Assembly: GCA_035544955.1 (NCBI GenBank)
Contig: DASZZN010000041.1
Span: 62,001-126,000, forward strand
Length of the DNA stretch: 64,000 nucleotides
Direction of reading: 5' to 3'
DNA from: Candidatus Dormiibacterota bacterium
Lineage (GTDB): Bacteria; Chloroflexota; Dormibacteria; CF-121
Below are positions 1 through 64,000 of this stretch, piece by piece. Position 1 is the first letter of the stretch; the number at the start of each line of letters is the position of its first letter. The translations under genes were made by a program, and so were the position numbers. A model generated the notes under the pieces. It saw only the letters and a list, made by a program, of their open reading frames with translations. It was not told the origin of the DNA and did no database searches.

Positions 1-861
1 CGGGACACACCGACCGTTGCCATCGGCCTGGCGGTCGGTATTCCGGTCGCGATCGTCATCCTGTCGCGGGCCAACGTCGGGCTTCTCGGCGACCTCTATG
101 CCTTTGGACTGCTCGGCGCCTTTTCAATGACATGTATTGCGCTTGACATCGTGAGATGGCACGACCACTGGCGAGGGGTGGCATTTTATGTGGGAGTCCT
201 GACCACCGCATTGGTGACCCTGGCCTGGACGACGAACCTGTTCGCCAAGCCGCTCGCCACCCTGTTTGGCGGCGGGATCACGTTGGTGGGGATGATCATT
301 GCGGTGACCACGTACTACCTCGAGCAGCACCATGGCCTACCGGCTGTCTTCCCCCATGTCCATCGCGAACAGCATCCGATCGTGATGATCGCGCGGGGCC
401 GGCGGATGCGCCCCTGCAACGTGCTTGCCATCCTGTCTCACGAGCCGGTGGAGGCGGAGGCGATCGTCGATGCCGCCGCGACCGCTGCCCATGGACAACC
501 GATCGTCTTCCTTTATGAGGGGGCTCCATCACGTCGCAGCGGCCCGCCGAACCTGATGGAGGTGGTCGACCCGTACCTCAATGACCGCACCGCGCAGGAG
601 GTGTTCGGCCGAGCCGAGCGCGACGCGCGCGGAAAGGTTCCCGACCGACGCTACGTGTACGTGCCGTGGAACGCCCCGCTCGCTACCGTGCGGCAGATCT
701 GGGACAACGTCCGCCCGCAACAGACACTAACCATCGGCGAGGACGACGAGATCGGTGGCATCCCCGACCAGCGGGTTGAGCGCCGGCTGGAGGGCTCTGT
801 ACAGATCCTCCATTATTTTCATGAACGCGCCGCCGGCGGGGGTGTACGACCGACCGCCTGA
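1..861 (+). CDS. APC-family permease, C-terminal part (5' end outside window)
   Basis: The frame is open from base 1, so the true start lies upstream of the window. The first 120 or so residues hold hydrophobic segments and the LLGDLYAFGLLGAF stretch typical of the last membrane helices of amino-acid/polyamine permeases of the APC superfamily. After about residue 125 the protein becomes soluble, with a region (VMIARGRRMRPCNVLAIL...) resembling the cytosolic C-terminal domain found on some APC transporters, possibly USP-like. Substrate cannot be read from this fragment. It ends 16 bases from the convergent lipoprotein gene. It is one of four APC permeases in the window. Confidence 0.7.
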   Translation, partial: RDTPTVAIGLAVGIPVAIVILSRANVGLLGDLYAFGLLGAFSMTCIALDIVRWHDHWRGVAFYVGVLTTALVTLAWTTNLFAKPLATLFGGGITLVGMIIAVTTYYLEQHHGLPAVFPHVHREQHPIVMIARGRRMRPCNVLAILSHEPVEAEAIVDAAATAAHGQPIVFLYEGAPSRRSGPPNLMEVVDPYLNDRTAQEVFGRAERDARGKVPDRRYVYVPWNAPLATVRQIWDNVRPQQTLTIGEDDEIGGIPDQRVERRLEGSVQILHYFHERAAGGGVRPTA

Positions 862-877
862 GCAACTGGCCCGACGG

Positions 878-1429
878 TCAGTCGGCGGTGATGACTACGA
901 CGTCCTCAAATGAGGGGCCATCAACCTGGAGAGCGTAGCAACCGATTGTCGCCGGGTAGATGGACAAGGCGTCTTCGGTCCCCAGATCGATCACGCGCTC
1001 ATAGAAGGTGGCGCTCACCCCGCCTCCAGATGACAGCGTGACCCCCGTGTCCGAGTGATCCGCGGGACTCCCGCTGAACTTGAGCGAGCCGCTTCCATCC
1101 ACACGACCGCCGCGAAATAGCACTGGCCCGCGGGCGCCGTCCGCGAGGACCCAGACGGTCTTGTTCCATGGGAAATGGCCATGCGGCATCGGCCCACCCA
1201 GGTAGAAGGGTCCGTGACCGCGCGGATCTCCGATGCCGAGTTTCCGGCTGACGACGGGTGTCACCGGACACGCTGATCCCGACCGCACCGCCGGCAGCTT
1301 CAGCGGTCGCGCCAGCAACGTGGCGGCATTCGCCGTCGCCTGAGGACTCGACGAAGGAAGCAACGCCGAACTCTGCCCGCAGCCAGCGAGCAATGTGGCG
1401 AGCACACACGCGATAACGGCGAGCCTCAT
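878..1429 (-). CDS. Secreted lipoprotein of unknown function
   Basis: About 183 residues beginning MRLAVIACVL with a classic lipobox LLAGC, so it is predicted to be exported, lipidated on the cysteine and held on the outer face of the membrane. The mature part starts with a Ser/Ala-rich linker and then a compact globular region with no motif I recognise. An in-frame ATG nine codons upstream (base 1456) would add a charged stretch before the signal peptide; I chose the inner ATG because it gives a normal lipoprotein signal. A TGTACT box lies 7 bases before it, a weak leaderless candidate. Confidence 0.6.
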   Translation of the reverse strand: MRLAVIACVLATLLAGCGQSSALLPSSSPQATANAATLLARPLKLPAVRSGSACPVTPVVSRKLGIGDPRGHGPFYLGGPMPHGHFPWNKTVWVLADGARGPVLFRGGRVDGSGSLKFSGSPADHSDTGVTLSSGGGVSATFYERVIDLGTEDALSIYPATIGCYALQVDGPSFEDVVVITAD

Positions 1430-1649
1430 CGCCTCAAGTACATCGCGAGGCGACATTCAGTTCCCGCGAGGGGCGGCCGCCTTACCGCTGGCGCCGGCGC
1501 TTTTGCCATCGCTTGTGGACGTCCATCAGTGTCTCCCCGCGGTGACGGCTGCCCGGACGCGGACGGGTCGGCGGCAAGCGGGTGCCCCACCAGAGCAGTA
1601 GGCCAATACCGAGGCCGATCAGGACGACAGCGACGATGGGTCCAGCCAG

Positions 1650-2573
1650 CTAAATCTGCTCGATGCCCTTGATCAAGATGGTCACAAACGCACCCAGCGC
1701 CGTGAGCCCGACGGCCAGGTAGAAGAGCGGCGCAATGACGTGGAAGGGCAGCCCGAGCGCGGCGGCCGCCGCCGCCGCAAAGACAGTCAGCGCGATCCCC
1801 GCCGACGAGGCTCGTCCCCAGGGCGTGTGGCGGACCCGAAGCGTGCGGCGGCGGATCAGCAGGAACGTGATGCCGCCCACGATCGGGAAGGCGTAGCGTA
1901 GCGTGACGAGCGCGGCCAGCCACTGCGGCAGGATGCCGATCACGGCCAGCGAGATCGCGGCGACGCTGAAGAAGAGCCCGTCCATGAAGGGGTCGTAGAG
2001 CCGGCCCCAGCGGGTCGAGGCATGGCGACGGCGGGCCAGCCAGCCGTCCAGTAGATCCGTGAACGCCGCCAGCCCGAACACGAGGACCAGTGGGATGTAG
2101 ACGCCGCCGCTGGCCCAATGCGCGCCCCAGGCGACCCAGACCGCCGCCAGCCCTCGCAGCTCGGTGAGGCGGTTCGGCCAGCCGAGCGATTGCTGCAGCT
2201 CGCCAGACTCGAGGTTGACCATCAGCCCGAGGTGCAGGGCCAGATCGAACATCAGCACGCCCCAGCCCACGAGGCTGGTTGCGATGAACCAGATGGCATC
2301 GGTGAGGCCGAAGGAGCGAAACACCGCCAGGCTTGCCAGCACGATGCCGAACACCCCGGCGACCGTGAAGCGCAGCCAGGATGCCCGCAGCTCCTCGTTC
2401 ATCCCAAAGATCTGCATCGACCGGATCCAGGAGGCACGCCAGAACGCGCCCCAGGCTTGCCAGCTATAGCCGCCCCGCTTGAGGTCGTGGAGGAGGCCGA
2501 TGACGAAAATGTTGGGCGGGAGGTCAGGCTCGTCCTTCCCCTTCGACGTCTCGCTCGGGCGGCGCACCATCAC
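1650..2573 (-). CDS. CDP-alcohol phosphatidyltransferase family membrane protein
   Basis: 307 residues. The complete family signature DGxxAR-x8-GxxxDxxxD is present (D176, G177, A180, R181, G190, D194, D198). These residues bind the metal and the CDP-alcohol headgroup in enzymes such as PgsA that exchange CMP for a polyol phosphate in phospholipid synthesis. A NRLTELRG segment just before it matches the usual N-terminal element of the fold. The protein is longer than the roughly 200-residue family norm: about 100 extra N-terminal residues include two hydrophobic segments, so it may not be plain PgsA. The exact alcohol substrate is not determinable. It lies downstream of the PBP gene on the same strand, 51 bases away. 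Confidence 0.85.
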   Translation of the reverse strand: MMVRRPSETSKGKDEPDLPPNIFVIGLLHDLKRGGYSWQAWGAFWRASWIRSMQIFGMNEELRASWLRFTVAGVFGIVLASLAVFRSFGLTDAIWFIATSLVGWGVLMFDLALHLGLMVNLESGELQQSLGWPNRLTELRGLAAVWVAWGAHWASGGVYIPLVLVFGLAAFTDLLDGWLARRRHASTRWGRLYDPFMDGLFFSVAAISLAVIGILPQWLAALVTLRYAFPIVGGITFLLIRRRTLRVRHTPWGRASSAGIALTVFAAAAAAALGLPFHVIAPLFYLAVGLTALGAFVTILIKGIEQI

Positions 2574-2624
2574 CTGAGTAAAGGCGCTTTCGCGCGACGC
2601 GTCAAGGACCGTTCAGTCTGGCAC

Positions 2625-4832
2625 CTAGGGTACGATCGGCGGTGGCGAAGTGCTCGGAAGCGGGGGCAGCGACGGCAGCGCGCCTGGGAGCCCCGCGGCG
2701 CCGCCTGGAGGCGCCCCGCCGGCCGGGGTGGGTGTTCCGCAGCTGGCGAGGGGCAGGGCGGGATCCGGTTTGACCGCTAGGTCCTGGATCGCCAGCTCGG
2801 GCGCCACGTCCGCGGGCGCGGGCTGCCCGGTGAGCTTGCAGAGCGCCATCTGCACCACGTCGGCCGGGCGCGCCCAATCGGCGGGCTTCTTGGAGCCGTA
2901 GTAGGCCTTCATGAACTGCCTCCACGAGGACGCCGGCCCGACCTCGCCCCACAGCCCGTTCATCGACTCGTTGTGCGGGGTGGGCTGGCTGACCGTCCGG
3001 CCCATCCAGGAGGCGACGACCAGGTCGGATGTGTAGCCGATGTACCAGGCATCCTTGAAATCCGTGGTGGTGCCGGACTTGGCGGCGACCGGGAACCCCA
3101 TCGAGGGATGGACGGCGCCCTTGAGGATGTCGGTCAGCAGGTAGGTCGCCGAGGCCGGCAGCACCCGCTCCCCGGCATCGGGTTGCGGCGGGTTGGACTC
3201 GAGGAGGGCGCCCGCGGCGTCCCGAACCTCGAGGACCGCCAGGGCTCGAACGCGATGGCCGCCGTTGGCGAACGCGCTGTAGGCGGAGACATGGTCGATC
3301 ATGCGAAGTTCGCTGGCGCCGAGCGTGGTCGGCAGGCTCGGATCGAGCGGGGTATTGATCCCGAGGCTGCGGACCGTCGCGAAGACCTTCTGGATGCCGA
3401 CGTCCTTGAAGAGGTGCACAGACGAGATGTTGCGCGACTTCTGTAACGAATCGCGCAGCGCGATCGTGCCGAGCTCGCGCGCGTCCCAGTCGTGCACCGG
3501 GTAGCCCGGGAAGGCGTGGGCACCGTTGCTGTCATCGAGAGGCGATGCCGGCGTCCAGCCATTCATCAAAGCCGTGATATACGTGTACGGTTTGAACGAC
3601 GAGCCGGGTTGACGCAGCGCCGTGGTGTAGTTGACCTGGCCGCCGATATCGGCGTTGGAGTAGTCCGCGCTGCCCACCATCGCCAGCACCTCACCGGTGT
3701 GTGGGTTCATGACCAGCATCGAGCCGTTGTTGACCCGGTTGCTCTTGGCGTAACGGCTGATGCCGTCGTGGACGGCCTGCTGCGCCAGCGCCTGGGTCTT
3801 GGGATCGAGCGTCGTCACGATCTTCAGGCCGGCTCGCAAGAGGTAGCTCGGATCGTAGCGCTGCTCCAGCTCACTCCAGACGTAATCGACGAAGTGCGGG
3901 GCGATTGAGGCACGCTGGCCGACCGCCGCCTGATGCGCGGCCGCCAGCTTCGGCGCCAGATCCTCCGCATATGCCTTGTCTGCGACCGCGGCGGTGATGT
4001 AACCGTCGCGCACCATCGCGCTCAGGACGTCACGCTGGCGGCCGCGGGCATGCGCGTAGCCCTCGGTCAAGAAGGGATTCAAATAACTTGGGCGTTGCGG
4101 CAGGCCCGCGAGGAAGGCCGACTGCGCCAGATCGAGACGGCGCGCGGAGGTACCGAAGTAGGTCTGCGCGGCCGCCTCCACCCCGAACGATTGGTTGCCG
4201 TAGAAGATCGTGTTGAGGTACATCTCGAGAATCTGGTCCTTCGTGTACTGCCGCTCCAGCTGGATGGAGAGCACCAGCTCGCGCGCCTTCCGGTCGAGAC
4301 TGCGGCTGCTCGAGTCCAGCAGGTAGTTCTTGACCAGTTGCTGGGTGATGGTGCTGCCACCCTGGGCCGCCCGCTGGTGCAGCAGGTCGTAGACGCCCGC
4401 CGCGAGCATCCGCACCGGGTTGACCGCCCCATGGTTGTAAAAGTCCTTGTCTTCGATCGAGATGGTGGCGTGTCGCAGGTCCCAGGACATCTCGTTGAGG
4501 GGGACGACCGTGCGTCGCTGCTGGTAGCGCTCTTCGAGCAGCGTGACCCCGTCCCGCGCGTAGATCCGAGTCGTCTGGGGCAGGTTGCGGGCGCTGAGGT
4601 GGTCCAGGCTGGGTAGCTCTCCCGCGTAGGTGTAAAGGAGCGTCCCCGTCCCGACTACGATGGCGAGCAGACCGGCCGTCGTGAGGAGCAGGATGCGGCG
4701 AAGCCAGTGCGGCGCAGCCCGCCGGCTGGACGGTAGGCGAGCCGGCGCTCCAACCGTGGGATGGCGTCGCGAGCCGCGTCGCCGGCGCCGGGCGGGGGGA
4801 GGACCCATGGGGCGCCCGGTAAACGAGGACAT
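2625..4832 (-). CDS. Class A penicillin-binding protein (transglycosylase/transpeptidase)
   Basis: 735 residues; builds and cross-links peptidoglycan outside the membrane. A basic Arg-rich N-terminus is followed by one membrane anchor (about 46-68). The GT51 glycosyltransferase domain shows EDKDFYNHG with catalytic E127 and QGGSTITQQLVKN (157-169). The transpeptidase domain has the three penicillin-binding motifs: S411-SF-K414, SRN (466-468) and KSG (595-597). The C-terminus is a Pro/Ala/Gly-rich tail ending in PPPIVP. The start at 4832 is supported by a TAACCT box 8 bases upstream; a TTG ten codons earlier is possible. The gene follows nuoN but appears to have its own promoter. A PBP1a/PonA-type enzyme. 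Confidence 0.93.
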   Translation of the reverse strand: MSSFTGRPMGPPPARRRRRGSRRHPTVGAPARLPSSRRAAPHWLRRILLLTTAGLLAIVVGTGTLLYTYAGELPSLDHLSARNLPQTTRIYARDGVTLLEERYQQRRTVVPLNEMSWDLRHATISIEDKDFYNHGAVNPVRMLAAGVYDLLHQRAAQGGSTITQQLVKNYLLDSSSRSLDRKARELVLSIQLERQYTKDQILEMYLNTIFYGNQSFGVEAAAQTYFGTSARRLDLAQSAFLAGLPQRPSYLNPFLTEGYAHARGRQRDVLSAMVRDGYITAAVADKAYAEDLAPKLAAAHQAAVGQRASIAPHFVDYVWSELEQRYDPSYLLRAGLKIVTTLDPKTQALAQQAVHDGISRYAKSNRVNNGSMLVMNPHTGEVLAMVGSADYSNADIGGQVNYTTALRQPGSSFKPYTYITALMNGWTPASPLDDSNGAHAFPGYPVHDWDARELGTIALRDSLQKSRNISSVHLFKDVGIQKVFATVRSLGINTPLDPSLPTTLGASELRMIDHVSAYSAFANGGHRVRALAVLEVRDAAGALLESNPPQPDAGERVLPASATYLLTDILKGAVHPSMGFPVAAKSGTTTDFKDAWYIGYTSDLVVASWMGRTVSQPTPHNESMNGLWGEVGPASSWRQFMKAYYGSKKPADWARPADVVQMALCKLTGQPAPADVAPELAIQDLAVKPDPALPLASCGTPTPAGGAPPGGAAGLPGALPSLPPLPSTSPPPIVP

Positions 4833-4840
4833 TGGGCCGA

Positions 4841-4846
4841 AGGTTA
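4841..4846 (-). promoter_or_regulatory. -10 box of the PBP gene, leaderless type
   Basis: TAACCT on the minus strand, 8 bases before the ATG at 4832. Transcription would begin at or next to the start codon. No Shine-Dalgarno sequence is present. Confidence 0.4.
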
Positions 4847-4866
4847 CCCCACGCGCCGACAATTTT

Positions 4867-4901
4867 CCCTCCCCGCTTGCGGGGGAGGGTCAGAGTGGGG
4901 G
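4867..4901 (+). repeat. GC-rich palindromic repeat, copy 1
   Basis: CCCTCCCCGC-TT-GCGGGGGAGGG followed by TCAGAGTGGGGG. The same palindrome plus oriented tail recurs at 16381, 42811 (inverted), 55555 and 60089, with a tail-less copy at 55012. This copy sits between nuoN and the PBP gene, where its hairpin could also slow transcription, but no U-tract follows it on the minus strand. Confidence 0.75.
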
Positions 4902-4912
4902 TGCGATCACTC

Positions 4913-6346
4913 TTAGTGAAAAAGTGCCGCCGTGCCGTAGCTGGCGGCGGCGTAGAGGGGCCCGAGCAGCAGTCCCAGAAAGACCACACCCAGAGAGGAC
5001 AGGGAGACCGCCACTTGAATGCCGCGGTCGAGCCGAGCCGGCACGACCTCGAACACCGGCGGGTCGACGAAGGCGATGCGAAGCACGCGCAGGTAGCCGA
5101 AGGCGGCGAACCCGATATTGGCGACGCCCACCACCGCGAGCCAGGCGTAGCCGCTATTGACCACGGCCTGCAGGATGAGCAGTTTGCCGAAGAACCCGGC
5201 GACGGGTGGCAGCCCGATCAGTGAGACGAGCGCGATCGCGAGCGCGATCGCCAGGCCGGGTGCGGCGCGCGACATCCCAGCCAGGTCACGGATCGCATCG
5301 CTGTGCACCGAGCGCGCGTAGGCGATGACGGCGGCGAACGCACAGATGTTGCTCAGCGCCAGCGCCACCAGAAAGACCAACAGCGCGCTCAGACCCAGAC
5401 CCTTGAGGTCGGTGAAGGCAGCCAGGGCGAATCCGCCCTGTGCCATCGTGGAGTAGACGATCAGGCGCCGGACGCTGGTCTGCATCAGGGCCAGCAGGTT
5501 CCCACCGGTCATCACCACCGCCGCCACGCCGGCGAAGACCGCCGCGTACGGAATCCGGCTGCTGGCAAAGGTCGACGCGGCGATGCGGGCGAAGACCGCG
5601 AAGGCGATCACGACGCCGGTCGACTGCACGAACATGACGACGCGCAAGGGCACGCCCGACTCGAAGCCTCGGGGCCACCAACGCACCGGGAGCAGTCCCA
5701 TGCGCAGCGCAAAGCCGCCCAGGATCAGGCTGAGTGCCAGCAACACGGCCGGCTGGTTCGGCCCGAGGATGGCCATCGCTCGGCCGGTGGCCCGCAGCTG
5801 GGTCTCACCCGTCAAGCCGAAGACGAGCGCGAGACCGTAGAGCAGCAGCGCCGAGCTCGCCGTGCCCGCCACGAGGTAACCCAGCCCGGCGGTGGCAGGT
5901 GCGAGGCCGCGCCGCGCCAGCACGCTCAAGACATAAAGGTTGACGGCGAGCAGCTCCAATGCCAGGAAGAGCGAGACTATCTCGCCGGCGGAGGCAGCCA
6001 GCGTCGCACCCATGGTGGCCAGCAGAAAGAAGCCCGGAAGCGCGCCGGCATCTCCATCGCCGGGAAGGATGTCGGCCCGGCTGGCGAGCAGGGTGAGGGC
6101 AGCCGCCGCCAGCACGACGACGTCGATGACGATCGCGAAGCCGTCGAGCAGGAAGGCACCGTCGAGGATGTTGATCGTCTGCTTGAATTGCGTCGCCAAC
6201 GCCAGGAATGCTGCGACCAGGGTGACCAGTGCGACCGTCGTCGTCGAGACGCTGGGCACGAATCGCGCCACGAGGAAAACGACGATCGCCCCCGCCAACA
6301 GCCACAGCTCCGGCGAAAAGGCGAGCAGGTTGCCGACGGTCTTCAT
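4913..6346 (-). CDS. nuoN: NADH-quinone oxidoreductase subunit N
   Basis: 477 residues, almost entirely transmembrane helices, of the antiporter-like (Mrp-type) family that forms proton-pumping units in the complex I membrane arm. The start MKTVGNLLAF overlaps the nuoM stop as ATGA. The frame stays open far upstream, but that extension is Arg/Gly-rich shadow of nuoM and is excluded. Last gene of the nuoJKLMN set, which runs on the minus strand with overlaps or very short gaps, so it should be made from one transcript. Length is normal for NuoN. Confidence 0.92.
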   Translation of the reverse strand: MKTVGNLLAFSPELWLLAGAIVVFLVARFVPSVSTTTVALVTLVAAFLALATQFKQTINILDGAFLLDGFAIVIDVVVLAAAALTLLASRADILPGDGDAGALPGFFLLATMGATLAASAGEIVSLFLALELLAVNLYVLSVLARRGLAPATAGLGYLVAGTASSALLLYGLALVFGLTGETQLRATGRAMAILGPNQPAVLLALSLILGGFALRMGLLPVRWWPRGFESGVPLRVVMFVQSTGVVIAFAVFARIAASTFASSRIPYAAVFAGVAAVVMTGGNLLALMQTSVRRLIVYSTMAQGGFALAAFTDLKGLGLSALLVFLVALALSNICAFAAVIAYARSVHSDAIRDLAGMSRAAPGLAIALAIALVSLIGLPPVAGFFGKLLILQAVVNSGYAWLAVVGVANIGFAAFGYLRVLRIAFVDPPVFEVVPARLDRGIQVAVSLSSLGVVFLGLLLGPLYAAASYGTAALFH

Positions 6347-7863
6347 CCGCCGCCTCGCGAGAGGAGGGTGATCACCGAGAAGTTGATGCTGTCCATCACG
6401 ACAGCGGGCAGCAGGCCCAGCACCAGGATCAGCGACAGCAGCCCGATGGTATTGGCTAGCTCGAGCGTCCCGAGGTCGCGGAACCGTCCATGCCGCTCGG
6501 GCACGGTACCGAAGAAGATCCGCTGGACCGTCACGATCATGGCGCCGGCGACCGCCAGCACGCCCAGCAGGACCACAAGGGTGGCGATGCGATGGGTCGG
6601 GTAGGCCCCGATCACGATCATGAACTGGCCGAGGAAGCCCGCGAGACCGGGGAACCCGATGGCGGCCAGCGCGGCGAAGATCCAGAGGACGGCCCCCTTC
6701 CCCATCTGCCCGGCCATTCCGCCCATGGCCCGTATTGAGGTCGTGCCCGTGCGCTCGACGATGGCCGCCGCCAGCAGCACGAGCAGGGCGGCGGTGAGAC
6801 CGTCGGCAACCATCAGCACGATGGCACCGTTGAGGGCAACAGGCGCGCTGGAGGCGGCCGCCAGCAGGACGAGGCCCATGTGGCTCATCACGACGTAGCC
6901 GACGAGGCGCCGCACGTCGTTCTGCGCCAGCACAGCGATCGCGCTCCACAGAACCGTGACCACGGCGATCACGACGACGGCGCCGGCGAACTTGTGGAAC
7001 GCATCCTGGAACTCACCGACGTCGACGCGGATGATGCCGTACCCGCCGAGCTTGACGAGGACCCCGCCAAGGATCAGCGCGACCGGCGCCGATGCCTCTG
7101 CCTGCGCGTCGATGAACCAGGTGTGGAATGGGAAGACAGGAAGTTTGACGGCGAAGGCGATGAAAAAGAGCCAGGCGATCAGCGTCGCGATCGCGGTCGG
7201 CAGCACGACGTCGTGGAGCGTCACGATATCGAAGGTCCGAACCGGTGCCTTGAAATAGAGGATGAGGATCGCCAGTAAGAGGAGCGCGCTTCCCGCGATG
7301 TCGACGGCCAGGAATTTCCACGCGGCCTGCAGCCGGCGCGGGCCGCCGAAGCGGGCGATGAGCAAGAACATCGGCACCGCCTGCATCTGCCAGAAGAGGA
7401 AGAACAGCACGTAGTCGAGCGAGGCGAAGACACCGACGACGCCGGTCTCCAGAACCAGCAGCAGGATGAGGTACTCCTTCGACTGCTCGCGCACGCGGCT
7501 CGACGACAAAACGGCAAACAGGAACAGGAAGGTGCTGAGGAGCAGCAGTGGCATGCTGATGCCGTCGACGCCGAGGTGATAGCTCGAGCCGATGGCCGGC
7601 AGCCACTGCCGCGTCTCCTCATAGGCGTAGGCCCCGCTCTGGTCTCGGAAGCCGTACCACATGAAGACGGCAAAGGCGAGTTCCAGCGCCGTGGCGGCGA
7701 TCGCGAACGACCGGATCCGCTGCCGATGCAGCTCGGTCCGGGCTGGGAAAAAGAGCAGCGCGAGCGCGGCAAGCGCCGGGACCCAGACCATCGCGCTGAG
7801 CAGCAACGTGGGCAGTGGGACGGGCGTGGCCGTCGTCGTCGGGATGGCCTGGAGAAGGGTCAT
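6343..7863 (-). CDS. nuoM: NADH-quinone oxidoreductase subunit M
   Basis: 506 residues, about 14 hydrophobic helices, with the antiporter-family core (PVFPFHTWFIDAQAEASAPVALILGG...) that carries the conserved lysine and histidine-rich proton path of NuoM/L/N. The ATG at 7863 overlaps the nuoL stop by 4 bases, and its own stop overlaps nuoN the same way. The region before MTLLQAIPTTT in the open frame is low-complexity Arg/Gly shadow and is not part of the gene. It works in the membrane as one of three antiporter-like subunits coupling quinone reduction to proton export. Confidence 0.94.
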   Translation of the reverse strand: MTLLQAIPTTTATPVPLPTLLLSAMVWVPALAALALLFFPARTELHRQRIRSFAIAATALELAFAVFMWYGFRDQSGAYAYEETRQWLPAIGSSYHLGVDGISMPLLLLSTFLFLFAVLSSSRVREQSKEYLILLLVLETGVVGVFASLDYVLFFLFWQMQAVPMFLLIARFGGPRRLQAAWKFLAVDIAGSALLLLAILILYFKAPVRTFDIVTLHDVVLPTAIATLIAWLFFIAFAVKLPVFPFHTWFIDAQAEASAPVALILGGVLVKLGGYGIIRVDVGEFQDAFHKFAGAVVVIAVVTVLWSAIAVLAQNDVRRLVGYVVMSHMGLVLLAAASSAPVALNGAIVLMVADGLTAALLVLLAAAIVERTGTTSIRAMGGMAGQMGKGAVLWIFAALAAIGFPGLAGFLGQFMIVIGAYPTHRIATLVVLLGVLAVAGAMIVTVQRIFFGTVPERHGRFRDLGTLELANTIGLLSLILVLGLLPAVVMDSINFSVITLLSRGGG

Positions 7864-9806
7864 CCTGCCTTCCCAATGATCCGGCCGGCAAGCACGATCG
7901 TGATGGCCCCCAACGCGACGACACCCGCGAAGAGACCGATCAGCAGCTGGCGAGCTCGCACCTGCGCCAGCCAGCCGCGCGGCTGCCCGGCGAAGGCGAC
8001 ACTGTCCGCGATCAGGTCCAGGGCCCCATCCACGACGTGCGTCTCGACCCATCCCGTGGCGCGGCTGACGGGGAGCAGGACGAAGGCGGCGCCAAGCCGG
8101 TAGGCCCGATCAACGAAGAGCCCCTCCCCCATCACCCGGCGAACAGGCTGAAGCGCGGCCGGCACGGCCAGCCGGCGCGCGTACACCAGCCAGCCCACCG
8201 CCGCGCCGGCGACGGCGGTGACGGCGATCACGACGGCTGCCACGTAGTGCGAGTTGGGCAACGGTACGCCCGGGAATGTGATCAACGCGATGGGATCGGT
8301 CCGCACCCCGAACCCGCGGAACCCGGCGATGATGCTGGCGATGGCCAGCAACGACATGGCGAAGGCGATGCGGCCGCCGGCGTCACGAATCCGCTCAGGG
8401 TCGAAACGGCGCCGGCGGGCCGTCTCGCCGGTGAAGACGAGCGCGAAAATCCGAACCAGCGCCATCGCGCCAAGAAAGGTCACCGCCACGATCACCACGA
8501 TCGCCAGCGGGCTGCTCAGCGCGAGCCCCTTCGACATGATGGCGTCCTTGCTCCAGAAGGTGCTGAACGGAGGAATGCCCGCGCCGGCGGCAACCGCAAT
8601 CAGCATCAGCCAACCCGTGAAGCGCATCCGTCCCCACAACCCGCCCATCTCCGCGAGCCGCTCGGTGCGGAGTTCGCGGATGATCACACCCGCGGCGAGG
8701 TAGAGCAGTGCCTTCGGCCAGGCGTGGGTAAAGAGCTCGAAGACGCCGGCGCCATAGGCGCCGATGCCAAGCGCCAGCAGCATCAAGCCGAGTTCGGCCA
8801 TGGTGGTGTAGGCGATCGCGCGTTTCAGGTTGTCCTGGAAGAGCGCCCAAAGTAGGCCGAGTACCGCCGAAAGCGCGCCCGCGATGGCGAGCAGCGCGAG
8901 GGCTCGAGGGCTGACGTGGAACAGCGCGTAGGTGCGGGCGATGAGATACACGCCACAGACCGCGCTCCCGGCGGAGTGGATCAGCGCCGCGGCCGGCGCC
9001 GGTGCCTGGGCGCTGCCCGGCAGCCACACGTGCAGCGGGAAGATCGCCGATTTTGCCGCCGCGGCGATGAAGACGAGGATCGCCATGATGAAGAGGCCGT
9101 TCGAGCCGACGCGCCCGCCGGTGTACTGGCCCGCCAGCGTCTGGAAGTTGAGCTCGCTGAAACGAAAGTAGATGTAAGCGACGGCGGCGAGCAGCGCGAG
9201 GTCACCGATCGCCGAGATGATGAAGGCGCGGGTGGCGGCGGACGTCGCTTCCTCGCGCTGCCACCAGTGAGCGATCAACAGGTAGGTCGACACCGTCACC
9301 ATCCCGAAGAACAGCAGCATTTCGAAGTAGCTGAGCGACAGCGTCACACCCAACATCGCGAAGGTGGCGAAGAGAAGGACGCAGAAGAAGCGCACGACGC
9401 CATCCTCCCGGCGCATGAAGGAGAGGGCATAGACCTGGACGAGCAGACTCACCAGGACGACCGCGAGCCCCGCGCTCGCGGCCAGCGGATCCGCCAGGAC
9501 CCCCCATGGCAACGTGAACTCGGAGGCAGCACCGGACTGCCCCGTGAAGAACTGAAGAAAGGTGGCCGGCCGCTCGAGGTGCAGGGGGTGGGCGACCTCG
9601 ATCGCGACAACGAGCAGCGCGCAGATCAGCGAGGCCAGCGTGAAAATGATCGAGATCGCCGCACTCACTCGCCGCGAGTCGACGGTGAAGGCCAGAATGA
9701 CGAGGAGCGCGACCAGCGGGAGCAGTAGCGCGAACTGCGCCAGCAGGGTAGGGCTCCAGGTGTCGAGTGGCCCTTTGGGCGCCGCGGCAAGCAGGCTGAG
9801 CATCAC
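7860..9806 (-). CDS. nuoL: NADH-quinone oxidoreductase subunit L
   Basis: 648 residues, the largest antiporter-like subunit of complex I. Visible hallmarks are SYFEMLLFFGMVTVSTYLLI and FPLHVWLPGSAQAPAPAAALIHS (residues split here by position only), the latter holding the conserved HVWLP and H residues of the proton channel, then a long C-terminal part with the lateral helix. Start is GTG at 9806 or ATG at 9803. It begins 11 bases after nuoK and overlaps nuoM by 4. Length is typical for the family. Confidence 0.94.
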   Translation of the reverse strand: MMLSLLAAAPKGPLDTWSPTLLAQFALLLPLVALLVILAFTVDSRRVSAAISIIFTLASLICALLVVAIEVAHPLHLERPATFLQFFTGQSGAASEFTLPWGVLADPLAASAGLAVVLVSLLVQVYALSFMRREDGVVRFFCVLLFATFAMLGVTLSLSYFEMLLFFGMVTVSTYLLIAHWWQREEATSAATRAFIISAIGDLALLAAVAYIYFRFSELNFQTLAGQYTGGRVGSNGLFIMAILVFIAAAAKSAIFPLHVWLPGSAQAPAPAAALIHSAGSAVCGVYLIARTYALFHVSPRALALLAIAGALSAVLGLLWALFQDNLKRAIAYTTMAELGLMLLALGIGAYGAGVFELFTHAWPKALLYLAAGVIIRELRTERLAEMGGLWGRMRFTGWLMLIAVAAGAGIPPFSTFWSKDAIMSKGLALSSPLAIVVIVAVTFLGAMALVRIFALVFTGETARRRRFDPERIRDAGGRIAFAMSLLAIASIIAGFRGFGVRTDPIALITFPGVPLPNSHYVAAVVIAVTAVAGAAVGWLVYARRLAVPAALQPVRRVMGEGLFVDRAYRLGAAFVLLPVSRATGWVETHVVDGALDLIADSVAFAGQPRGWLAQVRARQLLIGLFAGVVALGAITIVLAGRIIGKAG

Positions 9807-9817
9807 GTCCGCGACCC

Positions 9818-10126
9818 TTACCCGCGGTCCGCGTCGATAGCCAAGCTCCGGTGTTCACGGTAGATCAGCGCCGCCATCGCAAGCCCGACGGCGAGCTCGG
9901 CGACGGCCGTCGCGCCGGCGAAGATCGCGACCGCTGCGCCCGACGTCGCATTCCCCGCACCGAGTCCGAAGCGGGCAAACGCGATGAACGCGATGCATCC
10001 GGCGATGAACATGAACTGGGTGCCAATCAGCATCAGCACGGCGCTGCGCCTGGCGATGACCGCGAAGGCGCCGACCGCGAAGAGCGCCGCCGAGGCTGCC
10101 AGGATCAGGTTGAGCCCCGCGTTCAT
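9818..10126 (-). CDS. nuoK: NADH-quinone oxidoreductase subunit K
   Basis: 102 residues with three hydrophobic helices, as expected for NuoK, a small core subunit at the hinge between the quinone module and the antiporter subunits. It starts MNAGLNLILAASAALFAVGA and contains EL near residue 80 in a helix (VAELAVGLAMA), consistent with the membrane glutamate of this subunit. ATGA overlap with nuoJ. It is somewhat diverged from typical NuoK (the usual first-helix glutamate region is less clear), so the identity leans partly on its position between J and L. Confidence 0.85.
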   Translation of the reverse strand: MNAGLNLILAASAALFAVGAFAVIARRSAVLMLIGTQFMFIAGCIAFIAFARFGLGAGNATSGAAVAIFAGATAVAELAVGLAMAALIYREHRSLAIDADRG

Positions 10127-10686
10127 CGGCGTGACCCGCGCGCTCGATCGCGCTCTCTGGTGGAGGGCAGGGTGGGGGCCGCGAGCAGCAGTCCGCTGCC
10201 CAGCGCGGCGGAGGCGAGGATGACAACCAGGACCGCCAGGCCAACGACGTAGGTATTGGTCAGCGTCGCGCCGAATCCGGTCGCCGCGCTCGTGGTCGCG
10301 CGAATCGGCCACGACGTGGTCGCGATGACCACGATCAGCAACGCCAGCAGGGCCGCGGCCACGGCTCCCCCGACGATCCAATCACGGCTGAAGGGCTCCT
10401 GGGTCGACTCCAATCCGGCCGTTTGGCGTAGCAGACCGACCAGGAGCGCCGCGCTGACCGTCGTGAAGACCAGCAGCTGGGCCGCGAACAACAGGAAGGG
10501 GGCAATCGTGAGATAGAGCAGCGCGACGAGCACCATGGTCGCGGCGAAGGCGCCGATGGCGTAGAGCGTGTTTCGAAGCACCACGCTCGCCAGTGCGCTC
10601 GCCAACATCAGCAGCAGGACCGCGTAGATCAGGATCACCAGCGGCGCCGAGGTGATGGGTTGCGGCAGGGCGCCGTTCAGCAGCAC
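10123..10686 (-). CDS. nuoJ: NADH-quinone oxidoreductase subunit J
   Basis: About 187 residues with five hydrophobic segments, including the NuoJ-like stretch LRNTLYAIGAFAATMVLVALLYLTI. First gene of the nuoJKLMN operon. The start is chosen at GTG 10686 because a TAGAAT -10 box ends 8 bases upstream; a TTG at 10704 lies upstream of that box and has no ribosome site. NuoJ forms part of the proton path near the quinone site. No nuoA-I genes are upstream: the neighbouring genes are secreted proteins on the opposite strand. Confidence 0.85.
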   Translation of the reverse strand: MLLNGALPQPITSAPLVILIYAVLLLMLASALASVVLRNTLYAIGAFAATMVLVALLYLTIAPFLLFAAQLLVFTTVSAALLVGLLRQTAGLESTQEPFSRDWIVGGAVAAALLALLIVVIATTSWPIRATTSAATGFGATLTNTYVVGLAVLVVILASAALGSGLLLAAPTLPSTRERDRARGSRR

Positions 10687-10694
10687 GGGCTGAG

Positions 10695-10700
10695 ATTCTA
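10695..10700 (-). promoter_or_regulatory. -10 box of the nuoJKLMN operon
   Basis: TAGAAT on the minus strand, 8 bases before GTG 10686, five of six bases matching the consensus. It implies a leaderless operon transcript. No good -35 is visible. Confidence 0.4.
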
Positions 10701-10817
10701 TCAACGCCGTCGGCAGGCGCTCAGCGACTGTCCCAGCGGGGTTGCCCTTTTGGGTATCCGTTCGTGCAATTTTCGGCTGGTAGGCCCTGGTGGCTAGAAA
10801 TCACTCGTTGTTGCGGC

Positions 10818-10877
10818 TACGCTACCTGCACCGCGGTCCGTCTTCAGCGACAGACGCGGTCGGGCCTTTAAGGAGGG
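10818..10877 (+). promoter_or_regulatory. Promoter, leader hairpin and ribosome site of the secreted-protein operon
   Basis: TACGCT (10818-10823) is a likely -10, with a weak TAGAAA -35 seventeen bases upstream. The predicted mRNA start falls at the foot of a hairpin, 10830-10860 (ACCGCG/CGCGGT outer stem, TCCGTC/GACAGA inner stem with one mismatch and one bulged G). A strong AAGGAGGG follows at 10870-10877, four bases before the ATG. The hairpin may protect the 5' end or tune translation. Confidence 0.35.
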
Positions 10878-10881
10878 AACC

Positions 10882-11544
10882 ATGGCTGTTGGAGGGAAGC
10901 GACCGGGTCGCGTGCTTATGATTGCCGCCGCTGCATTGCTCTGCGTCGGCTCCGGCGTAGCTGTCGGCCGGTTACCGGCGTGGGGCCAATTGGTCAAGGC
11001 GCCGGTTTCGGCGTCGTCGTCCCAGGCCTCCAACCACCACGCGGCTGCGCCGGTCCAGGGGATCACGGTCCACGGATGGTGGACGATCAACGTACTGGAC
11101 CGGAGTGGGCGGTTGGTCGCGTCGCGCCAGCTCGAGAACGCGCTCACAACTGGTTCGTACAGCGGTGATCAGGTGCTTGCCCTGTTGCTGACGCGCCAGA
11201 GGTCGATGGGTGCGTGGGAGCTCCTCGCTTATTACGCGAACAGCGCGAGTGCGGTAGTGCTTAGCAATGCGACGGACGATCTTGGCCTTAACGGTCCCCT
11301 GGACGTCAGCGGCGCTACCCCCGGGCACGTCATCTTGAGCGGGAGCTACACGGCGCAGGCGGACATCAGCTTCAATAAGGTCTTGACAGGCATGTACCCG
11401 TGCCAGGCATCAACCGCGCCGGCCACTTGCCTATTTGCCTCCACGGGCATCTATTCCAGCTTCACGTCCACAATTCTTTCGCCACAAGTTCTGGTATCGA
11501 ACGGCCAGATCGTTCAGTTCAAGGTGGATATCAGCTTCTCCTAA
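10882..11544 (+). CDS. Secreted protein of unknown function
   Basis: 220 residues. The N-terminus (MAVGGKRPGRVLMIAAAALLCVG...) is a positively charged, hydrophobic export signal or membrane anchor. The mature part carries GWWTINVLDRSGRLV and QLENALTTG, then a beta-rich region ending GQIVQFKVDISFS. I have the impression of a recurring family of exported beta-rich proteins with a W-T-V-D-G...FENAL core, but I cannot name it. A strong Shine-Dalgarno precedes the ATG. It is 28 bases upstream of the repeat-rich surface protein on the same strand, so the two are probably co-expressed and may act together at the cell surface. Confidence 0.65.
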   Translation: MAVGGKRPGRVLMIAAAALLCVGSGVAVGRLPAWGQLVKAPVSASSSQASNHHAAAPVQGITVHGWWTINVLDRSGRLVASRQLENALTTGSYSGDQVLALLLTRQRSMGAWELLAYYANSASAVVLSNATDDLGLNGPLDVSGATPGHVILSGSYTAQADISFNKVLTGMYPCQASTAPATCLFASTGIYSSFTSTILSPQVLVSNGQIVQFKVDISFS

Positions 11545-11572
11545 TCCACTACTTAAGAGATCGAGGACGTCG

Positions 11573-13648
11573 ATGAGGAGGAAGTTCGCTTGGGCGTTCC
11601 CGGCGATCTTTGCCGTGTCCGCGGCGGCCAGCGCGCTGACGGCGCACGCAAGTGTTCCGCAGCTGCTGAACCAGCTGGAAGCCATCGTAGTGCACGACGT
11701 GGTGGGGCTGGTGGGCTCTGTGCTCTCCAACCAGAGCGAGCCCGTTGCTGTGACCGATACGGTCAGTCTGGTCCCGGCCGCCCTCACGAGAGATGCCGAG
11801 CTAATCCACGTAGGCGATGCGGTACTCCTGATGCCGGCGGTTCGGCTTACGGTTTCCGAGGCGATCAGGGTCACGGACGTGATCCCGGACGTGACGCCGC
11901 CGACGGTCACATTGACGACGAAACCCGCGAATCCGACCAAGTCCAACCAGGCGACCTTTACATGGACGATCACCGATCCCGACAACAGCAGCGGCTTCAC
12001 CTCCTTCTGCAAGCTCGACACAGGCAGCTTCGGATCGTGCGTGTCAGGCGTCGCCTACACACAGCTCAGCGACGGCCAGCACACCTTCACGGTCCGCGCG
12101 GCGGATGCCGCGGGGAACCGCAGTCAGGACGTCAGCTACGCCTGGCAGGTGGACACGACGGCGCCGACCATCCAGTGCGCGGCGCCAGATGCGCTCTGGC
12201 ACGCGACCGATGTCTCACTGACGTGTACGGCCGCCGACTCTGGGTCCGGCCTGGCAAATCCCTCCGATGCCACCTTCACGCTCTCGACGAGCGTTGCGTC
12301 CGGGAACGAAACCGCGAACGCCTCGACTGGCTCGCACCAGGTCTGCGACGTGCTCAACAACTGCGCGACCGCCGGCCCGATAAGCGGCATCAAGGTGGAC
12401 AAGAAGCCGCCAACGATCACGGCCGGTGCGATCACCACGACCGATAGCCAACCGTATGTGTCGGGCGCCTGGACCAATCAGAGCGTGCGGGTTAGCTTCG
12501 CATGCACCGACGGCGGTTCAGGAGTGAACGCATCCACGGTCACCCCTCCCGTGACGCTGAGCGCTGATGGGAAGGACCAGTCAGTAAACGGGAGCTGCGC
12601 CGATCTGGTGGGCAATAGCTCCTCGACGTCGGTAACGAACATCGACATCGATAAGACGCCTCCGTCGATTTCGTTCATGGGTCAGACACCCCCGGCCAAC
12701 GCTTACGGCTGGAACAAGACCAGCGTCACCCTCACGTGGGGCTGCACGGACGCGCTGTCCGGGCCGGTTGCGGCCAGCGTGACCTCCGCGATCGCAACCG
12801 AGGGCAGCAATCAATCGGCGACCGGGACCTGCACCGACCTGGCCGGAAACAGGGCGAGAGCCGTGCAGGGCGGCATCAACATCGACGAAACGGCTCCGGT
12901 CCTGAAGGCGACCGCGACGTCTGCGGATGGCAAGCCCTACACGAGCGGGACGTGGACGGACCAGACGGTCACCGTCAGCTTCAGTTGCACCGACGATCGC
13001 TCGGGCGTGGCGACGCTATCCAGCCCGGTCACGATCTCGACCGAAGGCGCCAACCAATCGGCGACCGGGACCTGCATGGATAAGGCCGGTAACGCCGCTG
13101 CCCCGGTGACCTTCGGCGGCATCGACATCGACAAGACGCCGCCGACGACGACCTTGACCAGCCAGCCCGGACCGCTGAACGGGCGTCAGCTGGTGACCGT
13201 GACGGCACATGTGGTCGTCAATCCCGGCGCCATTGCCTTCGACGCCACGTGCTACGACTCCTTCGGCATCAATGCCGTCTTCTCGGCAACCGACAACCTG
13301 GCGGGCGTCACCGCCATCAAGTACGGCTTTGCGAAGGTGACCTCCGGGCAACCGCTCCCGAATCCGGCGCTTAACACCACGATCACCGGGACCTCCGGCA
13401 CTGTGCCGTTCCTGACCAGCGGCGCCTACATCCTCAATTACGCCGCGGTTGATCAGGCCGGCAACCAGGGGGCAACCGAGACGCGCTGGATCTTCGTCAA
13501 CGCGCTCTTTGGAATCGGCTGCGCGACGACCCCGGTACCTGTTGCCAGTCTGCCGTCATCGGGCACGGTGACGGTGAGCGGCTCAATTCAGATAGGCAAA
13601 TACCACATCCCGTTCAGCTTCAGCTTCGCGTATCCAGGCCGTGACTGA
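11573..13648 (+). CDS. Repeat-rich secreted surface protein with Ig-like domains
   Basis: 691 residues. Signal peptide about 1-26 (MRRKFAWAFPAIFAVSAAAS...AHA). Residues 36-107 are four consecutive 20-residue repeats opening E-x-I/V-x-V-x-D. From about 108 to 560 come several Ig-like modules, each introduced by a D-T/K/E-x-A/P-P motif and holding cysteine pairs (FSCTD...GTCMDKAGN). A C-terminal beta-rich region has no anchor motif such as LPxTG and no clear membrane helix. The start ATG 11573 gives a proper signal peptide; the open frame further upstream belongs to the previous gene's shadow. Likely an adhesin or structural surface protein; no enzyme domain seen. Confidence 0.75.
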   Translation: MRRKFAWAFPAIFAVSAAASALTAHASVPQLLNQLEAIVVHDVVGLVGSVLSNQSEPVAVTDTVSLVPAALTRDAELIHVGDAVLLMPAVRLTVSEAIRVTDVIPDVTPPTVTLTTKPANPTKSNQATFTWTITDPDNSSGFTSFCKLDTGSFGSCVSGVAYTQLSDGQHTFTVRAADAAGNRSQDVSYAWQVDTTAPTIQCAAPDALWHATDVSLTCTAADSGSGLANPSDATFTLSTSVASGNETANASTGSHQVCDVLNNCATAGPISGIKVDKKPPTITAGAITTTDSQPYVSGAWTNQSVRVSFACTDGGSGVNASTVTPPVTLSADGKDQSVNGSCADLVGNSSSTSVTNIDIDKTPPSISFMGQTPPANAYGWNKTSVTLTWGCTDALSGPVAASVTSAIATEGSNQSATGTCTDLAGNRARAVQGGINIDETAPVLKATATSADGKPYTSGTWTDQTVTVSFSCTDDRSGVATLSSPVTISTEGANQSATGTCMDKAGNAAAPVTFGGIDIDKTPPTTTLTSQPGPLNGRQLVTVTAHVVVNPGAIAFDATCYDSFGINAVFSATDNLAGVTAIKYGFAKVTSGQPLPNPALNTTITGTSGTVPFLTSGAYILNYAAVDQAGNQGATETRWIFVNALFGIGCATTPVPVASLPSSGTVTVSGSIQIGKYHIPFSFSFAYPGRD

Positions 13649-13659
13649 ACGGCCCTCGC

Positions 13660-14439
13660 TCAGTATTCGACCTCGCCTTCACCCGGTGCCCAGTAGGTCT
13701 CTTCCTTGATCGCGGCGTGCTCGAAACCACAGCGACGCATGATGTCGCGGACGTTGACGATCATCCCGGGATTGCCGCAGAGGTACACGGTCGTGTCCTT
13801 GGGTGCCAGGTTGAGGCTGTCGGCGTACTTGCGCACCAGATCGTCCACCCTCCCCCGCTCGCCCTTCCATTCCGGATCCTCCCAATGCCGGCTGATGGTC
13901 GGAATGTAGTCGACCCACGGATAGTCGCCGGCCGCCTTGTAAAGCTCTGTGTCGTAGCCGAACTCGTTCGACTTGGACACCCCCTGCAGGATGACCAGAC
14001 GAAAGGGTTGCGCCAGCCGGCCCTCCTTCAGATCGAGCGCCAGGGTGCGGACCATACTGATGTAGGGCGCGATCCCGGTCACGGTTGAGACAAGGAAATG
14101 CTGGCTGTGCCCCGACTTGACGTCGACGTTGAAGATCCCCTTCGCCTTCTTGCGCATGAAGACGCTGTCGCCGGCCTGTAACTCGTATAGCTTGGGCGAC
14201 AGCGCGCCCTCCGGCACCTTCTCGATGAAGAATTCGAGTTCGGGCTCGTACGGGCTGGAGACGATCGAGAAGGCCCGCTCCAGCACCTTGTCATGGTTGT
14301 CGACTCCGAAGGCGACGTACTGGCCCGCCTTGAAGGCGAGCGGCTCGGGCGGCTTCATCCAGACTGACCAGAGGGTCGGCGAATAGTCCTGTCGCCGCGT
14401 GATCGGCGCCATCATGTACTTCTCGGGGTCTGCGGCCAA
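13660..14439 (-). CDS. fpr: Ferredoxin/flavodoxin-NADP+ reductase (Fpr type)
   Basis: 259 residues from a TTG at 14439; ATG codons at 14415 and 14412 are alternative starts. The FAD domain shows AGQYVAFG and RAFSIVSSP (the RxYS/T flavin-binding motif), and LEFFIEKVPEGALSP matches the E. coli Fpr fold. The NADP domain shows STVTGIAPYISM and YLCGNPGMIVNVRDIM. It moves electrons between NADPH and ferredoxin or flavodoxin in the cytoplasm. It is the last gene of the moaD-NIL-mnmA operon, suggesting it may feed electrons to sulfur or Fe-S chemistry there. The FAD-stacking C-terminus has a YW (EETYW) close to the end plus a short acidic tail. Confidence 0.85.
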   Translation of the reverse strand: MAADPEKYMMAPITRRQDYSPTLWSVWMKPPEPLAFKAGQYVAFGVDNHDKVLERAFSIVSSPYEPELEFFIEKVPEGALSPKLYELQAGDSVFMRKKAKGIFNVDVKSGHSQHFLVSTVTGIAPYISMVRTLALDLKEGRLAQPFRLVILQGVSKSNEFGYDTELYKAAGDYPWVDYIPTISRHWEDPEWKGERGRVDDLVRKYADSLNLAPKDTTVYLCGNPGMIVNVRDIMRRCGFEHAAIKEETYWAPGEGEVEY

Positions 14440-14449
14440 GGCCCCTATC

Positions 14450-14746
14450 CTATTCGGCGCCGGCCTCGCCGGGCGCCTGACCGAAGATCAAGTCGAGCGC
14501 AACCCCGAAGACGGCCAGCACGATTCCGGCGGCCGCGAAGCTGAAGGTCGCGCCACCGGAAAGGTAGCCTCGGCCCCAGAGCGTGCCGATGAGGAAGAAG
14601 AACATGCCCAGCACCGCCAGCCAGTAGGAGGGCCGGCCGGCCCACGCCAGCTTCGCCGCCAGGACGCTGCCGAGACAGGTCAGATACACGAGGCCGATCA
14701 ACGCGAAGGCCAACGGGTGCCAGGTGCCGGCGAGGAGTCGCGTCAC
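14450..14746 (-). CDS. Small membrane protein of unknown function
   Basis: 98 residues with three or four hydrophobic segments ([60 protein letters not shown]) and an acidic end GEAGAE. It starts with GTG in a GTGA overlap with the mnmA stop, so translation is coupled. I do not recognise the family. Its place between mnmA and fpr suggests only co-expression. Confidence 0.6.
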
Positions 14747-15831
14747 CCGTCGCCCGCAGCGATCGGCCCTCCACCGATCACGCGGTCGCTGTCATAGAAG
14801 ACGGCGGCCTGACCGGGGGCCAGCGCCCGCTGCGGGTCATCGAAGTCGACGCGAGCTTGCTCACCCAGCGGCGTCACCAGGGCCTCCGCGAAGCGGGCGT
14901 GCGAGCGGACCCTGACGCTCGCTCGAAAGGCCGCTCGAGGTACCTGGCCGGCGACGTAGCGGACATCCTCGAGCCGGCAGCTGGCGCGCAGCAGCTGCTC
15001 GGGACCGCCGATCGTGACCGTGTTGCTGGCGGCATCGATGGTGCGCACGTATTGCGGTGGCGAGTCCGGCCCCCCGCCCTGGAGGCGAAGGCCCGAGCGC
15101 TGGCCAACGGTGTACATGGCGATCCCATCGTGTTCGCCGACGACGGCACCACGCTGATCGAGGATGGGGCCCGGCTGAACGCGCTCGCGGAAGCGGTCCT
15201 TCAGCAAGCTCCGATAGCTGCCATCGGCCACGAAGCAGATCTCCTGGCTCTCCGGCTTCAACGCCGTCGCCAGGCCGAGAGCCCCAGCCTTCTCGCGCAC
15301 CTCGACCTTGGACCAGTCACCGACCGGAAAGCGCAAGACCCCGAGCTCCTCCTGGCCGAGCTGGTAGAGCACGTAGGACTGGTCCTTCCGCTCATCGACG
15401 GCGCGCCGAAGCTGGTAGCCGTCGGATCCCCGGTCGATGCGTGCGTAGTGGCCGGTCGCCAGCAGGTCGGCGCCCAGCGCGAGCGCCTTGCGCAGCAGGA
15501 GCCCGAACTTGATCGTCTCGTTGCAGCGGATGCAGGGATTGGGCGTGCGTCCCTTAAGGTACGCCTCCGTGAACGGGTCGATCACCGAGGTTCGAAAGTC
15601 CGCCTCGAAGTTCAGCACGTAATAAGGAATGCCGAGCCGGTTGGCGACGCGGCGCGCGTCCTCGACGGCGTCGAGCGAGCAGCAGCCGTGATGCTTGTCG
15701 AAGTCGCGGATCGCCATCTCCTTGGGCCAGAGCTGCAGCGTGACGCCGAAGACCTCATGGCCTTCGTCTCGCATGATGGCGGCGGCGACCGACGAGTCGA
15801 CGCCGCCGCTCATCGCGACGGCGACCTTCAC
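14743..15831 (-). CDS. mnmA: tRNA-specific 2-thiouridylase
   Basis: 362 residues, GTG start. It activates U34 of Lys, Glu and Gln tRNAs with ATP and inserts sulfur to give 2-thiouridine. The N-terminal PP-loop [11 protein letters not shown] binds [15 protein letters not shown] and the [15 protein letters not shown] block carry the first catalytic cysteine; [13 protein letters not shown] carries the second; the C-terminal beta-barrel domain is complete. Length is normal. It overlaps the NIL-domain gene upstream (GTGA) and the small membrane gene downstream (GTGA). Placement behind a MoaD-like sulfur carrier suggests that carrier may be its sulfur source. Confidence 0.95.
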
Positions 15832-16058
15832 GGTAGCTCCAGCTTGTCGACCCCGAGCCCGCGGCTGCGGCAGTACTCGAGCGCCCGTTCGACCTCGGCG
15901 TCCTCGCCGTCAAGGTCGAGCTCGACCCAGCCGGTGTCGGTGCCGACGTCGGCACGCCGAATGTTCGTCACGACTTTGAATTCCTGGCCAAGGCGGTAGA
16001 TGACCGGGTCATTTCGAGTGTCGCCGCGAAACGTCAGGCGCACCGTCGTTCGCGCCAT
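15828..16058 (-). CDS. Stand-alone NIL-domain protein
   Basis: 76 residues matching the NIL ligand-binding domain best known from the C-terminus of methionine ABC transporters ([53 protein letters not shown]). It has no transporter or ferredoxin part, so it is a small soluble ferredoxin-fold protein. It lies 8 bases after the MoaD-like gene and overlaps mnmA. Function unknown; sensing or binding a sulfur compound such as methionine or cysteine would fit its neighbours. Confidence 0.8.
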
Positions 16059-16066
16059 GGCGGCGG

Positions 16067-16342
16067 TCAGCCCCCGGCGACAGCCGGGACGATCGAAAGG
16101 TCGTCGCTGTCCTTCAGCGGCGTCTTGAGCCCGGACCCGAAGCGGATGTCTTCGTCGTTCCGGTAGATATTGATGAACTGGCGGAGCTCTCCCTTGTCGT
16201 CGTAGAGCCGTTCCTTGAAGCCCGGGAACTTCTGGTTCAGCTCGTCGAGCGCCTGCGACACGTTGCCGGCATCGACCTCGACGATGGCCGCGCCCCGAGT
16301 CAACTGGCGCAGCGCGCCGGGCACGCGAATCTTGACCGCCAT
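16067..16342 (-). CDS. MoaD/ThiS-family sulfur carrier protein
   Basis: 91 residues of the ubiquitin-like beta-grasp fold ending in the diagnostic Gly-Gly (VPAVAGG), which is adenylated and thiocarboxylated so that the protein can hand over sulfur. IYRNDEDIRFGSGLKTPLKDSDDLSIVPAV is typical of the archaeal/thermophile MoaD-like subgroup (given here as a feature of residues 59-89). First gene of the operon with the NIL protein and mnmA; no molybdopterin genes are nearby, so a role in tRNA thiolation, cysteine synthesis or thiocarboxylate chemistry is as likely as molybdopterin. Confidence 0.88.
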   Translation of the reverse strand: MAVKIRVPGALRQLTRGAAIVEVDAGNVSQALDELNQKFPGFKERLYDDKGELRQFINIYRNDEDIRFGSGLKTPLKDSDDLSIVPAVAGG

Positions 16343-16351
16343 GTGGTGGTC

Positions 16352-16382
16352 ATTATAAGTAGGTAAGCCCTTGGCCCTTACC
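16352..16382 (-). promoter_or_regulatory. Promoter and inverted repeat of the moaD-mnmA operon
   Basis: A perfect TATAAT (minus strand, 16352-16357) ends 9 bases before the moaD ATG, so the leader is at most a couple of bases. Just upstream lies an inverted repeat, GGTAAG-N9-CTTACC (16362-16382), covering the spacer and -35 region: a plausible operator. Confidence 0.5.
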
Positions 16383-16415
16383 CTCCCCCGCTCGCGGGGG
16401 AGGGCAGGGTGGGGG
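16381..16415 (+). repeat. GC-rich palindromic repeat, copy 2
   Basis: CCCTCCCCCGC-TC-GCGGGGGAGGG then GCAGGGTGGGGG. It sits in the 85-base gap between the APC permease stop (16428) and the moaD start, partly overlapping the operator-like repeat. Confidence 0.8.
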
Positions 16416-16427
16416 CTATCGATTCGA

Positions 16428-17990
16428 CTATGCGGCGCGGACGACCTGGTCTTGCTTGCCGCGCTGCGCGATCACGTAGTAGATCGCGCCCACGACGAGG
16501 ACGGTGCCGAGTGTCATCTCGAAGATCGGAACACCGCCGACCAGGGGAATGCCGGATAGGCCGGGAAGTTCCTTGACAGAGGGGTTGATCGCTGTCCCAG
16601 GCCGGCCCCAGAGAAAGTTGATCAGCATCGCCCCGCCGTATAACAGCGCCACTACATTGACGATCGTGCCCCAACCGCCAAGCTTGAAGGGGGCCCCTTC
16701 CGACGGCCAGCCCTTGGAGCGAGCGATCAGAACCGCGATGTTGGCGAGGAAGTACGCGGTGTAGATCATCCCAGTCGCCGCGATCGCGATCGTTCCGGCA
16801 CCGGCGTAATACGTGAGCGGAATCGCCGCCAGAGCGCCGACCACGATGCAGGTTCCCAGTGGCGTATGCCAGGTCGCGCTGACCTTGTTATATAGACGTC
16901 CGAATGGCAGCTTGCCGTCACGAGCCATGCCGAACGCGAGGCGGATCGTCGACGTCTGGATCGCGAGGCAGCAAACGTAGATCGCCGCGAACGCGACCAG
17001 TAGATAGGCAATCGCCGCCCATTTCGGCAGGATGGCCGTCAGAATGTCCGCGAGCGAGACATATTTGCCGGCCGCAGCGTCCGACACCCACTTCCCGATG
17101 TCGCCGGGCAAGGCGATCACCACGGCGACCAGGAAGATCGTCCCAATGACAAACGCCCCAACGACCGCCCCGAGGATCGCCTTGGGCGCCTCGGCGCGGG
17201 GATTTCGGGTCTCTTCGGCAAGCGTGCCGGCCGTGTCAAATCCATAGATGACGAAGAGCGACATGAACATCGCGGCGAGAAACGTTCCTGCCTGATTCGT
17301 GAACCCGGAACCGAGCGCAGTGGTGTTGGTCACGACGCTGACGGGTTGGTGATGGAAGAAGATCAGCAACCCGAAGCCAAAGAGGGCCATACCGATGATC
17401 TCGAAAACGACGCCGGTGTTGTTGATTAGGGAAACCAGTCGAACTCCGAAGATACTGAGCAAGGTCGTGCTGACCAGGATGATGGCCGCGACGACGACCT
17501 GCGCTTGGGTGGTGTTCGGGACGTTGAAGCCGAGCAGGTTCAGGAGAGGGATCACAACAAGGGGGACGGTGACGTCGACCGCAGTGATGGTTAAGACGCC
17601 AGCGAACAGGTAGGTCCAGCCCGTCATCCACGAGTAGGCTCGGTTCGAGAGGTATTTCGTCCACTGGTAGACGGACCCCGCCACGGGGAAGTGCGAGCTC
17701 ACTTCGGCAAAGTTCAAGGCGACGATGAACTGACCAAGCGCGACGATCGGCCAACTCCACAAGAAGAACGGGCCGCCGATGGCAAGGCCGAGGACGAAAA
17801 GCGTGAAGATGCCAGTGCTCGGCGAGATATACGAGAAGGCGATCGCGAAACTCGAGTACACATTCAGGACTCGCCTCAGTTCTTGCTTGTAGCCAAAGCG
17901 TCCCAGGTCGTGGGCGTCGGCGGCCTCCTGACTACCGGGAGCAGCCTCTGCAGTGGATCGCGGCGGGCGTGTCACGACGTTGTCGGACAT
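16428..17990 (-). CDS. APC-family amino-acid/amine permease
   Basis: 520 residues with about 12 transmembrane helices. The first helices carry FAIAFSYISPSTGIFTLF and GPFFLWSWPIV, and the helix 6 region has FDTAGTLAEETRNPRAEAPKAILGA, the substrate-site signature of the APC superfamily (eukaryotic-type choline/GABA permease subgroup). It imports an amino acid, amine or polyamine by proton symport; the exact substrate is unknown. A strong ribosome site (GGAGGGAA) precedes the ATG and a clear promoter lies upstream. Neighbouring genes (Rieske oxygenase, second permease, agmatinase-like hydrolase, aminotransferase) point to amine uptake. Confidence 0.9.
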   Translation of the reverse strand: MSDNVVTRPPRSTAEAAPGSQEAADAHDLGRFGYKQELRRVLNVYSSFAIAFSYISPSTGIFTLFVLGLAIGGPFFLWSWPIVALGQFIVALNFAEVSSHFPVAGSVYQWTKYLSNRAYSWMTGWTYLFAGVLTITAVDVTVPLVVIPLLNLLGFNVPNTTQAQVVVAAIILVSTTLLSIFGVRLVSLINNTGVVFEIIGMALFGFGLLIFFHHQPVSVVTNTTALGSGFTNQAGTFLAAMFMSLFVIYGFDTAGTLAEETRNPRAEAPKAILGAVVGAFVIGTIFLVAVVIALPGDIGKWVSDAAAGKYVSLADILTAILPKWAAIAYLLVAFAAIYVCCLAIQTSTIRLAFGMARDGKLPFGRLYNKVSATWHTPLGTCIVVGALAAIPLTYYAGAGTIAIAATGMIYTAYFLANIAVLIARSKGWPSEGAPFKLGGWGTIVNVVALLYGGAMLINFLWGRPGTAINPSVKELPGLSGIPLVGGVPIFEMTLGTVLVVGAIYYVIAQRGKQDQVVRAA

Positions 17991-18022
17991 CGGGTTCCCT
18001 CCTCTCCCTTAGGTTTGGACAA

Positions 18023-18051
18023 AACGTAGCAGGCGGTAACCGGTTCGTCAA
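18023..18051 (-). promoter_or_regulatory. Promoter of the APC permease gene
   Basis: On the minus strand TTGACG (18046-18051), 17-base spacer, TACGTT (18023-18028). The leader of about 30 bases contains the AGGAGGGAA ribosome site. The rest of the 170-base gap up to the Rieske gene has no recognisable feature. Confidence 0.55.
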
Positions 18052-18160
18052 TCGCCTTTCAGACGCCCTCCGTCCCCCCTTTGCCCCGACCCCACCACCA
18101 CCCGCCTGCATAGACACTCGTCCAACCTGGGTGAGGTCCGCTACGGCGGCTAAGACAGGT

Positions 18161-19261
<1,101 letters not shown>

Positions 19262-19280
19262 GGCCTGACATTCTGCACGA

Positions 19281-19319
19281 AAACGAAACGAGCGCCCCGA
19301 GCCTCAGCCCGGAGCGCCC
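19281..19319 (-). terminator. Rho-independent terminator after the second APC permease gene
   Basis: On the minus-strand RNA a 13-pair stem (19307-19319 with 19290-19302, loop of 4) is fully paired when three G-U wobbles are counted, and is followed by GUUUCGUUUUCG. On the plus strand the wobbles become mismatches, so the structure works in one direction only, the direction of the permease gene ending at 19330. Confidence 0.75.
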
Positions 19320-19329
19320 GTTACCCGTG

Positions 19330-20877
19330 CTAGTTCTTGAAGACCGACGTTCCGTCGGCGGTTACCAGCTCGAAGTCCGGGCTGGTCTGGCGGCCCCTGC
19401 CGATGAGCCAGAAGACGACTCCCATCAGAACGATGACCACCATCGTGCCAATGGTCCACAGTTCCCATGACGTCCTGGCGACGTTCCCGACCGCGGCCGT
19501 GGCGTCACTGCTGAAGCACCCCTTCGCGCTACAGATATTGGGCCACAAGGAGAACACGGTCGCCGCCACCACGAAGAACTCGGCGAGAATGGCGCACAAC
19601 CAGACAGCCACGATTCCGCCTGGGATGCGGTAGCCCTTCCCCGTCGTTCCGTACTTTCTCCGCAGCGTAATGATCGCCGGAAAGACCGCGATGTAAGAGA
19701 AGGTGGTCGTCGAGATGGTTAGCGCGAGCACCGTCTTGAAGAAACTCTGCAGGTCGCCGGAGGTGATCAGGAAGCTCAGCACGAGGATGATGCTCGCGAT
19801 GATCCCCGAGAGGACGTTCACCGGCACCGGCGTTCCGAACCGCCGCGAGAAACGGCCGAGCGCGCGCGGGCCGGAGCCGGCGAGCGAGCTGATCGCCATC
19901 GCCCGGTCCGAACCCATCAACCACACGACCCCGCTGCCCAGCAGCGAGAACACGACAGCGGCGCCGACGATCCCATTGAGGACATTGGCGGCGCTACCAC
20001 CGAAGACATTGGTGACGACCGTCTGGTATCCACTGACGAAGCCGCCGACGTTAGTGATGTTTTTCGCAGAAACAACCAGCAAGATGCCGGCCACCGGGAT
20101 CAGATAGAAGATGAGCCCAAAGAGCCAGGTGACTCCAATCGAACGCGGCACATCGCGGCGCGGGTCACCCATCTCCTCGCTGGCGTTCGATTGCACTTCG
20201 AAGCCGACGAAGTTGAAGATCAGGACGCCGAGTACGCCGACGAAGACGGCCATCGTCGGGAAGAGATCCCCGGCGTTGATGCTGCCGGCGTTCTTACCCG
20301 CGGCGATCGACCCCACCACGAGCAAGCCGAAGAGGAGGAGCAAAACGACGCGGACCACCGTGCCGAGGGCGGGAACCCACTTCATGTATCGAAGCGAGAG
20401 GATGTTCATCGAGATCCCGACCCAGACGAAGGCCAGACCGACCACGATCGCCAGGCCGGTATTGCCGCCGATCTTCGTGCCCCAGAGCGTGTCCATCGCC
20501 GCGATCGCGGTGACCGCCAGCGTGCCGCCAAGCCATACGGGGTTCGCAATCCAGTAGACAACGGCCGTAATCGCGCCCGCCAGGTGCCCGTAGGCGAGAC
20601 GGACCCATTCGTACACGGCACCCTCGACCGGGATGGTGGTGCCCAGCTCGGCGATGATCAGGCCGTAGGGGATCATGAAAAAGACCGAGAGGAAGACGAG
20701 CCAGAAGAGCGTTTGCGTCCCGAAGCTCGCGGCCTGACCGAGCGTATCGATACCGACAACCGCGCAGATGCTGAAGAGCGCCAGGTCCCAGCGGAATAAG
20801 GACTTCTTCAGCTTTCGCTTCTCCTCCAGGACGTCGGCGCCGGCGACGGTCCCGGGAGGTGCAGTCAAGGTAGCCAA
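19330..20877 (-). CDS. APC-family amino-acid/amine permease
   Basis: About 515 residues, 12 or more transmembrane helices, with the APC pattern IVGIDTLGQAASFG in helix 1, EGAVYEWVRLAYGHLAG and FEVQSNASEEMGDPRRDVPRS near helix 6. The chosen start is TTG 20877, giving (M)ATLTAPPG and sitting 7 bases after AAGGAGGG; the longer frame to 20928 has no ribosome site. It is unlike the 16428 permease in sequence, so the two probably take different substrates. It is divergent from the flavoprotein gene at 20998 and separated from the Rieske gene by a strong terminator. Confidence 0.88.
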   Translation of the reverse strand: MATLTAPPGTVAGADVLEEKRKLKKSLFRWDLALFSICAVVGIDTLGQAASFGTQTLFWLVFLSVFFMIPYGLIIAELGTTIPVEGAVYEWVRLAYGHLAGAITAVVYWIANPVWLGGTLAVTAIAAMDTLWGTKIGGNTGLAIVVGLAFVWVGISMNILSLRYMKWVPALGTVVRVVLLLLFGLLVVGSIAAGKNAGSINAGDLFPTMAVFVGVLGVLIFNFVGFEVQSNASEEMGDPRRDVPRSIGVTWLFGLIFYLIPVAGILLVVSAKNITNVGGFVSGYQTVVTNVFGGSAANVLNGIVGAAVVFSLLGSGVVWLMGSDRAMAISSLAGSGPRALGRFSRRFGTPVPVNVLSGIIASIILVLSFLITSGDLQSFFKTVLALTISTTTFSYIAVFPAIITLRRKYGTTGKGYRIPGGIVAVWLCAILAEFFVVAATVFSLWPNICSAKGCFSSDATAAVGNVARTSWELWTIGTMVVIVLMGVVFWLIGRGRQTSPDFELVTADGTSVFKN

Positions 20878-20963
20878 ATGCTTACCCTCCTTAGCGTGTT
20901 TAGCCCTTCGGCAGAGCCTTGAGCGCAAATGTGAACCTCCGCTAAAGCGTTGTCAAGGGACGG

Positions 20964-20990
20964 TTGGCCATATCAGCGCGTCGATATACT
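20964..20990 (+). promoter_or_regulatory. Leaderless promoter of the flavoprotein gene
   Basis: TATACT (20985-20990), five of six consensus bases, ends 7 bases before GTG 20998. TTGGCC (20964-20969) with a 15-base spacer is a possible -35. Confidence 0.5.
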
Positions 20991-20997
20991 CGGCCCC

Positions 20998-22602
20998 GTG
21001 CCGGCTGAATACGACGCGATCATCGTTGGCGGCGGCCACAACGGCCTGGCGACCGCCGCCTACCTGGGTCGGGCCGGCCTGAAAACGCTCGTCCTCGAGC
21101 GCCGGGGTATTCTGGGCGGCGCCGCGGTCAGCGAGCATCCCTGGCCGGGCTATACCGTCTCCACGCTGTCCTACGTCCTCTCACTGATGCCCCCCGAAGT
21201 AATCCACGAACTCGAACTTCGCCGCCACGGGCTGACGCTCTACCCGCTGGCGGCGGACTACTACGTCCCCTTCCCGGACGGCTCCCACCTGCTCCTGACG
21301 AAAGATGCGGCGCAAGCCAAGGCCGAAATCAGCAAGTTCTCGACGAAGGACGCGGAGACCTGGCCCATCTTCAGCGCCTTCCTGGCGAAGATCGCGCGCA
21401 TGGTCCGCCCGTTGCTCTTGATGACGCCGCCCACCGTCGGAGCCAAGACGCCTTCCGATTTACTCGAACTGGCGCGCTTCGCTTGGAAACTCAAAGGGCT
21501 GGACGTGCAGAGCACTAGCGACTTCGTCAAGGTGATGACGCTCTCCGTCGCCGAGCTCCTCGACGAGTGGTTCGAGTCGCCCCAGGTGAAGGCGGCTCGT
21601 TGCGTCTCCGGCGCGATCGGCACCTACGGGGGACCGTACACGCCGGGAACGGCCTACGTGCTGCTGCACCACTACATCGGCGAGGTCGACGGCCAGATGG
21701 CGGAGTGGGCCTTCGTGCGGGGTGGCACGGGAGCGGTATCCGAGGCCATCGCCGCGGACGCGCGCGAGCACGGCGCCGACATCCGCACCGGGGCTCGCGT
21801 CGGGCGCATCCTCGTCGAGGGCGGCCGCGCGGTCGGCGTGGCGCTGACCGATGGAACCGAGCTGCGCGCGAAGGCGGTCATCTCCAACGCGCATCCCAAA
21901 ATCACGTTTTGCGACCTGGTTGACACGAAGGAATTGCCTTCGGACTTTGTGCGAGCCATCGATCGGTACAAGACGCGATCCGGGACGGTGAAGGTCAACC
22001 TGGCGCTGGGGGAACTGCCGCAGTTCGTGGGACTCGCCCCGGAGGACTCGATGACGGCGGCGCGCTCGTTTATTCAGCTCTGCGATTCGATGGAGTACCT
22101 GGAGCGGGCCTTCGACGACGCGAAGTATGGCAAGGCGTCGGCCGCGCCCTACTCCGACGGCGTGCTGCCCACCCTGGTCGACGATTCGCTGGCGCCGGCC
22201 GGCAAACACATCATGAGCTGCTTCACGCAGTATGTGCCGGCGAGCTGGTCGCAGGCACCGCATCGCCAGGAGTTGGAAGCCTACGCCGACCGCGTCGTCG
22301 CGGGATACGAACGGTTCGCGGACAACCTGCCGGGCGCGATCGAGCATCGCCAGGTCATCGGGCCGTACGACATGGAGCAGGAGTACGGACTGGTGGGGGG
22401 CAACATCATGCACGGCGACCTGACACTCGACCAGCTCTTTTCCTGGCGGCCCGTGGCCGGCTATGCGGACTACCGGACGCCCATCAAGAATCTCTATCTG
22501 TGTGGCTCCGGCACGCATCCCGGTGGCGGGATCAGCGGCATCAACGGCCGCAACGCTTCGCGCGAGATTCTCAAAGATCTGAAGCGACGTCCGCGGCGGT
22601 GA
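20998..22602 (+). CDS. FAD-dependent oxidoreductase, PYROXD2/phytoene-desaturase-like
   Basis: 534 residues. The N-terminus holds the dinucleotide-binding motif IIVGGGHNGLATAAYLGRAG and ERRGILGGAA, the C-terminus the second FAD motif (NLYLCGSGTHPGGGISGINGRNA, split across 495-520). These place it in the CrtI/PYROXD2 amine-oxidase-like flavoprotein family. The reaction is unknown; no carotenoid genes are nearby, so desaturation of phytoene is unlikely, and oxidation of an amine or related compound would suit the context. The start is GTG 20998, fixed by the -10 box 7 bases upstream. Its stop abuts that of the next gene in a TGATCA palindrome. Confidence 0.85.
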   Translation: MPAEYDAIIVGGGHNGLATAAYLGRAGLKTLVLERRGILGGAAVSEHPWPGYTVSTLSYVLSLMPPEVIHELELRRHGLTLYPLAADYYVPFPDGSHLLLTKDAAQAKAEISKFSTKDAETWPIFSAFLAKIARMVRPLLLMTPPTVGAKTPSDLLELARFAWKLKGLDVQSTSDFVKVMTLSVAELLDEWFESPQVKAARCVSGAIGTYGGPYTPGTAYVLLHHYIGEVDGQMAEWAFVRGGTGAVSEAIAADAREHGADIRTGARVGRILVEGGRAVGVALTDGTELRAKAVISNAHPKITFCDLVDTKELPSDFVRAIDRYKTRSGTVKVNLALGELPQFVGLAPEDSMTAARSFIQLCDSMEYLERAFDDAKYGKASAAPYSDGVLPTLVDDSLAPAGKHIMSCFTQYVPASWSQAPHRQELEAYADRVVAGYERFADNLPGAIEHRQVIGPYDMEQEYGLVGGNIMHGDLTLDQLFSWRPVAGYADYRTPIKNLYLCGSGTHPGGGISGINGRNASREILKDLKRRPRR

Positions 22603-23169
22603 TCAGGCGGCCCGCTGATCGAAGGCGCCTGGAAAGCGTTCGGCTAGTTTCGCCTGCGGAACAGAGTCTAGCCAGCTTCCCTCCGGCTTGATGCCAACCG
22701 TCGCACACAGCTGGGTCAGGTCTTCGTCCCGAAACCGCCAGTAGAGGGAAATGACGCAGTGACCGTCACGAGTGAAGAAGAAGATGACCTGTCTGTCGAT
22801 CGTGCTGTAGCGCCCTGGAAACTGAACCGTGCAGAGCGCAATCCGAGAAAGGTCGCTGACCGAAACCTTCGTTGGTTGGCGAAACCACTTTTTCAGGATG
22901 AGCCGTTCTCGATTGACGAAGATCTCTGTACCGTCATATCTGAATGCCATGTGGACTGCACCAGCCATGGCCATAACCGTCAACAGGAGCAACGTCCACT
23001 CAGGTTTGGTTACAGGCATTCCGATGCTGAGCCATCGTGCGACCACGACGACGACGGCAACGCCCGCCGCCCCTACCAATGGAACCCCATAGCTCGTGCG
23101 TTGACCTGCCCACTGAGGCAGTGGCCAGTAAGCTCGGATGACCAGGTCATCGGAAACGATCTCAGCCAT
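22603..23169 (-). CDS. Membrane protein of unknown function, PH-like
   Basis: 188 residues from ATG 23169. Two adjacent hydrophobic helices (VPLVGAAGVAVVVVVARWL and EWTLLLLTVMAMAGAVHMAF) are followed by a soluble region of beta strands (FVNRERLILKKWF, VSVSDLSRIALC, IDRQVIFFFTRDGHCVISLYWRF) with the layout of bacterial PH-like domain proteins. No catalytic motif. The longer frame to 23487 is the antisense of the agmatinase gene and is rejected. It sits alone between two plus-strand amine-catabolism genes. The 90-base divergent gap before the agmatinase-family gene shows nothing clear. Confidence 0.55.
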   Translation of the reverse strand: MAEIVSDDLVIRAYWPLPQWAGQRTSYGVPLVGAAGVAVVVVVARWLSIGMPVTKPEWTLLLLTVMAMAGAVHMAFRYDGTEIFVNRERLILKKWFRQPTKVSVSDLSRIALCTVQFPGRYSTIDRQVIFFFTRDGHCVISLYWRFRDEDLTQLCATVGIKPEGSWLDSVPQAKLAERFPGAFDQRAA

Positions 23170-23259
23170 ACCGAGAGAACGCTGCTGGCCTCCATTAGCT
23201 TTCGTGCCCACGGCCGGGTTGTCGGTAACCCGAAATGAAGACGCTGCGAGAATTGTAGG

Positions 23260-24249
23260 ATGCCCGAGACGCCCAACCTCGACGCGCAGCTCAGCGGCCC
23301 GCAATACATGGGACCGGCCACCTTCATGAAGGTCACGGCGCTGACGGAGCCGCGGGAGCTCGACCAATCGCGGCCGGACATCGCGATCGTCGGGGCCCCC
23401 TGGGATGGCGGCACGACCTCCCGCCCCGGGGCCCGCTTCGGTCCTCGGGCCGTGCGCGTGGCCAACTACCAGCCACCCACGTGGCACCTTGATCTGCAGG
23501 TCGCACCCTTCGATGTCTTAAAGGTGATCGACTACGGCGACGCCGCATGCTACCCGGGTCTGAGCGACCCGGCGCACCAGGCCATCCGGGCCCGTGTGGC
23601 CGAGGTCGCCTCACGGAAGATCGTGCCGATCGTCATCGGCGGCGACCACTCCATCACCAATCCGTCCGCCACCGCGGTCGCCGACGCGTACGGCCGCGGC
23701 AAAGTCGGCCTGGTCCATTTCGACGCTCATGCCGACACCGGAAACAGCACCTGGGGCGACCTAGCCTCGCACGCGACCCCGATGCGTCGCCTGATCGAGT
23801 CCGGGGCGATCCCGGGCCGGAACTTCATCCAGATCGGGCTGCGCGGCTACTGGCCAGAGCGTGAGACGTTTGAGTGGATGAGGGCCCAGGGCATGCGCTG
23901 GCATCTGATGGGCGAGTTGCTCGACCGCGGCGTCGAAACCGTGATCGGACAGGGCATCCAGGAGGCGCTGGACGGCCCGGAGTACATCTACCTCTCGGTC
24001 GATATCGACGTCCTCGATCCGGGCTTCGCTCCTGGGACGGGAACGCCCGAGCCGGGCGGGATGCAGCCGTCCGACCTGCTCCGAGCGATCCGAAATATCA
24101 GCCTGCGGACGAAATTGGTCGGAATGGACGTGGTCGAGGTCTCGCCGCCGTACGATCATGCGGAGATCACGGCTCAGAATGCCAACCGCTGCATACTAGA
24201 GGCGATTTCCGCCCTGGCCGTGAAGAAATCTAAAGGAGCTACGCCGTGA
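23260..24249 (+). CDS. speB: Agmatinase-family ureohydrolase
   Basis: 329 residues. All manganese-binding motifs of the arginase/agmatinase family are present: GGDHS, HFDAHAD and SVDIDVLDPGFAPGTGTPEPGG. Enzymes of this family split a guanidino group to release urea, agmatine to putrescine being the classic case, but guanidinobutyrate, guanidinopropionate and formiminoglutamate relatives look alike, so the substrate is uncertain. Its last bases overlap the aminotransferase start (GTGA), making a two-gene operon that would turn a guanidino compound into an amine and then remove the amino group. Confidence 0.85.
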   Translation: MPETPNLDAQLSGPQYMGPATFMKVTALTEPRELDQSRPDIAIVGAPWDGGTTSRPGARFGPRAVRVANYQPPTWHLDLQVAPFDVLKVIDYGDAACYPGLSDPAHQAIRARVAEVASRKIVPIVIGGDHSITNPSATAVADAYGRGKVGLVHFDAHADTGNSTWGDLASHATPMRRLIESGAIPGRNFIQIGLRGYWPERETFEWMRAQGMRWHLMGELLDRGVETVIGQGIQEALDGPEYIYLSVDIDVLDPGFAPGTGTPEPGGMQPSDLLRAIRNISLRTKLVGMDVVEVSPPYDHAEITAQNANRCILEAISALAVKKSKGATP

Positions 24250-25616
24250 GTACTGTTACCGAGCCGATCGCCACCCACCGCGTGGTGGAACTGATCGCCA
24301 GGGAGGAGGAGCGGTTTCGTTCCAAGCGCCATCGGTCGGACGAGCTTTGGAAGCAGGCGAAGCAGTTCATCCCACGGGGCGTGCCGTCGTCCTTCCAGGA
24401 CGCCGCGCCCCAGCCGGTCTTCGTCGATCACGGCAAAGGCAGCCGGGTCTGGGACGTCGACGGCAACGAATACGTCGACTTTCACAATGGCTTCGGCGTC
24501 ATGGTCGTCGGGCATGCCCATCCCTTGATCGTCAAGGCGATCAGCGAGCGTGCCGCCCTGGGTACGCATTTCGCGCAGCCGGTCGCCGACGACGCGATCG
24601 TCGCCGAGGAGCTATCCCGTCGCTTCAAGCAGCCGCAGTGGCGCTTCACGAACAGCGGCACGGAATCGACGCTCGACGCCGTCCGGCTGGCGCGGGGGTT
24701 TACCGGCCGCGACCGGCTCGTCAAGATCGAGGCCAGCTACCACGGACACCACGATGCGCTGCTGGTTTCGGTCGAGCCGTCGCCCGACCTGATGGGTCCG
24801 GCCGACGCTCCCGTATCGGTCCCCTACAGCGCCGGCACGCCGCAGGCGGTGGTTGACCTCACGACCGTCGTCCCCTTCAACGACCTGGCGATCCTGGAGC
24901 GCACGCTGGATCGGCATCGCGGCGAGGTGGCCGCGATCATCGTCGAGCCGGTGATGATGAACATCGGCATTGTGCTTCCCGACGAGGGCTACCTGGCCGG
25001 TGTGCTCGAGCTCGCGCATCGCCATGGGGCGCTGCTGATCTTCGATGAGGTCAAGACCGGCGCGACCATCGCCGCCGGAGGGGCGACCGAGCGCTTCGGC
25101 GTGACGCCCGACCTGGTGGCGCTGGCGAAGGCGATCGGCGGCGGCGTACCCTGCGGCGCGGTCGGCGGCCGCGCCGACGTGATGGGGACGATCGACGCGC
25201 ACAAAGTGGCCCAGATCGGCACCTTCAACGGCAACCCACTCACCATCGCGGCGTCGAAGACGACCTTGCTCTCCGTTCTGACACCTGCGGCATACGCGCA
25301 TTTCGATGCGCTGGCCGAAGCGCTCGAGGGCGGCTTGCGTAAGGTGATGACTGACTACCAGCTGCCGTTCCACCCGATCACGCTAGCCGCGCGCGGGTGC
25401 GTGACCTATCGCAAAGAACGGGTGCGCAACTACCGGGACTACCTCACGATCGACAAGAAGTACGCATATCTGTCATGGCTCTACCAGTGCAATCGCGGTG
25501 TGCTGATGGCACCGGGCGCCGAAGAGAACTGGACGCTCTCCGTCCAGCACTCGGAGGAGGATGTCCTGCGCTATGTCCGCAACTTCGAGGAGCTGGCGAA
25601 AGACCTGACCGGCTAG
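24246..25616 (+). CDS. Class III PLP-dependent aminotransferase
   Basis: 456 residues, GTG start overlapping the upstream stop. VWDVDGNEYVDFHNGFGVMVVGHAHP, FTNSGTESTLDAVRLARGFTGRD, FDEVKTG and ALAKAIGGG (PLP lysine) are hallmarks of class III enzymes close to glutamate-1-semialdehyde aminomutase and omega-amine transaminases (spans given by residue order). No heme genes are near; coupling to the agmatinase-like gene suggests transamination of putrescine, GABA or another omega-amino product. The gene ends in a CTAG shared with the convergent Nudix gene, so the two stop codons overlap. Confidence 0.88.
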   Translation: MSTVTEPIATHRVVELIAREEERFRSKRHRSDELWKQAKQFIPRGVPSSFQDAAPQPVFVDHGKGSRVWDVDGNEYVDFHNGFGVMVVGHAHPLIVKAISERAALGTHFAQPVADDAIVAEELSRRFKQPQWRFTNSGTESTLDAVRLARGFTGRDRLVKIEASYHGHHDALLVSVEPSPDLMGPADAPVSVPYSAGTPQAVVDLTTVVPFNDLAILERTLDRHRGEVAAIIVEPVMMNIGIVLPDEGYLAGVLELAHRHGALLIFDEVKTGATIAAGGATERFGVTPDLVALAKAIGGGVPCGAVGGRADVMGTIDAHKVAQIGTFNGNPLTIAASKTTLLSVLTPAAYAHFDALAEALEGGLRKVMTDYQLPFHPITLAARGCVTYRKERVRNYRDYLTIDKKYAYLSWLYQCNRGVLMAPGAEENWTLSVQHSEEDVLRYVRNFEELAKDLTG

Positions 25617-26215
25617 CCGACCAGCACGCGCGTCAGGTAATCGAAGATCAGTTGTGACCAGGACTCCATGTCCAGGTAGTAGCTGCGCATCGCGTCGAGC
25701 GGGAGCAGCGCGCCCGCCAGCTTGTCGACCTCGCGGATCGAGATCTCGGGCCGGTCGCCCTCAACGAGGAAGATGAGTCCCACGTGCACGCGTCCGACCG
25801 GGGTCGTCTGGTCGTTGATCGCCCCCAGCAGCCGCGTCGAGAAGTGCCCGGTGTAGACGACCTCTTCTTCCCACTCGCGGCGCAATCCCGCGTCGATCGG
25901 GTCGGCGGCGCCGGCGACATCCTCAGGATTGATGTGGCCGCCGACGCCCAGGGAGTAAAGGTGGCGCAGCCGGCGCTCGCTCGAGCGGCGCAGCCGGTGG
26001 GTCAGAAAGTAGCGGTCCTCATGGCGAAAGACGACGTAGGGGATGATCTGCGGGTCGGCTGGATCCTCCTCGACCTCGCTGCGTGGACGGAACCGGTAGT
26101 TCGCGCGTACCCGCGCGAGCAAGTCGTCAAGGCCGGTCGCACGAAAGCCCGTCCATTCGCTCCCGCCAAACAGGGTGTCCCTCGAAACCACAAGGACATC
26201 CTCGCGCGCACCCAC
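25613..26215 (-). CDS. Nudix-type phosphohydrolase
   Basis: 200 residues, GTG start. A Nudix box is visible: GGHINPEDVAG... leading into RREWEEEV with the metal-binding glutamates. The N-terminal 60 or so residues are a family-specific extension (SRDTLFGGSEWTGFRA). Similar proteins are annotated only as predicted phosphoesterases; the nucleotide-type substrate is unknown. A TAGACT box 6 bases before the start suggests a leaderless mRNA. Its stop overlaps that of the aminotransferase by 4 bases. Confidence 0.75.
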   Translation of the reverse strand: MGAREDVLVVSRDTLFGGSEWTGFRATGLDDLLARVRANYRFRPRSEVEEDPADPQIIPYVVFRHEDRYFLTHRLRRSSERRLRHLYSLGVGGHINPEDVAGAADPIDAGLRREWEEEVVYTGHFSTRLLGAINDQTTPVGRVHVGLIFLVEGDRPEISIREVDKLAGALLPLDAMRSYYLDMESWSQLIFDYLTRVLVG

Positions 26216-26221
26216 GGACTG

Positions 26222-26227
26222 AGTCTA
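26222..26227 (-). promoter_or_regulatory. -10 box of the Nudix gene, leaderless type
   Basis: TAGACT on the minus strand, 6 bases before GTG 26215. Confidence 0.35.
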
Positions 26228-26249
26228 ACGATGGATGCTGCCGTTGGTG

Positions 26250-27107
26250 CTAGCCGTGATGCTGCTGGTCGCGATGGTCGCCGTCATCGGTCGGCGTCGG
26301 GCGGGGCGTAGGCTTGGGCGTGGCCTTTGGCGTCGGGTCGGGCGTTGCCTGCTCGCCGATGACCAGCGCCGGCGCTGTGGTGGCGGTCGCAACTTGCTCG
26401 ATCCGATCGAGCTCGTCGCCGCCAGCGGCAACCAGGTCTTTGATGCCAGCGACGTCATCGTCGCGAATCGCGTTGGTCCGCTCGACCTCATTGAGCTTGA
26501 GGTGCAGAGTGTGAAGGGCATCTTTAGTGGCCTGCGGGTTGGCGGGATTCTTGAGCGACACGGCCGCGTCGTCGACGATGAGCGTGAAGGCGCGCAGGCT
26601 GTTCTCGGCGAGGCGCGGCTTGTGGTTGGCGGCCATCGCCTGTGCCTCCCGCAGACGCTCGTTGGCGAGCTGCAGTTGCACGGTGAGCCGCTCGTTCGCC
26701 GGCGTCAGGGCCAGGCGCACATGCTCTTCGATTTGCTTGACCGGGTAGAGCGGGTTATCGGGAAGCGCCGAGGGCGCGGCGAAGGCGGACCCCGCGGCCG
26801 CGATGAGGGCGACGGCCGCCGCGGCGAAGGCCACGCCCAACCGCCGGTACGCGGCAAAGGTCGGGATGCGCAGCGTGCGACGCTGTGGCAGCTGGGCCTG
26901 GAGCTTGAGCCAGAAGGGGGCGACCGCGACGGGGGGCGCGGGTGGGAGCGTCACCAGTAGAAGGTTGAGCTCGCGCACCTCCCGCAGCTCGGCGGCGCAG
27001 GCCGCACACCCGGCGATGTGCCCGTCGATGCGACGGCGTTCGTCGGCGGCCAGCATGCCGTCGGCATACGGGATCAGCCAATCGCGCGTCGTTGCATGAC
27101 TCAACAT
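26250..27107 (-). CDS. Anti-sigma factor with zinc finger, membrane helix and DUF5667-like domain
   Basis: 285 residues from ATG 27107. The N-terminus has the zinc-binding HIAGCAAC (H-x3-C-x2-C) of anti-sigma factors that hold an ECF sigma inactive. One membrane helix follows (about 95-118, LGVAFAAAAVALIAAAGSAFA). The outer part starts LPDNPLYPVKQIEEHVRLALTPANERL, the DUF5667 pattern, and is helical. The end is a Pro/Thr-rich tail (TPKPTPRPTPT). It follows the sigma gene by 37 bases, a standard sigma/anti-sigma pair. The signal sensed is unknown. Confidence 0.85.
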   Translation of the reverse strand: MLSHATTRDWLIPYADGMLAADERRRIDGHIAGCAACAAELREVRELNLLLVTLPPAPPVAVAPFWLKLQAQLPQRRTLRIPTFAAYRRLGVAFAAAAVALIAAAGSAFAAPSALPDNPLYPVKQIEEHVRLALTPANERLTVQLQLANERLREAQAMAANHKPRLAENSLRAFTLIVDDAAVSLKNPANPQATKDALHTLHLKLNEVERTNAIRDDDVAGIKDLVAAGGDELDRIEQVATATTAPALVIGEQATPDPTPKATPKPTPRPTPTDDGDHRDQQHHG

Positions 27108-27144
27108 CTGGATAGCAACCTCTGTCTGGTAAAACGGACCGAAT

Positions 27145-27741
27145 TCACGCCGTATTCGCCTCCTCGCTGCGCACGAGGTCGCCGAGGCGTTCACGGAGCA
27201 GCCGCTTGGCACCGTTCAATCTCGACATGACCGTGCCCAGGGGGATGTCGAGTGTTTTCGCGATCTCGTCGTAGCTGAGTTCGCCGAAGGCCTGCAGGGC
27301 GATCGTGTCACGGTAGTGTGACGGCAGGCTCGCGATTGCCTGACGGACGGCTCGTTGCAGGTCATGCCGGGTTGCCACGTCCATGGGATCCGACTCTCGA
27401 CTGGCCGGCGGCTGCTCCATGTCATCGAGCGAGACCACCGGACGGCGACGGCGGAGGACGTCGGTGACGGCGTTGGCCGCGACCCGGTGCAGCCAGTGTT
27501 TGAAGGGCTTTTCGTGGCGGTAACCGGGCAGCGCCTTGTAGACCTTGAGGAAGACCTCCTGGGCGACGTCTTCGGCCAGGCTGAGTTCGCCCAGGGCCCG
27601 GAAGGCGACGTTGATCACCAGCCGGTGGTGACGGATCACGAGCTGGCGGAAGGCCTCCTGGTCTCCGGCCGCGCTCCGATCGATCAGCCGGCGTTCTTCG
27701 GCATCCCCCTCGATCGAGGGAGCATCTTCGGGCCTGGCCAT
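27145..27741 (-). CDS. RNA polymerase ECF sigma factor
   Basis: 198 residues from ATG 27741, with GGGAG just upstream. Region 2 is clear (EDVAQEVFLKVYKALPGYR, FKHWLHRVAANAVTDVLRRRR) and binds the -10 element and core polymerase; region 4 (LPSHYRDTIALQAFGELSYDEIA, GTVMSRLNGAKRLLRERL) reads the -35. No region 3, as expected for the ECF group. It lies 46 bases after trpA on the same strand and is followed by its anti-sigma factor. The longer open frame to 27900 is Arg/Pro-rich shadow of trpA. Confidence 0.93.
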   Translation of the reverse strand: MARPEDAPSIEGDAEERRLIDRSAAGDQEAFRQLVIRHHRLVINVAFRALGELSLAEDVAQEVFLKVYKALPGYRHEKPFKHWLHRVAANAVTDVLRRRRPVVSLDDMEQPPASRESDPMDVATRHDLQRAVRQAIASLPSHYRDTIALQAFGELSYDEIAKTLDIPLGTVMSRLNGAKRLLRERLGDLVRSEEANTA

Positions 27742-27787
27742 CTCCCGACGGTGTGACGCCGGCCGGGGGACGGGCTTGCGACGCGAG

Positions 27788-28579
27788 CTAGCCGGTGGGC
27801 TGCCGGCGCAGACCGCCCAGGAACTGGCGGACCTGGGTGGCGGGGTCGTCCGGGGCGCGCGCGATGGCGTCCAGCAGGGCGCTCGCCACGATGACGCCAT
27901 CGGCCTTGCCCTCGAGCGCCTTAAGATGTTCGACGCGCGAGATGCCGAAGCCGACCACGATCGGCAATTTTGTCTGCTTCCGAACTGTGTCGATCAAGGG
28001 CAGCAGGCTAGGATCCAGCTCGGCGCGCGCCCCCGTGACGCCGGTGACGGCAATACAGTAGATGAACCCGGTCGCGGCCCGGCAGGCGGCGGCGATGCCG
28101 CCATCGCTGCTGGTCGGCGCCACGAAGAACACGACATCGACGTGACTGGCATCGGCGGCGCGACGGAGGTCCACGGACTCGGTGGGCGGAAGGTCGGGCA
28201 CGATCAGTCCGTCGACACCCGCCGCAGCGGCCGCTCGGCAGAACCGTTCGAGACCGAAGGCGAGGATCGGATTCACGTAGGTCATGAAAAGCAGCGGGAC
28301 GTCCGTCCTCTTCCGCGCCGCCGTGGCCGCCTCGAGCGCCCGGGCGACCGTCACCCCGCCCTTCAGCGCGACCTGGGAGGCGGCCTGGATGGTGCGGCCG
28401 TCCGCAAGCGGGTCAGAAAACGGAATGCCGAGCTCGATGGCGTCGGCGCCCGACTGGGCCGCGGCCTCGACCAACGATGGCGTGTCGTCGAGGCGTGGAT
28501 AACCGACGGTGAGATAGGCGATCAGCGCAAGGCGTCGCTGGGCGCCGAGCCGGGCGAACATCGCGCCGATGCGGCTCAT
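27788..28579 (-). CDS. trpA: Tryptophan synthase alpha subunit
   Basis: 263 residues. It cleaves indole-3-glycerol phosphate to indole and glyceraldehyde 3-phosphate. The family core [17 protein letters not shown] carries the catalytic glutamate, and [22 protein letters not shown] forms the phosphate-binding region. The start overlaps the trpB stop (ATGA), and the two subunits form the alpha2beta2 complex. Length is typical. Last gene of trpCFBA. Confidence 0.95.
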
Positions 28580-29763
28580 CCGCCGCTCGCGCCCCGGACG
28601 ATATCGAGGTCCTTGTCGCCCCGTCCCGAGAGGTTGACGAGCACGACATCCTCCACGGCCAGCTCGGCCGCCAGCGGCAGCGCGTAGGCGATTGCGTGCG
28701 AGCTCTCCAGCGCCGGGATGATGCCCTCCAGCCGTGACGTTTGGTGGAACGCCTTGAGTGCCTGCTCGTCTGTGACACTCACGTACTCGGCGCGGCGATG
28801 GTCGTGCAGGTAGGCATGCTCCGGCCCAACGCCGGGATAGTCCAACCCGGCGGAGATGGAATGGGTCGCCATCACCTGGCCGTCCTCGTCCTGCAACAGG
28901 TAACTGAAGGAGCCATGCAGCACGCCAGGGCGGCCGCCGACGATCGAGGCCGCGTGCGCCCCGCTGTTGAGCCCACGTCCGGCCGCCTCCACGCCCACCA
29001 GCCGGACGGGGTCATCGACGAAAGGCGAGAAGATCCCGATGGCATTGCTCCCGCCGCCCACGCAGGCCACCACCGCTGTGGGCAAGCGCCCGGTTTCGGT
29101 GAGCATCTGCGCGCGGGCCTCGCGTCCGATCACCGATTGAAACTCGCGGACCATCAACGGGTAGGGGTGCGGCCCCACCGCCGATCCGATCACATAGTGC
29201 GTGGACCGAACGTTGGTCACCCAGTCGCGGATCGCCTCGTTCGTCGCGTCCTTGAGTGTCTTGCTGCCGCTTTCCACCGGCGTCACCGTCGCGCCCAGCA
29301 GCTGCATCTTGTAGACGTTGACCGCCTGGCGCGCCATGTCGTCGACGCCCATGTACACCTCGCACTGAAGGCCGAACTTCGCGCAGACGGTGGCGACCGC
29401 GACGCCGTGCTGCCCGGCCCCGGTTTCGGCGATGATCCGGCGCTTGCCCATCCGGCGGGCGAGGAGCACCTGCCCCACCGCGTTGTTGATCTTGTGCGCC
29501 CCGGTGTGGCAGAGATCCTCGCGCTTGAACCAGATCTCCGCCCCACCGGCCTGCTTGGTGAGCCGGTCGGCGCGATACACGGGCGTGGGTCGGCCGCTGA
29601 ACGTCCGCGAGAGGTACGCAAACTCGTTCCGAAAGCCCTCGTCTTTGAGCGCCGCATCGAACGCCGCCGCCAGCTCCTCGACCGCCGCCATCAGCGTCTC
29701 CGGGATGTACTGGCCGCCGTAGCTCCCGTAGCGGCCGCGCGCATCCGGCGTGATCTGGCTCAC
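28576..29763 (-). CDS. trpB: Tryptophan synthase beta subunit
   Basis: 395 residues. It joins indole and serine with [23 protein letters not shown] contains the PLP lysine, [10 protein letters not shown] the phosphate-binding glycine loop, and the usual start [16 protein letters not shown] is complete. Overlaps trpF (ATGA) and trpA (ATGA). A TrpB1-type sequence with normal length. The long open frame on the opposite strand here is a compositional shadow. Confidence 0.96.
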
Positions 29764-30374
29764 GACCGGTCGACCCGGCGCACCGCCTCGACGAAGGCGC
29801 GCAACTTCGCGTGGTCCTTACGGCCAGGTTCGGCCTCGACGCCGCTGCAGACATCGACCGCCCAGGGATGCAGCTCGCGCACGGCACCATCGACGTTGTC
29901 TGGCGTCAACCCCCCGGAGACGACGACCGGGTACTGGCGTGCCACCGCCTTTGCCTGCGGCCATGCCCAGGCTCGCCCCGTGCCGCCGATGGTGTCCGGT
30001 GTCCAGGTGTCGAACAGGGGATGGTCACCACGCTCGAGCGAGATGCCGGCCAGGTCTTCCCCTTCCTGCACCCGGAAGGCCGGCAGCAGGAGCAGGCCAA
30101 GCGAGCGGTCCTTGTCCGTCAGTGGTCGGTAAACCTGGATCGCGGTCAGGCCACAGGCCTGCGCAACCTTGCCGATCTCCTCGGGCGTTTCATCGATGAA
30201 GACGCCCACCCGCTCGACCCCGGCGGGCACCTGGCCGATGATCGCTTTGATCTCGTCGACCCGAACCTGGCGTTTGCTGCGCGTGAAGATAAATCCGAGC
30301 AGGTCGGCACCGAGCTCGACAGCAAGTTCGACGTCCTCGCTCCGGGTGTTGCCGCAAATCTTGATCTTCGTCAT
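29760..30374 (-). CDS. trpF: Phosphoribosylanthranilate isomerase
   Basis: 204 residues, a TIM barrel. [20 protein letters not shown] has the catalytic cysteine, RVGVFID the mid-barrel motif with the aspartate position nearby, and [12 protein letters not shown] and VDVCSGVE the phosphate-binding loops. It converts phosphoribosyl-anthranilate to the deoxyribulose form. It overlaps both trpC and trpB by 4 bases, so it is translationally coupled. Confidence 0.93.
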
Positions 30375-31162
30375 TCTCCGCTCAGCTCTCGGACTTTCGC
30401 CTCGAGGTCCGGCGCGCGCAGCAACGCTTCGCCGACCAACGCGGCATCGACCCCGATCCGTTGTAACGCTTCGATGTCCGCGCGAGTCTCAATGCCACTC
30501 TCGCTGATCACCGTGCGCCCTTTTGGAATCAGCGGCCGCAAGCGCGCCGTCGTCGCGCTGTCCGTCTTCATCCGAGTCAAATCACGGTTGTTGATCCCGA
30601 TCAGGGATGCCCCCGTGCGCAGCGCGCGCTCAACCTCCTCTTCCGTATGGACTTCAACGACCGCGCGCATGCCCAAGTCGCGAGCCTGGTACTGGAAGTG
30701 GTCGAGCTGACCGTCATCGAGGATCCCAACGATCAGGAGGACGGCATCAGCGCCCATCGCACGGGCCGCGAAGATTTGCACTGAGTCCACGATGAAGTCT
30801 TTGCAAAGGATCGGTAGGGCGACCCCCTCTCGGACCGCCTGTAGATGGTCGATGCTCCCACCAAAGAACTCGGGTTCGGTCAGTACTGACAGCGCGGCTG
30901 CTCCGTTCTCGGCATACCGTTTGGCCAGGCCGACCGGGTCGTAGGGACGCTGCAGCACGCCGCCTGACGGTGACCGCTCCTTGCATTCCGCGATCAAGGC
31001 GACGCCCGGGCCGGTGATGGCATCGCGGAAGTCACGGGGTCGTGGCGCGCTCTGGAGCAGGGCGGCGAGTGCCGCCGCATGCCCGTCGACCTTGAAGCGG
31101 GCATTCGCCCGCCGGCGCGCCTCAACGATGCGTTCGAGGATGGGGGCGGCTTTCGTGGCCAT
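30371..31162 (-). CDS. trpC: Indole-3-glycerol phosphate synthase
   Basis: 263 residues. Motifs: LIAECKERSPSGG (catalytic lysine), LPILCKDFIVD, LLIVGILDD, VVEVHTEEEVERAL, GINNRDLTRMKTD and SESGI, all typical of the TIM-barrel enzyme that closes the indole ring. It begins 22 bases after the aminotransferase gene and overlaps trpF. The trpE, trpG and trpD genes are not in this window. Confidence 0.95.
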   Translation of the reverse strand: MATKAAPILERIVEARRRANARFKVDGHAAALAALLQSAPRPRDFRDAITGPGVALIAECKERSPSGGVLQRPYDPVGLAKRYAENGAAALSVLTEPEFFGGSIDHLQAVREGVALPILCKDFIVDSVQIFAARAMGADAVLLIVGILDDGQLDHFQYQARDLGMRAVVEVHTEEEVERALRTGASLIGINNRDLTRMKTDSATTARLRPLIPKGRTVISESGIETRADIEALQRIGVDAALVGEALLRAPDLEAKVRELSGE

Positions 31163-31184
31163 CAGCTGGAGTCCACTGTCCCGA

Positions 31185-32372
31185 CTAGGCGCGAGCTGCG
31201 GTCTTTTCCAGGACTCCCTTCATCCGCTTGACGCCCTCCTCGATCTGATCGATCGCGTTCGCGTAGGAGAGGCGCAGATAGCCCTTCCCCATCTCGCCGA
31301 ACGTGCTCCCGGCGAGCAGAGCGACCCCGCCCTCGTTCAACATCCGGTCGGCCAGCACGCGTTCGTCCTGACCGGTTTTCGTGATGTTCGGAAACACATA
31401 AAAGGCTCCCAGCGGCTTGTGGCAGCTGACTCCTGGCAAGGCATTGAGGCGATCGACCACCCGGTCACGCCGCCTCTTGAACTCGCCGACCATGGCCTGC
31501 ACCGCGGCATCCGATCGAGGGGAGAGCGCCTCGATCGCCGCCATCTGGGTAAACGCAGCGGCGCACGAGCTGCTATTGATCATCAGCGTCTCGAACTTCT
31601 GCGCCAGCGGCAGCGGTGCCACCGCGAACCCGAGCCGCCAACCGCACATCGCGTAGGCCTTGCTCAATCCGTCCGAGTAGATCGTGCGCTCGAGCATGCC
31701 TGGCACCGTCATGATCGAGGCGTGATGACCGTCGTAGGTGATCTGGCCGTAGACCTCGTCGGTCAGAACGTAGAAGTCATGCCGCATCGCGAGTTCCGCG
31801 ATCTGCTCGAGATCGTGGGTGGACAGCACGCCGCCGGTGGGGTTCTGCGGCGAGTTGATGACTAGCAACTTCGTTCGTGGGGTGATCTTCGATTTGAGCT
31901 CCTCAATGTCGAGCCGGAAGTCGTTGCGCTCTCGCAGAGGAATACCGACCGGGGCAGCGCCGGCAAGCGTGGCGGCCGAGGAATAGATGGCGTAGCCGGG
32001 ATCGGGAACGATGACCTCATCACCTTGGTCGACCAGCGCCAGCATGGTGAAGAGAAGGACGTTCTTCGAGCCGGGCACCATCACCACCTGCTCCGGCTTG
32101 ACCTCGACCTCGTAGGTGCGGCGAATCCAATCGGCAACTGCCTGGCGGGCCGGCATCAGGCCGCCCGCGGGCGTGTAGTGCGTGAAGCCGTCGCGCAGGG
32201 CGCGCTCGGCGGCCTCGACGATGTTGGGCGGTGTTGGGAAATCAGGCTCCCCGATCTCGAGGTGAACGATGCTGCGGCCCTGCGCTTCCAGCTTGCGCGC
32301 CTTGGCCAGCACCTCGAACGCGGTCTCGGTGCCGATCTCCGACATGCGATGCGCGAATTTCATTTCGCTCAT
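31185..32372 (-). CDS. Class I/II pyridoxal-phosphate aminotransferase
   Basis: 395 residues of the aspartate-aminotransferase fold-type I group. HLEIGEPDFPTP at the N-terminus, VINSPQNPTGGV, DEVYGQITYDG and SDGLSKAYAMCGWRLGF (PLP lysine, then the carboxylate-binding arginine region) are all seen. The substrate is uncertain: aspartate, an aromatic amino acid or alanine are possible. Sitting directly before trpC, and overlapped by acyP (ATGA), it may serve aromatic amino-acid synthesis or degradation. Confidence 0.9.
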   Translation of the reverse strand: MSEMKFAHRMSEIGTETAFEVLAKARKLEAQGRSIVHLEIGEPDFPTPPNIVEAAERALRDGFTHYTPAGGLMPARQAVADWIRRTYEVEVKPEQVVMVPGSKNVLLFTMLALVDQGDEVIVPDPGYAIYSSAATLAGAAPVGIPLRERNDFRLDIEELKSKITPRTKLLVINSPQNPTGGVLSTHDLEQIAELAMRHDFYVLTDEVYGQITYDGHHASIMTVPGMLERTIYSDGLSKAYAMCGWRLGFAVAPLPLAQKFETLMINSSSCAAAFTQMAAIEALSPRSDAAVQAMVGEFKRRRDRVVDRLNALPGVSCHKPLGAFYVFPNITKTGQDERVLADRMLNEGGVALLAGSTFGEMGKGYLRLSYANAIDQIEEGVKRMKGVLEKTAARA

Positions 32373-32659
32373 CCTCTCACGCCGAAGGGACCGAGGTCCC
32401 CGCGAAAGGGCAACCAGCTGACGCGCACGTCCTGCACTCTCGCTTGTCGCGGTCCCCTGCGGAGCGCATCGAGCAACCGTTCAAGCGAGGACGCGTCGCC
32501 CTCGGCCTCCACCTCCACCGCGCCATCGTAGCGGTTGCGAACGTACCCCTCGAGGCCGAGCCGGCGGGCGTGTGACTGAGCAAAGTAGCGAAAGCCCACC
32601 CCCTGGACGTCGCCGAGGATCTCCGCCTTGAGGCGGCGCCGCTCTGGTTTACTGGGCAA
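32369..32659 (-). CDS. acyP: Acylphosphatase
   Basis: 96 residues. The signature GDVQGVGFRYFAQSHARRLGLEGYVRNRYDGAVEVEAEG contains the catalytic arginine (VGFR) and asparagine (RNR) of the ferredoxin-like acylphosphatases (residues 16-54), which hydrolyse acyl phosphates. The start is TTG immediately after the TGA of the upstream gene, so it depends on re-initiating ribosomes. Second gene of the operon leading into the trp genes. Confidence 0.88.
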   Translation of the reverse strand: MPSKPERRRLKAEILGDVQGVGFRYFAQSHARRLGLEGYVRNRYDGAVEVEAEGDASSLERLLDALRRGPRQARVQDVRVSWLPFRGDLGPFGVRG

Positions 32660-32923
32660 TCAGGCGTGCGCCAGCGGGCCGGTCGTCACGACGACCGAGA
32701 CGCGCTTGGGCGCATCCGGGATGGCCTGCAGCGTGCGGCGCACCACCGGCAAGTAGGCCTGAACGAGCTGGCGGGCTGACTGTTCGGTGGGGGCGCCGAT
32801 CACCAGGCGCTGGTCATCGCAGTGGCAGCAGGTGGCGGTGCCTTGCCAGAGGTAGTAGGCAGATTCCGGCAGGTTCAGGCTCATGAGGAGCTGAAGCTCC
32901 CGCCAGACTGCACTCCCCTGCAT
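32660..32923 (-). CDS. Small protein resembling DnaA domain I
   Basis: 87 residues, MQGSAVWRELQLLMSLNLPESAYYLWQ... It follows the DnaA N-terminal (domain I, KH-like) pattern: a Trp-containing first helix, a hydrophobic LNLPESAYYLWQGTA segment with Tyr/Trp in place of the usual F-W, then RLVIGAPTEQSARQLVQAYLPVVRRTLQAI like DnaA LxIxVPNxFxxxWLExxYxxxI (comparison by pattern). There are no AAA+ or DNA-binding parts. Extra features are C-C-H-C (32-35). A TAGGAT box 8 bases before the ATG marks this start. The call rests on pattern resemblance alone. Confidence 0.5.
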   Translation of the reverse strand: MQGSAVWRELQLLMSLNLPESAYYLWQGTATCCHCDDQRLVIGAPTEQSARQLVQAYLPVVRRTLQAIPDAPKRVSVVVTTGPLAHA

Positions 32924-32931
32924 TGCACCTA

Positions 32932-32937
32932 ATCCTA
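32932..32937 (-). promoter_or_regulatory. -10 box of the DnaA-N-like/acyP/trp operon
   Basis: TAGGAT on the minus strand, 8 bases before ATG 32923. It shares a 44-base divergent gap with the queG promoter. Confidence 0.45.
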
Positions 32938-32953
32938 CTCCCGCAACCGCACC

Positions 32954-32959
32954 TAAGCT
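32954..32959 (+). promoter_or_regulatory. -10 box of queG, leaderless type
   Basis: TAAGCT, 8 bases before the queG ATG at 32968. The two -10 boxes in this gap are only 16 bases apart on opposite strands, so polymerases would compete. Confidence 0.45.
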
Positions 32960-32967
32960 AGGGTCAA

Positions 32968-34182
32968 ATGTCCCTGACGAGCGAGCTAAAGCACAAGGCC
33001 CGGGCGCTCGGCTTCTGCGCCGTTGGCGTGACCCGGGCGGAGCGGTTTTTCGAGGCCGAAGCCGCCGCCACCAACCGGACCCAACAGGGCCTGATGGACG
33101 GCCTGTCCTGGTGGAGCGAGGCCCGGGCTCATGCCAGCGCCGACCCGCGCCGGGCCACCCCCGCGGCTCGCAGTGTGATCGCCCTGGCTTTTCCCTACCC
33201 CTCCACCTCCGCGGGAGGGCCGGGCCCGCCGGCCCACGCGAGCCGCGCTTCAGTGCGAAGCGAGCGTTTGAGGCGTCCGGGTGGGGGCGGTGGCCCACGC
33301 GGACGGATCGCCGCGTATGCGCTGGGTCGCGACTACCACGAGGTCCTGCTCGAGCGAATGCAGCCGCTGTTGGCGATGCTGCGTGAGCGCGGCCACGTCG
33401 CCAAGACCTACGTCGACCATGGCTGGATGCTGGACCGTGCGGCGGCGGCTCGAGCCGGCGTGGGCTGGCTCGGAAAGAACACCAACCTGCTGATTCCCGG
33501 TGTGGGTTCCAACGTGTTGCTGGCGGAGATCGTCACCTCGGCAGAGCTCGAGCCCGACCAGCCGTTGAAGAAGACCTGCGGCAGCTGCGATGCCTGCATG
33601 CGGATCTGCCCCACGGGTGCACTGATCGAACCTGGTGTGCTCGACAACCGGCGCTGCATCTCCTTCTGGACTATCGAGCACCGCGGCGTCATCCCCATCG
33701 ACATTCGGCCGCTGATCGGCGACTGGATCTTCGGCTGCGACCTCTGCCAGGAGATCTGCCCGGTCAACGTGAGTCCGCGGGCAGCCGCGCCAGATGCCCG
33801 GGCGTTCGAGGCCTTCGGCCCGCTGATCGATGCTCGGCCGCGGCTTGAAGAACTGTTAACGCTCGACGAGGAAAGCTTCCGCGTCCGCTTTCGCAACAGC
33901 GCGGTGTGGCGAACCCGACGGTCTGGACTGCTTCGCAACGTGTCTATCGCGCTGGGCAACATCGCGGATCGCAGCTCGGTCCCCGCGCTGGCGACCGCGC
34001 TCGGCGACGCGGAGCCGCTCGTCCGCGGCCATGCGGCGTGGGCGCTCGGCCGGCTCGGTGGCGCCGCGGCCCGGGCTCACCTGGAACGGGCGATCAGGCG
34101 CGAGACCGACGCCTGGGTGCTGGATGAGTGCGCGCTGGCGCTGCGGGCGTGCGGACCACTCGTCGTCCCGTCAGCGGTTTAA
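32968..34182 (+). CDS. queG: Epoxyqueuosine reductase
   Basis: 404 residues. It carries out the last step of queuosine synthesis in tRNA with cobalamin and two [4Fe-4S] clusters. Cluster cysteines are C204-x2-C207-x2-C210-x3-C214 (CGSCDACMRICP) and C257-x2-C260-x3-C264. YVDHGW (about 148-153) holds the catalytic-aspartate position. The C-terminus (about 320-390) has HEAT-like repeats. Odd: residues 79-111, between FPYPSTS and RIAAYALGRDYH, are a Pro/Gly/Arg-rich insertion not expected in the family. The 3' end overlaps the convergent adenosyltransferase gene by 89 bases. Confidence 0.92.
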   Translation: MSLTSELKHKARALGFCAVGVTRAERFFEAEAAATNRTQQGLMDGLSWWSEARAHASADPRRATPAARSVIALAFPYPSTSAGGPGPPAHASRASVRSERLRRPGGGGGPRGRIAAYALGRDYHEVLLERMQPLLAMLRERGHVAKTYVDHGWMLDRAAAARAGVGWLGKNTNLLIPGVGSNVLLAEIVTSAELEPDQPLKKTCGSCDACMRICPTGALIEPGVLDNRRCISFWTIEHRGVIPIDIRPLIGDWIFGCDLCQEICPVNVSPRAAAPDARAFEAFGPLIDARPRLEELLTLDEESFRVRFRNSAVWRTRRSGLLRNVSIALGNIADRSSVPALATALGDAEPLVRGHAAWALGRLGGAAARAHLERAIRRETDAWVLDECALALRACGPLVVPSAV

Positions 34183-34825
34183 CGGCTGTCCCCTCCTCGG
34201 CCCGGGCCAGCATGAAGAGCAGGTCCGAGAGCCGGTTCGTGTAGCGAAGCACTTCCGGATTGCGCAGCTGACCGCCCTGCTGCAGGCCGACGATGCGGCG
34301 CTCGGCGCGGCGCAGCACGGCGCGCGCCACGTCCAGGGCAGCGGCTGCGGCTGTCCCACCGGGGATGACGAACGCATCCGGCAATGGAACACGGCGCTCC
34401 AGGTCGACGATCTCGCGCTCGACGCGGCTGGTGAAATCCGTCGTGACCACCATGAAATGCTGCTCCAACTTGTCGTACTCGGCAGGGTCGGTTGCGAGTT
34501 CGGCGCCCACCGTGAAGAGTTCGCTCTGGATCCGCAGGATGATGGCATGCCTTCCGCGGTCCTTGACGAGGGCACGCGCCGCGCCCAGCGTTGAGATCGC
34601 CTCATCGACGGCGCCATAAGCCTCGGTGCGCGGATCCGTCTTGGCGACCCGGCCACCGTAGAGAAGGCCGGTCTCTCCCCCATCCCCGGTCTTGGTGACG
34701 ATGCTCTTGCGCGCGATGGTGATGCCTAGGCGGCGCCTCGGGCCAGCACTTCCTTCGTCCAGCGCTGCAAGACCTTGCGGTGGCTGGCGAACGCCAGCGG
34801 CGGCAGCGCGTCCGGGCGGAACCAT
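34094..34825 (-). CDS. Cob(I)alamin adenosyltransferase, PduO type
   Basis: TKTGDGGETGLLYGGRVAKTDPRTEAYGAVDE is the ATP-binding signature (residues 44-75), and YTNRLSDLLFMLAR the C-terminal motif, of PduO/MMAB enzymes that make adenosylcobalamin. The only standard in-frame start is ATG 34825, which overlaps the upstream Nudix gene by 33 codons of non-homologous sequence. Family members begin a few residues before TKTG; here the codons in that region are ATC ACC ATC GCG, so initiation at ATC 34723, two bases after the Nudix stop, is possible. The last 25 or so residues are an Arg/Pro-rich tail overlapping queG. Product fits the cobalamin need of queG. Confidence 0.85.
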   Translation of the reverse strand: MVPPGRAAAAGVRQPPQGLAALDEGSAGPRRRLGITIARKSIVTKTGDGGETGLLYGGRVAKTDPRTEAYGAVDEAISTLGAARALVKDRGRHAIILRIQSELFTVGAELATDPAEYDKLEQHFMVVTTDFTSRVEREIVDLERRVPLPDAFVIPGGTAAAAALDVARAVLRRAERRIVGLQQGGQLRNPEVLRYTNRLSDLLFMLARAEEGTAVKPLTGRRVVRTPAAPARTHPAPRRRSRA

Positions 34826-35229
34826 CCGACCTGCTGCACCTCATCGCCGGCGGCAGGATTTCCGGCGATCAGCCGGGCGCGATACGGAAGGAGCACGATG
34901 CCTTGGTCATCCATCAGGATGTGCTGCACCTCGAGCAGCTCCAGCGGCTCGATGCGCACCTTGACCTCTTCCATGCATTCCCGGATCAGCGCGGCCTCCG
35001 GATGCTCGTCCCAGTCGACATACCCGCCCGGCATTCCCCAGAGGCCGCGGCCCGGCTCGATGTCACGGAGGATGAGGAGGACACGGCCGCCGTCCTCGAT
35101 CAACGCGGACACCACCACTTTGGGGTTGCGGAAGAAAATCCGATCGCACTGCGGGCAGACACTCAGGTACAGCTTCGCCACAAGTCGGGTCTCCGTCTTC
35201 GACCCGCAGCTGGAGCAATATTCGTTCAT
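34726..35229 (-). CDS. Zinc-ribbon Nudix hydrolase
   Basis: 167 residues from ATG 35229. An N-terminal zinc ribbon (C5-x2-C8 and C-x2-C in CPQCDRIFFRNP) precedes a Nudix domain with box GGYVDWDEHPEAALIRECMEEVKV. This layout is shared with NADH pyrophosphatase (NudC) and related ADP-ribose hydrolases; the NudC-specific downstream motif is not seen, so the substrate is left open. The frame extends upstream to 35382, but the ATG right before YCSSCG is the natural start. Confidence 0.85.
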   Translation of the reverse strand: MNEYCSSCGSKTETRLVAKLYLSVCPQCDRIFFRNPKVVVSALIEDGGRVLLILRDIEPGRGLWGMPGGYVDWDEHPEAALIRECMEEVKVRIEPLELLEVQHILMDDQGIVLLPYRARLIAGNPAAGDEVQQVGWFRPDALPPLAFASHRKVLQRWTKEVLARGAA

Positions 35230-35302
35230 CGGCTGCGGCTCAGCCGCCACCCCGCGGGCGTCGTCGTCGCCGATGGGGGCCGCACGCAGAAATCGTAACG
35301 CT

Positions 35303-35527
35303 TCAGCGGATCGCTGAGCGAGCCTGGGACCGGTCAGCCGCCGGCTCCAGCCGATCAGCCATGTGGCGCATCCAGTCGGCAAGAGCGACTCGTACGGGCC
35401 GCGTGGGCGTGTGAACGGTTCCCCGCTCTCCGGTGTCAGTCGACAGCAAGCGATGCCGCGCGGCCTCGGTCAGGAGCTCTTGCTGACGGTCGAGGGTCTG
35501 CTGGCGCATGGCGTCGAAGTTGTACAT
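35303..35527 (-). CDS. Small protein of unknown function in the DUF4097 operon
   Basis: 74 residues, MYNFDAMRQQTLDRQQELL..., charged, predicted helical, no membrane segment or motif. A strong ribosome site (GAGGAGAAGG) lies just before the ATG, and the gene is 12 bases downstream of the DUF2089 gene, which supports it as real. C-terminal WMRHMADRLEP could be an amphipathic helix. The region 35230-35302 after it is a short gap with nothing clear. Confidence 0.55.
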   Translation of the reverse strand: MYNFDAMRQQTLDRQQELLTEAARHRLLSTDTGERGTVHTPTRPVRVALADWMRHMADRLEPAADRSQARSAIR

Positions 35528-35539
35528 CTTGCCTTCTCC

Positions 35540-35905
35540 TCAGGGGAGCCGCCGATCGGCTTCCTCGACATCGATCTCACCGCGCGCGAGTTGCTCCAGC
35601 ATCTGAAGGCGTGAATCGGGTGCCGCCTTCTCGCCCAGGCCAAGCTTGTTCAGCAACGCGTCGAAGCGGGCACGGGCCGTCGGATAGCTGACGCCGAGGT
35701 GCCGCTCGAGATCCTTCATGTTTCCGCGCGAGGCGAGGAAGACGCGCAACACATCGCGATCGTCTCGGCCGAGTGAGCAAAACTCGCAGGTTTCAAAGCT
35801 GCCCGACAGCTCGGTGGCGCACGAGCGACAGCTGAGGCGCGTCAGTGCCAGCTTGCTGCCGCACACGGGGCAGTCGCGTGGCGCTGTTCGAAGCTCGTCG
35901 GTCAC
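35540..35905 (-). CDS. DUF2089 family protein, zinc-ribbon plus HTH-like
   Basis: 121 residues, GTG start in a GTGA overlap with the DUF4097 gene. Three CxxC pairs (CPVCGSKL, CRSCATEL, CEFCSLG) form a zinc-ribbon region; then VLRVFLASRGNMKDLERHLGVSYPTARARFDALLNKLG is a helix-turn-helix-like segment (residues 49-88) matching DUF2089. The end, MLEQLARGEIDVEEADRRL, is a short SHOCT-like module that also appears at the start of the upstream protein. Probably a regulator of its own operon; inferred from fold only. Confidence 0.8.
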   Translation of the reverse strand: MTDELRTAPRDCPVCGSKLALTRLSCRSCATELSGSFETCEFCSLGRDDRDVLRVFLASRGNMKDLERHLGVSYPTARARFDALLNKLGLGEKAAPDSRLQMLEQLARGEIDVEEADRRLP

Positions 35906-36633
35906 TCGTCGGCGGTCACCTTGACCGAACCCATGCTGGTCTTGATGAAGAGCGAAGCCGCGCCGCCGCCGACTGTGACATCCTGAGCCCCGCTGGCCCC
36001 CGCGACGCCGGGGAGCACGACTTTGCCGATGTGCGCCTGGGCTTTGATCCGCACACTGCTGCCACGCTCCAAATGGAGGCTGATTGAACCCGCATCGCAG
36101 GCGATTCGCGATTCGCCGTCGTCGAGCCGTCCGTTCGCCCGGATAGAGCCCGCCTGGACCGTCAGGTCGAGAGGCTTTCTGAAGCCGTCAATCGTCGCCG
36201 AGCTAGCCTGGACATCCGCGCGAATCGGCCCTTCCACCCCGTTGACCCGGAGGCTGCCGGCCTGCACCTGGAGGTCGAGTGCGAGCGCGGGGTTGACCCT
36301 GACGACCAGCCGATCGCCGCTTGAATGTTCGGGGAACCCTAGCCAGGACCGGGTGATAAAGGTGCCCGGTTCGTGGGCGACCTCGCCCTCGATGATCATG
36401 ACGTCGCCTTCGATGTGCACCCGGTGCTGCCCTTCCGCGACGGCATCGCGGACGTTCGGATCGCCGATGACCTCGGCCGCGCCCAGCCGCTTGATCACCC
36501 GCACGCGGCGGATGGCTGGCTCAGTATCCTCCTGGTCCTTGCTGGCGGCGTCGAGTTGCGAGGCGGCTTCTTCCGGGCTAATCGTCCCGGCGGCGACCCG
36601 GCTCAAGATTTCTCGCCGGTCAGCCTTACTCAT
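35902..36633 (-). CDS. DUF4097-type beta-strand repeat protein
   Basis: 243 residues. Residues 7-29 (EILSRVAAGTISPEEAASQLD) are a short SHOCT-like helical pair as in YvlB/LiaX proteins. The rest is an array of short beta strands (LQVQAGSLRVNGVEGPIRAD, LTVQAGSIRANGRLDDGES) forming a DUF4097 beta-helix. Relatives take part in cell-envelope stress responses in Firmicutes, but that role here is inference. No signal peptide, so cytoplasmic. It has an almost ideal promoter directly upstream and heads a three-gene operon. Confidence 0.8.
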   Translation of the reverse strand: MSKADRREILSRVAAGTISPEEAASQLDAASKDQEDTEPAIRRVRVIKRLGAAEVIGDPNVRDAVAEGQHRVHIEGDVMIIEGEVAHEPGTFITRSWLGFPEHSSGDRLVVRVNPALALDLQVQAGSLRVNGVEGPIRADVQASSATIDGFRKPLDLTVQAGSIRANGRLDDGESRIACDAGSISLHLERGSSVRIKAQAHIGKVVLPGVAGASGAQDVTVGGGAASLFIKTSMGSVKVTADE

Positions 36634-36639
36634 GGCAAG

Positions 36640-36669
36640 ACTATAAACCGGAGATTATCAGAATGTCAA
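36640..36669 (-). promoter_or_regulatory. Near-consensus leaderless promoter of the DUF4097 operon
   Basis: Minus strand: TTGACA (36664-36669), 18-base spacer, TATAGT (36640-36645), 6 bases, ATG 36633. The best promoter in the window, and no room for a ribosome site. Confidence 0.75.
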
Positions 36670-36678
36670 GCGCAGTTA

Positions 36679-37530
36679 CTAATTTGTTCCGGCGAGAACC
36701 TTCTCGAACTCAGGCTTGGGCGTCAGCAAGGCGAGATCCTCTTCCGTCAGCGGCGTCGACTCCAGCGTGTGGCCGGTTTTCGCGGCGGCGACGATTTCGT
36801 CCTTGTGTAACCGGATGCGGCGGGCACCCAGCGGGCACTTCAGGTACTCGGCCAGCGGCTCGTCGCAGTAGCCCATCCGCTGGTCGCCGCATTTGGGTTG
36901 CACCGGCTTCGCCAGTTCCGGAAAGCTTGCCTTCAGCGCATTGCGGGCCTTGGCCCACATATGCCGGATCTCCCATTGCGCCCGCCAGCAGAGACGTAGG
37001 TCGGCGACGTGCAGGAACTCCTCGTAGTTCACGGTGAAGGTGAGGTTCGTGGAGGCGGCGTTGGGAAGGAGAAAACGGGCGTCCTCTGCTGGAACGCCCG
37101 CCTTGAGCGCTTGGTCATAGAGCTCGCCGACGCGACGCATGAAGGCAACGTACTCGTCACGTAAGCCGGCCTGCTCCCAGGTTTCTGGCACGACGTACGG
37201 AAAGTCCGCTTCTTTGAAGGCGTAGTAGCGCTGCGATTGCTGGTCGAAGGTGATGCCGTTGTTGTGCCGCACCAGCTGGTGGCTGGCGGCGCGCGACAGG
37301 CCGCTGACGGCGAACGTGAAATAGACCTGAGTGCGCGGCGAGGAGTGTCCACTCTTCAGCTTGTCGAAGATGAACGCCTTCATCTTCTCCTCCGAGATCT
37401 TCCCGGACTCGATGTCGGCCCAGATCTGCTGCGGCGTGAACTTCGAGTAGCAGGTGCGGAAGGCGACGTACATGACCCGGATCGGATCAGGCGTGTGGGT
37501 GAGCAGCTGGACGTCGACGGCGGTATCCAT
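36679..37530 (-). CDS. thyX: Flavin-dependent thymidylate synthase
   Basis: 283 residues from ATG 37530. It methylates dUMP with methylene-THF, FAD and NADPH. GHSSPRTQVYFTFAVSGLSRAASHQLVRHN (61-90) and QQSQRYYAF (97-105) give the ThyX layout, and NYEEFLHVADLRLCWRAQWEIR the C-terminal arginine-rich substrate site. The usual RHR-x7-S motif reads RHN at 88-90 with one extra residue before QQSQRY, a subfamily variant. Length is a little above the 220-250 norm because of the C-terminal part with cysteines (CGDQRMGYC). TTGACA-N18-CAGAAT lies upstream. Confidence 0.9.
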   Translation of the reverse strand: MDTAVDVQLLTHTPDPIRVMYVAFRTCYSKFTPQQIWADIESGKISEEKMKAFIFDKLKSGHSSPRTQVYFTFAVSGLSRAASHQLVRHNNGITFDQQSQRYYAFKEADFPYVVPETWEQAGLRDEYVAFMRRVGELYDQALKAGVPAEDARFLLPNAASTNLTFTVNYEEFLHVADLRLCWRAQWEIRHMWAKARNALKASFPELAKPVQPKCGDQRMGYCDEPLAEYLKCPLGARRIRLHKDEIVAAAKTGHTLESTPLTEEDLALLTPKPEFEKVLAGTN

Positions 37531-37620
37531 CCGGGGCCGTCCTATTCTGCGACCCCACAATATCTTGTGTCAAGGCCGACTTTTATCCACAATCTGTGGA
37601 AATCCTGGGGAGAACGTATC

Positions 37621-38004
37621 ATGAACCGGATGCCGGTTACCGAAGCGGATTTCCAGCTCCAGGGCCGGGTTGACAACTACCGCGAGCAGCTGTTCGAGCT
37701 CCTCGTAGCCCTCGATGCGACGGTCCAGGCCCAACTCGCGGCGATCAACCACGAGAAGCTCGGCGGCCGCGGCCGGGTGAGTTACGAAACGCGGCCGCCA
37801 CGCTGGACGCTCGGGTGGCGAGGCAAGGGCCGCAACTATGAAGTCAATCTGATGGCCTTCGCCCAGGGAGGCGCCTGGGTGATCCACGGCCGCATGGGTC
37901 TCGACCGTCCCTTCCGCAACCTCAAGAGCGTCCGCGAGCGCGACGAAGCTAACCTTCGGCAGGAGATCCTGGACCAGGTCGCCACCGACGAGGCGGTTCT
38001 CTAA
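37621..38004 (+). CDS. Small hypothetical protein
   Basis: 127 residues, MNRMPVTEADFQLQ..., charged and soluble. NYREQLFELLVALDATVQAQL is helical; the middle, YETRPPRWTLGWRGKGRNYEVNLMAF, looks like beta strands. GGGGAGA seven bases before the ATG is a fair ribosome site. No family recognised. It is alone on the plus strand between thyX and the SpeE-like gene. Confidence 0.55.
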   Translation: MNRMPVTEADFQLQGRVDNYREQLFELLVALDATVQAQLAAINHEKLGGRGRVSYETRPPRWTLGWRGKGRNYEVNLMAFAQGGAWVIHGRMGLDRPFRNLKSVRERDEANLRQEILDQVATDEAVL

Positions 38005-38033
38005 CCCCGGACCCTGCGAACCGAGCCGTCGAA

Positions 38034-40049
38034 TCACGCCGGGCCCGTCATCGCGGGCCGTTGCGATCGCTGAAGCATGAACGCTCCTGCGTAAAGCAAC
38101 GCGATCACGACCAGCAGCGCCCGATAGCCGGTCACCAGCGACGCGTACTCCAGTACACCTCCCAGCATCGCACCAAGCAGGTTGGTCGCGAACGCGAGGT
38201 TCGAAGCCGCGACGTCGCGGAAACGTCTCGCGAATACCAGGTTGGCGAGGAAGACGGGGGCGAAGGCGACCGCGATGGCGACGACGAAGCGCGGAACAAC
38301 CGGGAGCGACAGGAGCAGGTTCGGTTGCACGAGCCACGCAACGCCGAGTGCGACGAGGAGGGCCACGTAGAGACGCCATTCGGGTCCAAGGTCGATTCGC
38401 CTCGCGACCTCGATGGCGAGGTAGACGGCGAGCAGGATGCCGATGAAGACGAGGGCGTTGACGAACCAGGTCGTCCCGAAGAGCAGCGCGAATTGGACGA
38501 CGTTCTTCGTCTCGAGCAGGAGGAAGGCAGCGCCCATGCAGAACAGGTCGAGGTAACGGCTCATCGGTCCAAACGGTCCCGCGCCCAGCCGGACCAGTAG
38601 CAGCGCGCCCACCAGGATGAGGGCCAGCGTCAGCAGGTAGAAGCCGGGAATCGTCCGGTTTTGGAGGTAGAGAAAGGGATAGTCGTCGGTGGCCGGCGGC
38701 GGCGTTATTCCACTTGGGCGCCAAATCGTGGGGCATTGGAGCGCGGTCGCGTTGGAGCTCACCATCAGTAAGGCGAGCCGCCCGAGCTGCCCCGTCGAAT
38801 CGACACACGGAGCATGGCCGTAAACCTGCTCCAGGGTGCCGGCCAGCCGATCGACGAGCCATTGCTCGCGGTAATAGTTGTACTCGCCGAACGCGCCGCC
38901 TGGCGTGAGGTGCGCGCGTGCGGCTTGCATGGCCTCCGCCGTAAAGAGGTAGCTCTCCAGGCGGAGCGACGACTGACCGGCGACCAGGGTCAGCGAATCC
39001 GGTAAGGCGAAGAGGATCAGGTCGTAGCGGCGCGGCGTTTGCTCGAGGAACGCCCGACCATCGTTCACGTACGACGTGACCCGCGGGTCTTGGAAGGCGT
39101 GGTCCGGATTTCGCTCGGCACCAATGGTGTGGATCCTTGGATCGATTTCCACCGCGTCAACATGCCGGGCACCGAGCCGAAGCGCGATGGCGACGTCGTC
39201 GCCCGTGCCGGCACCGACGATCAGCACGCTGGCCGGCTTGGCCCGGGCGTGCTGGTATGGGAGGCCATAGATGGGAACCGCCTCGAGCCGTCGTTGCGCC
39301 GAGTCGATCGTCTGGTGTGGGATTCCGTTCACCAGCAGCGTGACGGCGCCCGAGGGATGGGGGATCAGCCGGATTTTGTAGTAGGGCGACCAGCTGTCGG
39401 TGGCGACCAGCGATTCCAGGCCGAGCAGGATCACCATCACCGCCAGCGCCGCCACCTGGCCGATGGCGCGCCGCCGGCCAATCAGCGTGAGGAACGCGGC
39501 GGTGACGACCGCGCCCCAGACCACCGGAGGTGCCCCGAGGAAGGCGAGGATCGAGAAGGCGACGATGCCGGCCAGGCTGCCAAGGATGTCCAAGCGATAA
39601 GCCTCGAGTGGCGGGAATCGCCGAAAGCTCCGAGCCACGCCCTCGCCGACGAACGCCATGACCGCGGCGACCCCGAGGAACAGCAGCGGCAGGGTGACGA
39701 ACGGTGGCAACCCACTCCGTGTGCCCAGTGCGCCGAAGAAGATGAGATCGGTACCGGATCGATCGATTTCGACCGGGAAGAGACGGACAAAAGCAACCAG
39801 CGTCGCGAGGGCGATCGGGGCAACCCCAAAAAGATCACGAGCGCCATTGGCTCTGAGGAATCCGAGTCCGATGCCGAGGAAGCTGGCGAGCAAAATAAAG
39901 TTCGAGAAATAGGAAAGGTACAGGACGTTCGATCCGATCCATCGAATCAGCGCCAGCTCGAGGAAGAGCATCAGAAAGCTAAGCGCGATCAGGCGGAGGC
40001 GTTGAGACTCCGTCCACTTCGCCGGTAACGACAACCACTCGAAGCTCAC
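38034..40049 (-). CDS. Membrane protein with a spermidine-synthase-like domain
   Basis: 671 residues, GTG start. About seven N-terminal membrane helices, a central soluble domain (about 240-450) with the Rossmann methyltransferase/aminopropyltransferase motifs VLIVGAGTGDDVAIALRLGARHVDAVEIDP, NDGRAFL and YDLILFALPDS, then six or seven more helices. Such fused SpeE-like membrane proteins are widespread but their reaction is unknown; the aminopropyl-donor site residues of true spermidine synthase are not clear here. A CAGAAT box 7 bases before GTG is a weak leaderless signal. The 197-base gap upstream shows no other feature. Confidence 0.8.
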   Translation of the reverse strand: MSFEWLSLPAKWTESQRLRLIALSFLMLFLELALIRWIGSNVLYLSYFSNFILLASFLGIGLGFLRANGARDLFGVAPIALATLVAFVRLFPVEIDRSGTDLIFFGALGTRSGLPPFVTLPLLFLGVAAVMAFVGEGVARSFRRFPPLEAYRLDILGSLAGIVAFSILAFLGAPPVVWGAVVTAAFLTLIGRRRAIGQVAALAVMVILLGLESLVATDSWSPYYKIRLIPHPSGAVTLLVNGIPHQTIDSAQRRLEAVPIYGLPYQHARAKPASVLIVGAGTGDDVAIALRLGARHVDAVEIDPRIHTIGAERNPDHAFQDPRVTSYVNDGRAFLEQTPRRYDLILFALPDSLTLVAGQSSLRLESYLFTAEAMQAARAHLTPGGAFGEYNYYREQWLVDRLAGTLEQVYGHAPCVDSTGQLGRLALLMVSSNATALQCPTIWRPSGITPPPATDDYPFLYLQNRTIPGFYLLTLALILVGALLLVRLGAGPFGPMSRYLDLFCMGAAFLLLETKNVVQFALLFGTTWFVNALVFIGILLAVYLAIEVARRIDLGPEWRLYVALLVALGVAWLVQPNLLLSLPVVPRFVVAIAVAFAPVFLANLVFARRFRDVAASNLAFATNLLGAMLGGVLEYASLVTGYRALLVVIALLYAGAFMLQRSQRPAMTGPA

Positions 40050-40246
40050 GGCGGAAATTCTGTCATGCGCCTGATGTTGTTTTGCGTTGATCCGTTACCA
40101 CGGCGCACTTTCCAGCGTTGTTGCAGCGGGAATCGACCAGCAGAAAGGGGTGAGGTGATCCCGCGAGGCAGCGGACGGTAACAGGCGATTACATCATCAG
40201 TGGCGGCGTGCCGACATCGGCCGCGCCGCGACAAAGGACACGACCA

Positions 40247-40993
40247 ATGAACATGCGACTGCTCCCCATACTGGGAATCACCGGACTCTTTTCCATCGCA
40301 CTGGCCGGCTCGGCGGTGGCGGGCGGTGGCGGCTGGCCCCCGGCGCCCGGGACCTACAAAACGACGGACACATCGGCGACGGCGGACCTGGTCGGGGCAA
40401 CCACGACGGTCTGTTATCCGCAAAAGGGATGCTACCCGCAACCCACTGAGTTCGCGTACGTCAGTGTCGACCGTGGTCTGCACACGTTCAAACCCCGTGG
40501 TGGCGAAACACTGGTACAGCAGACGGGGACGATGCTCAATTTCTACTTCTACACCGCCTCCGGGACGAACGCCTCCGGGTGCTGGATCATCGCCGACGAC
40601 GACTTCACCGTCGCCAAGGATCTCTCCAGCGCATCACTCGTGACCACAGTCCAGGGCGAGTCCAACTGCCCCGGGACGCCGCTGGCCGTCTCGTCGACGA
40701 ACGTCGTGACGGGCAAGGGCGGCGGCGGGGGCGGGGGCGGAAGCATGGGATCGGTCACGCTTAACCTCAGCTGGACCTACAACGGCGTCGTTAGCCACAC
40801 GCGTGACGACGGCACGTTGACCTGCGGCGACTTCAAAACGGTGGCGAAGCAGGATCTCAGTCACGCTAGCGCCACATCGCAGGGCCAGATCACCGGGGCG
40901 ACCGCGACCCTAACGTCGCAGTTCGCCTCGATCGATGACAGCTCGAGTAACCAGGTCGTCAGGGGCGTGCCCGTCAAGGCCTGCTTCTCCTAG
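40247..40993 (+). CDS. Secreted protein of unknown function
   Basis: 248 residues. Clear signal peptide MNMRLLPILGITGLFSIALAGSAVAGG. The mature protein has scattered cysteines (CYPQKGCYPQ, CWIIADDDF, SNCPGTPL, LTCGDFKTV, KACFS) likely in disulfides, and a run of glycines (GKGGGGGGGGSMG, about 161-173) splitting two beta-rich halves. No enzymatic motif. AAAGGA upstream is a modest ribosome site; ATG 40253 is an alternative start. It ends at a hairpin terminator. Confidence 0.6.
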   Translation: MNMRLLPILGITGLFSIALAGSAVAGGGGWPPAPGTYKTTDTSATADLVGATTTVCYPQKGCYPQPTEFAYVSVDRGLHTFKPRGGETLVQQTGTMLNFYFYTASGTNASGCWIIADDDFTVAKDLSSASLVTTVQGESNCPGTPLAVSSTNVVTGKGGGGGGGGSMGSVTLNLSWTYNGVVSHTRDDGTLTCGDFKTVAKQDLSHASATSQGQITGATATLTSQFASIDDSSSNQVVRGVPVKACFS

Positions 40994-41018
40994 ACGCGGA
41001 CACCGTAAGAATTCGTTG

Positions 41019-41050
41019 CGCTGAGGGCGGTCTGCCGGCCGTCCTCAGCG
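41019..41050 (+). terminator. Hairpin after the secreted-protein gene
   Basis: CGCTGAGGGCGG pairs with CCGTCCTCAGCG (12 pairs with one G-U; loop of 8). No clear U-tract follows, so it may be a Rho-assisted or bidirectional terminator in the gap before the convergent cyclase gene. Confidence 0.5.
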
Positions 41051-41087
41051 GGCTCTAAACCCTACGGGTGACAGCTTTGGTGCCTGG

Positions 41088-41735
41088 TTAGGCTGTGCCC
41101 GGCGCATGGTTCCAGAGGACGGCCCGCGTCAAGCCGGCGTCCCCATCCATGATCCGCAGTGGGAAGGCCGCCATCTGCCAGCGGCCCGGACGCACGTTGT
41201 AGAGGTCCAGTCCTTCGAGGATCGGGATTCCCGCGGCCAGCAGCCGCTTGTGGGTCGGCGCGCCCTGTATCTCGTAGCCTTCGATCGAGAGGTAATCGAT
41301 ACCGACCAGTCGCACGCCTCGGTCGACCAACCAGTCCGCGCCGTCTGGAGCGAGGTAGACGAACTCCGTCCGAAACGCCCGAGCCGGGTGCCACCAGCGC
41401 GAGTTGCTGGTGCGCAACAGGACCCGCCGGCTGGCACGGGGAATCCGCGCCGTCGCCAGGTCGGCCGCGCCGATGCCGACCTTGACTCGACGAAGGTCCG
41501 CCACCCAGGCAGGACCGATGAAGCGGTCGAGGTCGAGCCGGTCGATCCCCTTCCCATCTTTGATGAAATGGCGGGGGGCATCGACGTGGGTCCCGGTGTG
41601 CGATCCAAGGCAGAGCTCGCTGAGGTTCACCCCATCCTTTCGCAAGGTCATGGCCGGCCGGATCCGCACGGGAGGATTGCCGCGATAGACGGCCATCGCA
41701 TCGCGGATGGGCACGCTGATGTCGACGAGCTTCAT
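41088..41735 (-). CDS. Cyclase-family (KynB-like) metal hydrolase
   Basis: 215 residues. The motif HTGTHVDAPRHF (46-57) binds the metal in the cyclase/arylformamidase family. KynB members hydrolyse N-formylkynurenine, others act on isatin or cyclic amides; with no kynurenine genes near, the substrate is left open. The ATG is 6 bases from the stop of the debranching-enzyme gene, but a TATCCT box inside that gene's end, 8 bases before the ATG, suggests its own start site. Confidence 0.75.
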   Translation of the reverse strand: MKLVDISVPIRDAMAVYRGNPPVRIRPAMTLRKDGVNLSELCLGSHTGTHVDAPRHFIKDGKGIDRLDLDRFIGPAWVADLRRVKVGIGAADLATARIPRASRRVLLRTSNSRWWHPARAFRTEFVYLAPDGADWLVDRGVRLVGIDYLSIEGYEIQGAPTHKRLLAAGIPILEGLDLYNVRPGRWQMAAFPLRIMDGDAGLTRAVLWNHAPGTA

Positions 41736-41741
41736 CCGATC

Positions 41742-43724
41742 TCAGGATAGGGCGAGAGCGTGGCGAAGGATCTCGGCCACGCTCCAGGCTTGCCCGATAC
41801 AACCGACCGGCCGGTAAGGCGGCTCTGGCTCGAAGATTTCGCTGATCGTACCCAGTCCGGCGTCGGACAGATGCGCGAGAAATGGCTCGAGCAGCCGCCG
41901 GACTGACTCCCGATCACCGTTGAGGCGCAGATGCGCATCGAGGTACGGCCCCAGCAGCCAGGGCCACGCCATGCCCATGTGATAGGTGGCGTCGCGCGCG
42001 CGCTGATCGCCCTGGTAGGACGCCTGATATCTGGGGTCGTCCGGGCTCAGCGTCCGCAGGCCGTAGGGCGTCAAGAGCTTTGCGGTCACGACATCGAGTG
42101 CCGAGCGCGCGCGATCGCCTTCGATCAGTGGATAGACGAGGCCAAGGGCGAGCACCTGGTTGGGACGCAAGCTCGGATCGTCGCCCTCCGGCGCGTCGAC
42201 GATGTCATAGCAATAGCCACCCTCGCCATACCAGAAGCGTGCCTGTGCCGATTCGTGCGCCTGCGCCGCCATCTGACGATAGCGCCCCGCCGGTCGCATC
42301 GCACCCTCGCACCAGTCGGCAATCAGCCGCAGCGCGTTGAACCAGAGCGCGTTGATCTCGATTGGTTTCCCGCGCCGCGGCGTGACGACCCAGTCCCCCA
42401 CGCGTGCGTCCATCCAGGTCAGCGCGTACCCCGCCTCGCCGCCGGCGAGCAATCCATCACGGTGGTCCATGCCGATGTTGTGACGGGTTCCGGCGACGTG
42501 CCAGTCGATGATCCCTTGCAGCGCGTCGAGCCGATCCGCGATGAATCGCCAATCGCCGCTCGCCCGCAGGTACGCGGCCACCGCCTGGAAGAGCCAGAGG
42601 GTGGCGTCGATGGTGTCGTACCGCGGCGCCTCGCCACCGTCGGGAAACCGGTTGGGGATCAGGCCATGGTCGAGATAGCTGATGAACGTATCGAGCACGG
42701 CGCGCGCTTCCCACAGGGTGCCGGGTCGCATCGCGAGAGCCGGTAGGCTGATCATGGTGTCGCGGCCCCAATCGGCGAACCAGTGGTAGCCGGCGATCAC
42801 CGTCCGCTGGCCCCCGCCCTGACCCTCCCCCGCGGCCGGCGGAGGGGAATCGGCCACGCCGCGCGCGACCCGGAACTGTTCACCGGCAATCACCAGCTGC
42901 CCGGCGAGCGGATGACGGGTCGACGGATCTATCAGGGCTGCCTGTCGCTGCCGCGCCGCATGCCATGAGGTCGCGACGTCCCAATCGCGGGGCGCGGGAT
43001 CCGTGCCGGCGAGAACGACCACCGTTTGTTGCTCGTCGAGCGCCACCTCGACCGTCCCCGGCGTGAACAGGTCCTCCTCGTCGTCCAGACCGCGCTCGCG
43101 CTCGACTCGATGCAAAACACGCCAGTACCAATCGGGACGGCTGCGCACCAGCGGCGAGGGCCGGACCTCGAAGTGACTGCGAACGCCGGCGGAGTCGACG
43201 ACCCAACCGCCGCTGCTCTCCGCCATCTCGAAGCCGCCCTGCCCATGGCGTTGCTCGTGATAGTCGCGGTGAGCAAAGAGCGGCCGGAGCTGCAACGACA
43301 CCGGCGGCCCGTTGACCAACCGGTAGGTCACCACCGTCCTGGAGAGCCGATGCTCCATCCAGATGCGCTTTTCGATGATGCGCCCGTCAACCACCCAGCG
43401 GAACGTGGGCAGCATCCCGTCGACATCGACGCCCTCCAAGAACCGGAACCCATCGGGGTAGACGGTTCCGTCCCAATACTCTTGAGCCGAGAGCGGCTGC
43501 CGCTCGCCATCGGGCGCGATGAGCCACTCTTCGAGCGCGGCGATCAGCACCATTCGCTGCACAGGCGGACTCAACGATGCGACGAGCAGCCCATGGTAGC
43601 GCCGCGTGTTGACCCCCGCCACCGTCCCCGACGCGTAACCACCGAGCCCGTCCGACACCAACCACTCGCGGCGCGCGGCCAGCTCGAGGTTGCGACAGGT
43701 CTGCGGATCGAGGTGAAGCGCCAC
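41742..43724 (-). CDS. Glycogen debranching enzyme (GDE, amylo-alpha-1,6-glucosidase type)
   Basis: 660 residues, GTG start. The N-terminal domain opens EWLVSDGLGGYASGTVAGVNTRRYHGLLVA, the hallmark of bacterial GDE_N (19-48). The catalytic GDE_C (alpha/alpha)6 barrel holds GYHWFADWGRDTMISLPAL, NRFPDGGEAPRYDTIDATLW and the late SEIFEP motif with acidic catalytic residues. It removes alpha-1,6 branches from glycogen. Odd: residues around 286-300 (DSPPPAAGEGQGGGQ), between the domains, are encoded by the inverted palindromic repeat. It follows the glucose dehydrogenase gene by 7 bases. Confidence 0.88.
   Translation of the reverse strand: MALHLDPQTCRNLELAARREWLVSDGLGGYASGTVAGVNTRRYHGLLVASLSPPVQRMVLIAALEEWLIAPDGERQPLSAQEYWDGTVYPDGFRFLEGVDVDGMLPTFRWVVDGRIIEKRIWMEHRLSRTVVTYRLVNGPPVSLQLRPLFAHRDYHEQRHGQGGFEMAESSGGWVVDSAGVRSHFEVRPSPLVRSRPDWYWRVLHRVERERGLDDEEDLFTPGTVEVALDEQQTVVVLAGTDPAPRDWDVATSWHAARQRQAALIDPSTRHPLAGQLVIAGEQFRVARGVADSPPPAAGEGQGGGQRTVIAGYHWFADWGRDTMISLPALAMRPGTLWEARAVLDTFISYLDHGLIPNRFPDGGEAPRYDTIDATLWLFQAVAAYLRASGDWRFIADRLDALQGIIDWHVAGTRHNIGMDHRDGLLAGGEAGYALTWMDARVGDWVVTPRRGKPIEINALWFNALRLIADWCEGAMRPAGRYRQMAAQAHESAQARFWYGEGGYCYDIVDAPEGDDPSLRPNQVLALGLVYPLIEGDRARSALDVVTAKLLTPYGLRTLSPDDPRYQASYQGDQRARDATYHMGMAWPWLLGPYLDAHLRLNGDRESVRRLLEPFLAHLSDAGLGTISEIFEPEPPYRPVGCIGQAWSVAEILRHALALS
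41744..41749 (-). promoter_or_regulatory. -10 box of the cyclase gene, leaderless type
   Basis: TATCCT on the minus strand, 8 bases before ATG 41735; it overlaps the final codons of the debranching-enzyme gene. Confidence 0.4.
42811..42846 (-). repeat. GC-rich palindromic repeat, copy 3, inside a coding sequence
   Basis: Inverted copy within the debranching-enzyme gene. On the coding strand CCCCTCCGCCGG-CC-GCGGGGGAGGG-TCAGGGCGGGGG. It is read in the same frame as the copy at 60089 and gives PPPAAGEGQGGG. Confidence 0.8.
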
Positions 43725-43731
43725 AGTGCGG

Positions 43732-44832
43732 CTACGCGGCGGCGATCGTCAGCAGGGTCTTGATGTCCTCTGGTCGCCGGTCGAGCGCGGACATGAAATC
43801 GTCGAACGGGACCCGGCGGGTGATCAATCGCTCGAAGATGCCGGGCCACTGGCGCTCGGCCTGCTGGAAATGTTGGACCCCCATCTCGAAGTAGCGGCGG
43901 TTGGCATTGACGGAGCCAAAGGTGAGCCGGTTGCCGAGCACCATCTGCAGGTTGATAACGTCGGCCGGGATCGCGATACTGCTCGTGCCCCCCGACACGC
44001 CCGTCAGGCAGAGAACGCCGTTGATCCCCAGCTGGGCCATCGCCTCGAACGCTACCGTGCTGTTGCCGGTGCCTTCGAGCATGAAGTCGATCTGGCCCAG
44101 CTCATCTTTGATGCCCGTCACGGGGTGGTCGGTGACGCTTGCGTAACTGGCACCGAGGTCTCTGAGGATACGACCCTGCGAGGTGTCGGGGGGCGACTTG
44201 GCGTAGACGTGCACCTCGAGGCCGCGCAAGCGTAGGAGGATCGTGCACAGGATGCCGATCGGTCCCGCGCCTAGCACGACGGCGCGCTTCGGCTCCCACA
44301 CCATCCGCTCCTGGATCTTCCAGGCCTGGTAGGTGGCTTTCTCCACGATGCTGAGCGGCTCGAGCAACACGGCAAACGGTCGCAGGACCGGCGGGATCTT
44401 GACCATGAACGCGGGCGCCTCCGCGTAGTACTCCCCCATGTAGCCCTGCGCACCCTTGATCCCGCGCTCGGTGTATCTGCCGAACAGGCACATGTCGCTC
44501 TCGCCCGCACGGCAATTCGGGCAGTCGTCCGGGCGGCGCACCGTGGAAACGACCAAGTCGCCGGGCGTGAATCCCGACACCCCCTCCCCTACCGCCTCGA
44601 CGACGCTCAGCGCTTCGTGACCGATCACCAGGAAATCGGAGCCCGGCGGCGCCTCACCGTAGAGACCGCCGTTGATCTCCGTGTCCGTGCCATCGATGCC
44701 GACCTCGAGCACGCGCATCACCGCCGTCTCCCGTGCGACCGTGGGGATCGGAAGCTCGACTTGCCGCGCACTGCCCGCCCGCAGGGGTGTCACCGCCACG
44801 GCACGCATGGTTGCGGTCATCGTCTTTGCCAT
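43732..44832 (-). CDS. Zinc-dependent alcohol/glucose dehydrogenase (MDR family)
   Basis: 366 residues. GIDGTDTEINGGLYGEAPPGSDFLVIGHEALSVVEAVG (46-83) and the DDCPNCRAGESDMC cluster match glucose 1-dehydrogenase of the medium-chain dehydrogenase superfamily; VVLGAGPIGILCTILLRLRGLEV is the NAD(P) fold. Relatives oxidise glucose or other aldoses to lactones. It precedes the debranching-enzyme gene, so glucose from glycogen might be a substrate. A TACTAT box 7 bases before ATG 44832 suggests a leaderless start. Confidence 0.87.
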   Translation of the reverse strand: MAKTMTATMRAVAVTPLRAGSARQVELPIPTVARETAVMRVLEVGIDGTDTEINGGLYGEAPPGSDFLVIGHEALSVVEAVGEGVSGFTPGDLVVSTVRRPDDCPNCRAGESDMCLFGRYTERGIKGAQGYMGEYYAEAPAFMVKIPPVLRPFAVLLEPLSIVEKATYQAWKIQERMVWEPKRAVVLGAGPIGILCTILLRLRGLEVHVYAKSPPDTSQGRILRDLGASYASVTDHPVTGIKDELGQIDFMLEGTGNSTVAFEAMAQLGINGVLCLTGVSGGTSSIAIPADVINLQMVLGNRLTFGSVNANRRYFEMGVQHFQQAERQWPGIFERLITRRVPFDDFMSALDRRPEDIKTLLTIAAA

Positions 44833-44839
44833 CGACTCA

Positions 44840-44845
44840 ATAGTA
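44840..44845 (-). promoter_or_regulatory. -10 box of the glucose-dehydrogenase gene, leaderless type
   Basis: TACTAT on the minus strand, 7 bases before the ATG, in the 23-base gap after the methyltransferase gene. Confidence 0.45.
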
Positions 44846-44855
44846 GAAAGCTCGC

Positions 44856-45551
44856 TTATCGAGTGGCCAGCAGCGCAATACGGGGCACCGGCGGAAGCAG
44901 AAAGAATCCGGTGTCGACACGCACCACGCGGTGGAACCCTGTCTTCGTCAGCGCCCCTGAAAACTCCGCCATGGTGCGCAGCTGGAATGGCGGCGGCAGG
45001 CCGGTGAGTCGCGCACTCCAGAACAACAGGGCCGACCGTGGGCTCTTAGCGAACTCCCAGAGGAGCAGTCGCCCTCCGGGCCGAAGGACGCGGACCACCT
45101 CGCGGAAACTGGTGAGCAGCGCCTCATCATCCAGGTGCTTCAGCACGTGCGAGGTGAGAACGACATCGAACGCGCCGTCCTCAAAGGGCAGGCGAGTGGC
45201 TGGCGCAACCTGCAGGCTGATGCGGTCGCCCAGCCCGGCCTGTGCGATTTCTCGCTCGCCGATGCGGATCAGGTCGGGTGACACGTCGACGCCGGCGGGG
45301 GGATGGATGAAGTCGATCCGCTCCGCAAGCGCGATCAGGATGTTGCCCAGGCCGCAGCCGAGGTCGAGCACCCGATCCTGCGCGGTGATGTTCGCTGCGC
45401 CGAGGATGTGCCGGTACGGGGTGTTGATCACCCACAGTCCCCGCCGGGAAAAGACGTAGCGCATGCCGATCCCGCGCAGGCCACGGCTGAACCACTCGCC
45501 ATAGCGGCTGCCGACGGCGGTCTCGTCGATGTGCCCGCTGCTACCGCTCAC
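44856..45551 (-). CDS. Class I SAM-dependent methyltransferase
   Basis: 231 residues, GTG start overlapping ubiA by 11 bases. VLDLGCGLGNILIAL (motif I), GVDVSPDLIRIGE, FDVVLTSHVLKHLDDEALLTSFREVVRVLRPGGRLLLWEF (motif post-III; residues 128-167) are typical. It resembles UbiE/MenG-like enzymes, and coupling with a UbiA prenyltransferase makes methylation of a prenylated quinone or lipid reasonable, though not proven. Confidence 0.8.
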   Translation of the reverse strand: MSGSSGHIDETAVGSRYGEWFSRGLRGIGMRYVFSRRGLWVINTPYRHILGAANITAQDRVLDLGCGLGNILIALAERIDFIHPPAGVDVSPDLIRIGEREIAQAGLGDRISLQVAPATRLPFEDGAFDVVLTSHVLKHLDDEALLTSFREVVRVLRPGGRLLLWEFAKSPRSALLFWSARLTGLPPPFQLRTMAEFSGALTKTGFHRVVRVDTGFFLLPPVPRIALLATR

Positions 45552-46389
45552 TGACCGACACTACCAGCGGGGCCGCCGCCACGGAGGCCGCCGCGATCAC
45601 CGCCCATTTGCCGAGCAATGACGACGACGGGGTGCCCCGAGCACCAAGACCGACGACCACGCCGCTGCCGACAAGGGCGACGAGGGAAAGCGCGCCAATC
45701 GATGGATGGCCCTGGCGGATCAGCAGGACGATCGAGACCAGGGTACCGAGCAGCAGCAGGCCGGCGGCCGCCATTTCCGCGGCGGGCTTCCCGAGCGCCA
45801 CGGCCAACGTCTTGAGCCCCGCACCGCGGTCGCGATCACGATCGGGAATGGCGTCGGCGAGGTGGATGGCGGTGGCGAGCGGACTGCCGGCGACGAACAG
45901 GAATACCAGCGACGTCAGCGGACGACCGGCGAGGACGCCGATCCAGAATGGCATGAGGGGGAACGCGATGGCGAACGGAACAAAGCTCAGCGGGGTGGCC
46001 TTGAGCCAGAGATCGTAGGCCCACCCGCAGGCGGTTCCAACCCCGACCAGGAGCAGGGCGAACGGTCCGAGATCCGAGAGTACGCAGAGCAGGAACGCCC
46101 CTACCGCGCAGACGACCGCGACGCCCAGCGCTACGCCGGGCGAGATCAGACCCAGTGGGATCGGTCGCTGCCGAGCCGCCCGCCGGTCGACGTCGACATC
46201 GGCCCACTCATTCAAGGCGCTGATGGAGAACTGGACCAACAGCATGATGGCACCGATCCACCAGAACCGGCGATCACGCGGGCCGATGCCGAAGATGGCG
46301 GCGAAGGCCACTGCGGCGAGGGTGGTCAGTAGCGACGGAATCGGGTGGAACAGCTGGAGGACCGTCCACCGCGCCGCGGCGGCGCGCAC
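45541..46389 (-). CDS. UbiA-family prenyltransferase
   Basis: 282 residues, about eight membrane helices. The two Asp-rich motifs are NEWADVDVD (first, prenyl-diphosphate binding) and DAIPDRDRD (second). UbiA enzymes attach a prenyl chain to an aromatic or other acceptor in quinone, heme or lipid synthesis. The start is GTG 46389, two bases after the Hsp20 stop; the longer frame upstream is Hsp20 shadow. Acceptor unknown. Confidence 0.85.
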   Translation of the reverse strand: MRAAAARWTVLQLFHPIPSLLTTLAAVAFAAIFGIGPRDRRFWWIGAIMLLVQFSISALNEWADVDVDRRAARQRPIPLGLISPGVALGVAVVCAVGAFLLCVLSDLGPFALLLVGVGTACGWAYDLWLKATPLSFVPFAIAFPLMPFWIGVLAGRPLTSLVFLFVAGSPLATAIHLADAIPDRDRDRGAGLKTLAVALGKPAAEMAAAGLLLLGTLVSIVLLIRQGHPSIGALSLVALVGSGVVVGLGARGTPSSSLLGKWAVIAAASVAAAPLVVSVSER

Positions 46390-46391
46390 GG

Positions 46392-46766
46392 TTAGTGTTG
46401 CGGGCCCAGGTGGCTGGGTGGCTCGGTGACCGGGATGCGGGTTCGGGTCGACAGTTCCGCTGTCCCGATCGGTAGCGAGATCGTCAGGATGCCGTGCGTG
46501 AGCATCGCCTTGGCGCCGGCCGCCCTGACCGGCCTGGGCAACTCGATCTCTCGATGTGACGTCCCGACCGACCACTCGTGCTGGAGGTAGTGCTGCTGTG
46601 CTTGCGGATAGCGCGCCTCCGCCCGGACGATCAGCCTCCGGCCGGCGAGCATGACCTCGGTCGTGTCATGGTGGGCACCTGGGATGGGAATCGCCACCGT
46701 GAGCTGGTCGTTCGCCTCGTACACGTTCGCGGGCGGCGACTCGATCGCGGCTTGTTTTGCCACCAC
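46392..46766 (-). CDS. Hsp20/alpha-crystallin-like protein
   Basis: 124 residues from GTG 46766 (a second GTG follows at once). NVYEANDQLTVAIPIPGA, VMLAGRRLIVRAEAR, REIELPRPVRAAGAKAMLTHGILTISLPI give the alpha-crystallin beta-sandwich with the A-x-x-x-x-G-I-L-T-I-x-x-P end motif (spans about 15-100). A small chaperone that holds unfolding proteins. It lacks the C-terminal I-x-I clearly, and heads a transcript with ubiA, an odd partner. A TAGGCT box lies just upstream. Confidence 0.72.
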   Translation of the reverse strand: MVAKQAAIESPPANVYEANDQLTVAIPIPGAHHDTTEVMLAGRRLIVRAEARYPQAQQHYLQHEWSVGTSHREIELPRPVRAAGAKAMLTHGILTISLPIGTAELSTRTRIPVTEPPSHLGPQH

Positions 46767-46771
46767 GGCAA

Positions 46772-46777
46772 AGCCTA
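46772..46777 (-). promoter_or_regulatory. -10 box of the Hsp20-ubiA operon
   Basis: TAGGCT on the minus strand, 5 bases before GTG 46766 or 8 before GTG 46763. The spacing favours GTG 46763 as the true start. Confidence 0.4.
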
Positions 46778-46802
46778 GCGGATGCCAAGATAACGGCGAC
46801 GC

Positions 46803-47921
46803 ATGAACCGGCCGAAGCCACAGCCCAGCGACGACGAATGGTTGCGCGCCGACCAACCGGGCCCACCACTTACCGAGTTCTTTCAGCGGCGTCGCCCTCT
46901 CCTTCTGGGTGCATTGGCCGTTGCGCTGGTGCTCGCGGTCATCGTGGTCGGCGAACGACCCGCCGCCCCGTCGGCCAAGCCGGCGCCGGTTGGTTCATCG
47001 TCGCTGACCACCACCCCCTTCTTTGGATTGTTTCCGGTTTTTGCCTACGACGCCGACCACCGACAGGTCGTCCTGCTCAACTTCCGCACTCAAACCTGGC
47101 TCTGGTCAAACCATCAGTGGGTGCAAGCCCATCCTGCGACCGCGCCGCCAAGACGGACGGGCGCGGCGGTCGCGTGGGACCCGGAGATGCACGCGGTCCT
47201 GCTGTTTGGCGGACAGGCATCCGCGAATGAGGCCCTTCTCAACGACACCTGGGCCTGGAACGGATCGAGCTGGCGAGATGTCGGAACAGGACGGCCCGCG
47301 CCGCCCACGAGTCTCATGAGCGCCATGACCTATGACGACCAGCTTCACCAGATGGTCCTCGTCGAATCCGACATTCTCTTCGGGGCTCCGACTCAGCTCT
47401 GGACCTGGGATGGCGCAGCCTGGCACCAGCGAAGCGTCTCCGGCGGGCCGACAAGCCCGGTGGCCGCCGTCGGTTCTGAACCGGGCACGCGAACGGTGGT
47501 CGCCATTGCCGGCGACTGCTCGGGCTTCCTGTGCCGCTCAGAGACCTGGAGCTGGGACGGCACCAGCTGGCGCCAGTTGAGACCGGCCCACGAGCCCAGC
47601 TTTGCCTTCTACAGCATGGCGCTCGTCCCGGATCCGATCTCCCGGCAGCTCCTGCTGGTCACGGTGGCGCGCGACCCCCTGGGGTCGGCTCACACCGAAA
47701 CCTGGAGCTGGGACGGTCGAGACTGGGTGGGGCCGCAACTGAGCGGCCAGCCCAGTGCCGAGGTAAAAATCGTGCCGGCCCATGGCGACACGGTTGAGGG
47801 CGCAGTCTTCGGCTTCGAAGACGTCAGCCGCGATCTGAACACCCTTCGTATCAACGCCTGGGAATGGACCGGCACCGCCTGGAGCCCAATCAAGGCCACA
47901 ACGGTTCCGTCGACGCCTTAG
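46803..47921 (+). CDS. Membrane-anchored kelch-like repeat protein
   Basis: 372 residues. A cytosolic N-terminus, one helix (about 32-50, LLLGALAVALVLAVIVVG) and an extracellular domain with about six repeats of the pattern W-x-W-D/N-G-x-x-W (TWAWNGSSW, LWTWDGAAW, TWSWDGTSW, TWSWDGRDW, AWEWTGTAW, TWLWSNHQW), typical of kelch-type beta-propellers with blade lengths near 50. Likely a binding scaffold at the cell surface. It precedes the cysteine-hydrolase gene by 14 bases. Confidence 0.7.
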   Translation: MNRPKPQPSDDEWLRADQPGPPLTEFFQRRRPLLLGALAVALVLAVIVVGERPAAPSAKPAPVGSSSLTTTPFFGLFPVFAYDADHRQVVLLNFRTQTWLWSNHQWVQAHPATAPPRRTGAAVAWDPEMHAVLLFGGQASANEALLNDTWAWNGSSWRDVGTGRPAPPTSLMSAMTYDDQLHQMVLVESDILFGAPTQLWTWDGAAWHQRSVSGGPTSPVAAVGSEPGTRTVVAIAGDCSGFLCRSETWSWDGTSWRQLRPAHEPSFAFYSMALVPDPISRQLLLVTVARDPLGSAHTETWSWDGRDWVGPQLSGQPSAEVKIVPAHGDTVEGAVFGFEDVSRDLNTLRINAWEWTGTAWSPIKATTVPSTP

Positions 47922-47935
47922 AGTAGGGAGAGACC

Positions 47936-48490
47936 ATGACCACACTCATGAACCGGCCGAACACCGCACTGCTCGTCATTGACGTGCAGAACGGCGTCGT
48001 CGGGGGGGCGCACGAGCGCGACGCGGTCGTCGCGAACGTCGGCAGCCTTGTCGAGAAGGCGCGGCGGGAAAGGGTCCCGGTTGTCTGGGTCCAGCATTCC
48101 GACGAGCAGCTTGCCAGGGGGAGCGACGACTGGCGGATCGTCCCCGAGCTGACCCCGGGCGACGCGGAGCCGCTCGTTGAGAAGAACTTCGGCGACTCCT
48201 TCGAGGACACTACGCTCGAGACCGTGCTGTCCGGCCTCGGCGTCGGGCGACTCGTCGTCGTCGGCGCCCAGACCGATGCCTGCATCCGCTCGACGCTTCA
48301 TGGAGCGATCGTCCGGGGGTACGACGCGACCCTTGTCAAGGACGCCCACACGACTGAGGACCAGTCGGCATGGGGGGCGCCGCCCCCGGCCCAGGTCATC
48401 GCGCACACGAACCTGTACTGGACCTACCAGACGGCGCCCGGGCGCAAGGCCGGGACGGTCGCGACCAAGGACGTCGACTTCGGCGGCTAG
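47936..48490 (+). CDS. Isochorismatase-like cysteine hydrolase
   Basis: 184 residues. ALLVIDVQNGVVGG has the catalytic aspartate, VVGAQTDACIRSTLHGA the nucleophilic cysteine with the cis-peptide region, and the lysine region lies in between (LVEKNFGDSF). Members hydrolyse nicotinamide, carbamoylsarcosine, ureidoacrylate or isochorismate; this one cannot be assigned. GGGAGAG precedes the ATG. It converges on the glutamine-synthetase-like gene and shares a CTAG with its stop, so a link to amine or amide nitrogen use is conceivable. Confidence 0.82.
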   Translation: MTTLMNRPNTALLVIDVQNGVVGGAHERDAVVANVGSLVEKARRERVPVVWVQHSDEQLARGSDDWRIVPELTPGDAEPLVEKNFGDSFEDTTLETVLSGLGVGRLVVVGAQTDACIRSTLHGAIVRGYDATLVKDAHTTEDQSAWGAPPPAQVIAHTNLYWTYQTAPGRKAGTVATKDVDFGG

Positions 48491-49938
48491 ATTCGCTCGA
48501 AGTTTCTTCTCAGCTCCCAGTCGGTGACGGCGCTGTCGAAGGTCTGCCGCTCGAGTCTGGCCGAGTGCAGGTAGTGCTCGACCACGTCGTCACCGAAGGC
48601 CTGGCGTGCAACCTGGCTCGTGTCCAACGCGTCGATTGCCTCCGTCAGGTTGCCCGGCACGCGGGGGAGATCCTTCGCCGTGTACGCGTCGCCGCGGAAC
48701 TCGGGCGGCAACGCGAGCTTGTTCTCGATGCCGTGCAGCCCGGCCGCGATCGTCGCCGCGAAGGCCAGGTAGGGATTGGCGTCGGCGCCAGGAATCCGGC
48801 ACTCCACGCGCAGGCTGGGCCCGTGACCGATGATGCGGAAGCCGCAAGTCCGGTTGTCGTAGCTCCAGACGATCGAGGTTGGCGCGAAGGAGCTCGCCTG
48901 GTACCGCTTGTAGGAGTTGACGAACGGCGCGTAGAAGAGCGAGAAATCCCGGGCCAGCGCGATCAACCCCGCAAGGTAATGCTGGAACAGCGTCGACATC
49001 CCGTGCGGCCCGCCGTTCGCCGAATGAAAGAGCGCCTTATCGCTCTTGACGTCCCACAGCGACGAATGCAGATGGAACGAGCTGCCAGCCTGCGCCATCG
49101 TCCACTTCGCCATGAAGGTCACCGCCACCTCGTTGAGCGCGGCGATTTCCTTGACGCCGTTCTTGTAGACGACGTGCCGGTCGGCCATTTCGAGTGATTC
49201 GGCGAAGCGCAGGTTGATTTCCTGCTGCCCGAATCCCCACTCCCCCTTGCTGTTCTCGACGGGGACCGCCGCCCCTTCCATCCCGTTGCGGACGAGCCGG
49301 TTGAACCACTCGGCCTTGGTGCCCTGCAGGATGTGGTAGTCCTCGATGTAGCGGCCGTACGGCTGCAGGTTGCGGTAGTCCTTCTCGGCGGCCTGCTCGA
49401 AGCTGTCTTTGAACAGGTAGAACTCGAGCTCGGAGCCGGTCTTCGGGTTGAAGCCCAGCTTGCGCGCGCGCTCGACCTGGCGGCGAAGGATCTGGCGGGG
49501 CGCAACGTCCACGGATTTGCCGCCCATCGTCTCGACGTCGCAGAGGATCAGGGCGGTCTTCTCCAGCCAGGGGAGGCGCCGGATGGTCGACAGGTCGGGA
49601 TGACCGTGCATATCGCCGTAGCCGGTGCCCCAGTTGCTGAACTTGAAGCCCGGCAGCGGCTCGTTGTCGACGTCCATCGCCAGCAGGTAGTCGCAGGCGT
49701 GTAGTCCCTCGTCGACATGGTCGAGGAAGTAGGGGCCGGTGAGCCGCTTCCCCATCAGCCGTCCCTGGAGATCGGCAATCGCGATGATGACGGTGTCGAC
49801 CTCGCCGGCCTTGGTCTGGCGGACCAGCTCCTCCAGCGTGAGCTTGGCGGTCTTCTCCTGACGTCGCGACTGTCCGTTGGTGCGGTCGGCTCGGGTGGTG
49901 GTCGATCGTTCGCGCGTCGGGCTGCCTGTGCGCGCCAT
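48487..49938 (-). CDS. Glutamine-synthetase-family ligase, gamma-glutamylpolyamine synthetase-like
   Basis: 483 residues from ATG 49938, right after AGGAGGGA. GSELEFYLF, FGQQEINLRF, SSFHLHSSLW, NSYKRYQASSFAPTSIVWSYDNRTCGFR and VECRIPGADANPYLAFAATIAAGLHGIE hold the metal, glutamate and ATP-binding residues of the GS fold (positions by order). Sequence and context (permease, ALDH, SDR) point to PuuA-like enzymes that glutamylate putrescine, or to ethanolamine/isopropylamine relatives, not to GlnA. The first 30 residues are a basic tail. It is the last gene of the amine operon. Confidence 0.87.
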   Translation of the reverse strand: MARTGSPTRERSTTTRADRTNGQSRRQEKTAKLTLEELVRQTKAGEVDTVIIAIADLQGRLMGKRLTGPYFLDHVDEGLHACDYLLAMDVDNEPLPGFKFSNWGTGYGDMHGHPDLSTIRRLPWLEKTALILCDVETMGGKSVDVAPRQILRRQVERARKLGFNPKTGSELEFYLFKDSFEQAAEKDYRNLQPYGRYIEDYHILQGTKAEWFNRLVRNGMEGAAVPVENSKGEWGFGQQEINLRFAESLEMADRHVVYKNGVKEIAALNEVAVTFMAKWTMAQAGSSFHLHSSLWDVKSDKALFHSANGGPHGMSTLFQHYLAGLIALARDFSLFYAPFVNSYKRYQASSFAPTSIVWSYDNRTCGFRIIGHGPSLRVECRIPGADANPYLAFAATIAAGLHGIENKLALPPEFRGDAYTAKDLPRVPGNLTEAIDALDTSQVARQAFGDDVVEHYLHSARLERQTFDSAVTDWELRRNFERI

Positions 49939-49954
49939 GTCGAATCCCTCCTGC

Positions 49955-51409
49955 TTACTCGAGACTGACGAAGACGTTCTTGACTTCCGTATAGAGCTGG
50001 AGCGCGTGCATGCCCAGCTCGCGGCCAATGCCGCTTCGCTTGTACCCGCCGAACGGCGCCTCCTGGTGAACGCTGCGGCTGCTGTTGATGCTCAGCACGC
50101 CGGTCTTTACGCCCCGGGCGAGCCGGAGTGCGCGGCCGATGTCGCGGGTCCAGATCGATCCAGAAAGGCCGTAGGGCGTGTCGTTGACCAAGCGCAGGAC
50201 CTCGTCCTCATCGGTGAAGGGAATGATGGTCAGCACCGGGCCGAAGATCTCCTCCTGCGCGATCCGCATCCGATTATCGGCGCGGTCGAAGACCGTCGGT
50301 TGGAGGAAGCTGCCACTCGCCAGGTGCCCACCCGGCGTCGATCCGCCGGCGAGCAAGCGTGCGCCTTCCTGCCGGCCGAGCTGGATGTAGCCCTGCACCC
50401 GTTCGCGTTGCTTCATCGAGATCAGCGGCCCGACCTCGGTTCGAGCGTCGAGCGGGTCGCCGACGGTCAAATTCCGGGAACCGGCCGCGACCCGCTGGTC
50501 GAACTCCTCCGCGATCGAGCGATGCACGAAAGCTCGGCTGCGCGCGCAGCAGTCCTGGCCGGCATTCCCAAAGACGCTGTTGACCGCGGCGGGCGCGGCT
50601 TTCTCCAGATCCGCGTCCGCAAAGATGATGTTCGGCGATTTCCCGCCGAGCTCGAGCGAGACACGCGTGATGTTGGGCGCTGCCTGCTGGAGAATGCTGA
50701 CGCCCGTCAGCGTCTCGCCGGTGAAGGCGATCTTGTCGACCCCCGGGTGGCCGGCCAGCGCGCTTCCGGTGGTGCCACCCGGCCCGGTGATAACGTTGAG
50801 CACGCCTTCCGGCAGGCCCGCCTCAAGGGCGATGCGCCCCAGTTGCAGCGCGGTGAGCGGTGTGTAGCTCGCCGGCTTCAGGATGGCGGCGTTGCCCGCG
50901 GCGAGCGCCGGCGCGACCTTCCAGGAGGCAATCGTCAGTGGAAAATTCCACGGCACGATGAGCGCGACCACGCCGACCGGCTCGCGCAGCGTGAAGTCGA
51001 GACCGGGCGCGGTCACCGGGATGGTCTCGCCGAAGATTCGGGTGGCGGCGCCGGCGTAGTACTCGAAACACTGGGCGGCGCCCAGCACCTCATCGCGCGC
51101 ATCGCGAATCGGCTTGCCGGCATTACGCGCCTCCAGCGTCGCCAGCTGATCGACCTCCGACCGGATCAGCTCCGCGATCTTGTACAGCACCTTCGCTCGG
51201 GCGCTGGCTGGCGCCTCGCTCCAAGCGCCACGCTCGAATGCCGCGCGTGCCGCCTTGACGGCGGCGTCGACGTCAGCGGGCGAGGCCACCGCGGCCGCGG
51301 CCATCACCTCTGAGGTGGCGGGCTCGATGACCTCGAAGGTCTTCTCATCCTGCCCGGCGCGCCAGGCACCGCCGATCAGCAAACGGCCAGGACTTGCCAC
51401 CGTAACCAT
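49955..51409 (-). CDS. Aldehyde dehydrogenase
   Basis: 484 residues from ATG 51409, overlapping the SDR stop as TGATG. Catalytic residues: N155 (PWNFP), E253 (LELGGKSP) and C287 in GQDCCAR; FTGETLTG binds NAD. PFGGYKRSGIGRELG is close to the C-terminus. Family matches are PuuC- or betaine-aldehyde-type dehydrogenases that oxidise amino-aldehydes. In the operon it would oxidise the aldehyde left after amine oxidation or transamination. Confidence 0.92.
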   Translation of the reverse strand: MVTVASPGRLLIGGAWRAGQDEKTFEVIEPATSEVMAAAAVASPADVDAAVKAARAAFERGAWSEAPASARAKVLYKIAELIRSEVDQLATLEARNAGKPIRDARDEVLGAAQCFEYYAGAATRIFGETIPVTAPGLDFTLREPVGVVALIVPWNFPLTIASWKVAPALAAGNAAILKPASYTPLTALQLGRIALEAGLPEGVLNVITGPGGTTGSALAGHPGVDKIAFTGETLTGVSILQQAAPNITRVSLELGGKSPNIIFADADLEKAAPAAVNSVFGNAGQDCCARSRAFVHRSIAEEFDQRVAAGSRNLTVGDPLDARTEVGPLISMKQRERVQGYIQLGRQEGARLLAGGSTPGGHLASGSFLQPTVFDRADNRMRIAQEEIFGPVLTIIPFTDEDEVLRLVNDTPYGLSGSIWTRDIGRALRLARGVKTGVLSINSSRSVHQEAPFGGYKRSGIGRELGMHALQLYTEVKNVFVSLE

Positions 51410-52167
51410 CAGAAGTAGTTCGATGTGATGCCGCCGTCGACGACAAGGGCAGCGCCGTTGGTCCAGGTGGATTCGTCGGAGGCAAGGTAGATGGCCAGGG
51501 AGACGACATCCTCGGCATGGCCGAAGCGGCCCATCGGGATCCGGTTGAGCCGGACGCGTTTCTTGTTCTCGTCTTTCAGCAGGTCGCGCATCAGCGGCGT
51601 TTCGATCGGTCCCGGACAGATCGCATTGGTACGAATGCCCTGAGGCCCGAACTGCACCGCCAGCGATTTCGTCAGCGCGATGACCGCGCCTTTGCTGGCC
51701 GTATAGGCGTCCTGTGGCACGGTGCACCCGACCAGGGCGACGAAGGAGGCGATGTTGATCACCGAGCCGCCGCCGGCCTTGATCAACTCGGGGATGCCGT
51801 GCTTGCAGCAGAAGGCGAGGCCCTTGACGTTGATCGCCATCGTCCGGTCCCAGATCGCGTCGGTCGTCGTCAGCACCGACTCATCGGCTTCGTCGAAGAT
51901 GCCGGCGTTGTTGTAGAGCACGTCGAGCTTGCCGAAGTGGCCGACCGCCGTCTCGACGAAGACGGCAGCGTCAGCATCGCGGGTAACGTCCCCGATCACC
52001 GCCACCGCGTTGCCCTGCAGGGTGGCGACGGTTTCGTGGACCGCCTTGTCGTTGACGTCCGCGGCAACCACCTTGGCGCCTTCCCGGACGAAGGCATGGG
52101 TCGCCACGCGACCCATGCCACTCCCGGCGCCGGTGATCAGCGCGACTTTTCCGTCGAGCCGTCCCAT
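51409..52167 (-). CDS. Short-chain dehydrogenase/reductase (SDR)
   Basis: 252 residues from ATG 52167. TGAGSGMGR (12-20) binds NAD(P), NNAG, and the YTASK catalytic pair are in place, with C-terminal ALVVDGGITSNYF typical of classical SDRs. The substrate may be a hydroxy or keto compound. It lies between the permease and the ALDH genes, 20 bases after the permease stop, in the amine operon. Confidence 0.92.
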   Translation of the reverse strand: MGRLDGKVALITGAGSGMGRVATHAFVREGAKVVAADVNDKAVHETVATLQGNAVAVIGDVTRDADAAVFVETAVGHFGKLDVLYNNAGIFDEADESVLTTTDAIWDRTMAINVKGLAFCCKHGIPELIKAGGGSVINIASFVALVGCTVPQDAYTASKGAVIALTKSLAVQFGPQGIRTNAICPGPIETPLMRDLLKDENKKRVRLNRIPMGRFGHAEDVVSLAIYLASDESTWTNGAALVVDGGITSNYF

Positions 52168-52187
52168 TGGGATTTGCTGTCCCTGTG

Positions 52188-53780
52188 CTAGGCTGCCCCG
52201 ACCTCCGTCAGTTCGCGTTCGATCGCGGCGAGCTCCTCGGGCGTTCCCTGAACACGCGGGCCCTTGAACCAGTTCTTGGCCCCAATGAACCACCAGCCAC
52301 CTGCAAACAGCAGCACGACAAGTACTGCGACGGGTGCGTAATTGAAGTTCGTCTGCAGGTTCGGAGGAAATGCCTGCGGAAGCATGAAGAGAATTGTGAT
52401 GAACACCACCCAGATGGTGGCGATCACGCCGACCACCGGGCTCCAGCGCCCGAGATGCCATGGGCCACGCTTGAAGCGGTCGCCCAAGCGAAGCCGCAGG
52501 AAGACCGGCAGGATGTACGCGATGTAGAGGCCGATCGTGGCGATCGCCGTTACTGCCGCATAAGCCTCAGGGTTCCACAAATACGGTAGACCGAGAATCA
52601 ACGCCCCGACCGCTGCGAACCAGATCGAGTTGGTGGGGGTACGCGTCCGCTTGTTGATCCGGTGCCAGAAGTTCGACGCCGGTAGCGCGCCGTCCCGCGA
52701 GAAGGCGTAGATCATGCGCGAGTTGGCCGTGACCGACGACATCCCGCAGAAGAACTGCGCTCCGATAACAATCAGCATGAGCAGCTTTGCGCCGGTCATG
52801 CCGATGGCATCGATGAAGATCTGGAGCGGCGGTCCGGCGAGACCATACGTGTTGATGGCGTTGTATTCATTGTTGAAATTCTGGATCGCGAACGTGACGC
52901 CGAGGAGCAGAATCCAGCCAGCGATCAGCGAAACTACGATCGACATCACGATGCCCCGCGGTCCAGCCACCGCAGCGCTCTCGGTTTCTTCGGTTAGATG
53001 CGCGGAAGCGTCATAGCCGGTGAAGGTGTACTGAGCCAGGAGCAAGCCGATCGCGAAGACGTAGATGGGCGCTCCACCCCAGCCTGTGAGGTTGACGTAC
53101 TGCGTGAAGACGTATGACACCGACTGATGGTGGGACGGAATGAAGGCCAGCGCGCCGACGATCACCAGCACCCCAACGATATGCCACCACACGCTCACGT
53201 TGTTTAGTAGCGCGACCAGCCGGATACCGAACGTATTCATGAGCCCGTGAATCCCGAGCACGACCACGTAAACCCCAATCACGTGCGGCGGATCGATGGG
53301 ATAGCCAAATTGCAGGCTCAGGAATGCGGTGACAAAGGTCGCCAGCCCGAAGTCGATGCCAGCGGTGATCGCGACCTGTCCTAGCAGGTTGAACCAGCCG
53401 GTAAACCAACTCCAGGCAGGCGCATTCTTCTCAGCCAGCTTCGCCGACCAGTAATAGAGGCCACCAGCGGTTGGAAAACTCGAGCAAATCTCGGCCATGG
53501 ATAGGCCTACCAGGATGACGAAGACGCCGACCAGCGGCCAGCCGATGCTCATCTCGATCGGGCCACCGGTACTCATGCCGTAGTAGTACAGAGTGAGGCA
53601 GCCACTCAGGATCGAGATGATGGTGAACGAGACCGCGAAATTCGAGAAGCCGCTCATCTTTCGGAGCAGTTCCTGGGCGTAACCGAGTTCGTGCAGCCGT
53701 TCCGTATCGGTCTTCGGGTGTTCGTCGGTGACGACGGTAGCCATAGGCGTTTGTTTTCCCTCCCTCGATGATTTGGGCAT
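52188..53780 (-). CDS. APC-family amino-acid/amine permease
   Basis: 530 residues, 12 helices. FAVSFTIISILSGCLTLYYYG (helix 1), TAGGLYYWSAKLA and QYTFTGYDASAHLTEETESAAVAGPRGI (helix 6 region) match the bacterial GABA/choline/polyamine permease subgroup (positions by order). ATG 53780 follows AAGGGGG; an ATG at 53744 is an alternative. It heads the operon permease-SDR-ALDH-ligase, so its substrate is probably the amine metabolised there. An operator-like inverted repeat is in its promoter. Confidence 0.9.
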   Translation of the reverse strand: MPKSSREGKQTPMATVVTDEHPKTDTERLHELGYAQELLRKMSGFSNFAVSFTIISILSGCLTLYYYGMSTGGPIEMSIGWPLVGVFVILVGLSMAEICSSFPTAGGLYYWSAKLAEKNAPAWSWFTGWFNLLGQVAITAGIDFGLATFVTAFLSLQFGYPIDPPHVIGVYVVVLGIHGLMNTFGIRLVALLNNVSVWWHIVGVLVIVGALAFIPSHHQSVSYVFTQYVNLTGWGGAPIYVFAIGLLLAQYTFTGYDASAHLTEETESAAVAGPRGIVMSIVVSLIAGWILLLGVTFAIQNFNNEYNAINTYGLAGPPLQIFIDAIGMTGAKLLMLIVIGAQFFCGMSSVTANSRMIYAFSRDGALPASNFWHRINKRTRTPTNSIWFAAVGALILGLPYLWNPEAYAAVTAIATIGLYIAYILPVFLRLRLGDRFKRGPWHLGRWSPVVGVIATIWVVFITILFMLPQAFPPNLQTNFNYAPVAVLVVLLFAGGWWFIGAKNWFKGPRVQGTPEELAAIERELTEVGAA

Positions 53781-53803
53781 GTATCCCCCTTCGGACTCCC
53801 CAT

Positions 53804-53832
53804 ATTTGAAGCCCGCTTCGAACCAAAGTCAA
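53804..53832 (-). promoter_or_regulatory. Promoter with inverted repeat for the amine operon
   Basis: Minus strand: TTGACT (53827-53832), 17-base spacer, TCAAAT (53804-53809). The inverted repeat GAAGC-CC-GCTTC (53808-53819) overlaps the -10 and spacer, a spot where a repressor would block polymerase. The rest of the 124-base gap shows nothing else. Confidence 0.4.
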
Positions 53833-53904
53833 GGTGCCTGTGGCCCTTAACAACAATTTGCACCAGGCGAGCAAGTCGGCAGGCCGCCGTCACGTTTCGG
53901 TCGC

Positions 53905-54468
53905 ATGCACAAACTTCCGCGCCTGACGGTCGCGATCGCGGCCAGCCTCAGCCTGACCGTCGCGCTCGCCGCCCAGCCCGCCTATGCCGCCCACCGACAC
54001 AGTGCGCGCGCCACCGCGCGGCAGGCGGCCCACCTGGCGGCGCCTGCCCCGCGCCCGACGTCCGCCCAGGCCCGCGCCATCCTGATCCGGGCCGCCCACA
54101 ACCACGGCCTCAACCCTAACTTTGTGCTGGCCGTCTCCTACTGGGAGAGCGGCTGGAACCAGGCCGCGCGTTCGCATACCGGCGCCGTCGGACTGATGCA
54201 AGTCGAGCCGTACACCGCCGTCTGGGCCGGACCGTCCCTACTCGGGCGCCGCGTCAACCTCAACAACCCAGTCGACAACGCCGAACTGGGCGCTGCCCTG
54301 CTGCGGTCGTATCTGGACCGCCTGCGCGATCCGAAGCTGGCCCTTGCCGCCTACTATCAGGGCCTATCCGGCGTCCTTCGCCACGGCATCTATCCGAGTA
54401 GCCGAACCTACGTCGACGGGATCTGGAAGCTTCGCCGCCAGTTCCAGGCGGCGCGCCTGGGCGCCTAA
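53905..54468 (+). CDS. Secreted lytic transglycosylase (SLT) domain protein
   Basis: 187 residues. Signal peptide about 1-28 (MHKLPRLTVAIAASLSLTVALAAQPAYA). The SLT domain has the catalytic glutamate in VSYWESGWNQAARSHTGAVGLMQVEP, then NNPVDNAELGAALLRSYL and ALAAYYQGLSGV. It cleaves peptidoglycan strands outside the membrane. The domain stands alone with an Ala/His-rich linker. No clear promoter; divergent from the amine operon. Confidence 0.9.
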   Translation: MHKLPRLTVAIAASLSLTVALAAQPAYAAHRHSARATARQAAHLAAPAPRPTSAQARAILIRAAHNHGLNPNFVLAVSYWESGWNQAARSHTGAVGLMQVEPYTAVWAGPSLLGRRVNLNNPVDNAELGAALLRSYLDRLRDPKLALAAYYQGLSGVLRHGIYPSSRTYVDGIWKLRRQFQAARLGA

Positions 54469-54501
54469 AGCCTCCACCGGCGCGGCGCACGCCTCGCCAT
54501 C

Positions 54502-54531
54502 CTGATATACCTGATATCAGTATTTGATATA
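54502..54531 (+). promoter_or_regulatory. Operator-like palindromes upstream of the hemerythrin gene
   Basis: A perfect palindrome CTGATATCAG (54511-54520) inside a longer near-palindrome ATAC-CTGATATCAG-TAT, with the core GATAT repeated at 54504, 54513 and 54526. The AT-rich patch is striking in this GC-rich sequence and probably includes the promoter. Confidence 0.5.
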
Positions 54532-54554
54532 GCCACGTGTTCAGGAGGCAAGCA

Positions 54555-54995
54555 ATGGACGCCATCGAGTTACTGAAAGAGGATCACAAGAAGGTCGAGA
54601 AGATCTTCTCGGCGATGGAGAAAAAAGAAAACCGGCAGAAAACGTTTCCGGAGCTCGATCGTGAGCTGAGCGTTCACGCGGAGATCGAGGAGAAGATCTT
54701 CTACCCGGCCACCAAGGAGGCCGAGCCGACGCGCGACCTGGTGCTCGAGTCGATCGAAGAGCACAAGCAGATCAAAATGGTGCTGGCGGACCTCGAGCAA
54801 ACCGACATGACCACCGAGGTATGGGGCGCCGCCCTCAAGGTGCTCAAGGAGGACGTAATGCACCACGTCGGCGAGGAAGAGGGCGAGCTCTTCCCCAAGG
54901 TCCGCAAGGTCCTGTCGAAGCAGCAGCTCGAGGACCTGGGCGCTCGTATGGAGCAGCTGAAGATGCGGCTCCTGACCGCCGTTCAGGCCCGCTAG
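54555..54995 (+). CDS. Hemerythrin-like HHE domain protein
   Basis: 146 residues, ATG preceded by AGGAGG. Iron-ligand histidines and acids are in LLKEDHKKVEKIF, ELSVHAEIEEKIFYPAT, EHKQIKMVL and VMHHVGEEEGELFPKV, giving the four-helix di-iron bundle. Such proteins bind O2, or deal with nitric oxide or iron-sulfur damage. The operator-like palindromes upstream suggest tight control, perhaps by an Rrf2-type or Crp-type regulator. Confidence 0.9.
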   Translation: MDAIELLKEDHKKVEKIFSAMEKKENRQKTFPELDRELSVHAEIEEKIFYPATKEAEPTRDLVLESIEEHKQIKMVLADLEQTDMTTEVWGAALKVLKEDVMHHVGEEEGELFPKVRKVLSKQQLEDLGARMEQLKMRLLTAVQAR

Positions 54996-55011
54996 AAGAC
55001 TCGCGAGTGGT

Positions 55012-55033
55012 CCCTCCCCCTCCGGGGGAGGGG
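55012..55033 (+). repeat. GC-rich palindromic repeat, copy 4, without tail
   Basis: CCCTCCCCC-TCC-GGGGGAGGGG, 16 bases after the hemerythrin stop. A strong hairpin that may also end the hemerythrin transcript. Confidence 0.6.
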
Positions 55034-55113
55034 CATCCTCCCTCCTCCCGCTCCGGCATCCAACGACTGGGTGCGGTATCGTAATGGCGCGCTGTCAACC
55101 GCAGGAGGAATCG

Positions 55114-55539
55114 ATGGCTGTCAAGACTGATCCAACCGAATCGTTGCGAAGGGTGCCGCTCTTTGCCGGCCTCGACCGCAAAGAGCTCGAGCTGCTCGGG
55201 AAGCTCATCAAGGAGCAGCGCTACGACAAGGGCGCCGCGATCGTCAAGACGGGCGCCGATGGGCTCGGGCTCTACATCATCAAAGAGGGCAAGGTGGCGG
55301 TGATCCGCGATGGCCAGAGGGTCGCCTCCATGGGCCCCGGTGCGTTCTTCGGGGAGATCTCGGTTCTCGATGGCGGTCCCAGGACGGCCGACGTCCGGGC
55401 CGAGAGCGACACCGTATGCCTCACGCTCGTTGCCTGGGAGGTCAAGCCCCTGTTGATGGAGAATGCCAGCATCAGCTACAAGATGCTGCTGGAATTGGTC
55501 AAGCGCCTGCGGGCACAGGCACCCAGCGAGCACCACTAG
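55114..55539 (+). CDS. Cyclic-nucleotide-binding domain protein
   Basis: 141 residues from ATG 55114, right after AGGAGGAAT; an ATG at 55084 lacks a ribosome site. VPLFAGLDRKELELLGKLIK opens a cNMP-binding beta-roll, and GAFFGEISVLDGGPRTADV carries the phosphate-binding cassette with the arginine (residues 80-98). There is no DNA-binding domain, so it is not a Crp regulator; a single-domain sensor or partner of another protein. Downstream of the hemerythrin gene. Confidence 0.88.
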   Translation: MAVKTDPTESLRRVPLFAGLDRKELELLGKLIKEQRYDKGAAIVKTGADGLGLYIIKEGKVAVIRDGQRVASMGPGAFFGEISVLDGGPRTADVRAESDTVCLTLVAWEVKPLLMENASISYKMLLELVKRLRAQAPSEHH

Positions 55540-55554
55540 GTAAGCCATTGGATT

Positions 55555-55584
55555 CCCTCCCCTCTGGGGGAGGGCAGGGTGGGG
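55555..55584 (+). repeat. GC-rich palindromic repeat, copy 5
   Basis: CCCTCCCC-TCT-GGGGGAGGG then GCAGGGTGGGG, in the 46-base convergent gap between the cNMP-binding gene and the zinc-ribbon gene. Confidence 0.7.
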
Positions 55585-55585
55585 C

Positions 55586-56506
55586 CTACGGTCCGGTCAG
55601 GAAATCGTGCGCGACCCAGCCGTGCGACTCGTGCCACCACAGGCGGCCGTCGGCATAGGTCGGCCCACCGTCGATGCGCACCGTGCTGCCGTCCTTGAGA
55701 CAGGCGACGACGCCGGACGTGAGGCTCGCCACCGCGCGGACGTTGGCGCAGTTGCCCGGCACATGCACGATGGCGTCGTGAGCAACCATCGGGCTGAGCT
55801 GATCCGGTAGACCGCAAACCGCGTCGAGAAAGTGCCACTGGCCGCCGGTGTGATACACGTACCCGACGCATTCGCGCGCCGCGGAACTGGCCGTCGAAAA
55901 CACCACCGCCGCCGCGTTCGTGCCGACCGTTTCGCTCGCGAGCGTCAGGCAGGGCGCGTTGATCGCGCACGTGCCGTTGCGGTAGGGTATGAGGGTCTTC
56001 GCCTCGACGCCAGGGATGGCCGCCGCCTGCGCCGTCTCGCCGGCGGTTGGGCCACTCGTCGACGGCAGATGACTGGCTGCACGCTGTGGATTCACGGCCG
56101 CCCGCCCCGCCGGCAGCAGCATGTACGCGAGCGGCACCATCAGCAGAACGGCCAAGATCGCGGCGACCACCAGCATGATCCGCGGTATGCGTGGCAGGCT
56201 CGGACGCGGCAGGGTCAACCTCGGCATGCTGAGCCGAGGCCATTTGACGGCCGGCATGGTCAGCCGGGGCAGCGTCAAGGCGCGCCGTTGGCGGGCGCGT
56301 TGCGTGGTCGCCGGCTCGGCCACCGGGACCGGGGCGACCGGCCGAGGCGCTGGTGTATCCGGCCCGGGGCCCGATGAAGGTGACATCCAATCAAGGGGCG
56401 CCCCGCAGCGTTCACACCAAATGGAGATTCCAAGATTGGGGTAGCGGCAGGCGCGGCACGGAACGCGTGTGCCGATCGGTTTCGACTTCGAGCTCAGCTT
56501 CAGCAT
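55586..56506 (-). CDS. Zinc-ribbon membrane protein with Pro-rich repeats
   Basis: 306 residues. N-terminal zinc ribbon C17-x2-C20 and C31-x2-C34 followed by LDW; a linker of repeats of the PRLTLP/PRLSMP type (about 77-108); one membrane helix (about 110-132, IMLVVAAILAVLLMVPLAYML); and an outer C-terminal domain with paired cysteines (GTCAINAPC, CVGYVYHTGG, CGLPDQ, CANVR, CLKDG). The ligand is unknown. It follows its paralogue one base after that stop, so they are co-expressed. Confidence 0.7.
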   Translation of the reverse strand: MLKLSSKSKPIGTRVPCRACRYPNLGISIWCERCGAPLDWMSPSSGPGPDTPAPRPVAPVPVAEPATTQRARQRRALTLPRLTMPAVKWPRLSMPRLTLPRPSLPRIPRIMLVVAAILAVLLMVPLAYMLLPAGRAAVNPQRAASHLPSTSGPTAGETAQAAAIPGVEAKTLIPYRNGTCAINAPCLTLASETVGTNAAAVVFSTASSAARECVGYVYHTGGQWHFLDAVCGLPDQLSPMVAHDAIVHVPGNCANVRAVASLTSGVVACLKDGSTVRIDGGPTYADGRLWWHESHGWVAHDFLTGP

Positions 56507-56507
56507 C

Positions 56508-57221
56508 TCAGGAGTCCGCCCGCAGGTTCGGCCGGTTCAGGAGCCATCCCGACCCAGTGTTCACCAGCTGCCAGGTCCCAACCCAGCGCCGCAAGTGTCC
56601 GCCGGTGACCTCGACGATGCGGACATACACCATCGCCACTCCATCGCGGCTGGCGAGTAGCCGCTCACCTTGCAGGTTGATCTGCTGGGTGGTGGCGAAT
56701 CGGTGGTCGATGAACTCGGCCGGTGGAAACTGTGCCTGCATGCGCGACGTCCACAGCGCGGCCGCCGCGGCGAAATCGTGACTGGAAACCGCCTGGTAGA
56801 AGAGGGCGACACTGGCCGCGGGATCAGTTCCCGCCGGCGCAACCTCGCCCGGTGATGTCTGGGCTGGAGTGGAATTCTCGGTCGGCCCGGGCGTGGCCTC
56901 AGGCGTCGGGGTCGCGTCCGGCGTTGCCACCGCCTGCGCCGACGCGGTGGTTGTTGCCGCGGGCGCTGCCGGCCGCAGAGCGGTGTTCGGCACGGCCGGT
57001 CGGGGGCGACCAACAGCGCCGAACCAGCTCGCCACCGGCATCGCCAAGAGGATTACTGCGCCCACCACAATGGCGGCGGGCAATAGCACAATCAAACGCC
57101 GCGGGCGCGGCGATCGGCGCGGCGTCCTCGAGGGCGGAGACCAGTCGAGATGGCGCGAGCAGCTGGCGCACCAACTGTCGATGGCGTAGTTGGTCGCCCC
57201 GCACCAGGCGCAGCGAATCAT
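56508..57221 (-). CDS. Zinc-ribbon membrane protein with NTF2-like outer domain
   Basis: 237 residues from ATG 57221 with GAGGAGA upstream. Zinc ribbon C4-x2-C7...C18-x2-C21-x4-LDW, one membrane helix (about 42-66, LIVLLPAAIVVGAVILLAMPVA), a Thr/Pro-rich linker (TPDATPTPEATPG) and a C-terminal domain (SVALFYQAVSSHDFAAAAALW...) resembling SnoaL/NTF2-like folds. The ribbon and LDW match the downstream protein, so they are a pair. Probably an extracellular sensor or binding module; no enzyme residues are visible. Confidence 0.7.
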   Translation of the reverse strand: MIRCAWCGATNYAIDSWCASCSRHLDWSPPSRTPRRSPRPRRLIVLLPAAIVVGAVILLAMPVASWFGAVGRPRPAVPNTALRPAAPAATTTASAQAVATPDATPTPEATPGPTENSTPAQTSPGEVAPAGTDPAASVALFYQAVSSHDFAAAAALWTSRMQAQFPPAEFIDHRFATTQQINLQGERLLASRDGVAMVYVRIVEVTGGHLRRWVGTWQLVNTGSGWLLNRPNLRADS

Positions 57222-57317
57222 GCGGCTCGTCTCCTCAACCTGCAACCCCGTCTATCAGCTGACTTGATAATACGTAGCACAGTCGGCGTTACGTACTCAA
57301 GCTGGTGCGTTCCGCGC

Positions 57318-57323
57318 TAAGGT
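57318..57323 (+). promoter_or_regulatory. -10 box of the DNA-glycosylase gene, leaderless type
   Basis: TAAGGT, 6 bases before GTG 57330. No ribosome site. Confidence 0.4.
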
Positions 57324-57329
57324 TGGCCT

Positions 57330-58235
57330 GTGCCGCCCCAAGCCAGCGCCGCGTGGCCTCTCCCCTTCCCGCTCGATCTTGACCTGACGCTCGGCGTATT
57401 CCGGCGCGGACCGTCGGATCCGACGATCCGCTTCGGACCGGACGACGTCTGGCGAGCCGCGCGCACCCCGGATGGAGCAGCATCGCTGCGGCTTCGGCTC
57501 GAAGGGGCCCGCCTTCTGACCGATGCCTGGGGTCCCGGGGCCGCATGGATGATCGAGCGCGCGCCCGCGCTGGCGGGCTTCCAGGACCAGCCGGACGCAT
57601 TTCGCCCGGCAAACCGGCTGCTGGCGGACCTGCACCGCCACCATCCCGGGCTTCGTCTCGGGCGGACCGGGCTGGTGTTCGAAGCCCTGCTGCCGACCAT
57701 CCTGGAGCAGAAGGTGCCGGGCGTCGAAGCCTACGCGTCGTATGCCCAGCTGGTGCGGGCGCTGGGTGAGCCGGCGCCGGGCGATGTGGGCCTACGACTT
57801 CCGCCCGAACCTGCTCGGTTGGTCGCCACGCCGTATTGGGCGGTACATCGCTTCGGCATCGAGCGCCGGCGCTTCGGGGTGATCCAGACGGTCGCCGCCC
57901 TGGCCGGCCGGTTGGAGACCACCGCCGATATGGACCCGGTCGAGGCTCGTCGGCTCCTGACGTCGCTGCCGGGCATCGGACCCTGGTCCGCGGCTGAAGT
58001 GTCCGTCGTGGCGTACGGCGACCGGGACGCGGTCTCGGTCGGCGATTACCATCTGCCGCACCAGGTGGCCTGGGGGCTCGCCGGCGAAGTGCGGGGCAGC
58101 GACGCCCGCATGCTGGAACTGCTCGAGCCTTACCGCGGCCACCGCGCGCGTGTGATCCGCCTACTAACGCTCGGCGGGATCCAGGCGCCGCGCTTCGGAC
58201 CGCGAATGCGCCTCCGGCGGATCTCCGCGATTTAG
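57330..58235 (+). CDS. AlkA-type DNA-3-methyladenine glycosylase (HhH-GPD family)
   Basis: 301 residues, GTG start. The hairpin-helix-hairpin and catalytic aspartate are in LLTSLPGIGPWSAAEVSVVAYGDRDAVSVGDYHLP (240-274). The N-terminal 100 residues are a beta-rich domain like AlkA. It removes damaged bases (3-methyladenine and related) from DNA. No Ada domain. Its stop overlaps the convergent nfuA stop in TTAG. Confidence 0.85.
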   Translation: MPPQASAAWPLPFPLDLDLTLGVFRRGPSDPTIRFGPDDVWRAARTPDGAASLRLRLEGARLLTDAWGPGAAWMIERAPALAGFQDQPDAFRPANRLLADLHRHHPGLRLGRTGLVFEALLPTILEQKVPGVEAYASYAQLVRALGEPAPGDVGLRLPPEPARLVATPYWAVHRFGIERRRFGVIQTVAALAGRLETTADMDPVEARRLLTSLPGIGPWSAAEVSVVAYGDRDAVSVGDYHLPHQVAWGLAGEVRGSDARMLELLEPYRGHRARVIRLLTLGGIQAPRFGPRMRLRRISAI

Positions 58236-58822
58236 GAGGCTTTCTTAGCGGGCTGGAAGTACGGGTTTGACCCTGCGGCGTGGTCGGTGACGTCGATCAC
58301 TTCGGTGATCTGCGGGACCGCCGCCTTGATCGCGACCTCGATACCCTGGCGGAGCGTGACGTCGACCTGGGCGCAGCCCTGGCAGCCTCCGCCCAATTGA
58401 ACATAGGCGGCGCCGCCGCGAACCTCGAGCAGATCGACAAAGCCACCGTGGGCCGCGACGGACGGATTGATCTGCTCGTCGAGCACCTCCTGGATGCGCG
58501 CCGCGACGGGATCACGCCAGCCTTCGTTCGGATTGTCGATCCGCAGCGCCCCGCCCATCGCGGAAGGGTCGAGGTCGATGACCGCCCCTTCGAGGTTGGC
58601 GGCACTGTCCGGCTCGACGAGCAGGCGAAGGGCCGCCGTCTCCACCACGACGTCGGTCGGTGGGGCATCCTCAGGCGCGACCAGGTCCAGCTCGTAGACG
58701 AACTGCCCACCACGGCGGCCCGCGATCGCAATCCGCAGGCACGCGTCCGGGTGGCCGGTCTTCGAGCGTACGGCATCGATCTTCGTCTGCGCCGCAGATG
58801 TCACGGTGATCGCAGGCGGCAT
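58232..58822 (-). CDS. nfuA: Fe-S cluster carrier protein NfuA
   Basis: 196 residues from ATG 58822, where a TAGAAT box lies 7 bases upstream; ATG 58831 and TTG 58846 are also in frame but cross or precede the box. The first half is an A-type (HesB/IscA) domain that has lost its cysteines, as in E. coli NfuA. The second half is a NifU C-terminal domain with GGGCQGCAQVD (C-x2-C), which carries the [4Fe-4S] cluster between dimers. It hands clusters to target enzymes, of which QueG and complex I are candidates. Confidence 0.9.
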   Translation of the reverse strand: MPPAITVTSAAQTKIDAVRSKTGHPDACLRIAIAGRRGGQFVYELDLVAPEDAPPTDVVVETAALRLLVEPDSAANLEGAVIDLDPSAMGGALRIDNPNEGWRDPVAARIQEVLDEQINPSVAAHGGFVDLLEVRGGAAYVQLGGGCQGCAQVDVTLRQGIEVAIKAAVPQITEVIDVTDHAAGSNPYFQPAKKAS

Positions 58823-58829
58823 TGTCGTC

Positions 58830-58835
58830 ATTCTA
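58830..58835 (-). promoter_or_regulatory. -10 box of nfuA, leaderless type
   Basis: TAGAAT on the minus strand, 7 bases before ATG 58822. Confidence 0.4.
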
Positions 58836-58855
58836 TTCGTGGTCAACTAACGGTG

Positions 58856-60079
58856 ATGGCACGCATCCTCCTGCTGATCCCGAGCCGCACCTATCGCACG
58901 CACGATTTCATGACCGCGGCGTCCCGCCTCGACGTCGAGGTCGTGGTCGGCTCAGAGCACCGGCCGGCGCTCGCCGGCTTGATGGATGGTCGCCATCTCC
59001 GGCTCGACTTCGAGGATCTCAGCCGCTCGACGGAGCGCATCGTCGCCTTTGCGCAGACGCGTCCGCTGGCTGCGGTTGTCGCCGTCGATGACGCCGGAAC
59101 ATTGCTGGCGGCCACGGCCGCCCAGGCGCTCGGCCTCCCACACAATCCGGTCGATGCGGTGGAGGCGGCGCACGACAAGGCGGGCATGCGTGAGCGCTTC
59201 GCGGCGGCCGGACTGCTAACGCCACGATTTACGACCGCGGACATCGACGCCGATCCGCAAACGATCGCCGCGGCCGCGCGCTTTCCCTGCGTCGTCAAGC
59301 CGCTCGACCTTTCGGGCAGCCAGGGCGTGGTGAAGGTCGAGGATGCCGCGAGCTTTCCCCGGGTCTTCACCCGGGTGGCGGCGATCGTCGCCGCGTGCCG
59401 GCCGAACGGAATGCGCCGTTCGGTCCTGGTCGAGGACTTCATCCCAGGTGAGGAGGTGGCAGTCGAGGCGCTGCTTCGCGGTGGCGAGCTCGAGGTGCTG
59501 GCCATCTTCGACAAGCCCGATCCGCTGAACGGCCCCTTCTTCGAGGAAACGATCTATGTCACGCCGTCGCGCCTTCCACCGGACCGGCAAAGACAAATCA
59601 TCGCGACCACCGCGCGGGCGGGGCGAGCTCTTGGCCTGACGGACGGCCCGATCCACGCCGAGCTGCGGCTCAACGACCATGGCATCTGGATGCTCGAGGT
59701 CGCCGCGCGCTCCATCGGTGGCCTCTGCTCCCGAACCCTTCGATTCGGGTCGGGCATCTCGCTCGAGGAGCTGATCCTTCGGCATGCGGCCGGCCTACCG
59801 ATGCCATCGCACCAGCGAGAGTCGGCGGCGGCCGGCGTGATGATGCTGCCGATTCGGGACCGCGGACGGCTGCGCGCCGTCGAGGGACAGGGCGAGGCGA
59901 AGCAAGTGCCGGGCGTCGACGGTCTGGTGATCACAATTCCGCCGGGCGAGCCGCTGGTGCCGCTGCCGGAGGGTGACCGCTATCTTGGCTTCATGTTCGC
60001 GCGCGCCGACTCGCCGGCTGCCGTCGAAGCCGCCCTGCGGCAAGCGTATGCGCAGCTTCGTGTCGTGACCGATGGCTGA
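58856..60079 (+). CDS. ATP-grasp ligase of unknown substrate
   Basis: 407 residues from ATG 58856 (GTG 58853 is one codon earlier). A preATP-grasp domain (ILLLIPSRTYRTHDF) is followed by the ATP-grasp fold: AAHDKAGMRERFAAAG, FPCVVKPLDLSGSQGVVKV, VLVEDFIPGEEVAVEALL and the metal site in HAELRLNDHGIWMLEVAARSIGG. Related enzymes join carboxylates to amines (carbamoyl-phosphate-synthase-like or L-amino-acid ligases). The substrate is unknown. It is divergent from nfuA and overlaps the NDH-2 start by 8 bases. Confidence 0.85.
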   Translation: MARILLLIPSRTYRTHDFMTAASRLDVEVVVGSEHRPALAGLMDGRHLRLDFEDLSRSTERIVAFAQTRPLAAVVAVDDAGTLLAATAAQALGLPHNPVDAVEAAHDKAGMRERFAAAGLLTPRFTTADIDADPQTIAAAARFPCVVKPLDLSGSQGVVKVEDAASFPRVFTRVAAIVAACRPNGMRRSVLVEDFIPGEEVAVEALLRGGELEVLAIFDKPDPLNGPFFEETIYVTPSRLPPDRQRQIIATTARAGRALGLTDGPIHAELRLNDHGIWMLEVAARSIGGLCSRTLRFGSGISLEELILRHAAGLPMPSHQRESAAAGVMMLPIRDRGRLRAVEGQGEAKQVPGVDGLVITIPPGEPLVPLPEGDRYLGFMFARADSPAAVEAALRQAYAQLRVVTDG

Positions 60080-61382
60080 GCCGAGATTCCCTCCCCCTTC
60101 GGGGGAGGGTCAGGGTGGGGGCCGTCCGCGCGTCGTGATCGTGGGCGCCGGGTTTGGCGGCCTCGCCTGCGCCCGCGCGCTCGACAGCAAGCCGGTGGAT
60201 GTCGTCCTGCTTGACCAGCACAACTACCATCTCTTCACCCCTCTGCTCTACCAGGTGGCCACCGGGTTGCTGAATCCAAGCGACATCGCGTACCCACTGC
60301 GCACGATCTTTCGCCACTCAGCCAACGTCCGGTTTCGCGTAGCGACCGTAACGCGCGTCGACCTCGCCAGTAAGGTGGTCAGGCTCGATGCCAGCCCCTC
60401 GCTCAGCTACGAGTACCTGGTGCTGGCTACCGGCAGCACCGACAACTACTTCGGCAACCAGGAGGTGGCCCGCGTCTCGCTGGGATTGAAGTCGCTCGAA
60501 GACTCGACGCGGCTCCGCAACCAGGTGCTGACCTGCCTCGAGCGCGCCGATGTGGAGCCGGATCCGGAGGCGCGCCGCGCCCTGCTGACATTCGTGGTGG
60601 TCGGGGGCGGTCCAACCGGCGTCGAGTCGTCGGGAGCGCTCAGCGAGTTGATGGCGATCGTCGCCGGCAAGGACTATCACCAGATCTCGCGTGCCGAAAT
60701 CCGGATCATCCTGGTGGAGGGGACGGACCGCCTGCTCAATGCCTTTTCGGTCCGGCTTGGCCGATACGCGCGGCGGGTTCTGGAGCGACGCGGCATCGAG
60801 GTTCGCACCAGCACGCTGGTCAAAACGGCGAACGGCCACTCGGTCACGCTCTCCGACGGGACGGCGATCGCCTGCGCCACCATCATCTGGTCGGCGGGCG
60901 TCCGACCCACTGACCCGGTCGGCGAGGCATCACTTCCGCGCTTTCGAAACGCCCGCATCCAGGTGGACGAATGGCTTCGAATTGCCGGAGCCCCAGGCGC
61001 GTTTGCCATCGGCGACGCCGCCTCACCACGCGTGGGCGACCGCGAGCTCCCGATGCTCTCGCCCCCCGCGATGCAGGGCGGGCGTTACGTGGCTCGCACC
61101 ATTGTCGACGAGGTCCTCGGCGTGCGGACTGACCGCGCACCGTTCCACTACGTCGACAAAGGCACGATGGCAACGGTCGGCCGCAACGCCGGGGTGACGC
61201 ATTTGCCCGGAGGACTGGAGTTCACCGGTTTTGTCGGATGGTTGACCTGGCTCTTCGTCCACATCTATTACCTGATCGGCTTCCGGAATCGCATCAGCGC
61301 GCTCGCCTCCTGGGCCTGGGACTACGTCCGACACGATCGCCCGATCCGCATCATCCTCGCCACCAGCACCAAGCCGAAGTAG
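60072..61382 (+). CDS. ndh: Type II NADH:quinone oxidoreductase-like flavoprotein
   Basis: 436 residues. The FAD motif VIVGAGFGGLACARAL, LLDQHNYHLFTPLLYQVATGLL, the NADH motif FVVVGGGPTGVESSGALSE and AIGDAA match NDH-2 (two Rossmann folds, C-terminal amphipathic membrane segment WLFVHIYYLIGF). It oxidises NADH and reduces quinone without pumping protons. Residues about 5-18 (RFPPPSGEGQGGGR) are encoded by the palindromic repeat, so the start codon lies outside the family's conserved part. ATG 60072 overlaps the ATP-grasp gene. Complements the nuo genes of the same genome. Confidence 0.88.
   Translation: MAEPRFPPPSGEGQGGGRPRVVIVGAGFGGLACARALDSKPVDVVLLDQHNYHLFTPLLYQVATGLLNPSDIAYPLRTIFRHSANVRFRVATVTRVDLASKVVRLDASPSLSYEYLVLATGSTDNYFGNQEVARVSLGLKSLEDSTRLRNQVLTCLERADVEPDPEARRALLTFVVVGGGPTGVESSGALSELMAIVAGKDYHQISRAEIRIILVEGTDRLLNAFSVRLGRYARRVLERRGIEVRTSTLVKTANGHSVTLSDGTAIACATIIWSAGVRPTDPVGEASLPRFRNARIQVDEWLRIAGAPGAFAIGDAASPRVGDRELPMLSPPAMQGGRYVARTIVDEVLGVRTDRAPFHYVDKGTMATVGRNAGVTHLPGGLEFTGFVGWLTWLFVHIYYLIGFRNRISALASWAWDYVRHDRPIRIILATSTKPK
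60089..60121 (+). repeat. GC-rich palindromic repeat, copy 6, inside a coding sequence
   Basis: CCCTCCCCC-TTC-GGGGGAGGG-TCAGGGTGGGGG, within the first 17 codons of the NDH-2 gene. It is read as PPPSGEGQGGG, the same frame as the copy at 42811. Confidence 0.85.
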
Positions 61383-62063
61383 GTGCGCTACCTCGCGCTT
61401 GCCGCCGACTACGACGGCACGCTGGCCACCGACGGCGTCGTCGACGGCGACACGATCGAGGCGCTGCGCCGGCTCTCGGCCAGCGGCCGCAAGCTGATCC
61501 TCGTCACCGGGCGCCAGCTCGGCGATCTGCTCCGCGCCTTTCCTGAGGCCAGCAGCTTCGACGCCGTCGTCGCGGAAAACGGCGCCGTCCTCCACCGGCC
61601 ACGAAGCCAGGAGACTCGAGTCCTCGGGCCGCCGCCTTCGCCGCGTTTCGTCGAGGCGCTGAAGTCCCGCGGCGTCGCGCCGATCTGGGTTGGACAGGTG
61701 GTGGTCGCCACGGTGCAGCCAAACGAGACGGCCGTGATCGACGTGATCCGCGAGCTCGGCCTCGACCTGCAAGTCATCCTCAACAAGGGTTCGGTCATGG
61801 TGCTGCCCACCTCGGTGGACAAGGCGAGCGGGTTGCGCGCGGCGCTCGACGAGCTCGGCCTATCGCCGCCGAGCGTCGTCGGCTTGGGCGACGCGGAGAA
61901 CGACGAGGCCTTCCTCGCGATGTGTGGGTGCGGTGTCGCGGTGGCGAACGCGGTCGACGCCCTCAAAGCGGGGGCCACGTACGTAACCCGGGGCGAGGCC
62001 GGCGCGGGGGTTAGAGAAGTGATCGACGAGTTGATCGCCGAGGACCGAGTGGCGCACCGTTAG
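61383..62063 (+). CDS. HAD-superfamily phosphatase (Cof-like)
   Basis: 226 residues from GTG immediately after the NDH-2 stop. AADYDGTLAT gives the nucleophilic D and the D-x-D-G-T motif; ILVTGR, KASGLRAALDELG and GLGDAENDEAFLAMCG complete the HAD IIB (Cof/sucrose-phosphatase-like) pattern with its cap domain. It hydrolyses a phosphate ester, sugar or cofactor phosphate, not further defined. Translation is coupled to ndh. Confidence 0.88.
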   Translation: MRYLALAADYDGTLATDGVVDGDTIEALRRLSASGRKLILVTGRQLGDLLRAFPEASSFDAVVAENGAVLHRPRSQETRVLGPPPSPRFVEALKSRGVAPIWVGQVVVATVQPNETAVIDVIRELGLDLQVILNKGSVMVLPTSVDKASGLRAALDELGLSPPSVVGLGDAENDEAFLAMCGCGVAVANAVDALKAGATYVTRGEAGAGVREVIDELIAEDRVAHR

Positions 62064-62082
62064 AAAAGGTGGCTGCGACCGT

Positions 62083-62088
62083 TATATT
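62083..62088 (+). promoter_or_regulatory. -10 box of the small secreted protein gene, leaderless type
   Basis: TATATT, 6 bases before ATG 62095. Confidence 0.45.
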
Positions 62089-62094
62089 CGGTGA

Positions 62095-62424
62095 ATGAAC
62101 CGGCTGGTCGGCTTCGCGCTGGTCGCCGGCTTCCTGGCGAGTTCCGCGGCGGCGTCCGCTGGCGCCCACCGGGTGGCTCCGCAAGGAAACGGCTACCTCG
62201 CGCTGCCAGCCGTCCAGCAACCCCTGAGTTCGGTCGAGCAGCCTGTGTTGGCACCTGCTGCCACAGCTGCGGCTGGTAATACGACTCACCGGGTCATCCA
62301 TGCTTCCCAGGCCGGAACCAGTCCCGCGCTCCCACCGGCCTCGGCCGAACTGGCGCCGGCAAGCCAGCTGTCGCCGAGCTCGTGTCCACCAGCTCGAACC
62401 GAGGTTGCTTGCCGCAAACCCTGA
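62095..62424 (+). CDS. Small secreted protein of unknown function
   Basis: 109 residues. Signal peptide MNRLVGFALVAGFLASSAAASA, cleaved near AHR. The mature part is Ala/Pro/Ser-rich and looks disordered (PALPPASAELAPASQLSPSSCPPAR) with two cysteines near the end (CPPARTEVACRKP). No family. It ends 34 bases before a perfect hairpin. Confidence 0.5.
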   Translation: MNRLVGFALVAGFLASSAAASAGAHRVAPQGNGYLALPAVQQPLSSVEQPVLAPAATAAAGNTTHRVIHASQAGTSPALPPASAELAPASQLSPSSCPPARTEVACRKP

Positions 62425-62458
62425 GCTCCCCGGGGGCGATGAGACCTAAGAAATAAGA

Positions 62459-62486
62459 CGAGGGCCGGTCCGAAGACCGGCCCTCG
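62459..62486. terminator. Bidirectional terminator between convergent genes
   Basis: CGAGGGCCGGTC and GACCGGCCCTCG form a perfect 12-pair stem with a CGAA tetraloop-like turn. Minus-strand RNA continues with U-rich UCUUAUUUCUUAGG, so it clearly serves the 62505 gene, and it can also stop the 62095 gene. Confidence 0.8.
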
Positions 62487-62504
62487 ACATGTTCGGCGGA
62501 CTAG

Positions 62505-64000
62505 TTAGTTGTTGCCGCCACCACCGCCATCGCCGCCGCCCTCGCCGCCGGCTGATACCCGCGTAATCCGTGTGTACCAGTTGGCCAGCAGCGTGCGCGT
62601 GCCGCCGCAGCTGGCGCCGGTCGCGAGGTAGGTGTTAAGCGTGCAGGTTTGCCCGATGTACTCGGAAGCGATCCAGATGTCGCCACCGTCGACCACCGCC
62701 GCGCCGTAATCGCCCCATCGCGGACGGTTGGGGTTTGGGTCGTTGTAGATCTGATAGCCACTGAAACCATCAGCGGGCCCGAGACCCTCCGCGGCGACTT
62801 GTACCTTGCCGACGCCGTGGGCGTTGATCGCGGCGAACGCTGCGCTGGGGTAATGGTCGCGTCCGACCAGCGTGAAAGCGATCACGCCCTGGCCACTGGG
62901 TGTTACACCAACCGCAGGGTAGATGACGTTGTTGCGCTTCACGGCGAGGTATCCCTGGTTGGCGAGCTCCGCGCCGTCCTCCTCCGACGACGGCTGCACG
63001 ACGAACCACTCGATACCGGCCTGGACCTTGCCACCAACCTTGACGGCGGTGTCAAGGGCGCCCCAGATCTTGCCATCGGCGTAGACGACCTGCTGCATGC
63101 GGGTGTCGTTGCTGTCCAGCGCATACTCGGGGTTTGGTGCGTGCGGATCCGGAGCCCCGAGCAGGACGTTGGTCGCGCAATCGGCATTGTTGAGGCAGTC
63201 ACGCAGTGGTGTGCTGCCAACCTTTTGCTCAGACGACGGCGGGAAAGAGTAGCGCCCGACCTTCAGGACCGAGTGCGACAGCTGAACCGCCGGGCTGCCA
63301 CTGTCCAGTGACCGAGTGTTGGTCAGAGACCACACGAGCAGCTGTGTAGACGTGCGGGGACCGATTGCGGTGCCGTTGCCGTGCGCCTCGTCGCCCGCGT
63401 TAGAGCTCAAGAAATACTCCGTTCCGCGACTAGCCGAGGCGAATTGGTTGGCGGGGGCCACGGCCGGCCAAATCGTAAAGCCAGAGTTCCCGTTGTCAAG
63501 GCCCTGGGTGCTGATCTGCGTCACTGCGACGGAACTATCGTTGCGGGCGAGCGCTCGCTTGGAGAGGGCATAGAGCTGAGCACCATGGAACTCGGGCCCG
63601 AACAGCGAGTATTCGTTGGTTGTCACATAGAAGCCATTGGCATCCGCCCCAATGTGGGGATAGTCGCCAATGCACCCGTTCGGATTGGTCGCCGTAGGAG
63701 TGTGGGGCCCGGTGGTGCAGTGATGGTCGGGCGTACCCATCGTGCCATCATCCTGGACAGGGATCCGATAGATCGTCCATGAGCCAAGCGGGCTCGCCGT
63801 ATTGCTGACAGCAATGTCGAGATGGTCGGAGCCCAAGAAGGCGCCCGGATGCGGCGGCGTCGGCTTGACATCGAGCGTCAGCACGACATGGAACCAGCGC
63901 TGGGTTGCCTTGTCGAAAAGGCAGCTCGGGTCGGTGACAAAGGGACCATCCGACCTCGGAGTACGGATAACCTGCGGCGCATATCCATAGAACGAGTTGA
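62505..64000 (-). CDS. Secreted protein of unknown function, 5' end outside window
   Basis: The frame stays open to the end of the window: upstream of the GTG at 63884 it reads SFYGYAPQVIR and DPSCLFDKATQRWFHVV, clearly protein, so the true start lies beyond base 64000. The visible 498 or so residues are beta-rich with repeated short Asp/Gly/Trp motifs, scattered cysteine pairs (CTTGPHTPTATNPNGC, CLNNADC, CTLNTYLATGASC) and a Gly-rich end (GGEGGGDGGGGGNN). No catalytic motif I recognise. Probably a large extracellular protein. Confidence 0.7.
   Translation of the reverse strand, partial: NSFYGYAPQVIRTPRSDGPFVTDPSCLFDKATQRWFHVVLTLDVKPTPPHPGAFLGSDHLDIAVSNTASPLGSWTIYRIPVQDDGTMGTPDHHCTTGPHTPTATNPNGCIGDYPHIGADANGFYVTTNEYSLFGPEFHGAQLYALSKRALARNDSSVAVTQISTQGLDNGNSGFTIWPAVAPANQFASASRGTEYFLSSNAGDEAHGNGTAIGPRTSTQLLVWSLTNTRSLDSGSPAVQLSHSVLKVGRYSFPPSSEQKVGSTPLRDCLNNADCATNVLLGAPDPHAPNPEYALDSNDTRMQQVVYADGKIWGALDTAVKVGGKVQAGIEWFVVQPSSEEDGAELANQGYLAVKRNNVIYPAVGVTPSGQGVIAFTLVGRDHYPSAAFAAINAHGVGKVQVAAEGLGPADGFSGYQIYNDPNPNRPRWGDYGAAVVDGGDIWIASEYIGQTCTLNTYLATGASCGGTRTLLANWYTRITRVSAGGEGGGDGGGGGNN

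Follow-up and report, generated by a model that had tools for sequence, protein, structure and literature searches.

An 87-residue protein resembling one domain of the bacterial replication initiator, encoded ahead of tryptophan genes, raises the question of what such a protein is and what it does there. Its gene lies in a window of 64,000 nucleotides (the whole stretch of DNA analyzed) from a Candidatus Dormiibacterota genome of 3.67 Mb in 52 contigs, whose named relatives belong to the CF_ series of soil Chloroflexi MAGs. A sequence-only reading of this window had described the product as a short protein with the helix and strand pattern of DnaA domain I, without an AAA+ or DNA-binding domain, heading an acyP-trp operon and possibly competing with DnaA for its partners.

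The gene and its operon

The locus comprises the following features.

32660..32923, minus strand: dnaAI, stand-alone paralogue of DnaA domain I (87 aa, ATG start; identified by ORF, homology and fold)
32369..32659, minus strand: acyP, acylphosphatase (Pfam PF00708, E 6e-25), starting right after the dnaAI stop codon
31185..32372, minus strand: class I PLP aminotransferase (aspartate aminotransferase-like)
30371..31162, minus strand: trpC (NCBIfam NF001377, exceeds cut-off)
29760..30374, minus strand: trpF (NCBIfam best match NF002298, under its cut-off)
28576..29763, minus strand: trpB (TIGR00263, exceeds cut-off)
27788..28579, minus strand: trpA (TIGR00262, exceeds cut-off)
32968..34182, plus strand: queG, epoxyqueuosine reductase, the divergent upstream neighbour (TIGR00276, exceeds cut-off)
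32932..32937, minus strand: -10-like box TAGGAT, 8 nt 5' of the domain I gene ATG, conserved in the intergenic alignment
32954..32959, plus strand: -10-like box TAAGCT, 8 nt 5' of the queG ATG, conserved within the genus

The proposed place of the gene at the head of the acyP-trp operon was borne out both in the window and in its relatives, where the order thyX/nudix/pduO/queG (divergent)/dnaAI/acyP/aminotransferase/trpC/trpF/trpB/trpA is the same in members of the family (f1) as far as their contigs extend. The ORF listing alone also allows an upstream GTG start, which would give a protein of 212 aa. Because the position of the ATG or GTG start is conserved in relatives together with a -10 box 6–8 nt ahead of it (the spacing of the TAGGAT-type box in other genera in the intergenic alignment), the 87-aa form is established as the product. 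The spacing of this box from the start codon suggests a leaderless transcript with the domain I gene as the first gene of the operon. In the short intergenic stretch (window 32924–32967), each of the two divergent genes is preceded by a -10-like box at 8 nt from its ATG, and leaderless transcription is thus suggested to be a habit of the lineage.

The neighbouring QueG contains a Gly/Pro/Arg-rich stretch of ∼35 residues (window 33200–33310, plus strand), the DNA of which resembles additional spacer sequence that separates acyP from the domain I gene at another locus (L036). We rejected a dispersed repeat as the source of this insertion, as its exact motif was found only once in the genome.

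Distribution and selection

In a survey of 110 genomes of the class, the domain I gene was confined to family f1, to which the window belongs (18 genomes, four genera), and was present in 17 of these 18 genomes, spanning all four genera. Sixteen copies are intact; the broken one, in genome G001 (L044/L017), is split by a stop/frameshift, for which assembly error and real loss are both possible. The eighteenth genome (G009) lacks the gene, but its assembly is incomplete and the neighbouring aminotransferase is missing as well (best match 34% identity), so this absence is uninformative. Against the window copy, dN/dS was mostly 0.03–0.14 within the genus and 0.12–0.31 to other genera, and an alignment of 16 proteins has 46 invariant columns. 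The 87-aa ORF is a real gene under strong purifying selection.

No further free-standing relative was found in a sample of 400 genomes from the phylum, where the short fragments that matched did so weakly. An origin from a phage or plasmid was rejected: tblastn against phages and plasmids gave no noteworthy match, viral_contigs contained no relative, and a BFVD fold search matched only larger phage replication proteins with weak E-values.

Relationship to DnaA domain I

The protein stops at residue 87 without the AAA+ domain III and DNA-binding domain IV of a DnaA initiator, as had been read from the sequence, and DnaA_N (PF11638) is its sole match in a Pfam scan. This profile search thus returned the family that had been predicted, but at 14.6 bits (E 0.027) the match falls under the gathering score of 24.6, and the matches found in 12 of the 16 family members were likewise weak (best E 0.014). 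Stronger evidence came from models built from the class itself: an HMM of class DnaA domain I scored 17 of 17 family members at 20–33 bits, whereas none of 20,000 shuffles exceeded 13.9, and hhalign against the class DnaA domain I alignment gave a probability of 96.8% (E 2.2e-10, 81 columns). When the single sequence was searched against six-frame whole genomes, DnaA N-termini were the next matches in most class genomes, with a best E of 6.8e-7 and 6e-4 for the DnaA of the same genome. To the latter the protein aligns over 80 residues ungapped with 20 identities (25%) and a BLOSUM62 score of 78 (shuffled mean -70, maximum 8). Searched by sequence, the PDB yielded chance matches only.

The secondary structure consists of helices at 3–17, 20–29 and 47–65 and strands at 31–35, 39–44 and 74–79. 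The AlphaFold2 (AF2) model (pLDDT 87, pTM 0.76), made from a shallow alignment of 16 close sequences, has the KH-like order alpha1-alpha2-beta1-beta2-alpha3-beta3 expected of domain I; the sequence evidence is independent of this model. Foldseek against the PDB returned DnaA domains I (B. subtilis, E. coli, H. pylori) as the best five matches, followed by DciA, and superposition on B. subtilis 4TPS gave a TM-score of about 0.75 and an rmsd of 2.0.

In a tree, the small proteins form one clade beside the class DnaAs, with a stem branch as long as 3.7 changes per column; the clade falls next to the DnaA of sister family f2, a placement made unreliable by this very long branch, and by score the nearest relatives are the class's own DnaAs. 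We conclude that the 87-aa protein is a free-standing, highly diverged relative of DnaA domain I.

Surfaces of the protein

The protein was mapped onto E. coli DnaA, with the E. coli and B. subtilis residues serving as yardsticks and the functional residues taken from PMC5448010. The E. coli dimer patch (L5, W6, Q8, C9, L10) corresponds to V6, W7, E9, L10 and Q11, and the partner face (E21, W25, N44, F46, D49, W50) to A22, W26, T46, Q48, R51 and Q52. The E. coli DnaB/DiaA contact positions E21 (helix 2), F46 and W50 are therefore all replaced, as is the neighbouring D49, and the replacing residues A22, Q48, R51 and Q52 are invariant in the family and differ from the DnaA of the same genomes. 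Contacts of the E. coli type are not universal in DnaA, however, as class DnaAs lack E21 and F46, and H. pylori lacks F46 (PMC5448010).

Compared with the class's own DnaAs, the protein departs at positions that the latter hold firmly: the consensus residues L48, A49, D51, W52, R56 and E63, each at least 91% conserved, are Q48, S49, R51, Q52, A56 and R63, invariant or nearly so, with charge reversals at D51R and E63R. Common to the small protein and DnaA are W7 (E. coli W6), L14, L18, W26, P45 and L65; helix 1 is otherwise much altered (A10L, E12L, E13L, R15S, F16L, Q17N). Because the fold and the helix-1 tryptophan are kept while a different helix-3 surface has been fixed, the residue pattern argues for a dedicated partner and against a mere copy of the surface by which DnaA binds.

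Comparison with known systems

With DnaA domain I (PF11638; B. subtilis 4TPS, E. coli 2E0G, H. pylori 2WP0) the protein shares the order of the fold, a similar predicted structure and both the W6-type and W25-type tryptophans. It differs in being free-standing, in scoring under the Pfam cut-off, and in its other invariant helix-3 residues, including D51R and E63R. The helicase loader DciA (DUF721, PF05258) also has a KH-like, domain I-like fold, although the fold match is weaker; identity with DciA was rejected, as the protein has no PF05258 match and the genome has a separate DciA. SirA, HobA, DiaA and YfdR are small regulators that bind DnaA domain I and may share a way of working with this protein, but they are not domain I themselves, whereas here the regulator would be domain I.

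DnaA_N modules detached from the AAA+ engine also occur fused to replication-type proteins, in Chloroflexota (L095, L097, L102, L103) and in a phage (A0A6J5SN45, annotated 'DnaA N-terminal domain containing protein'). These modules sit within proteins longer than 250 aa, while here the domain makes up the entire protein. Derivation from the fused Chloroflexota modules was considered and set aside, as all except L103 score below class DnaA. Fused versions of DnaA domain I are thus present in Chloroflexota and phages, but in the literature searched (open-licence papers only), we found no report of a free-standing one.

Two of the fused cases have features of their own. In the 598-aa frame of L103 (genome G412), residues ∼375–580 form an apparent C-terminal tandem pair of DnaA domains I, the first recognized by eye. 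The second matches both Pfam DnaA_N (46.9 bits) and, slightly under cut-off, DciA (22.4 bits), linking the folds. L097 and L098 (family f8) carry an N-terminal DnaA domain I on a protein of ∼560 aa; L097 has no other Pfam match and no recognised AAA+ domain, and so may be a replication protein of an uncharacterised kind.

Discussion

Elsewhere in the same genome are a complete DnaA with its own domain I, DnaB and DciA, the last (G000:C29:214405) about 3.8 kb from full-length DnaA. Our preferred reading, held tentatively and at somewhat less than an even chance, is that the 87-aa protein is a small modulator that influences replication initiation in trans by binding the cell's own DnaA domain I. 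Domain I dimers of Actinomycetes are weak (micromolar). Domain I serves DnaA as its hub for partner binding, it can dimerise and bind DnaB simultaneously, and in E. coli its helix 1 with W6 makes the dimer (PMC5448010); in vivo, initiation is blocked when free domain I is overexpressed (PMC13270200). The 87-aa protein would bind with the helix-1 face that still has Trp7, or with a different face at which domains I meet, and binding would change how DnaA molecules touch each other or how the helicase is handed over at oriC. The helix-3 face of the protein, not being DnaA-like, would make a separate, strictly conserved contact, and expression of the protein would follow that of the anabolic operon. 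The least certain step of this model is the partner. Folding, and not dimerisation, may be what preserves W7, and the very long branch leading to the family is compatible with a wholly new role. The fuller form of the model, in which a regulator derived from the initiator's own domain pairs with DnaA domain I and ties the rate of initiation to expression of the tryptophan/anabolic operon, seems unlikely to us. The tie to tryptophan synthesis has gene order as its one source, and we know of no counterpart to the linkage with trp genes in replication control.

The protein could instead have been recruited away from replication, using an old interaction fold to partner or regulate one of the products of its operon (the acylphosphatase, the aminotransferase or the Trp enzymes), which we regard as possible, if somewhat unlikely. 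The gene order, strictly kept in every family member for which there is sequence, would fit this, as would the position of the gene first in the operon with acyP gapless behind it in the window, and its strong divergence from DnaA. The aminotransferase adjoins acyP in sister family f2 too, and by-eye inspection ahead of acyP found no domain I ORF but, at most loci, a different, larger one; the pair thus occurs without the domain I gene. However, synteny conserved inside one family is weak functional evidence, and to our knowledge DnaA domain I has no precedent in metabolism.

The sequence-only reading had proposed competition with DnaA. In this decoy model the free domain I would occupy DnaB, a DiaA-like protein or DciA and so lower initiation. 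The fold and homology match, and the role of domain I as DnaA's partner hub (PMC5448010), are what such a decoy would exploit, but a mimic would be expected to keep the equivalents of E21, F46, D49 and W50, and their replacement by family-invariant residues weakens the model enough that we find it doubtful. We infer that contact with DnaA, by the W7 face or another, fits better than competition for DnaB or DiaA.

The protein might also be a positive factor in helicase loading or at the orisome, joining DnaA and DciA as a third adaptor with a domain I/KH-like fold that helps to recruit DnaB. In favour of this, the helicase loader DciA ranks directly behind DnaA domain I among the fold matches, and the helix-3 face is strictly conserved. 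With an ordinary DciA already in the genome, and sister families of the class managing without the extra protein, this is improbable. Finally, although the split copy in G001 would fit a decaying fragment or chance ORF, that reading is ruled out for practical purposes by the low dN/dS within the genus, the invariant columns and the conserved start and -10 box.

Domain I is the handle by which the bacterial initiator is regulated in a taxon-specific way. If our reading of the 87-aa protein as a modulator of initiation is true, this naturally free and conserved domain I would be a built-in regulator akin to the overexpressed domain I that blocks initiation, with an invariant non-DnaA face that points to a further partner, and it may offer a compact reagent for probing domain I-domain I contacts.
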